NCBI GenBank assembly: GCA_938044775.1
Contig: CALIOE010000065.1
Coordinates: 1-37,225 of the forward strand
Direction: 5' to 3'
Source of the DNA: an uncultured Rhizobiaceae group bacterium
GTDB taxonomy: Bacteria > Pseudomonadota > Alphaproteobacteria > Rhizobiales > Rhizobiaceae
Length of the DNA stretch: 37,225 nucleotides
The notes beneath the pieces are model-generated. The model did not search any database and was not told where the DNA came from. It saw only the letters and a list, made by a program, of their open reading frames with translations. The stretch's first letter is position 1; each line of letters starts with the position of its first letter. The position numbers were made by a program, and so were the translations under genes. This document shows, piece by piece, positions 1 through 37,225 of this stretch.

Positions 1-588
1 AACAGGGATGCCGCCATTGTAACAGACCAGCCGGGAACAACCCGGGACATCATCGAAGTCTCGCTCAATATCGGCGGACACCTCGTTGTTGTCTCTGATA
101 CGGCCGGGATCCGGGATGCGGCCGATGTCGTAGAACGGGAGGGCATCCGTCGTGCCTTTGCGGCTGCTGAGCAAGCTGACCTGGCGTTCTGGCTGCAGGC
201 AGCGGACAATGCAGCCGAAATGCCGGTGAATATGCAAGCTGTGGTGCTGAAATCAAAGGTCGATCTGGCCCCTTCCATCTCTGAAGACAGCCTGTCGGTT
301 TCGACACTTGCTCCAGGCGGACTGGATGTTTTTCTGGCGTTCCTTCGCTCAGAGCTTAAAAAACACACGCCGAAATCGGAGGAACCCGTGGCCACACGTC
401 ATCGCCACAGCCTTCTGCTGGCGGACGCATTGGTCGCTTTGAGGAAAGCCGATGATGCTGACAAACCACTCGAGTTGCGCTCAGAAGACCTGCGCCTTGC
501 CGCAGAATCTCTCGGCAGGCTGACCGGGCGGATCGATGTGGAAGATCTGTTGGATGTGATCTTCTCGGAATTTTGTATCGGCAAATGA
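1..588 (+). CDS. mnmE: tRNA modification GTPase MnmE (TrmE), C-terminal part, 5'-truncated
   Basis: With MnmG, MnmE makes the 5-carboxymethylaminomethyl group on U34 of certain tRNAs, in a GTP- and folate-dependent reaction in the cytoplasm. The frame is open from base 1 and gives 195 residues; the family has about 440, so the N-terminal folate domain and the G1 loop lie upstream. Visible motifs are the G2 region TDQPGTTRD, the G3 motif DTAGIR, a G4-like SKVD where NKxD is usual, and the C-terminal FCIGK that carries the family's conserved cysteine. The neighbouring mnmG encodes its partner. The TGA stop (586-588) is part of a parS-like palindrome. The identification is very secure. The altered G4 first residue is seen directly; its effect on guanine specificity is unknown. 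Confidence 0.97.
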   Translation, partial: NRDAAIVTDQPGTTRDIIEVSLNIGGHLVVVSDTAGIRDAADVVEREGIRRAFAAAEQADLAFWLQAADNAAEMPVNMQAVVLKSKVDLAPSISEDSLSVSTLAPGGLDVFLAFLRSELKKHTPKSEEPVATRHRHSLLLADALVALRKADDADKPLELRSEDLRLAAESLGRLTGRIDVEDLLDVIFSEFCIGK

Positions 589-601
589 TTCACGTGAAAC
601 A
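586..601. promoter_or_regulatory. parS-like centromere site 1
   Basis: The sequence TGATTCACGTGAAACA matches the widely conserved ParB target TGTTTCACGTGAAACA at 15 of 16 positions. The single mismatch (A at position 3) is the last base of the mnmE TGA stop codon, so stop codon and site overlap. ParB is encoded 3.6 kb downstream. Confidence 0.8.
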
Positions 602-628
602 CCAGAGGTCCGGACAAAGACTGCCCTG

Positions 629-644
629 GGTTTCACGTGAAACA
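629..644. promoter_or_regulatory. parS-like centromere site 2
   Basis: GGTTTCACGTGAAACA differs from the 16-base parS consensus only at its first base; the inner 14-base palindrome is perfect. It lies in the mnmE-mnmG gap, 43 bp centre to centre from site 1, which puts the two sites about four helical turns apart. Confidence 0.88.
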
Positions 645-730
645 GAATCGACCCGATTCAACATGAGTCTTTGACCAGTCGTCGGCTTGTGCCTATTAAG
701 CCTGAATAAGCAGAACACACGGTGTATTTC

Positions 731-2614
731 ATGTCAGCGGATGATGCATTTGACATTGTTGTAGTGGGTGGTGGCCACGCGGGCACGGAGGCTGCCGCTG
801 TTGCCGCGCGCATGGGCGCCAGGACGGCGCTCGTCACCCATTCCTTCTCGACCATTGGGACGCTTTCCTGCAACCCCGCTATCGGTGGACTTGGTAAGGG
901 TCATCTGGTGCGTGAAATCGATGCGCTGGATGGGCTTATGGCGCGCGTGGCAGATCAGTCCGGCATTCAGTTCCGGATGCTGAACAGTCGTAAGGGTCCT
1001 GCCGTCCGTGGGCCGAGAACCCAGTCTGATCGAAAACTCTATCTACAAGCCATGCAGCGCGAAATTTCGGCGATAGACAATCTCACCGTCCTTGAAGCGG
1101 AGGCGGCCGATGTTCTGCATGATGACAGGGCGGTTGTTGGTTTGAAGCTGGTCGATGGACGCCAGCTCAAATGTGCAGCGGTTGTTTTGACGACCGGAAC
1201 ATTCTTGCGGGGACTCATCCACATCGGAGAGAAAAAGATTCCGGCCGGTCGCATGGGCGAGAAGCCCTCCGTTTCTATGGCTAATACACTGGATAGGCTC
1301 GCCCTTCCCTTGGGACGGCTGAAAACCGGCACGCCGGCGCGGCTTGACGGCCGCACGATTGACTGGAATCGGGTCGAAATGCAGCCCGCCGACAATCCGC
1401 CGGTTCCGTTTTCGACACTGACACAGCGCATCTCGGTACCCCAAATTGAGTGCGGAATAACCCGCACAAACGCCGCCACCCATGCCATCGTTCGGGAGAA
1501 CGTGAATCGCTCGGCAATGTATTCCGGTCAGATCGAAGGCGTTGGCCCGCGCTACTGTCCCTCAATCGAAGACAAGATTGTCAAATTCGGCGAACGGGAC
1601 GGGCACCAGATATTTCTTGAACCAGAAGGGCTCGATGATCACACGGTTTATCCCAACGGAATCTCCACATCACTTCCGGAGGAGGTTCAGGCTGCGTTCA
1701 TTGCGACGATTCAGGGTCTTGAGCGGGCGTCAATTCTTCAGCCGGGCTATGCAATCGAATACGACTATGTGGATCCCCGCGCGCTCCACCCCACACTGGA
1801 AACCCGAGCCTTGTCGGGATTCTACCTGGCGGGCCAGATAAATGGAACGACAGGTTACGAGGAGGCGGGAGCGCAGGGACTGGTTGCCGGACTGAATGCC
1901 GCTCTGCAGGCCTCTGGCAGGGAACCATATGTCTTTAGCCGCACACAGTCCTACATCGGCGTAATGATCGATGACCTGGTCACGCGCGGCGTTTCAGAGC
2001 CCTATCGCATGTTTACCTCGCGGGCAGAGTATCGACTCAGTCTGCGGGCGGACAATGCCGACCAGCGGTTGACCGCAATCGGTGTTGAATTGGGCTGTGT
2101 TGGCCACCTCAGAAAGCGGGCTTTCGAGCAGAAGTGCGCTCAACTCGAGGATGCTCGCACTTTGTGTGACTCTGTAAGCCTGACGCCCAACGAGGCGCGA
2201 AAGGAGGGTCTGAATATCACGATGGATGGTGTCCGCCGCAGCGCGTATGACCTGATGACCCATAGTGATATCGATTTCACAGATATGGTGCGCATCTGGC
2301 CGCAGCTCGACCGGATCTCCGCGGACATTGCTCAGCAAATTCAGATAGATGCAGGATACTCGGTTTATTTGGAGCGACAGAAAGCCGATATTGACGCGGT
2401 TCTCAAGGATGAGGCGCGCGCGATACCTGCAGATTTTTCCTACGAAGACATCGCCGGACTTTCCAACGAGCTAAAGTCGAAGCTTGAAACCGTCCGGCCT
2501 CACTCAATTGGGCAGGCGGGCCGGGTCGATGGCATAACACCCGCCGCCCTCACCCTTCTTCTGGCGCATGTGAAGAAGCATGAGTTGGCAGTGATTAAAA
2601 GCAATGTTGCCTAG
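731..2614 (+). CDS. mnmG: tRNA uridine-5-carboxymethylaminomethyl(34) synthesis enzyme MnmG (GidA)
   Basis: FAD- and NADH-dependent partner of MnmE in wobble-uridine modification. The N-terminus carries the dinucleotide-binding motif [13 protein letters not shown] (about residues 9-21). The two family signatures are present: [19 protein letters not shown] near residue 48, and [16 protein letters not shown] near residue 370. The C-terminus ends in the helical region that contacts MnmE. The 627-residue length is normal for the family. I chose ATG at 731; a GTG at 722 would add three residues, and neither has a clear ribosome binding site. The gap before it holds two parS sites, and rsmG starts only 3 bases after its stop, so the two are probably co-transcribed. 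Confidence 0.97.
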
Positions 2615-2617
2615 GGA

Positions 2618-3277
2618 ATGAACGTCGGGGATTCTTCAAAAGGCCTGGCGCTACTCAACTCCATCGTCCCTGTTTCACGTGAAACAGAAGACCGGTTCTG
2701 TGTCTATCACGATGAACTTCTCAAGTGGCAGGCGAGAATGAATCTGGTCGCGCCATCAACACTTGACGAGGCCTGGGGCCGTCATTTCGCCGACAGTGCT
2801 CAATGCTTTGCCCTGACGCCGGGAGCCAAAAATTGGGTGGATCTGGGCAGTGGAGCCGGCTTTCCGGGGCTTGTCACTGCGATTCTGCTGGCGAACGGTG
2901 CGGGCGGCAGTGTTCATCTTGTCGAATCAAACGGCAAAAAGTGCGCGTTTCTCTCGCATGTGGTCCGTGCCTGCAACCTCAACACTTCCAATGTTACCGT
3001 TCAGATCCACAACGGCCGAATTGAGGACGTACTTTCCACATTGCCGCCTGCCGAGGTCCTCACTGCCCGGGCTCTGGCGTCTCTTGAGACGTTGTTTGCG
3101 TTGACATCCTGTCACCTGACCATGGGCGCAGTGGGTCTTTTTCCCAAAGGCCGTGGCCACGAATCAGAGATACTGACTGCCAGGCAGGGTTGGTCCTTCA
3201 AACACAAGAGTCACCCGAGTCGTTTTGGATCTGGATCTGCCATACTTGAAATACGCGATCTCGAGGAACAGGCCTGA
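2618..3277 (+). CDS. rsmG: 16S rRNA (guanine(527)-N7)-methyltransferase RsmG (GidB)
   Basis: SAM-dependent methyltransferase that makes m7G527 in the 530 loop of 16S rRNA. The protein has 219 residues, within the family range. The SAM-binding loop is WVDLGSGAGFPG at residues 73-84, followed by the acidic HLVESN strand. Its ATG lies 3 bases after the mnmG stop, and the mnmG tail carries GGGA immediately upstream as a possible ribosome site. Codons 19-23 (VSRET) are written by a perfect parS 16-mer, so this stretch has both a coding and a centromere role. A 92-bp gap separates it from parA. Confidence 0.96.
   Translation: MNVGDSSKGLALLNSIVPVSRETEDRFCVYHDELLKWQARMNLVAPSTLDEAWGRHFADSAQCFALTPGAKNWVDLGSGAGFPGLVTAILLANGAGGSVHLVESNGKKCAFLSHVVRACNLNTSNVTVQIHNGRIEDVLSTLPPAEVLTARALASLETLFALTSCHLTMGAVGLFPKGRGHESEILTARQGWSFKHKSHPSRFGSGSAILEIRDLEEQA
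2671..2686. promoter_or_regulatory. parS centromere site 3, perfect, inside rsmG
   Basis: TGTTTCACGTGAAACA is a perfect 16/16 match to the consensus ParB-binding palindrome. It lies inside the rsmG reading frame, where it encodes V-S-R-E-T. parA starts 0.7 kb downstream. Confidence 0.95.
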
Positions 3278-3369
3278 AAAAGTCCTCTATTCCTGCAATT
3301 TCCGGTTTCAGTTGAGTCCGTAACGTCCTACTTATCCAGCAATCAAACACGCATGCCAATCAACCGAAT

Positions 3370-4197
3370 ATGAGCATCAATATGAACATGCGGCCGCGGG
3401 TCATTGCGATGGCCAACCAGAAAGGTGGCGTGGGCAAAACCACCACGGCCATCAACCTGGCCACAGCGCTCGCGGCAATCGGCGAAGAAGTGCTGCTGGT
3501 TGATCTCGATCCACAAGGCAATGCCAGCACAGGTCTGGGCATTGAAGCGGAAGAACGTGAAAACTCGACTTACGATCTGCTGGTCGGCGAAAAAAGCCTT
3601 CAAGAGGTAGCGCAACAAAGCGTTGTGCCGCGTCTGCACGTCGCGCCGTCAACGCTGGATTTGCTCGGTCTGGAAATGGAGATTGCGGGTGATTCAGATC
3701 GTACATATCGGCTGAAAAAAGCGTTTGCGTCTCATCTGGGACGTGCGCCGGACTATACATATATACTCATTGATTGCCCGCCCTCCCTGAATTTGCTGAC
3801 GCTCAACGCTCTGGCTGCATCTGATTCAGTGCTGGTGCCGCTGCAGACCGAGTTTTTTGCCCTGGAGGGGCTCAGCCAGCTGATTAAAACTGTTGAACAG
3901 GTGCGCGCGAGCATAAACAACGAGCTCTCCATTCAAGGCATCATTCTGACGATGTTTGACAAACGTAATAATTTGGCAAGCCAGGTGGTAAATGATGCCC
4001 GCGAAACGCTCGGTGACCTGGTTTACCAAACTGTAATCCCCCGAAATGTTCGCATTTCGGAGGCACCTTCGTTTGGCAAGCCGGTGTTGTTGTATGATAT
4101 TAAGTGCGCAGGCAGTCAGGCCTATCTCAAGCTGGCATCTGAGCTGATACAGCGCGAGAAGGCGTTGATCCGAAACAAGCAAACATCTGGTGTTTGA
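3370..4197 (+). CDS. parA: Chromosome-partitioning ATPase ParA (Soj family)
   Basis: Deviant Walker-type ATPase that drives segregation of ParB-parS complexes over the nucleoid. It has 275 residues. The deviant Walker A motif KGGVGKTT is at residues 18-25; VLLVDLDPQGNAST follows, and the Walker B-like segment YILIDCPPSLN is near residue 135. The start at 3370 (MSINMNMRP) could instead be either of the two in-frame ATG codons just downstream, as no clear Shine-Dalgarno sequence decides between them. parB begins 29 bases after the stop. Three parS sites within 2.8 kb upstream support a chromosomal rather than plasmid system. Confidence 0.97.
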   Translation: MSINMNMRPRVIAMANQKGGVGKTTTAINLATALAAIGEEVLLVDLDPQGNASTGLGIEAEERENSTYDLLVGEKSLQEVAQQSVVPRLHVAPSTLDLLGLEMEIAGDSDRTYRLKKAFASHLGRAPDYTYILIDCPPSLNLLTLNALAASDSVLVPLQTEFFALEGLSQLIKTVEQVRASINNELSIQGIILTMFDKRNNLASQVVNDARETLGDLVYQTVIPRNVRISEAPSFGKPVLLYDIKCAGSQAYLKLASELIQREKALIRNKQTSGV

Positions 4198-4226
4198 TTT
4201 GCTGCCAACCAAACAGGGGACGCCTC

Positions 4227-5135
4227 ATGGCTGAAGAAAAGACGAACAAGAGGCTGGGTCGTGGTCTTGCCGCGCTGATCGGAGAAATGGACAAACCCGT
4301 CGTTCAATCGACCGCAGAGGAGGTTTTTCCTGAAATCGTTGAGCCGCTGGCCTCCGACGGCGTGGTTCCCATTGAGTCCGTATACGCCAATCCAAACAAT
4401 CCGCGCCGTGATTTCAAGCCAGAGGAGTTGCAAGACCTCGCCAATTCCATTGCCGAGCACGGAATTGTTCAGCCCATTCTCGTCCGGTCCGGCTCCGACG
4501 GTCGTTGGGAAATCATCGCCGGTGAACGACGCTGGCGAGCCGCCCAGAAGGCCGGCTTGCATGATGTTCCAATCGTTGTTCGAGAAGTCGATGACCGGCA
4601 GGCCCTGGAACTGGCCATAATCGAAAACGTACAGCGCGCAGATCTCAATCCGGTTGAAGAAGCGCTTGGCTACCAGCAATTGATTGACGAACACGATTAC
4701 AAGCAAGCTGATCTGGGAAAGGTCATCGGCAAGAGCCGCAGCCACGTTGCCAATACTTTGCGGTTGCTGAAGCTCCCGGAGAGTGTGCGACAAATGCTCA
4801 CGTCCGGTGCGTTGTCTCCAGGGCATGCGCGGACACTGGTCACACTGGACAATCCTGATTCGGTTGCGAAACGAATTGTGGCAGAGGGATTGTCGGTACG
4901 TCAGGCAGAGGCGCTGGCCAACAGCGGTGCTGATGCAAGCACATCGAAGAAGCATTCCAGGTCTGTGAACGAAAAGGATGCCGATACCAGGGCTCTTGAA
5001 AAACGTTTGGGCGACGCTCTCGGGATGGCCGTGTCCGTTGATAATAAGGCACGGGGCGGACGCGTTGTCGTCAAGTACAAATCGCTGGAACAGCTTGACG
5101 ATATAATCGCACGGCTCGAATCGACACCGTCCTAG
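4227..5135 (+). CDS. parB: Chromosome-partitioning protein ParB (parS-binding CTPase)
   Basis: CTP-dependent DNA clamp that loads at parS. The protein has 302 residues. It shows the N-terminal RLGRGLAALIGEMD segment (ParA-stimulating region, residues 9-22), the CTP-binding motifs GERRWRA (99-105) and ENVQRADLNP, a helix-turn-helix around ADLGKVIGKSRSHVANTLRL, and a C-terminal dimerisation region. I chose ATG at 4227 because AGGGGA lies 7 bases upstream; an upstream in-frame ATG at 4194 overlaps parA and lacks family homology. The stop codon shares the sequence CTAG with the stop of the convergent holA. Confidence 0.97.
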   Translation: MAEEKTNKRLGRGLAALIGEMDKPVVQSTAEEVFPEIVEPLASDGVVPIESVYANPNNPRRDFKPEELQDLANSIAEHGIVQPILVRSGSDGRWEIIAGERRWRAAQKAGLHDVPIVVREVDDRQALELAIIENVQRADLNPVEEALGYQQLIDEHDYKQADLGKVIGKSRSHVANTLRLLKLPESVRQMLTSGALSPGHARTLVTLDNPDSVAKRIVAEGLSVRQAEALANSGADASTSKKHSRSVNEKDADTRALEKRLGDALGMAVSVDNKARGGRVVVKYKSLEQLDDIIARLESTPS

Positions 5136-6166
5136 CGCGCCAGGTGTCTGGCCTCTATTGCGATGGCCAGAAGAGTTGTCGAGGTTAGCTCCACAGACAG
5201 AGCTGCGTTCGACCTGCTTTCAAGAGAGACCCGGTCCAGACGTTGCAACATCCGTTCGAGCGCTTCCTTACGCCAGATGGAAACCGATCGCGTGACCGCG
5301 GTCTTGCGTTGGAAGTTGACGGGCGGTCTCATGCGGGCGACAGCCTCCTGAGCGCTGCCGGACCGATCCATGGAACAGCGGGCCAGGTGGAGGGCCTGAA
5401 AGTGGCGCTGTGCCGCACTGACAACCTGGAATACCGCGGTTCCTCTCGCCACCAACCGCTTGAACGTATGTTCCATGGCTGCGATGTCACCTGTACATGC
5501 TGCGTCGATGACGGTGTCCACCGCAAGCGAAGAAGCATCGCCGACTATCGCTTCTATGTCGGAAACAGAAACCGTCGCCTGGCCGTTGGCATAAAGACAG
5601 AGCTTTTGAACCTCGCCACGAGATGCCAGTCGATCGCTTCCGAGCAGGTTTACCAGCATCTGCCTCGCCTCCGGCTCAATCGAGAGCCCCGACAAACTCA
5701 GTTCTTCATCGATGATAGCGTTTATGGACCGCGCCTGGTCCTGATAGCACGGCAAGGCAACGGCGCCCGGGCTTTTTTCGATTCGGCTCCGCAACGGTGA
5801 TGACTTTTTAAGGTCTTTCGCTTCAATGATGATCAGTGAATCAGCAGGAGGATTCGCTAAAACCGGTTCCAGCGCCTTGGACAGGTTCTTTTGAGTGCTG
5901 CCTCTGATCCAGATCAGGCGGGGACCGCCAAACATCGAGACGGTGAAGGCTTCGTCAGCGATGCGCGAGGAATCAGAAGCGGCGTCATCGGCATCCAGCT
6001 TAATGGTTGAGAACGGATCATCGAGATCCGCACCACTTGCTGCGGCCATTTTTCCGGCAGTTTCAGAAACGAGGCCGATATCGGGCCCGTAGATCAGAAT
6101 GGTCCGGTGTTTTGGGTCTGGCTTTGAAACGTAGCGTCCGACTTCATGCGCCTTTACCTGAGCCAT
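5132..6166 (-). CDS. holA: DNA polymerase III subunit delta (HolA)
   Basis: The delta subunit of the clamp loader opens the beta clamp in replication. The 344-residue length fits the family. The N-terminus has the characteristic ILIYGPDIGLVSE strand-loop where other AAA+ members carry a Walker A; delta subunits lack a functional P-loop. A conserved LIIIEAKDLKKSSPLRSRIE stretch follows near residue 110. It is the last gene of the leuS-lptE-holA operon, starting 15 bases after the lptE stop. It overlaps convergent parB by four bases (CTAG, read as TAG on both strands). The assignment rests on sequence features and on this operon order being standard in the Hyphomicrobiales. Confidence 0.92.
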   Translation of the reverse strand: MAQVKAHEVGRYVSKPDPKHRTILIYGPDIGLVSETAGKMAAASGADLDDPFSTIKLDADDAASDSSRIADEAFTVSMFGGPRLIWIRGSTQKNLSKALEPVLANPPADSLIIIEAKDLKKSSPLRSRIEKSPGAVALPCYQDQARSINAIIDEELSLSGLSIEPEARQMLVNLLGSDRLASRGEVQKLCLYANGQATVSVSDIEAIVGDASSLAVDTVIDAACTGDIAAMEHTFKRLVARGTAVFQVVSAAQRHFQALHLARCSMDRSGSAQEAVARMRPPVNFQRKTAVTRSVSIWRKEALERMLQRLDRVSLESRSNAALSVELTSTTLLAIAIEARHLAR

Positions 6167-6181
6167 AGGGATTCGGAACCG

Positions 6182-6733
6182 TTACAATCCTGCGACTGTC
6201 GAAGCCAGGCTGAGATATATCTGCTCGGCAACCTGTTTGGCTGCGCGGTTTTCGGCGTCGCGCTCAGCCCGTTCGTTGGCGAAACTCTGCGGGGTCCGGT
6301 CGTAGGAAGCGAGAGCATTGCGTTTTCCGCTCGAGACTGTTGCACCGCTTTCCTTGTCGACCAGGGCATATCCGGCAAAGACCCGCACCTGCGCCGCCGT
6401 CGGCTCATTGGTGTTTTGCTCGACCGCGAGCTTTTGGTTAACCGTGGTTACCGTAAGGTTAACGCGGTATTGACCACCCGCAGGCTCGCGGCCACCGTTC
6501 AACGCAAAAAGCAGGGCGTTTCTGACCTGTTGGCCGGTTCGTGTCTTAACGTCGTTAACGGTGATGGAGGCGAGAACATCCCGCGTCGATGTGCTGACAT
6601 TCCCTGTAGCCAGGGAAGAATCGGTGCGTGAGGCATTCAGCGGTTCGACAGTGCATGCAGAAAGCAACAACACAGCTGAAATGCCCGATACTGCCAGAAG
6701 GGCGGAGCGCACAAGAGGCCTAGATGACCACAT
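6182..6733 (-). CDS. lptE: LPS-assembly lipoprotein LptE-like
   Basis: LptE plugs the LptD barrel and helps insert lipopolysaccharide into the outer membrane. The protein has 183 residues with a lipoprotein signal: basic start, hydrophobic stretch, and lipobox LLSAC with the acylated cysteine near residue 27. The mature part includes the repeated-strand region [18 protein letters not shown] and an alpha-helical C-terminus, as expected for this small alpha/beta fold. Its start overlaps the leuS stop by 14 bases, which suggests translational coupling. Sequence conservation in LptE is low, so the position between leuS and holA contributes much of the confidence. Confidence 0.85.
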
Positions 6734-9314
6734 TTATTATTCTCCCAGGCACAACAATAACCTTTTTGGGTTCCTTACCAGAAAGTGCGGCTTGCACAAA
6801 GGCTTCGGCAAGAACGGCGGCTTCTGCTGCCTCCTTGGAACTATCCTTGGCCAGCGTTATCTCGCCCTTTTTCTTGCCGTTAATCTGAACCGGCATGGTG
6901 ATTTCCAGATCGACCAGGAGATCGGTCTGAATGCGGGGCCATGGTGAAGCGCTGACCATCGAGTCATTGCCAAGCATTGCCCAGCACTCCTCGGCAAGGT
7001 GTGGCATCATGGGGGCCACCATCTGTATGCATATCGAGATTGCCTCTATCAATACGGCGTGTGAAACGTCGCCCTTTTTTGCCGCCTGATCGATTGCATT
7101 AACCAGTGTGTATATCTGTGCAACTGCCGAGTTGTAACGCAAGCCGGGGATCATCCCGTCAACATTCGCCAGAGTGCGATGAGTCAATCTGCGCAGTGCA
7201 AGGTCGGAATCGGGTGCACCGACAACTTCACCGGACCCTGCGATATTGTTTACCAGCCGCCAGAGACGCTGAACGAAACGGTGAGCACCCTCCACGCCCG
7301 CCTCTGTCCAGATGACATCCCGATCGGGGGGCGAGTCAGAAAGCACGAACCAGCGGGCCGTATCGGCGCCATAGGTCTCAATTATGTCATCGGGGTCAAC
7401 GGTGTTTCTTTTTGACTTGGACATCTTTTCGATGCCGCCGATCTCAACCTCTTCATCGCTGTCGAGACGGAAGGCCCGCCGCCCGTTTTGCCCGTCTTCA
7501 ACTCTCAGTTCTGCTGGCTGCAACCAGCTGCCATCTGCGGCTCGATAGGTTTCGTGAACGACCATGCCCTGGGTGAACAGACCCTTGAACGGTTCCTGCA
7601 CGTCCATGTGGCCGGTGATGCTCATTGCCCTGGCGAAGAACCGGGAATAGAGCAGGTGCAAAATGGCGTGCTCGATACCGCCGATATACTGGTCGACCGG
7701 AAGCCAGCGATTTGTCGCCTTTGGGTTAGTCGGCGTGGCAGCGGTGGGGTCTGCAAACCGCGCGAAATACCATGACGAATCCACGAATGTGTCCATCGTA
7801 TCAGTTTCACGGCTTGCAGCCTTGCCGCAGGAAGGGCAGGGAACGCTCCGCCATGTGGGGTGTCGGTCGAGCGGGTTTCCTGGTTTGTCGAACGTGATGT
7901 CATCCGGCAGAACTACGGGCAAATTCTCCTGCTTTTCGGGGACAACACCGCATGCACTGCAATGCACAACCGGAATCGGGCAACCCCAATAGCGTTGGCG
8001 TGAAACTCCCCAGTCCCGCAGCTTGTAGTTCGTTTCTGCAACAGCCATCGGTGAGCCGCCAAGCCGGGCATCGGCAAGTTTAGCAATGGCTGCTTCGATG
8101 GCTTCTTCTTTCGCCATACCGTTCATGAAGCCAGAGCCGACCATAACTCCCTCACCCAGATAGGCTTCATTCTGGACCGGGAAGGGCTGGTCCGGTGAAC
8201 CTGGATCGGCCAGAACGGATGTGACCTCGAGGCCGTACTTGCGGGCAAATTCAAGGTCGCGCTGGTCATGAGCAGCGCACCCGAATATTGCACCTGTGCC
8301 GTATCCCATCAGGATGAAATTGGCGATGTAGACTGGTAATTCTTTGCCTTCGATGAACGGATGCGCAACGGTGAGCCCTGTATCAAAACCCTTCTTTTCG
8401 GCGGTTTCGATGGCGGCAACGGAGGTGCCGATCTTCTGGCAATCTTCAATAAAAGCCTGAATGTCGGGGTTGGTCCTGGCCAGTTCAAGCGATACCGGAT
8501 GTTCTGCCGCCAGCCCCATAAAACCGGCACCGTACAGCGTATCAGGGCGGGTTGAAAAAGCTTCGATTTCTGTCGCGGTCGTGCCGGCAGATTTTACCAG
8601 CGGAAAGCGGATGCGAGCCCCTCGTGAGCGACCTATCCAGTTGGCCTGCATGGTTTTGACCTTGGCAGGCCACTGGTCGAGGTTTTCGAGGCTCTCCAGC
8701 AGTTCGTCGGAATAGTCGGAAATCTTGAAGAACCACTGGGTCAGTTCGCGTTGCTCTACCAGGGCATCAGACCGCCAGCCGCGGCCGTCTATGACCTGCT
8801 CGTTTGCCAGCACGGTCATGTCCACGGGGTCCCAGTTGACCTTGGCGTTTTTGCGGTACGCGAGGCCTGCCTCAAGAAAATCGAGAAACAGTTTCTGCTG
8901 CTGGGCGTAATAGTCTACATCGCAGGTGGCGAATTCCCGGGTCCAGTCGATCGACAGGCCCATGCTTTTCAACTGGGTGCGCATTGCCGCGATGTTGTCG
9001 TAGGTCCATCCTTTAGGATGGGTCTTGTTTTTCATCGCCGCGTTTTCGGCCGGCATGCCAAAGGCGTCCCACCCCATCGGATGCAACACTTCAAAGCCCT
9101 TGGCCCGTTTGTAGCGGGCGATCACATCCCCCATCGCATAGTTGCGCACATGCCCCATATGAACGCGCCCGGACGGATAGGGGAACATCTCGAGGACGTA
9201 GTAGGTCTCTCGATCCACCTCGGGGTTGGTCCGGGTTTCAAACAGCTTTGCATCGTCCCAGATGCGCTGCCATTTCTCCTCATTTGCCTTAGCGTTGTAG
9301 CGCTCGCTTGCCAT
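6720..9314 (-). CDS. leuS: Leucine--tRNA ligase
   Basis: Class I aminoacyl-tRNA synthetase that charges tRNA-Leu. The 864-residue length is typical. The HIGH motif appears as HMGH at residues 52-55 inside [14 protein letters not shown], and the KMSKS motif as KMSKSKRN, roughly three quarters of the way through. Between them lies the editing (CP1) domain with the conserved TRPDTLYG segment. The frame extends 57 codons further upstream, but homology begins at [15 protein letters not shown], so ATG at 9314 was chosen. It is the first gene of the leuS-lptE-holA operon and is divergent from the YggS-type gene across about 100 bp. Confidence 0.98.
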
Positions 9315-9415
9315 TGGGGTTTTCTTCGTTGAAAACAGAAATCTTGCTGGCGCTAGTGACCCCAAAATGCGGGGCAGGTCAACAGGCCGTGAGCCTTTGA
9401 AATCTGGGAGAGTGA

Positions 9416-10081
9416 GTGTTGGACGCTCAAAGCAGACTTGCCGAAGTAAAAGCTGCAGTCGCGGCCAGTGCGAAATCGGCCGCACGTGCTCCCGGCGGCG
9501 TCACGCTAATTGCCGTTTCCAAGACGTTTTCTGCAGATGAAATCCGCCCGGTACTGGAAGCCGGACAGCGGACTTTTGGTGAAAACCGCGTGCAGGAGAG
9601 CGAAGGAAAATGGCCGGCTCTGCGCCAGGAGTTTCCTGAGGTTGAGCTTCATCTCATCGGCCCGCTGCAGTCCAACAAGACGGCCGACGCAGTTGCTCTG
9701 TTCGATGTCATTCATACTGTGGATCGGGAAAAGCTGGCGAAGGCCCTGGCCAGAGAAATGGCCAGTCAGGGCCGAAAACCGGGCCTTTTTGTGCAAGTGA
9801 ATACAGGTGGAGAAGACCAGAAGGCCGGCGTTGCACCAAAGGAGGCGGTGGCTTTTGTGAAACGCTGCCGCGAGGTTCATGGTTTGACCATTGATGGTCT
9901 CATGTGCATTCCGCCTTTTGACGAAAACCCGGGGCCACATTTTGCGCTGTTGCGCAAGCTCGCCGGGGAAGCGGGCGTTGAAAAGCTGTCCATGGGTATG
10001 TCGGGTGACTTCGAGACAGCGATTGCTCTGGGTGCAACCCATGTCAGGGTCGGCAGTGCCATTTTTGGCGCCCGGGGCTGA
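9416..10081 (+). CDS. YggS/PLPBP family pyridoxal-phosphate homeostasis protein
   Basis: Single-domain fold-type III PLP-binding protein that maintains vitamin B6 balance; no enzyme activity is established for the family. The protein has 221 residues. The PLP-binding lysine is in LIAVSKTF (near residue 36), followed by [18 protein letters not shown], and the C-terminal [20 protein letters not shown] phosphate-binding region. The start is GTG at 9416, five bases after GGGAG; a TTG one codon later is possible. Expression probably comes from the 101-bp gap shared with leuS. Confidence 0.95.
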
Positions 10082-10101
10082 ATGCCGGAACGCTCCCCTG
10101 T

Positions 10102-10578
10102 TCAGCCGCCATCGATCAGTTGATGCGCCTCGTCCTTTTCGAGAGGTTCAAACCTCGTTGCCAACTTACAAAAGGCGTTGTCGTCGACAAACAGGGATCG
10201 CTCATCCAGGTCTGTGTTTCGCGCTCGAGCCCGGATTAGCATGGTGTCCTCCGAACAGCGAATGTCGTAGAGTTTCACCTCCGCTCCGCACGACCGGCCA
10301 ACGGCGCGGGCCTCATCACGTGATTGTCTTGTCCAGAATCCGAAATCCAAAATGACGTCCCGGTCAAGCTCAAGAATTCGCCGGGCCAGCGTCCAGGCGA
10401 CACTGGATATGCGTTCGTGATATTCCTGGAAACGGTCTTCGGGCGGGTCGGATCCGTAGAGCGAGACCATCCATTCATCGTGGCTGATGCGAAGCGCATG
10501 CTGTTTCCGTTCAAGCTGGACGGCAAAAGTCGTTTTCCCGGAAGCGATGAAGCCATGGAGGAGATGTAGTGTTGCCAT
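10102..10578 (-). CDS. Small P-loop ATPase/kinase (AAA_33 or zeta-toxin-like fold)
   Basis: A 158-residue cytoplasmic protein with Walker A HGFIASGKTTFA at its N-terminus (about residues 8-19), then RISHDEW, where small nucleoside and zeta-like kinases carry a substrate-binding Asp, and DVILDFGFWTRQSRDEAR, which resembles the Walker B plus lid region of AAA_33 kinases. These features point to phosphoryl transfer to a small substrate, but the substrate cannot be named. The ATG at 10578 was chosen because the P-loop follows directly. The upstream gene for an exported protein ends 5 bases before it, so both are probably one transcript. No antitoxin-like partner is visible. Confidence 0.75.
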   Translation of the reverse strand: MATLHLLHGFIASGKTTFAVQLERKQHALRISHDEWMVSLYGSDPPEDRFQEYHERISSVAWTLARRILELDRDVILDFGFWTRQSRDEARAVGRSCGAEVKLYDIRCSEDTMLIRARARNTDLDERSLFVDDNAFCKLATRFEPLEKDEAHQLIDGG

Positions 10579-10583
10579 CAGTC

Positions 10584-11042
10584 TCAGCTGATCTGATCGG
10601 TGGTACAAGTGCTCTTGCGGTCGGGATACCAGGCCCGCGCACTCCACGCCTGGCCAAAATGTTTTTGACTGGCTGTTGCAGCTGCAAAGCCGTCGACGGT
10701 CGTACTGTAAAAATCAAAGCAATTCGCACCCCGCTTCCAGACCTCAAAACAACCGCCTGTAAACCCGGTGTCGGGAGCATACTCAAAGCATATGTTGGAG
10801 CCCTGGAGCTTCATTTTGCCGTGAAACACCTGGCCGTTCTGGCTGTATCGGGTGTTGCCATCCCGGCCAAACTGCTCGGCCCAGGACTGCCCATCTGAAT
10901 ATTCTCCGGTCATTGTCTGGCCGAAAAACAACGCCCGAACCTGCGGAGCCGACAGCAACCCATTGTTTTGCTGCGCTGAAGCCATCTGGCTCCCGGTGAT
11001 CAGTGAAACGAATACCGCAACCCAATTTGACATTTTCTTCAT
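10584..11042 (-). CDS. Exported protein of unknown function
   Basis: The chosen start (ATG at 11042) gives 152 residues and a classical signal peptide: MKKMSN, a hydrophobic stretch, then a predicted cut after SQMASA. Longer in-frame starts exist upstream but would place extra residues before the signal. The mature part has a segment beginning VRALFFGQTMTG, then GNTRYSQNG, and several cysteines (ICFEY, GGCFEVW, NCFDFY) that could form disulfides in the periplasm. It resembles the small exported proteins of unknown function common in rhizobia, possibly a DUF995-type family, but I cannot confirm the family by eye. It precedes the P-loop kinase gene by 5 bases. Confidence 0.7.
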   Translation of the reverse strand: MKKMSNWVAVFVSLITGSQMASAQQNNGLLSAPQVRALFFGQTMTGEYSDGQSWAEQFGRDGNTRYSQNGQVFHGKMKLQGSNICFEYAPDTGFTGGCFEVWKRGANCFDFYSTTVDGFAAATASQKHFGQAWSARAWYPDRKSTCTTDQIS

Positions 11043-11189
11043 TCTGGCTAGAACGCCTCTCATGTTTACGAAGACCGTCAAGACGAAGACCACTTTGTAA
11101 CCGCTCCCTCCCGCGCTCTTCCCCGCGCAGGAACACGGGGAGTGGCAATGGCGCTATGCGTCCTGGGGAAGGTAGGAGCTTGAATATCC

Positions 11190-12221
11190 ATGGGATACAG
11201 AATTGCAGTTGTAGGCGCGACCGGCAATGTTGGCCGAGAAGTGCTTTCTATCCTCGATGAGCGCGGCTTTCCCGCAGACGACGTTGTGGCGCTGGCTTCG
11301 CGCCGCAGCCAGGGAACTGAAGTTTCATTTGGCGACAAGGTGTTGAAGGTCAAGGCGCTGGACACACACGATTTTTCGAACACGGATATTGCAATCATGT
11401 CCGCAGGCGGAGCGCTGTCGACCAAGATGTCGCCAAAAATTGGCGCGAGTGGCTGTGTCGTTATCGATAATTCTTCAGCGTTCCGGTACGATCCTGATGT
11501 GCCGCTGATTGTGCCGGAAGTGAACGCCGACGCGATCGAGGGTTTTTCCAAAAAGAACATCATTGCAAATCCAACTTGCTCACCGGCCCAATTGGTCGTA
11601 GCCCTGAAGCCGCTGCATGATCGGGCAACTATCAAACGACTGGTTGTGTCCACCTACCAGTCTGTCTCCGGCGCCGGCAAAGACGCTATGGACGAATTGT
11701 TTAACCAGACCCGTGCAGTTTTTGTGGCCGATCCGATCGAAAACCAGACATTCACCAAACGTATCGCCTTCAACTGCATTCCTCACATCGATGTGTTCAT
11801 GGATTCCGGTGAAACCAAGGAAGAGTGGAAGATCACGGCAGAGACGAAAAAGATGCTGGATCCCAGGATCAAAGTAACGGCCACGGCTGTACGTGTTCCG
11901 GTTTTTGTTTCGCATTCCGAGGCGGTCAACATTGAATTCGAAGAGGAACTCTCGGCCGAGGAAGCGCGTAGCATTTTGCGGGAATCACCCGGGTGTCTGG
12001 TCATCGACAAACGCGAGGATGGCGGATACATCACGCCTTATGAGGCTGCCGGAGAAGACGCCACCTACATTTCGCGCATCCGTGAAGACTCCACAATCGA
12101 CAACGGTCTCAATATGTGGGTTGTCAGCGATAACCTGCGAAAGGGAGCGGCGCTTAACACGGTCCAGATCGCGGAACTGCTGGTTAACAGAGGGCTGTTG
12201 ACTGACCGCAAAGCGGCTTAG
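11190..12221 (+). CDS. asd: Aspartate-semialdehyde dehydrogenase
   Basis: Reduces aspartyl phosphate to aspartate semialdehyde with NADPH, the branch step toward lysine, threonine and methionine. The protein has 343 residues. The N-terminal VVGATGNVGREVL is the dinucleotide-binding loop. The nucleophile is Cys130 in ANPTCSPAQ; the usual context is NPNCST, so both flanking positions are altered while the cysteine is kept. The downstream substrate and base region contains RVPVFVSHSEA. AGGAG lies 11 bases before ATG. The gene is followed by a 9-bp stem hairpin shared with the convergent hemY-like gene. dapA, the next step toward lysine, is about 9 kb away. Confidence 0.97.
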   Translation: MGYRIAVVGATGNVGREVLSILDERGFPADDVVALASRRSQGTEVSFGDKVLKVKALDTHDFSNTDIAIMSAGGALSTKMSPKIGASGCVVIDNSSAFRYDPDVPLIVPEVNADAIEGFSKKNIIANPTCSPAQLVVALKPLHDRATIKRLVVSTYQSVSGAGKDAMDELFNQTRAVFVADPIENQTFTKRIAFNCIPHIDVFMDSGETKEEWKITAETKKMLDPRIKVTATAVRVPVFVSHSEAVNIEFEEELSAEEARSILRESPGCLVIDKREDGGYITPYEAAGEDATYISRIREDSTIDNGLNMWVVSDNLRKGAALNTVQIAELLVNRGLLTDRKAA

Positions 12222-12236
12222 AACATTCTGACCAGA

Positions 12237-12264
12237 GCGGGCGATGGGTGCCACTATCGCCCGC
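12237..12264. terminator. Hairpin between convergent asd and hemY-like genes
   Basis: A perfect 9-bp stem GCGGGCGAT/ATCGCCCGC with a 10-base loop lies in the 53-bp gap between two converging genes. There is no clear T-run on either side, so it may stop or protect transcripts from both directions rather than act as a classic intrinsic terminator. Confidence 0.5.
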
Positions 12265-12274
12265 AATAGCAGTC

Positions 12275-14032
12275 CTAGAAGAAAGTCGCTTTGTGTTTGT
12301 CAGCCTGATCATCTGCAATGCCAGGGTCGTCCGGGCGGTGATCGATCACGCCGTCACTGTCTTCGTCAAAATTCGTGTTGGTAAATGGAGATGCGGATTT
12401 GGCTTTGCCGCCATTGCTGGCTGCGAGATCAGGTTCGGTCGATTCATCGGCGGTTTCTTCGGTCGACGAACCTTCGCCGACGGTCGATACGGGATCGGCC
12501 ACGGAATCAGATGACTTGTCCTCTTCTTCGCTGTGGTCTTCCGCTGACTGCGGGGTGGCGATCTTTTCGTCTGCATTGCGGTCATGCGACGCGACACTTG
12601 CCGTGGCCAGACCGGCTGCGACAGCATCTGCAGCACTGGGCCGAGAGGGTTCGTTGATAATTTCATCCTGCTCCAGAACCGGTTCAGGCTCTGGAAGCGG
12701 TTGGTTTGCAAGCTTGCTGTAATCAATGGCTTCCACCGAACCGAGCTGCTCGGCGGGGTTTTTCCATTCAAATGTATCAAGCTGTCCGGTTATCGGAGAG
12801 CATGGCGCCCAGGACTTTGAAACCACACCGTCGGCGGTCCAGGCTGCGTCTCTGGGGGAGCCAACCGCACGCGCCAGCCACTCCCGCACGCGTCCGCGGT
12901 CTCCATGTTGTCCCTCTTCAATATCTGCCATCAGCAAAAATGCGCGCTCGGAGGGATTGTCAGCCAGAACACCTTCCATCGCATCGCGGGCGACATCCCA
13001 TTCAGCGGCGTCGGCGGCGGCTGTTGCAATCGCGAATTTTCCTTCGGTCGACCCTGCATTTTTTGATGCCAGCGAACGGGCCCGCTTAAGGCGGTCCGTT
13101 GCAGCGTCACCGGCATGAATATGAGTATAGGCAGCAGCGATTTCGGGGTGAGGTGCGCGTTTCCAGGTGGTCTCCAGAACCTTGGCCGCCTTTCGTGTGT
13201 CGCCCATTCGAGTGCATATTTGCGCGGCAAGAACAGCGGCCGGTACGAGGTCGGGTGCCAGTTTGTGCGCCGCGAGCGCATGGGTTTTCGCCATCTCCGG
13301 GTCGCTGTTTTCTTCCTTAATGGCCAGTCCGGTCAAAACCACCGCGCGTTTGCGGCTGTATTCGGGCCTCTCGTAGAGACCGCTGGCGCGGTTGTTGTCC
13401 AGCGTGCGGATGGCGCCCTCCCAATCGCCCTCAAGCGATTGGGACTTGAGCACCGCTTGCGCGGCCCAGGGCGTACCGGGGGCATGATCAATCGCCTGTT
13501 TGGCAAAGTGGGCAGCAGCTTCGCTGGCCTTTTCCTTTTCGGCCTCAACATAAAGGCCACGCAGGCCCAGGAGTTTTGTCTCTTCATTGTCGAGCATGGA
13601 CTCGAACTGGCCTCGGGCGTCTTCGCGACGACCTTCCAGCAAGGCTGTCTGGGCGTCTAACATGGCAACGAGAGGTTCGTATTCAAGCAGCTTGCCGGAT
13701 TCCTTCGAGAGTTTACGCGCCAATGGAGCGTTTCCTGCTCCGGCCGCAACCAATCCCTTCGAAAGAGCAGCATAGCCTTTGTCCCGGCGGCGACCTTTAC
13801 GCCATCGACCAAAGGTTTGCGGTGATTTCAGTATTCCCGAAATAATCCACCAGGCGGCCATGACCACGGCAACGATTGAGGCGAGGCCGATGACGGCCTG
13901 CAGCAGACTGATCTGGACCTCGGTGTCCAGCCACGGCCATTGAACGGTTACGGTCCCAGGGTTGTCGGCCAGCCACGCAAAGGCGATTGCCAGGGCAAAA
14001 AGAATGACGAAGAAAATGGCGATCAGGATCAT
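12275..14032 (-). CDS. HemY-like TPR membrane protein
   Basis: Inner-membrane protein of the HemY N-terminal family, found beside haem genes in Proteobacteria; its molecular role is unsettled. The protein has 585 residues. The N-terminus has two transmembrane segments (about 1-20 and 44-66) around the family motif NPGTVTVQWPW. A helical repeat region of TPR type runs from about 90 to 420, with AALSKGLVAAGAGN at its start. The segment containing WTADGVVSKSWAPCSP is conserved in alphaproteobacterial members. The last 120 residues are acidic and low complexity, ending with an EF-hand-like DEDSDGVIDHRPDDPG stretch. It lies downstream of hemD and the mitofilin-like gene, the usual order. Confidence 0.85.
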   Translation of the reverse strand: MILIAIFFVILFALAIAFAWLADNPGTVTVQWPWLDTEVQISLLQAVIGLASIVAVVMAAWWIISGILKSPQTFGRWRKGRRRDKGYAALSKGLVAAGAGNAPLARKLSKESGKLLEYEPLVAMLDAQTALLEGRREDARGQFESMLDNEETKLLGLRGLYVEAEKEKASEAAAHFAKQAIDHAPGTPWAAQAVLKSQSLEGDWEGAIRTLDNNRASGLYERPEYSRKRAVVLTGLAIKEENSDPEMAKTHALAAHKLAPDLVPAAVLAAQICTRMGDTRKAAKVLETTWKRAPHPEIAAAYTHIHAGDAATDRLKRARSLASKNAGSTEGKFAIATAAADAAEWDVARDAMEGVLADNPSERAFLLMADIEEGQHGDRGRVREWLARAVGSPRDAAWTADGVVSKSWAPCSPITGQLDTFEWKNPAEQLGSVEAIDYSKLANQPLPEPEPVLEQDEIINEPSRPSAADAVAAGLATASVASHDRNADEKIATPQSAEDHSEEEDKSSDSVADPVSTVGEGSSTEETADESTEPDLAASNGGKAKSASPFTNTNFDEDSDGVIDHRPDDPGIADDQADKHKATFF

Positions 14033-14064
14033 GGTTTACTCGTGGTGCAGCGCAGTACGCTGGA

Positions 14065-15657
14065 TTATTGCGACAGCAGAAATGTCTGAACGGTTTCGGA
14101 AAGCAGGTTGTTTGCCGATAGTCGGGCAAGCAGATCGTTGTGCCAATCGGAAGAGGCCGCTTTCCCGGCGTCCGGAAGAGAATTCCACTCATCGGACGCC
14201 TTCTGAAGATCGTTGGCCTGAAGGGCAGCCCCAATTCGCGAAAGAATTGCAACTGGTGTGTCACCGTCTACGGGGCCCAGTGGTTTGACCTTGATCAATC
14301 CTTTGGCACCAGACAGCAATCTGGATACAGCATCGCCATCTTTCTTTGGGGCAAGTGCCAAAAGTATTTCGTCACTGACACCAGAGAAACTTTCGCCAAG
14401 AGCTGCAAGTGTCGGGATGCCGGAATCGGCGCTGGATTCCAGAGCGGAAAAATCGGCATCAGCGGCAACGGCCTTAAGAGTCTGCAGCGTCTCCCTATAG
14501 GGGAGGCCCTGATCAATCCGGCTTTTCAATGCCGCCGCGGCAAGGGCTTGCGCGGTTTTTCTGTCGGCGCCATTCTTGCTGCGTTCCATCAGATCGTTCA
14601 GTGCCGTCTTTTGCTCTTCGGCCCGGGACTTTACTTCATCGACCGAACGCTCCAGCGCAGCAAGAGCTTCGCCGGCGCCTGCATTGGCGTCAGCTTTTTG
14701 ATTCAGAAGAGTGGTCGTTTCTTCAATCCTGGCGAGCTTGTTGCCGAGCGCTCCGATCTTGTCATTTACTGTGGCCTCGAGTGCGGGAACTGCTGTCTGC
14801 AGTGCCAACAGTCCGGCGCTTTCAGCCTGTGGTTTCTCAGCCGCGCGCTTCAGGCCTTCCAATTCGGAATTCAGAGCTGAAATCTGTTCCGTAAGGGCTT
14901 TCAGCCCCGCACCTTCACCGGCCGCTCCCGACGATATGGTCTCTTTCAAAGCATCCAGCGCCGTTTTTGTTTCTGACAGGCCGCCCTCCAGCTCGGCAAG
15001 CCTTGCCGCCGTTTCAACAGTGGCGGAGCCTCCTGTTTCCGTATTGGTAGCAGCCAGTTCTGCAATCTTCTTTGAAAGGCGCTCCTCAAGTTGTGCTGAT
15101 GATTCGACGTTGCCGCGCTCCAGCTCCGAGAGCCTTGAATCAAGTTTGCTCGTCGATTGCTGCAAAAGATCGTTGGAAACATAATCCCCAGAGACCGGGC
15201 CGAATGCCGGAAGCAGTCCGGCATATTGCAGCAAACCGCCACCACCAAGCGCAACGGCTCCGCCGATAAGCGCGGCGACGAAGCTGTTTGAGCGGCGCGA
15301 ACCGGGATTTACCGGTTGAGAACCGGTTGACCCTGGGGGAGGTGTTGAAGTTGTTGCTTTGGTCTTTTCAGCCGCCTCATCGGCGTTCGCGCGTGAACCC
15401 GATATGTTGTCAGCACGGGTCCCCGTATCGGCTTTTTTCGTCGTTGACTTCGGAACCGACGCCCCTCGCTGGGTTGGCGCTTTCTTTTCCGTTGCTGCAG
15501 TATCCTGCTTTCCCTTCGTTGCGACAGTTTCCGCCTCAAGTTCGATGGTGACAGGCCGGGCGGTCTTCTTTGCGTGTCTGGGAGCCCGCGCCGGTTTTTC
15601 CGGCGTTGGCCTGCCGGTCTTGCTGGTTCCGGCTTTTGGATTGGCAGGTTTTTTCAT
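14065..15657 (-). CDS. Mitofilin (Mic60)-like membrane protein
   Basis: 530-residue inner-membrane protein, the alphaproteobacterial counterpart of the mitochondrial cristae protein Mic60. The N-terminal 125 residues are Lys/Ala/Pro/Thr-rich and cytoplasmic. One transmembrane segment follows (SFVAALIGGAVALGGGGLLQ), then a long coiled coil rich in E, K, A and L, and a C-terminal mitofilin-like domain with LSGAKGLIKVKPLGPVDGD. I chose ATG at 15657; a TTG four codons upstream is possible, and neither has a convincing ribosome site. It lies between hemD and the hemY-like gene, the known context of bacterial Mic60. The envelope-shaping role is inferred from the family. Confidence 0.85.
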   Translation of the reverse strand: MKKPANPKAGTSKTGRPTPEKPARAPRHAKKTARPVTIELEAETVATKGKQDTAATEKKAPTQRGASVPKSTTKKADTGTRADNISGSRANADEAAEKTKATTSTPPPGSTGSQPVNPGSRRSNSFVAALIGGAVALGGGGLLQYAGLLPAFGPVSGDYVSNDLLQQSTSKLDSRLSELERGNVESSAQLEERLSKKIAELAATNTETGGSATVETAARLAELEGGLSETKTALDALKETISSGAAGEGAGLKALTEQISALNSELEGLKRAAEKPQAESAGLLALQTAVPALEATVNDKIGALGNKLARIEETTTLLNQKADANAGAGEALAALERSVDEVKSRAEEQKTALNDLMERSKNGADRKTAQALAAAALKSRIDQGLPYRETLQTLKAVAADADFSALESSADSGIPTLAALGESFSGVSDEILLALAPKKDGDAVSRLLSGAKGLIKVKPLGPVDGDTPVAILSRIGAALQANDLQKASDEWNSLPDAGKAASSDWHNDLLARLSANNLLSETVQTFLLSQ

Positions 15658-15762
15658 GGGGCCATTCAATGCGAGAGGGTGTGTTCACATTCAACAACTT
15701 TGAATGCACAAACGTGGAGAAAACCTACCGCAGGCGCGGTGACGGGGTAAAGGCTTTTGCCC

Positions 15763-16476
15763 TTATAAGTTTTTCTGCAACAGGCCCCGCAAGGACTTTT
15801 CGCTTACTTCCTCCGGGTGTCGCGCCAGTGCGGCAAAATCGCCGGGTAAGCTCTCACCGATTTCTTTACTCAATACATAAAGGGGCGGAGATTGCCCGGC
15901 ATCGCCCAGCAACCTTGCAAAGCAGGATGCGGTCCTCGCTGAGTAAAGAAGAACGCCATCGATTTCTCCCTTTTTCAGGGCTGATTTCGTTTTCACACCG
16001 AAACTGTCTTTCTCTATCATGCGATACACCGGCCAGCTGACGCAGTGAATTCCTGTCGGTTTGAGAAGCGATTCCATGTCGTGCGCTGTTTCCTGTGCAC
16101 ACGGGTACAGCAACAAAAGGTCGGTTGTGGTGCCGGGTTGAGCGAGCCATTCTGGTATCATCTGCGCCAGGCGTGTCGCCGAGCCCTGCACAGAATGGCA
16201 CTTTTTGAAGCCAGCCTTCCGGGCCCTTTCAGCGGTTACTGTCCCGGTGGCAAAGACCGGCAGGTTTTGACGCACCTGCGGTCCGATCACTTTTTCAAGA
16301 GACGCGACAGCATTGACGCTAGTCAGAATAATCCCGCCAAATTCGCCCGCTGGAAATGCGGTATCGAGTGCTTCTGATTGCAGCAGCGGGTCGATCAAAC
16401 AACTGTGCCCATCCATCTCCAGTAGTTTTGAAGTCCCAACGGCCTGTTCTAGAGGTCTGGTAATCAAGAGATGCAC
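15763..16476 (-). CDS. hemD: Uroporphyrinogen-III synthase
   Basis: Closes and isomerises hydroxymethylbilane to uroporphyrinogen III in tetrapyrrole synthesis. The protein has 237 residues, normal for the family. The N-terminus LLITRPLEQA, the GIILTSVNAV segment, FATGTVTAERARKAGF and the late VLLYSARTA strand follow the HemD pattern of two alpha/beta lobes; overall sequence identity in this family is always low. The start is GTG at 16476, whose G is also the last base of the upstream gene's TAG stop. hemC, the usual neighbour, is absent: the gene directly upstream encodes a heparinase-family protein. Confidence 0.88.
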   Translation of the reverse strand: MHLLITRPLEQAVGTSKLLEMDGHSCLIDPLLQSEALDTAFPAGEFGGIILTSVNAVASLEKVIGPQVRQNLPVFATGTVTAERARKAGFKKCHSVQGSATRLAQMIPEWLAQPGTTTDLLLLYPCAQETAHDMESLLKPTGIHCVSWPVYRMIEKDSFGVKTKSALKKGEIDGVLLYSARTASCFARLLGDAGQSPPLYVLSKEIGESLPGDFAALARHPEEVSEKSLRGLLQKNL

Positions 16477-18245
16477 TATGGCGACCCGCCATCGCCAAGC
16501 CCGTCCAGAAGATCCTTGCTTTCAGGGTTCTTCTTGCGGGAACTTCTGGGATTCTTGCGTCGTCGCTCGAATGCCCAGCGAATTTCCTCGATGTTATCAC
16601 TCTTTGCTGTAACGACAATCTGTTCGGTCTTGCGTGGCTGCCCTGGTCCTGAAAACAGGATGCTTTCGGAAAGCCGGATCGGGGCATCGACGCAGGTAAA
16701 CGTCCAGGCGTCATTGTTCGGAGCGGCAAGCAGAATGGACTTTCCGCTCGACAGAAGACTGGCGCTGATTTGCGGGGGTACATGGAAGCGCAGCTCGATG
16801 GTGTGACTGCTGCGCTTCTGCTCGGCTTTGGTCGGCAAAAAACTGTCGGCCCCGTTCAGCGTGTTACCGTCGTTTGACAATTGTATCTGTCGGCGGTGCA
16901 GAAGACCGAAATTGCGCACATAGCCATCGTGACTGGTGTCCAGCTCCTCGAAGCCTTCCAATGAATTGCGGTTGCAGGTCACTTCCTGGGGAGCTCTTAT
17001 AAGCGGTGACGGAAGGAAATTCTGCAGGGCTGGTACAGCCGCAAAACGGCAGGATGCCGTGTCATTGATGCTGGCCGTCGAATGGGCTGCTGTTGCGCGT
17101 ATATAGGGGGCATAGGTGGAAAAACTGCTGTCGGGGCTGCCGCAGTTCATGACAAATCGATTTGCTCCCGAGGCCAGCTCAAATGACAGGCAGCCAGCCA
17201 TGGCCCGGCGAGCGGTAGCGCGGCTGATGGGCTTTCCCGTATCCATGATGACGGTCGTGTCACCATGAGCCAGCCGCTCATACCCAGAAAACGGTGCCGA
17301 TTGCTGGCCCTTGCCGCGCGAATCGTCAAACCTGAGGATGTTGGCCATCAGATTCTGCGGTGTCTGGCCGGTTCCGTTGAACTGGGCGAGTTCGCCATTT
17401 GAATGACGGAAGAAACGCAATGCCGACATCATTCTGTCGATTGCAGAAAGCAGCTCATGGGAAGGGCTCTGCCCAAGTTTGCTGTAAGTCTGACGCAGCG
17501 GCAGCAAATCGGCCAGCAGTTCGACAAGAATGACCGGATTGCGCGAGATGTGCCCGCCATCGGGCAAGATCTGACGGTCGAGGTCGCGGTCGAGATCTCG
17601 TGTTGCCTGCCGGATTGCGCGCTCTCTGCCGGCAAGGCACAGGGCTGAATAAGTCAGAGCGATGTAAACATGCAGTCGTGGATAGCCATCCCGTGCGCGG
17701 GAGGCGAGTTGCTGCAGATAGCGGGTCTGAACCATCAAAGACCGCATAAAGCTCTGATGCTGTGCGGTCTCGCTGCCTCGGACGAGCATTGGCGCATGGC
17801 ACAACCAGGAGATCAGCCGCTTGGCTGTAATATCGGGGTCCCACGCAGCATGTCGGGAATTGCTGCCGATCTGGTCAATCCAGTCACCGACAAGGGTCCC
17901 CGCATTGGCACGGGCAAGGTCTGTTCCGGCCAAATGAAGATGACGAAGCCAGCCAAAGCCGTGCAGGGCATCGTGCCATTCCTGCGATGGCGGTTGTATT
18001 GAAAAAGGCGAAGAACCGCGAGTGCTGACATGGTCTTCGCCAAATGCAAAATGCCCAGCATAAATGGCCGTTGCGAGACCCGGATCGGCGGGGTGCAGGT
18101 CTTGCGGGGTCGCCATAAGACTATGCGGCGCAGCACCTGAATAAGGCAGCCGCCAAAATCGCCCCGAGCGCACCCGGCGCCCGACCCGGCGCAGGGCCTC
18201 GCCCGCTACCAGGGGCGGTATCAGCAAAAAGTCGGGTGCGTTCAT
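16476..18245 (-). CDS. Heparinase II/III family protein
   Basis: Member of the heparinase II/III family common in Rhizobiales beside rsmB; it presumably acts on a uronic-acid-containing polysaccharide, though the natural substrate is unknown. The protein has 589 residues from ATG 18245; a TTG at 18269 would add eight. The N-terminal half is an alpha/alpha toroid with FGWLRHL and AWDPDITAKRLISWLCHAP. The C-terminal beta-sandwich starts near SGYERLAHGDTTVIMDTG, with the conserved FVMNCGSPD and RATAAHSTASIND, which contains a candidate catalytic histidine. No signal peptide is evident. The stop overlaps the hemD start by one base. Confidence 0.88.
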   Translation of the reverse strand: MNAPDFLLIPPLVAGEALRRVGRRVRSGRFWRLPYSGAAPHSLMATPQDLHPADPGLATAIYAGHFAFGEDHVSTRGSSPFSIQPPSQEWHDALHGFGWLRHLHLAGTDLARANAGTLVGDWIDQIGSNSRHAAWDPDITAKRLISWLCHAPMLVRGSETAQHQSFMRSLMVQTRYLQQLASRARDGYPRLHVYIALTYSALCLAGRERAIRQATRDLDRDLDRQILPDGGHISRNPVILVELLADLLPLRQTYSKLGQSPSHELLSAIDRMMSALRFFRHSNGELAQFNGTGQTPQNLMANILRFDDSRGKGQQSAPFSGYERLAHGDTTVIMDTGKPISRATARRAMAGCLSFELASGANRFVMNCGSPDSSFSTYAPYIRATAAHSTASINDTASCRFAAVPALQNFLPSPLIRAPQEVTCNRNSLEGFEELDTSHDGYVRNFGLLHRRQIQLSNDGNTLNGADSFLPTKAEQKRSSHTIELRFHVPPQISASLLSSGKSILLAAPNNDAWTFTCVDAPIRLSESILFSGPGQPRKTEQIVVTAKSDNIEEIRWAFERRRKNPRSSRKKNPESKDLLDGLGDGGSP

Positions 18246-18331
18246 TGCCCTGCATGCGTTCGGTTTCAATATCGAATCGCCACAATAGAACGGAACGCTG
18301 CGTCAGAACATTGGCGGTACCGTAAGAATCA

Positions 18332-19726
18332 TCAAACTTTGCGGAACCGCGCGGCAAAGAAGCCGTCCAAACCTGTAAAACGGCGGCAATCGACGGTCGA
18401 TCCGGAGGGTGCGGGGATGTTCTGCAAATGACAGGGCAGAGTCCGAACGGTGCCTTGTCCGGTGATAAAGTCGGCGATGCCGAAGACCTCATCGGCGGAG
18501 ACAGGGTCTGGTTCGAGGTCATTCAAACCCTTGATAACTTTGGCGTAAACGTCTTCCCCTTCGGCTCGGTCGAGCGAACAATTGGCGAATACCAACCGTC
18601 CGCCAGGCCGCAGCCAACGGGTAGCGTGCAGAATCATTTTTTCCTGCAGGGCGGCCAGTTCGGCCACAAGGTCGGGCGTCTTTGCCCATTGAACGTCCGG
18701 ATGGCGGCGCATCGTGCCGGTGGAGGAACAGGGCGCATCGAGTAGTATTGCATCGAAGGTTTTCGTCGGCTGCCACTCAAAAAGATCGCAATTCGTCCAT
18801 TCCGCTTTCAATTTCAGGCGTTCGAAATTCGACTTGAGGCGCACCATGCGGTCTTTTGAGGCCTCGACAGCTGTGATTCGGCCCTCCGCAAATGCCAGTT
18901 GCGCAGTCTTGCCGCCCGGCGCCGCGCACAGATCGGCGACATTCAGACCCCGAATGTCTCCCAGAAGCCGCGCTGGAATTGAGGCGGCGGCATCTTGAAT
19001 CCACCAGTCTCCTGTATTGTAACCCGGCCAGGTCTCGACCTTGCCCGGTCGGTCTACCCGTACTGTGTTACCAAAAACCACGACACCACCGAGCCGGTCG
19101 GCCCAGCCTTGCGGGTCTTCTCGCACCGTTAGGTCGATCAGCGGTTCCAGCATCTGCTGGGCTGCAATTGCCTCAGCCCTTTCACGGCCATATGCCTTCT
19201 TTGTCCGTTTGAACAACCACGGGGCCATCGCAGTTTTTGCAAAACCCTCTACCTCCAGCCTGGCCAGCAATTGTGATTTCTCCCGGGTCATCCGGCGCAG
19301 GACTGCATTCGCCAGACTGGCAAAACGGGTGGAGCGCTTTTCATTGCTGATCGATGTAACCGCCAGATCAACGGCTGCACTGTCGGGAACGTTCATGAAC
19401 AGGATCTGGGCCGCCGCCACATGCAGCGTGTGGTGAAGGTGCCGTGCGTTCCTGGGTGGTGGTCTTTTCATCAACTGATCAAAGACAAACAGAATCTGAC
19501 CGCGGTGTCGAAATGCGGTGGTGGCAATGGCCCGGACCAGATTTCTGTCATCGTCTGTCAGTTTTTTATAGGCTGGTGGTCCGTGGCGCGTGTCGAGCAG
19601 CCCGTCGAGACCGCGGCCGTCATCGATGACCCGCGTGAGAACGGTCGCCGCTACCGCCCTGCTTGCGAGCCCCTGCTTGCTCTTGCCTACGCCGTCTTTC
19701 AGCGCGGCTGCTGTATCGCCGGTCAA
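18332..19726 (-). CDS. rsmB: 16S rRNA m5C methyltransferase, RsmB (Sun) family
   Basis: SAM-dependent methyltransferase expected to form m5C967 in 16S rRNA. The protein has 464 residues: a NusB-like RNA-binding domain (about 20-150, with [13 protein letters not shown] and LANAVLRRM), then a Rossmann methyltransferase domain. The SAM loop is [16 protein letters not shown] (about 264-279). The two catalytic cysteines are in DAPCSSTG and [12 protein letters not shown]. The start is TTG at 19726, overlapping the htpX stop as TTGA, which indicates translational coupling; no later start keeps the NusB domain intact. Product recognition is firm, though the exact modified base is by family analogy. 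Confidence 0.93.
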
Positions 19727-20676
19727 CCCCAGGGTCCCCTGGACCCGTCGGAGCCCTCGGCAGGATCACGCCACGAGCCGGCATTGCGACCCCAGATCTC
19801 CCGCTGCGGCTCAGCTTGTGCAAGCGCTTCGTCGCCCTGCCATTGGTCTGCCAGCAGGTGCAGGGCTGCAATTCGATTTTCGGTGTTCGGGTGAGTGGAG
19901 AACAGGTTGTCCATGGATTGTCCATTCAGCGGGTTGATGATGAACATGTGGGCGGTAGCCGGCGCTGCCTCTGCCTGTTCGTTGATGACGGTGGATGCCC
20001 GCCCGGCGATCCTATCGAGTGCCGAAGCCAGCCACAGCGGATTGCCGCAAATCTCTGCACCCACTTTGTCGGCCTGATACTCGCGGGTACGGCTGATGGC
20101 CATCTGAACGATGCTGGCTGCCAGTGGCGCCAGAATCATCATCGCCAGGGTGCCGATCATGCCCATGCCGTTGTTGCGCCCGCCACGGAAGAAAAATGCG
20201 AAATTGGCCAGCATGCCGATGGCACCAGCAAGGGTCGCTGTCACTGTCATAATCAGCGTGTCGCGGTTTTTGATATGGGCCAGTTCATGAGCCATGACCG
20301 CCGCCGTTTCCTCGTAAGTCAGAGTATCCAGCAGCCCCCGGCTTGCCGCAACGGCAGCGTTTTCGGGATCACGGCCCGTGGCAAAGGCGTTGGGTTGTGC
20401 GGTTTCGATCACATAGACGTCGGGCATCGGCAACCCGGCCCGCTGCGCCAGGTCACGCACCATGGATACAAATTCCGGGGCCGTCTTCTCATTGACGGCA
20501 ACAGCGTTGTGCATGCGCAAAACCATCTTGCCGGAATTCCACCAGGCAAACATGTTCATGCCGGCTGCAAAAACCAGCGCCAGCAACATGCCGGTCTGGC
20601 CAGCAAGCAGATAGCCGATGCCCATGAAAAGCATGGTCATGACAGTCAGCAACATGCCGGTTTTGATCAGGTTCAT
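19723..20676 (-). CDS. htpX: Zinc metalloprotease HtpX
   Basis: M48 membrane protease that degrades damaged inner-membrane proteins. The protein has 317 residues. Two transmembrane helices lie at about 7-25 and 30-47. The zinc motif HELAH is at 130-134 and the third ligand is in [12 protein letters not shown]. Two further hydrophobic segments lie between them. The Pro/Gly/Asp-rich C-terminal tail is not conserved. ATG 20676 was chosen because [15 protein letters not shown] is the family start; the frame extends 18 codons further without conserved sequence. It is divergent from the SDHAF4-type gene and overlaps rsmB by four bases. Confidence 0.96.
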
Positions 20677-20772
20677 GGTCTTTGCCTTTGGTCGCCCGTT
20701 TTCGCGACTTGCCTGAAATGGGGTGTCCACCTAAGTGAGTCAATATCGCAATCAATGCCCAACAGGCCCACG

Positions 20773-20964
20773 ATGTCTGACGATCAACCCGAAGCCGCAA
20801 AAAAATCACTGCCGGATGCAGCGAAACGCGCCCTGGCCGAGGCCAGAAAGCGCCGGGCTGAGCAACCGCAGCTCGAGCTGGAAAAAGAAGTCGACGGCCG
20901 CAAGGGCCCCGACCCAGCACGCTATGGAGACTGGGAAAACAAAGGCATTGTATCTGATTTCTAA
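20773..20964 (+). CDS. Succinate dehydrogenase assembly factor 4-like protein (DUF1674)
   Basis: A 63-residue protein. The C-terminal signature GPDPARYGDWENKGIVSDF is diagnostic of DUF1674/SDHAF4. In eukaryotes SDHAF4 binds the flavinylated SdhA subunit and promotes succinate dehydrogenase assembly; the bacterial role is inferred from homology. The N-terminal half is a charged Ala/Lys/Arg/Glu helix. The gene is divergent from htpX, a common neighbour in Rhizobiales. A candidate terminator lies about 165 bp downstream, and the 269 bp between this gene and dapA hold no other convincing gene. Confidence 0.9.
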   Translation: MSDDQPEAAKKSLPDAAKRALAEARKRRAEQPQLELEKEVDGRKGPDPARYGDWENKGIVSDF

Positions 20965-21128
20965 CGGATAAAGCGCTGCGGACAGGAAACCCGCGGGAAG
21001 CGATACCGGGAAGAAGTTCTTGAGGTGCAGAAGCTCTCAATTGATCTGAATCACATCCACCCGCACATTTTGCGGTCCCATGAGATTGCCGTCATCCACG
21101 TTGTGCCCCTAAGCGATGGATGGTGTGT

Positions 21129-21167
21129 AAGACGGCTGGTCGGCTCTCAACCTTCCAGTCGTCTTTT
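21129..21167 (+). terminator. Candidate intrinsic terminator, downstream of the SDHAF4-type gene
   Basis: An 11-bp stem AAGACGGCTGG/CCAGTCGTCTT with one G-U pair and a 15-base loop ends in TTTT (21164-21167) on the plus strand. It sits between the plus-strand DUF1674 gene and the end of minus-strand dapA. The T-run is short, so strength is uncertain. Confidence 0.45.
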
Positions 21168-21233
21168 AGTGCAATGACCGGAGCAGAAGGAGTTTTTCGA
21201 ACCCTCCCGCAGGTTTCGCATGGCTGCCGACTT

Positions 21234-22109
21234 TCAGAATTCCAATCCCAGCGCTCGCATGGCATTTCTGATTGAGCTTTTTGTGCCTGGGCCAAGCTCA
21301 ACGATCGGCAACCGGCTTACCGGTTCGCACAGGCCAAGCAGGGAACAGGCGTATTTTACACCTGCAGGGCTCGGTTCAAGAAACAAGGCCTGATGCAGCG
21401 GCATAAGCTGCAATTGAATGTCGAGCGCCTTTTTGAACTGTCCATCGGCACAGGCTTGCTGCATTTGTGCACAGAGATTTGGTGCGACATTTGCGGTTAC
21501 AGAAATGCACCCCTGGCCACCGTTTGCGTTGTACGCCAACGCTGTTTGGTCTTCGCCGGTCAGGAAGCAAAAATCGCCTTCGACCAGCCCTCGTTCAGTC
21601 AGTGGCCGGGCCAGGTCACCAGTGGAGTCTTTTACCCCGACAACGTTCTCCAGGCTGGAAAGGCGCGCCATAGTCTCCGGCAGTATGTCGACAATTGTCC
21701 GCGGCGGGACGTTGTAGACAATTATCGGCAGTTCTGATTGCTCATTCAGCACCTCAAAATGCCGGAAGATTCCTTCCTGGCTGGGCCGGTTATAGTATCC
21801 TGCAACATGCAGGACGGCGTCAGCTCCGGCCAAAGTTGCCTGTCGTGTATGTGCCACGGCTTCCATTGGATTGCAGGATCCTGCGCCGGCGATCACAGGA
21901 ACCTGGCCTCCCACTTCGTTGACGACAATTTCGACAGCGCGCCTGTGTTCCCGGCTGTCCAGTGTCGGGGCTTCACCCGTTGTGCCGACGGGTACGATCG
22001 CCTGGGTCCCGTTATCGAGGTGAAAACGGACCAGGCGGGCTAACGCCTTTTCGTCCAGAATATCCTGGAAAAATGGTGTAACGAGTGCGACAATTGAACC
22101 GGTGAACAT
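21234..22109 (-). CDS. dapA: 4-hydroxy-tetrahydrodipicolinate synthase
   Basis: Condenses pyruvate with aspartate semialdehyde in the lysine/diaminopimelate pathway. The protein has 291 residues. The Schiff-base lysine is K160 in VVGVKDSTGDL, the catalytic tyrosine is Y132 in IVYNVPPRT, and the hydroxyl relay is GTTGE (42-46), with GYYNRPSQEG near 105. ATG 22109 was chosen because MFTGSIVALVTPF is the family start and AGGAGA lies 8 bases upstream; a longer frame begins 11 codons earlier. It appears to be transcribed alone, with a strong bidirectional terminator just upstream. Some aldolases of this family act on other substrates, but all catalytic residues here fit DapA. Confidence 0.94.
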   Translation of the reverse strand: MFTGSIVALVTPFFQDILDEKALARLVRFHLDNGTQAIVPVGTTGEAPTLDSREHRRAVEIVVNEVGGQVPVIAGAGSCNPMEAVAHTRQATLAGADAVLHVAGYYNRPSQEGIFRHFEVLNEQSELPIIVYNVPPRTIVDILPETMARLSSLENVVGVKDSTGDLARPLTERGLVEGDFCFLTGEDQTALAYNANGGQGCISVTANVAPNLCAQMQQACADGQFKKALDIQLQLMPLHQALFLEPSPAGVKYACSLLGLCEPVSRLPIVELGPGTKSSIRNAMRALGLEF

Positions 22110-22156
22110 GCGTGTCTCCTGCTTAATGTGTGACAGCAACACGGTTCCCGAATGGC

Positions 22157-22198
22157 AAAAAACCCCGGAAGCCGCAGAAGGCTGCCGGGGTTTTTGTT
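22157..22198. terminator. Strong bidirectional intrinsic terminator
   Basis: The core stem CCCCGG/CCGGGG (22163-22168 and 22185-22190) is extended inward by AGCC/GGCT and flanked by A6 on the left and T5GT4 on the right, so both strands read a GC-rich stem followed by a T-run. On the minus strand it would end transcription from the VOC gene before dapA. Confidence 0.85.
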
Positions 22199-22240
22199 TT
22201 GTATACCTGACTGTTGCCTACATGCGCGCGACCGAAACGG

Positions 22241-22259
22241 CCTGTTTTTTGAAAACAGG
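22241..22259. repeat. Short inverted repeat
   Basis: A perfect 8-bp stem CCTGTTTT/AAAACAGG with a 3-base loop lies in the 260-bp gap between dapA and the VOC gene, 43 bp from the strong terminator. It could be a secondary terminator or an operator. The rest of this gap shows no gene. Confidence 0.35.
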
Positions 22260-22369
22260 TTTGATCGCTTTGATGGCATTTGCACAATAAGTCATCCAGA
22301 CAAACTAGGCGGTGGATGTCTCCCGGTCCAGAGTGATCTGATGCGATCCGGTGCACCCGGCGTCGGCCG

Positions 22370-22726
22370 CTACTCGGATTCTGCCGTATCGTGATGAACG
22401 TGAAACAGGTTCCCGTTCAGATCTTGCACCGAAAATTGTCGCTGTCCCCAGGGTTTGTCTTCTATGTCGGCGACGATATTGGCGCCCAACTGGATGAATT
22501 TCTGATGGGCAAGATCAACGTCGCTTGCATAAATCCAGAATGCCGCGGGATGGATTTTCTTGAAGGTGCGACGAAAGAAGATGGCGATCTCATCATGGGA
22601 AACGGCGCCAATTTCCCTGTCGGGGTAAATCCATTCGATCGTGAAGCCCAGGCGGTCGCGGTAGTAAGCCTGTGCCTGCTCAACATCGGTCACCGGCAGT
22701 TCGGCGACCGGTTGCGATAAATTCAT
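22370..22726 (-). CDS. VOC (glyoxalase/bleomycin-resistance/dioxygenase) superfamily protein
   Basis: 118 residues arranged as two beta-alpha-beta-beta-beta modules: VAELPVTDVEQAQAYYRDRLGF opens the first and FWIYASDVDLAHQKFIQLGA the second, with FSVQDLNGNLFHVHHD at the end, the usual position of a metal-ligand strand. Such proteins bind metals and act on small molecules or sequester antibiotics; the substrate here is unknown. GGAGGT lies 7 bases before ATG 22726, a strong ribosome site that fixes the start. A further minus-strand gene (unknown, 108 residues) ends 69 bp upstream. Confidence 0.88.
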   Translation of the reverse strand: MNLSQPVAELPVTDVEQAQAYYRDRLGFTIEWIYPDREIGAVSHDEIAIFFRRTFKKIHPAAFWIYASDVDLAHQKFIQLGANIVADIEDKPWGQRQFSVQDLNGNLFHVHHDTAESE

Positions 22727-22795
22727 GTCGATACCTCCAGGTTCACTATGGTTGCCCGATTGCGGGCGGAGCCCGCCTTCATCCCGCTGCATCAG

Positions 22796-23122
22796 TTACA
22801 GTTTACCGACTTCTACGGCCATCGCTTCGCGCAGAATCGGTGCAGTTGCATGCACCCATTCTGGTTCACTGTGCCGGATCATCAGCCACAGCAAAGATTT
22901 CACGTCCCAGAAGGTTGCGTCAATCAAGCCGTTCTCCTGTTTGTCCCGTTTGAAATGCCAGTGAACAGAATTGGGATATTTCTTCCGTGAATAGCTGCCA
23001 ATGTGCGAGATATAGAGGCCGGCATTGCGCGCGGCTCTCTCGACAAGCTTCATCATCTCGGCGCGTGCTACACCTTCCGGCAGTGGCACATGTAGATCGT
23101 ATGATTTCTTTTCCCGGGCCAT
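22796..23122 (-). CDS. Conserved-looking protein of unknown function, 108 residues
   Basis: I do not recognise a family. The protein is soluble and basic at the N-terminus (MAREKKSYDLHVPLPEG), with a helical middle (MMKLVERAARNAGLYI) and a Trp/His-rich part (NSVHWHFKRDK, DVKSLLWLMIRHSEPEW). No signal peptide or membrane segment is visible. ATG 23122 follows GGGAG, but this ribosome site lies in the 3' arm of a perfect 7-bp hairpin (23127-23152) that could hide it. The preceding region holds a LysE remnant. Good codon use and a clear start suggest a real gene. Confidence 0.7.
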   Translation of the reverse strand: MAREKKSYDLHVPLPEGVARAEMMKLVERAARNAGLYISHIGSYSRKKYPNSVHWHFKRDKQENGLIDATFWDVKSLLWLMIRHSEPEWVHATAPILREAMAVEVGKL

Positions 23123-23126
23123 GTCC

Positions 23127-23152
23127 GGCTCCCGTTTTGTTTGCTGGGAGCC
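23127..23152 (-). promoter_or_regulatory. Hairpin covering the ribosome binding site
   Basis: On the minus strand GGCTCCC and GGGAGCC form a perfect 7-bp stem with a 12-base AC-rich loop. The 3' arm contains the GGGAG ribosome site of the following 108-residue ORF, 4 bases before its ATG. Such a structure could limit translation until melted by heat or bound by a factor. Confidence 0.5.
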
Positions 23153-23248
23153 AAGCCAAAACGAGCTTTCAGGAAAGCACAAGCCATTTTTTTCGGGCTA
23201 TCCCGCAGGCAAGTATCGGATGACAAATATGAGGCCGCGCGCCTTTTG

Positions 23249-23392
23249 TCAGTTGGAATCACGCAATTCTATTGCGCCGAGAACACATGCTGCACCGATC
23301 AGAAATAAGCTGCCAATCCGGTCAAGCAGGGCGTCTGCACTTCGTTTGAGTTTTTGGCGAGCCAGGCGGCGCGAGCTTTCGATGCGCACAGG
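23249..23392 (-). pseudogene. Remnant of a LysE/RhtB-family exporter (C-terminal end only)
   Basis: The 46-residue frame starting at GTG 23389 reads RQKLKRSADALLDRIGSLFL then IGAACVLGAIELRDSN. This resembles the last helix and basic tail of LysE/RhtB exporters, which are about 205 residues long. A TGA lies a few codons upstream in frame and no remaining part of the exporter is found nearby, so it is probably a decayed gene. The rest of the 338-bp stretch 23123-23460 holds only the hairpin described above and short inverted repeats (GCTTTC/GAAAGC at 23165-23178). The call rests on pattern resemblance and is tentative. Confidence 0.35.
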
Positions 23393-23460
23393 ATCCGGTC
23401 AACATGCCAGCCAACGGCCCGCGGCTTTTTGAGGATGCCGGTCGGTTGGTGACTGCAGAT

Positions 23461-24225
23461 CTATTGCATTGACATCAAAACCGTTCGTGTCTCCTCGTCC
23501 GCCGGAAACATCAATTCGATCTTCAGTTCTGACAGAGCAATGTCCTCTGCTGTGCCGAACTGCCCGAAGGTTGAAAAGAAGGAGAAGGTTTGACCACCGG
23601 TGGTGTAACGGGCTGGAATGAAGGCCGGCATCAGGCCATCGGGAGGTGTGCTCTCCGGATTGCGCTCGCTGATCAGCTTATCGATTGCCGCCTGAAGCAC
23701 GGGGTCGCCGCCAAGGTGATTGCTCTCAGTGCGCAGACGGGCAATCGTATGTTCGATCACCTCATCAATGTTTTCGATGGCGGCTCGAACGGCCTGGTTG
23801 TCGGCCAGTGTCGTGAGAATTGAGTCGCCTGGCTGCACACCCATGCCGGCCATCAGCAAAGTTGCTGTGTTGTTCATTTTGACAATCGACCAGTGCTTGT
23901 CTAGCGCGATGGCTGGAAATGGATTGTGTTTCTCGAGCATCCAGTCGACTGCTGCGCGAACCGGGGCCATGTCATTCTCGCTAAGATCGCGATCGCCGTA
24001 GGCCGGAGCAAGACCGGCGGCCGACAGCAGTTGATTGCGTGCCAGGAGGGGTATGTCCAGCTCTTCGCACAACATCAGCACCATGGCGCGACTGGGTCGA
24101 GAACGCCCGGTTTCCAGAAACGAAATATGGCGTGCAGATACATTGGCATTGAGGCCGAGATCAAGTTGACTCATGCGTCGCTGGTTGCGCCAGTCTTTTA
24201 AGGCAGTGCCAAATTCCAGACCCAT
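23461..24225 (-). CDS. XRE-family regulator with MmyB-like ligand-binding domain
   Basis: 254 residues: a helix-turn-helix domain at 5-65 (ALKDWRNQRRMSQLDLGL and SARHISFLETGRSRPSR), then a PAS-like C-terminal domain beginning near PVRAAVDWMLEKHNPFPAI, with ALDKHWSIVKMN typical of MmyB-like (MLTR) ligand-binding regulators. These often control a neighbouring divergent gene and bind a fatty acid or similar ligand; here the neighbour encodes a four-helix membrane protein. The start at ATG 24225 follows GGAGG by 9 bases. A palindrome in the 135-bp intergenic region is a candidate operator. Confidence 0.92.
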   Translation of the reverse strand: MGLEFGTALKDWRNQRRMSQLDLGLNANVSARHISFLETGRSRPSRAMVLMLCEELDIPLLARNQLLSAAGLAPAYGDRDLSENDMAPVRAAVDWMLEKHNPFPAIALDKHWSIVKMNNTATLLMAGMGVQPGDSILTTLADNQAVRAAIENIDEVIEHTIARLRTESNHLGGDPVLQAAIDKLISERNPESTPPDGLMPAFIPARYTTGGQTFSFFSTFGQFGTAEDIALSELKIELMFPADEETRTVLMSMQ

Positions 24226-24284
24226 TGAATCAATCCTCCGTCATGGTTGAACCGTCATTGTAACGCGCAAACGGCGTTTCGCAC

Positions 24285-24299
24285 TTACCTTGGAGGTAA
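24285..24299. promoter_or_regulatory. Candidate operator palindrome
   Basis: TTACCT-TGG-AGGTAA is a perfect 6-bp inverted repeat between the XRE regulator and the divergent membrane-protein gene. A second shorter repeat, AAACG-G-CGTTT, lies just before it at 24269-24279. Position between a regulator and its likely target supports an operator role. Confidence 0.45.
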
Positions 24300-24360
24300 T
24301 TGTTTTGCTGTCGCCAACGGAGGCAGGCTGGACAGGTCAACAGAAGAAGGAATTATCACC

Positions 24361-24798
24361 ATGTCTTTCCAGACGAGCGTAACCTGCCTGAAAATATCCT
24401 CGATATTGCTGATTGTACTCGGGGCCCTGTTCAGCTGGACCACCGTTGGCCCATGGGCCCAATACAACCTCCTGTTCGTTGATTTTATCATTGGGCCCTT
24501 CGACGGTGGACAGTCCTATTCGGCCACTGAGACACGCCTGCTTGCAGCCATAACGGGCGGTATTACAACCGGACTGGGGGTGCTGTTCTGGATGATCACG
24601 CATTTCGTCTACGCATCGGATCCGGTTCTCGGTAGGCGCATGATTCTGGCCGGCATTTGCTCCTGGTTTGTTGTCGACAGTGTTGGGTCAATGTTGGCGG
24701 GAGCGCCGTTCAATGTGATCGCCAATGCAGGCCTGCTGCTGATGTTTGTTCTCCCCGTGGTACTGGTGTCGGCGGAAGACCGCGCCCAGACGGTGTAG
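24361..24798 (+). CDS. Four-helix integral membrane protein, unknown function
   Basis: 145 residues with four hydrophobic segments at about 10-30, 60-82, 92-112 and 115-136. The loop between the first two (about residues 31-59) holds PWAQYNLLFVDFIIGPFDG. The family is not recognised. ATG 24361 was chosen because AAGGA lies upstream and an earlier in-frame ATG (24247) would add 38 residues of unlikely composition that overlap the intergenic palindromes. It is divergent from the MmyB-like regulator, so it is a likely regulatory target. A strong terminator follows 17 bases after the stop. Confidence 0.75.
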   Translation: MSFQTSVTCLKISSILLIVLGALFSWTTVGPWAQYNLLFVDFIIGPFDGGQSYSATETRLLAAITGGITTGLGVLFWMITHFVYASDPVLGRRMILAGICSWFVVDSVGSMLAGAPFNVIANAGLLLMFVLPVVLVSAEDRAQTV

Positions 24799-24815
24799 AA
24801 CCGGGCACAAAAAAA

Positions 24816-24847
24816 GGGCCGCCTGATTGAGGCGGCCCCGCATTTTT
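24816..24847. terminator. Strong bidirectional intrinsic terminator
   Basis: A perfect 9-bp stem GGGCCGCCT/AGGCGGCCC with loop GATTG is followed on the plus strand by CGCATTTTT, and on the minus strand directly by a run of seven T. It ends the membrane-protein gene on the plus strand and the small 25-codon gene on the minus strand. Confidence 0.9.
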
Positions 24848-24907
24848 CAAATCCGGAGGGTCTGTCAGCTGACGGCTAAGTCAACACTGAAACCCGACAT
24901 CCGGTTA

Positions 24908-24985
24908 TCAGGATGAATGTGAAGGCTGCTCCATCACTCTTCCCTCAAACAAAGACCCGACCGGCTTCGTTGAAATGCTCGACAT
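24908..24985 (-). CDS. Small protein gene, 25 codons, with own promoter and terminator
   Basis: The reading frame encodes MSSISTKPVGSLFEGRVMEQ followed by PSHSS, soluble and without a membrane segment. Several signals argue for a real gene. AGGAGG lies 7 bases before ATG inside a 13-14 base stretch complementary to the 16S rRNA 3' end. A sigma70-like promoter lies 38 bases upstream of the start. A strong T7-run terminator lies about 70 bases downstream of the stop. The expected transcript is about 210 nt, so a dual-function RNA is possible. The 3' part contains a 10-base palindrome GTCAGCTGAC (24864-24873) inside a longer possible hairpin. No homologue is recognised, and the upstream esterase gene ends 95 bases away. 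Confidence 0.6.
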   Translation of the reverse strand: MSSISTKPVGSLFEGRVMEQPSHSS

Positions 24986-25022
24986 CAGATCACCTCCTTT
25001 CAATGCGTTAGACACGAATCAG

Positions 25023-25051
25023 ATTATGGGGTCGAATGGAGGTCCTGACAA
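25023..25051 (-). promoter_or_regulatory. Sigma70-type promoter of the small 25-codon gene
   Basis: On the minus strand TTGTCA (25046-25051) and CATAAT (25023-25028) are separated by 17 bp; each hexamer differs from consensus by one base. The start point would be near 25016, leaving a leader of about 31 nt before the ATG at 24985. Confidence 0.65.
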
Positions 25052-25080
25052 GTAGACCGGCGTTTTGCCGCACGACGCTA

Positions 25081-25872
25081 TTACAACAACTCATCCAGCT
25101 GCTTTGCGATCCAGAATCGCGGGATGAAATGACCGCGCTCATGGACATCCAGAATGACGTCTTTGCCCGATGTACAGCCGGCCCAGACATGGCGTTCAAA
25201 GGAGAGTATCTTTACCGCCTGCCAGATGGACTTTGAGGTCGGCTCCGTGGTGCAGCCATTCTTGTGGCGCCACAATCTGACAGGCCAGGTACGCTCATCG
25301 GCCGGTCCGAAAGGGTAGCTCATCACAGTGTCCCTGGTGCCGTGTACATGTCGGATGTGAACCGGCGCTGCGCATTCCTCTTCCTGCGAAGGAAGCGTAC
25401 CGGAAACTGCCAGCAAGGCGCTGATGTTACCCCCATTGGCACAGGCAAAGCGCCAGGCCATTGCGCTGCCATAGGAATAGCCCGAAACATAAATTCGCTC
25501 CGGGTCCACTGGCCAGCGCTTCGCCACGTCGTCGAGAACGCTCTGGGCAAAGGGAACATCATCGGTATCAGCATTCCAGAAGTTCCACGAACGGCCATTG
25601 CCGTTGGGTGCAACAAGCAACACACCACGCTCTCGTGTCGCGCCGGCAATGCGGCCGTGCTTCATGATCAGAGGCCCCTGACGGCCCCAGCCATGAAAAT
25701 GCAGCAGCACCGGAAGACTCGAAGTGCCGTCCCAGTTATCGGGTGGCAGCACATGATAAGATCGTGCACCCAATTCACAGGGAACTGCTGCGACACAATT
25801 GCTGGCGGCAGCTGACGGCCCGGTAGACAGGGTGGACGCAAAGGCGATCGTGGCGAGCATGATTTTTATCAT
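25081..25872 (-). CDS. Secreted PHB-depolymerase/feruloyl-esterase-like alpha/beta hydrolase
   Basis: 263 residues with a signal peptide (MIKIMLATIAFASTL, predicted cut after PSAAA). The alpha/beta hydrolase core shows HFHGWG (oxyanion region, about 58-63), the nucleophile elbow GYSYG with Ser133, HGTRDTV with the acid Asp181, and ERGHFIP with the catalytic histidine near the C-terminus. This is the COG3509/LpqC arrangement of short-chain esterases and depolymerases; the polymer or ester it acts on cannot be told. ATG 25872 gives the cleanest signal peptide; a GTG at 25902 is possible. It is divergent from the YcaQ-type gene across 206 bp in which I see no gene. Confidence 0.85.
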   Translation of the reverse strand: MIKIMLATIAFASTLSTGPSAAASNCVAAVPCELGARSYHVLPPDNWDGTSSLPVLLHFHGWGRQGPLIMKHGRIAGATRERGVLLVAPNGNGRSWNFWNADTDDVPFAQSVLDDVAKRWPVDPERIYVSGYSYGSAMAWRFACANGGNISALLAVSGTLPSQEEECAAPVHIRHVHGTRDTVMSYPFGPADERTWPVRLWRHKNGCTTEPTSKSIWQAVKILSFERHVWAGCTSGKDVILDVHERGHFIPRFWIAKQLDELL

Positions 25873-26078
25873 CGGCAGACCATGGCAAAATTTGCTGCTC
25901 ACGAAAAATCACAATCGTATTAATCGGTGATTCTCCCACCGCAATTCGTCCAATCCTGACAGCAACTGGCAGCACTGGTCGAAAACGGCGCGGTTCGGGC
26001 CTCTGTCGGGTTGCGCTTTGACGCTTGCTGTTGAACCTTGGCGCTGAAACGAGTTCTCTCCCTTGCGGCTGCCATCCG

Positions 26079-27281
26079 ATGACCCTCACGATTACCAACC
26101 AGCAGGCCCGGCACCTGATTCTGCACCTTCAGGGCATGACAATGCAGCCGCATTTTCGGCTCGATCCGGCCGGCCTTTGCCGGCTGATCGAACAGATGGG
26201 TTTTGTGCAGGTCGACTCGATTCAGTGGGTAGAGAGGGCGCAGCACATGATCCTCTACGCCCGCAACCAGACCTACCGTCCTAAACATCTGCAACGCCTG
26301 ATCGAGCGCGACAAAAGGCTGTTCGAAAACTGGACCCATGATGCATCGGTCATTCCGTCGGCTTTCTATCCCTACTGGCGGCACAGGTTTGAACGCATGC
26401 GCGAAAAGCTGGGTCAGAAATTTGCCAGCTGGCAGGGTGAGGGCTACCGGGAGAAATGTGAAGCGATGTTGCAAAAAGTGCGACAGGAAGGGTCGCTGCG
26501 CTCGCGTGATCTTGAGCGCGAGGACACCGGCCCGCAGGAAATGTGGCAATGGCATGATGGTAAGGCGGCGTTGGAATTTCTCTGGCGCACCGGCGATCTG
26601 TGCATTGCCGGACGGGATGGATTTCAGAAAATTTACGACCTGTCCCATCGCGGCGTCCCGGAAGAGCACTTTGACGCCCGAGTCAGCCACGCGGAATTTG
26701 TCGACTGGGCCTGCCGTTCGGCTCTGGACAGGCTGGGATTTGGCACTGCCGGGGACATTTCACGGTTCTGGGAATTGGTCACAATTGCCGAGGCGCGTGA
26801 CTGGCTTGCAGAGCAGGGTGACAACTCCGTGTGCCAGGTTGGCATTCAGGGGGCCAGGGGAAAGCCCACCAAGACAATGGCCGCGAGGGCAGACATTGCA
26901 TCATTGATCGAGTCGCTTCCGCCACTTCCCAAACGGGTTCGCGCTCTGTCGCCGTTTGACCCGGTCATTCGCGACCGCAAGCGTCTGGAATGGCTGTGGG
27001 ACTTCGACTACCGCATTGAGATCTATGTGCCTGAAGAAAAGCGCGTCTGGGGCTACTACGTATTCCCGTTGCTGGAGGGCGACCGGCTTATTGGCCGCAT
27101 CGATATGCGCGCGCACCGCAAGAACCAGTCGCTCGACGTAAAGCGGTTATGGCTTGAGCCCAGGGTCAAACTGTCAAATGCCCGCAAAACCCGCCTCGAC
27201 GCGGAGCTGGTGCGACAGGCAAGGCTCGGCGGTGTAAACGATGTTATCTGGCTCGACGGTGCGTTAAACCAGCACTCGTGA
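26079..27281 (+). CDS. YcaQ/AlkZ-type winged-helix DNA glycosylase
   Basis: 400 residues of the HTH_42 superfamily. Bacterial YcaQ unhooks interstrand crosslinks and AlkZ removes azinomycin adducts using a QxQ or QxD motif; here FVQVDSIQWVERAQH carries Q-V-D. Tandem winged-helix segments follow, with FENWTHDASVIPS and the C-terminal LSPFDPVIRDRKRLEWLWDF, both typical of the family. The start at ATG 26079 fits the family N-terminus (ITNQQARHLILHLQG); the upstream extension has no similarity. A hairpin follows the stop. The precise lesion is unknown, but the catalytic motif is kept. Confidence 0.88.
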   Translation: MTLTITNQQARHLILHLQGMTMQPHFRLDPAGLCRLIEQMGFVQVDSIQWVERAQHMILYARNQTYRPKHLQRLIERDKRLFENWTHDASVIPSAFYPYWRHRFERMREKLGQKFASWQGEGYREKCEAMLQKVRQEGSLRSRDLEREDTGPQEMWQWHDGKAALEFLWRTGDLCIAGRDGFQKIYDLSHRGVPEEHFDARVSHAEFVDWACRSALDRLGFGTAGDISRFWELVTIAEARDWLAEQGDNSVCQVGIQGARGKPTKTMAARADIASLIESLPPLPKRVRALSPFDPVIRDRKRLEWLWDFDYRIEIYVPEEKRVWGYYVFPLLEGDRLIGRIDMRAHRKNQSLDVKRLWLEPRVKLSNARKTRLDAELVRQARLGGVNDVIWLDGALNQHS

Positions 27282-27292
27282 TTTGTTGCAGT

Positions 27293-27322
27293 CCTGGCGG
27301 GGCGATTGTTGCGCCCGCCAGG
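27293..27322. terminator. Hairpin between two convergent genes
   Basis: A perfect 9-bp stem CCTGGCGGG/CCCGCCAGG with a 12-base loop lies in the 55-bp gap between the YcaQ-type gene and the convergent histidine phosphatase gene. No clear T-run follows on either strand. Confidence 0.45.
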
Positions 27323-27336
27323 TCGGGCCAGTCGTC

Positions 27337-27990
27337 CTATCGAGAGGCGATAGCGTCCTTCCAGTCGCCCGGCCGCACATGGCCCACGATTTCAAAAGTT
27401 TCGGAACCGCGCGGTTTGAGAATGTAGGCCACGCCCTGTGGCTTGGGATAGATCCCGGTCGCCGCCTCGAACGGATCATCGTGCCCGACAATGATGGTGT
27501 TGGTCCCTGCAGCTGGATGGGTGGCAAGCATCGGCTTTATCCGGCCTGCCATTTCGGCCACTTGCGCGTCGCTGTACTCCTCCGCTGGCTCGAAGTTAAG
27601 GTCGGCGAGCTTTTGGCTGCTGCCAAAGGCAATCCGTGCCGTCTGCCAGGCACGGCAATACTCGCTCGAGTAAACCGCACCAACCGGAATATCCAAAAGT
27701 TGGAACGCAGCGCCGATCGTCTCGGCTTCCTTCCAGCCTTTCTCACTCAATGATCGCTGGGTTGCGCAGTTGCCCATGACAGCGCTGATCTGGTCGGCGT
27801 AATCCTTCTCCGTCGACGTGTGGCGGATATAGATGACATGGCCGCCGGACTTCAACATCTTCGACAGGGCCGCCGCGTTCGAGTTTTCAGCCGCGTGGCT
27901 TGGCCATGACAGAGTTGCAAGGGTAAGGAAGACCGCACACAGGCGAAGGGATTGTCCGGCAATCGCGCCGGATTTTGCACACTTTTTCAT
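27337..27990 (-). CDS. Exported histidine phosphatase family protein
   Basis: 217 residues with a signal peptide (MKKCAKSG then a hydrophobic stretch, predicted cut after WPSHA). The phosphohistidine motif reads YIRHTSTEK (R56, H57), where RHG is the usual triad, so the third position is Thr. The second histidine is in IIVGHDDPFE, and SSEYCRAWQTA carries the conserved arginine. It therefore keeps the catalytic pair and is probably an active periplasmic phosphatase; the substrate is unknown. GGAG precedes ATG 27990. The leader has a TCGGGG/CCCCGA hairpin (28005-28023), a TATAAT box (28075-28080) and an inverted repeat at the expected -35 position. Confidence 0.87.
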   Translation of the reverse strand: MKKCAKSGAIAGQSLRLCAVFLTLATLSWPSHAAENSNAAALSKMLKSGGHVIYIRHTSTEKDYADQISAVMGNCATQRSLSEKGWKEAETIGAAFQLLDIPVGAVYSSEYCRAWQTARIAFGSSQKLADLNFEPAEEYSDAQVAEMAGRIKPMLATHPAAGTNTIIVGHDDPFEAATGIYPKPQGVAYILKPRGSETFEIVGHVRPGDWKDAIASR

Positions 27991-28088
27991 TTTTTCTCCA
28001 ATCCTCGGGGTTCAAGGCCCCGAAACCAAAGTTGCCTGTTTCGACTAGAGCATAATTGGCAGAATTGCAAAAAAATTATATAAATCAG

Positions 28089-28117
28089 TAGTTTAGAATT
28101 AGTCTAGTTCTAAACTA
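28089..28117. promoter_or_regulatory. Operator-like 10-bp inverted repeat (Irr-box-like half sites)
   Basis: TAGTTTAGAA and TTCTAAACTA are perfect 10-base arms separated by 9 bases. The core half sites TTTAGAA and TTCTAAA equal those of the rhizobial Irr iron-control box as I recall it, but that box has a 3-base spacer. The repeat sits at about -21 to -49 relative to a minus-strand TATAAT at 28075-28080, that is, upstream of the histidine phosphatase gene. Confidence 0.5.
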
Positions 28118-28134
28118 GAGTTTTAGCCTCATGT

Positions 28135-28557
28135 TTACCAGGAGCGCCGCGGTCCCGTGTCAATATGGATGTGGCCGCCGCGGTTGCCACGATACCGCTT
28201 GTGGCCACCCACCGCGGACTGGTCTTTGACATATTCGTAAACGGCCCCCATGTCCGCATCGACCTTGAAGTCCACGGCCCGGCAGGTCTTGTGATAAGAG
28301 CCGCTGGCGCCACCGATGCGGCGGTTGTGCCATGGGCTGCGCCAAGTGGACCCCACATGTACGTCACCATAATTATGAGCGACACGGCGCAGGACGCGTT
28401 TCAGCTTCCATGGGACACACCAGGACGCGCCGCGATAGTTTACTTCGCCCTCACCACCAATGCGATACAGGCCGGGCAGGCTCGAGCAGGCTGCCAGCAA
28501 AAACAAACAAAGTGCGAGCGTGAGCGATTTAAGAATTCCTGCCTCAGGCGTGACCAT
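28135..28557 (-). CDS. M15-type peptidase lipoprotein (small)
   Basis: 140 residues. A lipoprotein signal ends at LLAAC, with the acylated Cys24. The mature domain has STWRSPWHNRRIGGASGSYH, then CRAVDFKV (H89 and D96 as the zinc-ligand SxHxxxxxxD pattern), and GGHIHIDTGPRRSW (H129/H131). This is the D-Ala-D-Ala carboxypeptidase-like M15 fold, which cleaves or binds peptidoglycan peptides in the periplasm. A longer paralogue with the same ending lies 0.6 kb to the right. The start ATG 28557 has CAGG 6 bases upstream. Peptidase activity is inferred from the metal ligands. Confidence 0.82.
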   Translation of the reverse strand: MVTPEAGILKSLTLALCLFLLAACSSLPGLYRIGGEGEVNYRGASWCVPWKLKRVLRRVAHNYGDVHVGSTWRSPWHNRRIGGASGSYHKTCRAVDFKVDADMGAVYEYVKDQSAVGGHKRYRGNRGGHIHIDTGPRRSW

Positions 28558-28705
28558 GAAACCTGTCCAAATTTGAAGAAGCTTGATGCGGGCCCCGCAG
28601 CCCGGCTGGTGAATATTTTGGAAAGAATTCCCTTAAAATTCGTCTTTAAACTTGGTTAACTTCTAAAAAGGCATCACAAATCCAATTTCTTGGGGAGTCT
28701 CTTCA

Positions 28706-29125
28706 ATGTTTGAAACGGTAAACTGGATCGCGATCTTCGTCGCGACGCTCGCTTCTATGGCCATCGGTGCAGGCTGGTATTCGGGCCTGGCGAAACCCTG
28801 GATCGCAGCAAACGGATTCAGTCAGGAGCAGATTGACTCGATCGAGGCTAATGACACTCCGATGATCTATGTGATCGCGGCTGTCTGCCACTTGATCATG
28901 GCCTTTGTTCTCAGCGGCGTGATCATTCACGCCGGCGGTGAACAAATCACGCTGTCGGACGGGTTGATAACGTCAGCTCTGGTCTGGCTTGGTTTTGTTG
29001 TCACCACGATGAGTGTCAATCACCGGTTTCAATTCAAACCCTGGTCATTGACCGTGATCGATTCCGGTCACTATTTGCTGGTGCTTTTGGCGCAGGGCGC
29101 AATCATTGGCTGGTTCGGGATTTAG
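28706..29125 (+). CDS. DUF1761 family membrane protein
   Basis: 139 residues with four hydrophobic segments at about 5-27, 52-75, 84-105 and 118-138. The start NWIAIFVATLASMAIGAGWYS and the GFVVTTMSVNHRFQ region are typical of DUF1761. The function of the family is unknown. GGGGAG precedes ATG 28706 by 9 bases. It converges with the long M15-type lipoprotein gene (10-bp gap) and lies between the two M15 paralogues. Confidence 0.85.
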   Translation: MFETVNWIAIFVATLASMAIGAGWYSGLAKPWIAANGFSQEQIDSIEANDTPMIYVIAAVCHLIMAFVLSGVIIHAGGEQITLSDGLITSALVWLGFVVTTMSVNHRFQFKPWSLTVIDSGHYLLVLLAQGAIIGWFGI

Positions 29126-29135
29126 GAACTGTCGG

Positions 29136-29921
29136 CTACCAGGTACGCTTTGGCCCGGTATCGATGTGGTAGAAACCTCCACGGTAGCGCTTGTATCCTC
29201 CTACTAACGGATGACGTGCGAGCCACCGCGTCAGTCCTCTGGTCCGTCCGCGAACCCGAAAATCCACAGCACGGCAACCCAGATGGTAGGATCGGCGTTT
29301 GCCGCCAACGCGTCGATTATGACCGCGACTGCGGTAGGTGCTGTTGACGACAACAGGACCGAAGCGACGGGACACCTGGCTGATAACCTTCTTCAGTCGC
29401 CCGGGCACGCAGCGCCATGGAGCATTAAGGCTCACCCTGCGCGACCGGCCGGCCACATAAGCCGCCTTGCGCGTTTTCACCCGAACTTTCTTGCTGCGGG
29501 ATGTACGGCGGGCTTTACGTTTGTTGGTTTTCGATGCAGCCCGCTTTTTGCTTTTGCGTTTTTTCTTGGTGACCAGGAGGGCGGTGCGCGTTCCCTTTGA
29601 CACCTTTTGGGCCTTGCGTTTCTTTCGCCTCTCGGCGCGCTTGGATTTTCGCAGGGCAAGTGCATCGCTGCGCTTCTGCTTGAACTCCCTGGCCGATTTT
29701 TCTTTCAAGGCTTTCGCGCGCTTACGGGCGCTGAGAATTTTTGCCTGCCTGCTCTTTTCAACCGCCGAGAGGCTGGCGGTCCTTTTTGCACCGTCATGAG
29801 TGCTGGTGGTGGTTTGTGTGCACGACGCGATCAACAGCGCCGAAAATGCGAGAAGCGCCAGACGGGCGACCGGAAAAATACTATTCACAATTGTTATCCA
29901 GTTGGGGCACGACAATATCAT
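29136..29921 (-). CDS. M15-type peptidase lipoprotein with long Lys/Arg-rich linker
   Basis: 261 residues from ATG 29921; ATG 29939 or GTG 29888 are alternatives, and the GTG start would give a compact 23-residue lipoprotein signal. The lipobox is LIASC (Cys34 from the chosen start). Residues 56-162 are a low-complexity linker in which almost every second residue is Lys or Arg. The C-terminal domain has NSTYRSRGHNRRVGG, SYHLGCRAVDFRV (H213, D220) and YKRYRGGFYHIDTGPKRTW, the same M15 pattern as the smaller paralogue nearby. The linker could bind acidic polymers such as LPS or peptidoglycan-associated material; this is inference. Confidence 0.8.
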   Translation of the reverse strand: MILSCPNWITIVNSIFPVARLALLAFSALLIASCTQTTTSTHDGAKRTASLSAVEKSRQAKILSARKRAKALKEKSAREFKQKRSDALALRKSKRAERRKKRKAQKVSKGTRTALLVTKKKRKSKKRAASKTNKRKARRTSRSKKVRVKTRKAAYVAGRSRRVSLNAPWRCVPGRLKKVISQVSRRFGPVVVNSTYRSRGHNRRVGGKRRSYHLGCRAVDFRVRGRTRGLTRWLARHPLVGGYKRYRGGFYHIDTGPKRTW

Positions 29922-30005
29922 CCCCACCCCGGAACTCATTGCACAGGCCTGTTAAAGCAAGCCAATTTGGACTCTTGGTGAATTGTGGCCTCTCCATGGC
30001 GGCGG

Positions 30006-30020
30006 GGTCACAATCTGTGA
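30006..30020. promoter_or_regulatory. Candidate operator upstream of acs
   Basis: GTCACA-ATC-TGTGAC is a perfect 6-bp inverted repeat 126 bp before the acs start. A second repeat, CACAC-ATG-GTGTG, lies at 30079-30091. The rest of the roughly 200-bp gap before acs holds no gene. Confidence 0.4.
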
Positions 30021-30145
30021 CTCGCTGAAACAAGGCGTACCGGCCGACGGGTGCCTGACCGTCGCAAGTCTAATGGACCACACATGGTGTGACGTATAGG
30101 TTGGTTGGCGGAATCAAGGGTTAAACCCCGCCAAGGGAGGTCTCC

Positions 30146-32101
30146 ATGTCAGAGAAAACGTATGCCGTACCGGCTGATATTGCCGCCAAGGCCCATATCG
30201 ACAAAGCCAAGTACGATAAAATGTATGCCGCCAGTGTGTCCGACCCGGATGCTTTTTGGGCCGCAGAAGGCAAGCGCCTCGACTGGATCAGGCCTTACAC
30301 CAAAGTGAAGAATTCGACATTCGAATACCCTGATGTCTCGATCAAGTGGTTTGAGGACGGGACGCTGAACGTCTCAGCCAATTGCATTGACCGGCACCTT
30401 GCGACGCGGGGAGACCAGACAGCCATAATCTGGGAAGGCGACGACCCCAACGACGATGCGCACATTACCTACCGGCAATTGCACGAGCATGTCTGCCGGC
30501 TGGCCAATGCCATGAAGGCCGAAGGCGTCAAAAAGGGCGACCGGGTTACGCTTTACATGCCGATGGTGCCGGAAGCAGCTTATGCCATGCTGGCCTGCAC
30601 CCGCATCGGCGCGGTTCACTCAATTGTCTTTGGCGGATTCTCCCCCGATGCCCTTGCCGGCCGGATCGTGGATTGTAAATCAACATTTGTGATCACGGCA
30701 GACGAGGGGCTGCGCGGCGGCAAACCCATTCCGCTGAAAGCCAATACAGACGCGGCAATTGAAATTGCCGCGACCCAGGGCATGAAGGTCGAAAAGGTGC
30801 TGGTTGTCGAACGTACCAAGGGAAAAATCGAATGGCAGCCTGGTCGAGACGTGTGGTATCATGAAGCCGTTGGCGCGGCATCGACGGACTGTCCGCCGGA
30901 AGAGATGAATGCGGAGGACCCGCTCTTCATTCTTTACACATCCGGTTCAACCGGACAGCCAAAGGGTGTTTTACACACCACCGGCGGCTACCTCGTCTGG
31001 GCTGCCATGACCCACCAATACGTGTTCGATTATCAAGATGGCGAAGTATACTGGTGCACCGCCGATGTCGGTTGGGTGACCGGACATTCCTATATCGTTT
31101 ATGGCCCGCTGGCCAATGGCGCGATTACCCTGATGTTCGAGGGTGTGCCGAACTACCCCGACACATCGCGCTTCTGGCAGGTCTGCGACAAGCACAATGT
31201 CAGCATTTTCTATACTGCACCGACAGCAATTCGTGCGCTCATGCAGGGTGGCGAAGAACCCGTGAATTCCACGTCCCGCAAATCACTGCGGCTTCTCGGC
31301 ACTGTGGGCGAACCGATTAACCCGGAAGCCTGGGAATGGTACTACAATGTGGTTGGCGACGGACGATGCCCGATTGTGGATACCTGGTGGCAAACTGAAA
31401 CCGGCGGTCACATGATCACGCCACTACCCGGTGCCACCGCGCTGAAGCCCGGCTCTGCGACTTTGCCGTTCTTCGGTGTGCAACCGCAACTGGTGGACAA
31501 TGACGGCAATCCGCTTGAAGGCGCGGCTGACGGCAATCTCTGCATCGTTGATTCATGGCCCGGGCAAATGCGTACCGTCTACGGCGACCACGAGCGGTTC
31601 GTCCAAACCTATTTCTCAACCTACAAGGGCAAATACTTCACCGGTGACGGCTGCCGTCGTGACGAGGATGGTTACTACTGGATCACGGGTCGCGTCGATG
31701 ATGTGATCAACGTTTCCGGACACCGGATGGGAACAGCAGAGGTCGAGTCAGCACTGGTTGCCCACGAAGCCGTATCTGAAAGCGCGGTTGTCGGCTTTCC
31801 CCACGACATCAAGGGTCAGGGTATCTACTGCTATGTGACATTGATGGCAGGGGTAGACCCCAGCGATGAGCTCAAAGGTGAATTGCGCAATCACGTACGC
31901 AAGGAAATCGGACCCATCGCTTCGCCTGACGCGATTCAATGGGCGCCAGGCCTGCCAAAGACCCGCTCGGGAAAAATCATGCGACGCATTTTGCGCAAGA
32001 TTGCGGAAGATGATTTCGGTTCGCTTGGAGATACTTCGACGCTTGCCGATCCGGCAGTCGTCGATGATCTGATTGAAAACCGACAGAACAAGAGCCAGTA
32101 G
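30146..32101 (+). CDS. acs: Acetyl-CoA synthetase (acetate--CoA ligase)
   Basis: Activates acetate through acetyl-AMP to acetyl-CoA. The protein has 651 residues, the family norm. The AMP-binding P-loop is [11 protein letters not shown], with the downstream [10 protein letters not shown] and [20 protein letters not shown] motifs and the C-terminal acetylation site [11 protein letters not shown], whose lysine is the usual target of reversible acetylation. GGGAGGT precedes ATG by 5 bases. A RidA-type gene starts 8 bases after the stop, indicating an operon. Two inverted repeats upstream may be operators. Confidence 0.98.
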
Positions 32102-32108
32102 GACGACT

Positions 32109-32507
32109 GTGAAACGTCATCTCATTTCGACAGGCTCGCCGTTTGAAAAGACGGCGGGCTATAGTCGTGCTGTCGTGCAGGAAACACCGGCGGGAATGTG
32201 GGTCTTTGTTTCCGGTACCACAGGATACGACTATGCGACGATGAAAATGCCGGCAGATGTCGAAACCCAGACCCGCAATTGCCTGGCAACGATTGGGGAC
32301 ACGCTGGACTCTGCCGGATGTGGATTTGAGCATGTGGTACGATGCCACTACTATGTGACCGACCGGGCTTTCGTTGAGGCTGTCTTTCCGATTCTGGGTG
32401 AAACTTTCGGCCGGGTGCGGCCGGCGGCAACCATGATTATCTGCGACCTCAATGAACCGGAGATGAAGATAGAAATCGAAGTGACGGCACTGAAGGTCCA
32501 GAACTGA
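32109..32507 (+). CDS. RidA/YjgF-YER057c-UK114 family protein
   Basis: 132 residues of the Rid family. RidA itself hydrolyses reactive enamine/imine intermediates made by PLP enzymes; other members have different or unknown substrates. Visible family features are VFVSGTTGYD, ETQTRNCLATIGDTL, VVRCHYYVTD, and RPAATMIICDL with the conserved Arg-Pro, ending in KIEIEVTALK. The start is GTG 32109, with TAGGAC just upstream; a TTG at 32073 lies inside acs and is unlikely. It probably follows acs in one transcript and converges with the amidotransferase gene. Confidence 0.9.
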   Translation: MKRHLISTGSPFEKTAGYSRAVVQETPAGMWVFVSGTTGYDYATMKMPADVETQTRNCLATIGDTLDSAGCGFEHVVRCHYYVTDRAFVEAVFPILGETFGRVRPAATMIICDLNEPEMKIEIEVTALKVQN

Positions 32508-32519
32508 CAAACATGGCTG

Positions 32520-33290
32520 CTAGCCAGATTCAGCTGCCTTACGAATTGCCTCGCCAAAGGCCTCGAAGAGGACGCGGTTGACCGGGTTCACCTGAGGATC
32601 ATATTCGGCGTGCCACTGAACCCCCAGCGCAAAACCACTGGCGTCGGACACGCTGATCGCCTCGACTGTACTGTCCTCGGCCACACCCTCAATGACAATT
32701 CGGCTTCCAGGGTTCAAGACGCCCTGACCATGCAACGAATTCACACGAATTTTGGAGACACCGTAGAGTTGCTCGAACTTTCCGTCCGGAACAAAGGTAA
32801 CGTCGTGGCGGTCAGCAAACAGGACAGACTGGTCCGGGTGGATTTCGCCGTTATCAAGCCTCGGCATGCGGTGGTTCATCCGGCCGGGGATGTCGCGGAT
32901 TTCAGGGTGAAGCGACCCCCCAAATGCCACATTGATTTCCTGCATGCCGCGACAAATGCCGAACAGCGGGACGCCGCGCTCGACACAGGCCAGTGAAAGC
33001 GACAGTGCAAGTCTGTCTCGCCGTTCGTCATAGGGCTCATAGGCTTCGTCGGCCTCGGTTTCAAAATTCGTCGGATGGACGTTAGCCCGCGCGCCGGTCA
33101 ATACGATCCCGTCTACAGCGTTGAGCAGATCATCTATGTCGGTGACATCAGGCGTGCCGGCAAAGATCAGCGGCAGAGCGCCCGACACGTCGGCAATGGC
33201 ACTCAGGTTTGATTCTCCGGCCAGCTGGGTCTGGTACCGGTCTTCGACACTGTAGCTGTTGCCGATCACCCCAACGATTGGTTTCTTCAT
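32520..33290 (-). CDS. Class I glutamine amidotransferase, gamma-glutamyl-GABA hydrolase (PuuD-like) family
   Basis: 256 residues. The nucleophile Cys113 lies in LFGICRGMQEIN; the His/Glu of the triad are in VQWHAEYDP (H227, E229). The N-terminus PIVGVIGN and GGSLHPEIRD region match peptidase C26 enzymes that hydrolyse gamma-glutamyl amides, as PuuD does for putrescine breakdown. The substrate here is inferred only. ATG 33290 was chosen from family similarity; the frame extends about 200 codons further upstream over the divergent transporter, which is not coding here. It is divergent from that transporter with a 167-bp gap to the leader ORF. Confidence 0.88.
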   Translation of the reverse strand: MKKPIVGVIGNSYSVEDRYQTQLAGESNLSAIADVSGALPLIFAGTPDVTDIDDLLNAVDGIVLTGARANVHPTNFETEADEAYEPYDERRDRLALSLSLACVERGVPLFGICRGMQEINVAFGGSLHPEIRDIPGRMNHRMPRLDNGEIHPDQSVLFADRHDVTFVPDGKFEQLYGVSKIRVNSLHGQGVLNPGSRIVIEGVAEDSTVEAISVSDASGFALGVQWHAEYDPQVNPVNRVLFEAFGEAIRKAAESG

Positions 33291-33457
33291 CTTCTTGCCC
33301 ACACGTCCGAAATGGACTCCGCATCGCCTCTTTTGCCCAGTGGTGTTCTTCTGGTCAAGCAATCCGCCACCTGACCCCACGGAACCGACATAGCTCACTC
33401 TGTTTTCTTCGGCCGAGCTCTGGCCTCTGCATGTTTTGCAAGATAAGGGAGGCTTTA

Positions 33458-33496
33458 ATGATTCCCTCAAACCGACAAGTGGCGCGACGTCTGTGA
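33458..33496 (+). CDS. 12-codon leader ORF overlapping the transporter start
   Basis: The frame encodes MIPSNRQVARRL. It has a strong ribosome site, AAGGGAGG, ending 5 bases before its ATG, whereas the transporter GTG at 33493 has no good site of its own. Its TGA stop (33494-33496) overlaps that GTG as GTGA, so ribosomes finishing the leader could restart on the transporter. A sequencing frameshift joining both frames is an alternative. Confidence 0.5.
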   Translation: MIPSNRQVARRL

Positions 33497-34416
33497 ACCC
33501 CTTGCGCGGCATTGCCTTCAAGGTGCTGTCGATTGCCATTTTCATGGCGATGGCATCGTGCATTAAGTCGGCCGCGACCCATGTCCCGGCAGGAGAGGCC
33601 GTATTTTTTCGGTCGCTGTTTGCCATTCCTGTCATTTTGATATGGCTGGCCTGGCGACGGGAATTGCTACAGGGGCTGGTTACCAAAAACCCGCTGGGCC
33701 ATCTGTGGCGCGGCCTGGTCGGAACTACGGCGATGGGTCTTGGTTTCGCGGCTCTGGGATTGCTGCCCCTTCCTGAAGTCACCGCCATTGGATATGCGGC
33801 GCCGATCCTGACCGTCATTCTGGCGGCCATGTTTCTGGGCGAACGGGTGCGCATATTCCGCCTGTCTGCTGTTGTTCTTGGCCTCATTGGCGTGGTGGTC
33901 GTGCTGTCACCGCGGCTGACCGTAATCGGTCAGGCAAATGTCCAGTCGGCCGAAACCCTGGGCGCGATCCTGATGCTTATGGGCGCAGTGTTCATGGCGC
34001 TCGCGCAGGTCTTCGTGCGCAAACTGGTCAACACTGAGGGAACGCCTGCCATCGTCTTCTACTTTTCGGTTTCGGCCACGGCACTGTCGCTGTTGACGTT
34101 GCCGTTCGGCTGGGTCGTTCCCAGTTGGCAGGAAGCTGGCTTGCTGATCATGGCGGGTCTTCTGGGCGGGTTCGGTCAGATTTGCCTGACGACGAGCTAC
34201 CGCCATGCGGAGACATCCGTGATCGCGCCCTTTGAATACACATCGATCATCCTGGCCGTTGCAGTCGGCTACTGGCTTTTCGATGAAGTTCCAACGTCAA
34301 CGACACTGTCCGGAGTGGCGCTGGTCGTTCTGGCCGGACTGGTCATCATTTACCGCGAGCGGCAGCTGGGGCTTGAACGGGCAAAACAGCGCAGGGTCAT
34401 GACGCCGCAAGGTTGA
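33493..34416 (+). CDS. DMT-superfamily transporter, EamA family
   Basis: 307 residues with ten predicted hydrophobic helices in two EamA repeats, the arrangement of the drug/metabolite transporter superfamily. Repeat one contains PAGEAVFFRSLFAIP and GYAAPILTVILAAMFLGE; repeat two has GFGQICLTTSYRHAETSVIA and the PFEYTSIILAVAVGYWLFDE motif. The substrate is unknown. GTG 33493 (reading MNPLRGIAFKVLSI) was chosen: the longer frame from TTG 33436 begins upstream of the ribosome site and reads non-conserved residues. Translation is probably coupled to the preceding 12-codon ORF. It ends 19 bp before the convergent argG. Confidence 0.88.
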   Translation: MNPLRGIAFKVLSIAIFMAMASCIKSAATHVPAGEAVFFRSLFAIPVILIWLAWRRELLQGLVTKNPLGHLWRGLVGTTAMGLGFAALGLLPLPEVTAIGYAAPILTVILAAMFLGERVRIFRLSAVVLGLIGVVVVLSPRLTVIGQANVQSAETLGAILMLMGAVFMALAQVFVRKLVNTEGTPAIVFYFSVSATALSLLTLPFGWVVPSWQEAGLLIMAGLLGGFGQICLTTSYRHAETSVIAPFEYTSIILAVAVGYWLFDEVPTSTTLSGVALVVLAGLVIIYRERQLGLERAKQRRVMTPQG

Positions 34417-34435
34417 ACACATTCTCCGGCGTATC

Positions 34436-35686
34436 TTATTTTTTCAGCTTGCGTTGGCGCGCGGCCAGTGTGCGCAATCGCAATGCGTTGAGCTGGATAA
34501 AGCCGTGCGCGTCCTCCTGGTCATAGGCACCGGCATCGTCCTCGAAAGTCACCAGTTCCTCTGAATAGAGCGATGATTCACTGGCGCGGCCCGTGACAAT
34601 AACATTGCCCTTGTAAAGTTTCAGATTGACCTCGCCTTCCACATGGATCTGTGAATGGTCAATGGCGGCCTGCAACATCTCGCGCTCGGGCGAGAACCAG
34701 AAGCCGTTGTAGATCAGCTCGGCATAACGCGGCATCAGCTCGTCCTTGAGATGTGCGGCACCACTGTCCAGCGTAATCGATTCCATCGCCCGGTGTGCGG
34801 TCAGCAAAATGGTGCCGCCCGGTGTTTCGTATATGCCGCGTGACTTCATGCCGACAAAGCGGTTTTCAACCAGATCCAGCCTGCCGATTCCGTTGTCATG
34901 GCCGAGCGTATTGAGCTGGGTGAAAAGCTCCGCCGCTTTCATCCGTTTGCCATTGATGGAGACCGCGTCGCCCTTTTCAAAACCAATCGTAATGTCGGTA
35001 GCTTTGTCAGGTGCGGTCTGCGGATCAATTGTGCGCATATAGACGTATTCCGGAGCTTCTACTGCCGGGTCTTCCAGCACCTTTCCCTCCGATGAGGAGT
35101 GCAGAAGGTTTGCATCAACCGAAAATGGCGCTTCACCCTGTTTGTCCTTGGAGACAAAAATCTGGTTGGCTTCGGCAAAATCGATGAGATCGGTGCGGGA
35201 TTTGAACTCCCATTCGCGCCAGGGTGCGATGACCTTGATGTCCGGGTCGAGTGCATAGGCAGCAAGCTCGAACCGCACCTGGTCGTTGCCTTTGCCCGTG
35301 GCTCCGTGGGCGATCGCGTCGGCTCCGGTTTCTCTGGCGATCTCGATCAGGCGTTTAGATATCAGCGGCCGGGCGATGGAAGTCCCGAGCAGATAGACGC
35401 CTTCATAAACGGCATTGGCGCGAAACATGGGAAACACGAAGTCGGCGATGAATTCTTCGCGCACGTCTTCGATAAAAATCTCTTTGATGCCGAGTCCTTC
35501 GGCTTTGCGCTTGGCATCTTCGAGCTCGGCACCATCGCCAATAGCGCTTTGCCCGAGGTCGGCTGTAAAGGTGACGACTTCGGCACCATATTCAGTCTGA
35601 AGCCATTTCAGAATGATCGATGTGTCGAGGCCGCCGGAATAGGCGAGAACGACTTTCCTGACGTCGCCCTTTTTGATCTTTGGCAT
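34436..35686 (-). CDS. argG: Argininosuccinate synthase
   Basis: Joins citrulline and aspartate, using ATP, in arginine synthesis. The protein has 416 residues. The ATP pyrophosphatase loop [10 protein letters not shown] is at 14-23, with [14 protein letters not shown] and the citrulline-binding [10 protein letters not shown] downstream. ATG 35686 fits the family start (KVVLAYSGG at residue 11). No strong ribosome site is evident. The 91-bp gap to the PAP2 gene holds an inverted repeat GACGGTT/AACCGTC (35738-35779) of unknown meaning. Confidence 0.97.
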
Positions 35687-35777
35687 GTGTACTGGTCTTC
35701 TTGAAATGCGGTATGGCCGCTGTTTGGCCGCACTTTAGACGGTTAAGTCGGGCACACAAGACCGATTTGCTCAACCG

Positions 35778-36611
35778 TCATTCGGCCGGGCTTCGTTTGC
35801 CTGCGTCACCCGAGGGCGTGCCGCGTTTGCCCGAATTGTTCAGCAGGCGCTGTCCGGCAGGTGAAGCAAAACACCACCAGAACAAGCCGATGCAGAACAG
35901 CGAGACCAGCGCTGAGATTGAAACGTCTGAAAAATAGTGACGCCCGAACATGATGCGCAAGAGACTGGTGAAAATTGCCAGCCCCAGAACGATGACGCCG
36001 GCAGGCCAGCGCCAGCGGGTGGTCGCCAGAGGCAAAAAGACCAGCAACCAGAAGATGCCGGATGCCTCGCCCGAGAGGAACGAGCAGTTCCTGACGCACT
36101 GCCCCGAAAAATCACCTGCGGCAGTAAATGGTTCAAATCCACCAAACTCGAGCGAGTGGATGGGGCGGCTGCGCCCGGAAATTTCCTTGAACAGATTTAT
36201 GATCAGCAGCGGCCCGGTGATCAGAGATGCCAGGGCCACGCTTGGGAGAAACAATCTGTTGGGCCCGCCCTGCTTCGCAGATCGCAAGGCCCACACAAAC
36301 CATATGAGGGCGCCGAAGCCAGCCACGTAGGTCAGATTCTTCAGCGCCGTGCGAATTCCCCGCCACGTTTCACTGTGTTCGTAAACAAATTCTCCGCATC
36401 GTTTGGCCTCGGTGTTCGAGCCCCAGACTATCTGAACCTCGTCACACGGCTTGAGCGTGAAGAACAACTGGCTGATCGCGATATCGAGATCAGGTCTCTG
36501 GTTGAATAACACCAGAATTGCGAGGGCGAATCCGAGGCAAGCAAGCGCTGCATTTCGGGCGTGCGCGCGGGATGCTTTGCCGGGATGAGCCTTCAACACG
36601 TCACCTGTCAT
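35778..36611 (-). CDS. PAP2-family phosphatase (LpxE-type fold)
   Basis: 277 residues with about six membrane segments. The three PAP2 motifs are visible: KEISGRSRP (142-150), CSFLSGEAS (176-184) and RIMFGRHYFSD (219-229). In the second motif Glu182 stands where PSGH has its histidine, which is unusual for an acid phosphatase. Family members remove phosphate from lipid A or phospholipids in the periplasm; the substrate here is unknown. ATG 36611 was chosen; a TTG at 36650 is possible. Upstream is the divergent LysE-type gene. Confidence 0.85.
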   Translation of the reverse strand: MTGDVLKAHPGKASRAHARNAALACLGFALAILVLFNQRPDLDIAISQLFFTLKPCDEVQIVWGSNTEAKRCGEFVYEHSETWRGIRTALKNLTYVAGFGALIWFVWALRSAKQGGPNRLFLPSVALASLITGPLLIINLFKEISGRSRPIHSLEFGGFEPFTAAGDFSGQCVRNCSFLSGEASGIFWLLVFLPLATTRWRWPAGVIVLGLAIFTSLLRIMFGRHYFSDVSISALVSLFCIGLFWWCFASPAGQRLLNNSGKRGTPSGDAGKRSPAE

Positions 36612-36722
36612 GGGCCGGCTGCTCCGGGGAAATTGGTTGCGGACTTGCAATCCACGCCGTTCTACATGGTAGATTGTAACCTTACCAGACGCATTGCAGC
36701 GTTGACTACCGGGTCATTAGCC

Positions 36723-37225
36723 GTGATCGATTTCCTACCCAGCCTTTCAACGCTCGCAACTTATACATTGGCATCTCTGCTTTTGTCATTGACCCCGGGA
36801 CCTGACATGACGCTCTTTCTCGGCGCCACGCTGAAGAGCGGGCGCAGGGCCGGGATTGCAACACTTTTAGGGGCGGCCAGTGGTTGCCTCGTTCACACAT
36901 TGCTCGCGGCGCTTGGAATTTCCATTCTGCTGGCCGCTTCGCCGACGGCCTTTTGGGCGCTGAAAATTGTTGGCGCGACCTATCTGCTGTGGCTGGCCTT
37001 TCGGGCCGTCGCCAAAGGGACGACGCTCGTCATTGAAGATGACGGGTCTGGACGACCGGGCTTTCTGCGCAACTATCTGACCGGCGTCGGTATCAATATC
37101 CTGAACCCGAAGGTGGTCATCTTTTTCATTACCTTCCTGCCATTGTTCGTGACGGCCGATGATCCGGCGGCCTGGCAAAAAATGCTTTTCCTGGGCGTCT
37201 TCTTCGTAGCTTTCACCACACCTTT
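36723..37225 (+). CDS. LysE/RhtB-family amino-acid exporter, 3'-truncated
   Basis: The frame starts at GTG 36723 (MIDFLPSLSTLATYTLASLL) and runs off the window after about 167 of an expected 205 residues. Early in the frame LTPGPDMTLFLGATLKSGRR is the LysE/RhtB signature, followed by GLxxG-type helices, YLLWLAFRAVAKG, and NYLTGVGINILNPKVVIFF. Exporters of this family remove basic or hydrophobic amino acids; the substrate is unknown. The start is not strongly supported by a ribosome site, and a TTG at 36702 is possible. It is divergent from the PAP2 gene. Confidence 0.9.
   Translation, partial: MIDFLPSLSTLATYTLASLLLSLTPGPDMTLFLGATLKSGRRAGIATLLGAASGCLVHTLLAALGISILLAASPTAFWALKIVGATYLLWLAFRAVAKGTTLVIEDDGSGRPGFLRNYLTGVGINILNPKVVIFFITFLPLFVTADDPAAWQKMLFLGVFFVAFTTP

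Follow-up and report, generated by a model that had tools for sequence, protein, structure and literature searches.

A DUF1127 gene of S. meliloti is reported to be controlled by an upstream open reading frame (uORF) that has been proposed to monitor ribosome availability (PMC12218461). In Flavobacterium johnsoniae, the extended Shine-Dalgarno (SD) sequence of rpsU is described as a sensor of ribosomes lacking bS21 (PMC9976891), and extended SD sequences of Staphylococcus aureus are reported to guide initiation (PMC13009471). The published examples of ribosome-supply sensing that we found are leaders acting in cis (PMC12218461, PMC9976891), whereas the RNA considered here stands alone. It is encoded in 37,225 nt of DNA from an uncultured Rhizobiaceae group bacterium (contig CALIOE010000065.1), a stretch that we term the window.

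The locus shares features with each of these systems and departs from each. As with the reported DUF1127 leader, there is a short frame for which the RNA appears to matter rather than the peptide; however, that leader acts in cis on a downstream gene (PMC12218461), and no such gene was found for the window RNA. As with rpsU, pairing with the 16S rRNA tail is exceptionally strong, a property that at rpsU is described as serving regulation; in contrast, the rpsU SD controls a ribosomal-protein gene and the window frame codes for nothing conserved (PMC9976891). A further parallel is rnTrpL/peTrpL of S. meliloti, a trans-acting small RNA (sRNA) that contains a short translated frame but differs in being leaderless, in deriving from the trp attenuator and in having a peptide reported to be functional (PMC10117765). 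Of the 54 small frames newly found to be translated in S. meliloti, the same source places a third on annotated sRNAs (PMC10117765), so that a translated sRNA would not be unusual in itself. In addition, two earlier Caulobacter noncoding RNAs of the Landt 2008 set, left unnamed in the relevant passage, are reported to be translated (PMC4117421).

Architecture of the unit and its predicted pairing with the 16S tail

A reading of the window from its letters alone (the sequence-only reading) had proposed a complete, stand-alone transcription unit with a near-consensus promoter, a 13-14-base ribosome site complementary to the 16S 3′ end, a 25-codon frame, a terminator followed by T7, and a 10-base palindrome in the 3′ part. 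Every one of these elements was recovered on the minus strand (Table 1), where the unit spans from the promoter at 25051 to the terminator at 24815; a complete, stand-alone unit is thus supported. Promoter, ribosome site and frame are also conserved among relatives, their absence there being part of what the sequence-only reading had named as evidence against its proposal. What that reading overlooked is a fold that begins 7 nt past the A of the ATG and extends through the unit as far as the terminator, and a relation to the Rfam family CC2171.

Table 1. Features of the unit in the window (P1 to P4, helices of the predicted fold).
Feature	Position	Strand	Basis
Promoter: -35 TTGTCA (25051-25046), 17 nt spacer, -10 CATAAT (25028-25023)	25023..25051	-	10/12 matches
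Extended SD GAAAGGAGGTGATC, complement of the 16S 3′ tail	24988..25001	-	Duplex energy; 20 aligned relatives
25-codon frame, ATG 24985 to TGA 24910-24908, peptide MSSISTKPVGSLFEGRVMEQPSHSS	24908..24985	-	
P1 5′ arm GCAUUU, within the frame	24973..24978	-	Partner 24845-24840; alignment-free test, 129 loci
P1 3′ arm AAAUGC, abutting the terminator on its 5′ side	24840..24845	-	Genus fold; alignment-free test
P2 5′ arm GCCGG..GGGUCU, within the frame	24953..24965	-	Genus consensus fold; 54-sequence pair counts
P2 3′ arm AGACCC.CCGG, beyond the frame	24853..24863	-	Genus consensus fold; 54-sequence pair counts
P3 hairpin, apical motif GAG-CAGC-CUU (24931-24922), then the stop codon	24912..24943	-	Motif in 91/153 loci
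P4 hairpin GUUGAC/GUCAGC, restricted to the genus and a few relatives' copies	24868..24885	-	Gapped in most of 54 aligned sequences
10-base palindrome GTCAGCTGAC	24873-24864	-	
Intrinsic terminator, 10-pair stem, then T7 (24814-24808)	24815..24839	-	Terminator found in 136/153 loci

The core of the ribosome site is the 13-mer AAAGGAGGTGATC (25000-24988, minus strand), to which a single further base at 25001 adds the remainder of the extended SD, and the computed duplex with the 16S tail contains 14 Watson-Crick pairs and one wobble. The leader is complementary to almost the entire 16S 3′ tail. Its energy is -27.1 kcal/mol; the next best among 37,206 stretches of 20 nt in the window reaches -19.0 (mean -5.45, sd 2.55), and pairing energies with the 16S tail of -27.1 to -30.4 kcal/mol were computed in all. 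The expectation that anti-SD pairing of this length is rare was thus borne out: the site is the best in the window, and the whole assembly (4.18 Mb) contains a single copy of the 13-mer. Ribosome binding by the window RNA is predicted from this pairing.

Three of six relatives searched (G007, G036 and G452) also carry the 13-mer. Both G007 and G036 have exactly two copies, one in the unit and one that is complementary to the 16S 3′ end, and therefore neither assembly has another gene with such a ribosome site. The only copy in the G452 assembly lies inside its unit, and exact searches of G029, G158 and G152 gave no copy, even at the 16S gene; in these four genomes the 16S end may differ from the complement of the 13-mer or be missing from the assembly. 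Among the 126 loci that were collected without GAA in the search pattern, 108 have GAA directly before AGGAGG, and the pairing is thereby lengthened in the direction of the 16S 3′ end.

Twelve of 60 fetched loci lack GGAGG, having instead GGAAGG (ten), GGATGG (one) or GGGGG (one). The GGAAGG sequences form a clade of Rhizobiaceae in which the leader match is interrupted, though the bulged duplex scores -26.6. A strand complementary to the altered site is found behind the open reading frame (ORF) of the GGAAGG and GGATGG loci (mean z -2.35, n = 11, one of them at +0.39); pairing of the SD with the post-ORF region is not enriched in 124 other loci (mean z -0.16). The loci concerned are L294, L296-L301 and L305-L307 (GGAAGG) and L303 (GGATGG, where the strand is doubtful). 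Because this CCUUCC-type strand crosses P1, its pairing would either be mutually exclusive with P1 or form a pseudoknot, and a switch specific to this clade is possible. Two more general arrangements were discarded. The SD can pair with GGAGCAGCCUC, but this motif is better explained as hairpin P3 than as part of a general SD-sequestering helix. A pseudoknot between the leader and the inner region gave -8.36 for own pairs against -7.66 (sd 0.16) for permuted pairs, a weak difference that is inflated by relatedness.

Distribution of the family and its relation to CC2171

When 61 relatives (the source genome included) were searched by blastn, 30 genomes gave a match, which covers the ribosome site in 24 and lies elsewhere in the query in the rest. 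A block close to TTCAAC....GAAAGGAGGTGATCC.ATGTCGAG is common to twenty aligned copies, whose peptides differ. Of 151 loci, 95 have a CTTG -35 element at -55 to -51 relative to AGGAGG, compared with 2 after shuffling. Exact patterns were found in 42 of 297 genomes of the order, and a slightly wider pattern in 38 of 289 genomes of the class. In a sample of the phylum the strict pattern occurred in 32 of 249 genomes, all within the class, Alphaproteobacteria (32 of 67, against 0 of 182 outside it). A scan of named genomes matched at least 119 stretches; among the matches listed are Mesorhizobium, Hyphomicrobium, Aureimonas, Stappia, Hyphomonas, Oceanicaulis, Parvularculaceae, Rhodobacteraceae, Rhodospirillaceae and others, as well as one record labelled Hydrogenophilales. 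No match to the unit was obtained by blastn in a plasmid collection. We also observed that blastn gave no match to the unit in G014, a 0.9-Mb genome of 98% completeness that is listed in one genus with genomes of 2.4-4.8 Mb.

Searches with the covariance model R2 detected the RNA in 64 of the 81 genomes of the window's family and gave no match in the other 17. Across the class it matches 57 of 192 genomes at E 0.01, 29 of which reach E 1e-5; R2 was built mostly from Rhizobiales-side sequences, and distant copies were probably missed. Its weak matches include false ones, such as L311 (E 1.4e-4), which begins in a long open frame, as does L320 from outside the class (E 0.0064).

Similarly organised units were observed in another class of the phylum (L319/L321, L322 and L323, at about 1500). 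Specifically, 3 of 368 genomes of that class have the leader TAAGGAGGTGATC, behind which lie short frames (18, 22 and 11 codons) and terminator-like hairpins. These three units score E 1.3e-8, 6e-9 and 1.8e-4 with R2, values that apply to a small sequence set, and the first of them had emerged, at E 1.1e-6, from a search of 40 genomes that do not belong to the Alphaproteobacteria. Here TAAGGAGG would presumably complement a 16S end of the CCUCCUUA type. Blastn found no counterpart of the other-class unit in E. coli.

The closest family in Rfam is RF01867 (CC2171, a Caulobacter sRNA), whose model aligns with the entire window unit (24.6 bits, E 0.0014). This is below the gathering cut-off of 75 bits, so that the score does not confer membership, and a gathering-level Rfam scan of the window returned no family. 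The link emerges through other copies. R1, a model made with sequences of the window's genus plus one relative from the family, finds L171 at E 1e-4, and L171 scores 93.6 bits in Rfam, above the cut-off. Furthermore, each of the 14 submitted loci (11 distinct) above the cut-off is also recovered by R2, with E values from 9e-8 to 4e-5; in L200 and L214 the R2 match extends over the 22-nt leader only. Homology to CC2171 members that pass the cut-off was thus found through intermediates, and by these sequence comparisons the window unit is a distant homolog of CC2171. Both have the leader CAAC..GAAAGGAGGUGAUCC.RUGUC, P1 after the start codon and the terminator; they differ in that CC2171 is filed in Rfam as an sRNA and in the low score of the window copy. 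Used directly, the CC2171 model exceeds the cut-off in 1 of 61 relatives' genomes; at E values up to 1 it matches 46 of the 61, yet 6 of 14 controls taken from other groups match as well, and hence its weak matches are not specific.

A literature search for CC2171 by name gave no functional study and no description of a frame or of 16S pairing. A 215-nt transcript, MH_s33, is listed as CC2171 in an RNA-seq survey of Mesorhizobium huakuii (PMC5596092), and would be the Mesorhizobium form of the window unit. The Rfam 15 paper names RF01867 among families whose structure was improved, in this case by one covarying pair.

Covarying fold and overlapping open frame

A common fold was predicted for the genus, in which P1 reaches from 7 nt past the A of the AUG to just before the terminator, followed by P2, P3 and P4. 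The 205-nt window RNA is more stable than expected (z = -3.19, with 0 of 200 shuffles equally stable), although its own minimum-energy fold pairs the P2 3′ arm elsewhere, unlike the genus consensus fold. The post-ORF hairpin of that minimum-energy fold, which competes with P2, looked unconserved in relatives on comparison by eye and was set aside.

In an alignment of 54 sequences, 86.8% of the cells of paired positions can pair, compared with 63.8% after shuffling; because the sequences are related, such shuffle counts, like those of the P1 and P3-motif tests below and of the pseudoknot above, are not probabilities. Changes on both sides were seen in 38 of 42 pairs, and sliding the partners along the alignment lowers pairing to 37-50%. 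Since this alignment was made by R1 and is fitted to the model structure, P1 was tested free of alignment. Helices of at least 7 pairs between the post-start arm and the pre-terminator stretch of the same locus occur in 44 of 136 loci; among swapped pairs the figure is 153 of 1981. The mean duplex energy of own pairs is -7.95 kcal/mol, whereas permuted pairs average -5.67 (sd 0.19, minimum of 1000 permutations -6.28; 129 loci). Of these loci, 42 rank in the best 5% of their own swapped pairs and 7 do worse than the median. The arms themselves vary widely, as in GUGAGAU/AUCUCAC, AUUGUCA/UGACAAU, AUGAGAUU/AAUCUCAU, GUAGUUUC/GAAAUUGC and GCAUUUU/AAAAUGC. The P3 motif, GRG-CARY-CYY, is seen in 1 of 153 loci after shuffling (Table 1); 62 of the 153 natural loci have no recognisable motif.

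The 5′ arms of P1 and P2 and all of P3 overlap the frame, and the 3′ arms of P1 and P2 and the terminator lie outside it; fold and open frame are two overlapping constraints. Codons 5-17 contain no in-frame stop in any of 153 dereplicated loci, whereas the other two frames have stops in 73 and 30; the count begins at codon 5 because the stops of frame +2 include the TGA of a conserved GAGTGA. In 147 of the 153, the frame reaches its first stop at codon 15-30. A stop follows the P3 motif within 30 nt in 88 of 91 loci, whereas the other two frames have one there in 12 and 15; loci that read P3 in a different frame show the same (17 of 17 and 4 of 5). The pattern that defines the 153 loci requires RTG, and the start codon was therefore judged on 90 loci fetched for model matches: 79 have ATG, 6 GTG and 4 TTG, and one is a false match, although these loci are a subset of the model matches and R2 itself was trained on sequences with a start codon. 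The AUG, GUG or UUG stands 7 nt (once 6) behind GGAGG.

The encoded peptide is treated differently by evolution. Between paired copies (56 pairs), non-synonymous changes number 166 and synonymous ones 69, where 171.7 and 63.3 were expected (ratio 0.89), and the ratio becomes 0.97-1.06 once transition bias is included. Changes at first, second and third codon positions number 169, 167 and 143, so that third positions are not more variable. The ratio is about 0.6 in copies of 21 and 23 amino acids and 1.6-2.0 in those of 22 and 25; the largest class (23 amino acids, 24 pairs) has 0.60, or 0.68 with transition bias, which hints at weak constraint on the peptide in one length class. Purifying selection on the amino-acid sequence, which a small-protein gene should exhibit, was not found in the 56 pairs. 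In contrast, the conserved open frame, start codon and ribosome site are features that a dual-function (translated) sRNA would have. The peptide thus appears to evolve about neutrally, with the length of the frame and the position of its stop conserved, which suggests that translation itself matters and not its product. A peptide of 18-35 codons would hardly leave the ribosomal tunnel.

Genomic context and candidate functions

The next gene in the window (24361-24798) is convergent with the unit. Of the 153 loci, 44 have enough flank to place the next ORF, which is convergent in 24 and co-directional in 20; the largest downstream family shared among them (8 loci) is convergent, and these 44 revealed no conserved co-directional downstream gene, as an attenuator or leader would have, that most copies share. 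The commonest neighbour family lies upstream (31 of 147 loci), and one co-directional family is found downstream in 22 of 147 loci at a median of 1041 nt. We take HtpX-like genes to be among the recurring neighbours of related copies. A DUF1127 leader was rejected since no DUF1127-like motif lies within 1.5 kb of any of the 153 loci, and amino-acid attenuation was rejected on the ground that the peptides have no run of one amino acid.

Some further features of these regions were observed. The region in the window is flanked by an AlkZ-like DNA glycosylase gene (26025-27281) and an MmyB-type (MLTR_LBD) regulator gene (23461-24225), and two Peptidase_M15_3 genes lie within 2 kb on the minus strand (28135-28557 and 29136-29939). 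In L018 the alphaproteobacterial sRNA ar14 of Rfam (1729-1850, minus strand) adjoins the unit on the opposite strand. The ffh sRNA of Rfam lies near one copy (L213:639-690), and a tRNA (L254:8-78) lies beside the copy of the 8-Mb genome G071.

With moderate confidence, we favour a stand-alone translated regulatory RNA for which translation, and not the peptide, would be the functional event and whose folding would report ribosome loading. The anatomy was established by sequence comparison, from which we infer the following mechanism. A 30S subunit would dock on the leader through near-complete pairing with the 16S tail. The ribosome would initiate, translate about 20-26 codons, open P1, P2 and P3 on its way and leave at P3, such that the fold could form only between ribosomes. 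The RNA would thus switch between two states, an open one that is occupied by a ribosome while initiating ribosomes are plentiful and a folded one that accumulates as they become scarce. Candidate outputs are action in trans, by holding 30S subunits, by pairing with mRNAs or through RNA turnover. More tentatively, and with considerable doubt, we suggest that the RNA might be a widespread alphaproteobacterial gauge of free, initiation-competent 30S subunits, in which each ribosome loaded on the leader would erase the fold as it reads a meaningless frame and the folded form would be the active regulator when ribosomes are short.

Other readings account for part of these observations. An ordinary trans-acting sRNA that base-pairs with mRNAs, perhaps with Hfq, and whose frame is translated only to tune RNA stability would explain the stand-alone unit with its housekeeping-type promoter, structure and intrinsic terminator, and would suit the filing of the related CC2171 as an sRNA. 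We consider it unlikely, because the best-conserved stretch is the ribosome site with the start codon rather than a seed elsewhere. The 16S-tail pairing energies given above would equally serve a decoy that sequesters 30S subunits with no need for translation, but such a decoy could dispense with the start-codon spacing, the open frame and the fixed stop, all of which are kept, and this makes it decidedly improbable.

The sequence-only reading had itself offered a highly expressed small protein, or a dual-function RNA that binds the 3′ end of the ribosome's RNA and regulates translation. The dual-function RNA is partly supported, in that the conserved site, frame and covarying fold speak for a role at the RNA level. 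A functional small protein is not supported: peptide changes are near neutral expectation despite the open frame and fixed stop. A gene for a functional 25-residue peptide would account for the conserved open frame, start codon and length, for the common N-terminal MS(S/H/N) and for the low ratio of the 23-amino-acid class; given the overall ratio, the lack of excess change at third positions and the reading of the P3 region in different frames, we think there is little chance that it is correct. Least credible, to the point of being nearly dismissed, is a leader or attenuator of a downstream gene. A short frame, overlapping helices and a terminator are attenuator parts, and neighbours recur near related copies, including the co-directional family noted above; however, the gene following the unit in the window is convergent, orientations among the 44 loci are mixed, the largest shared downstream family is convergent, and the DUF1127-like motif is absent from the surroundings of all 153 loci. 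Overall, the original observation was confirmed and its interpretation was partly right: the favoured translated regulatory RNA would carry a conserved frame that is ready for translation and apparently indifferent to its peptide.

For the annotation of small proteins these findings advise caution, as a conserved and well-initiated frame need not encode a functional peptide. If the favoured reading is true, a function would be assigned to the Rfam family CC2171, and the RNA would represent a separate route that couples translation capacity to gene expression and that has been kept across much of the class.
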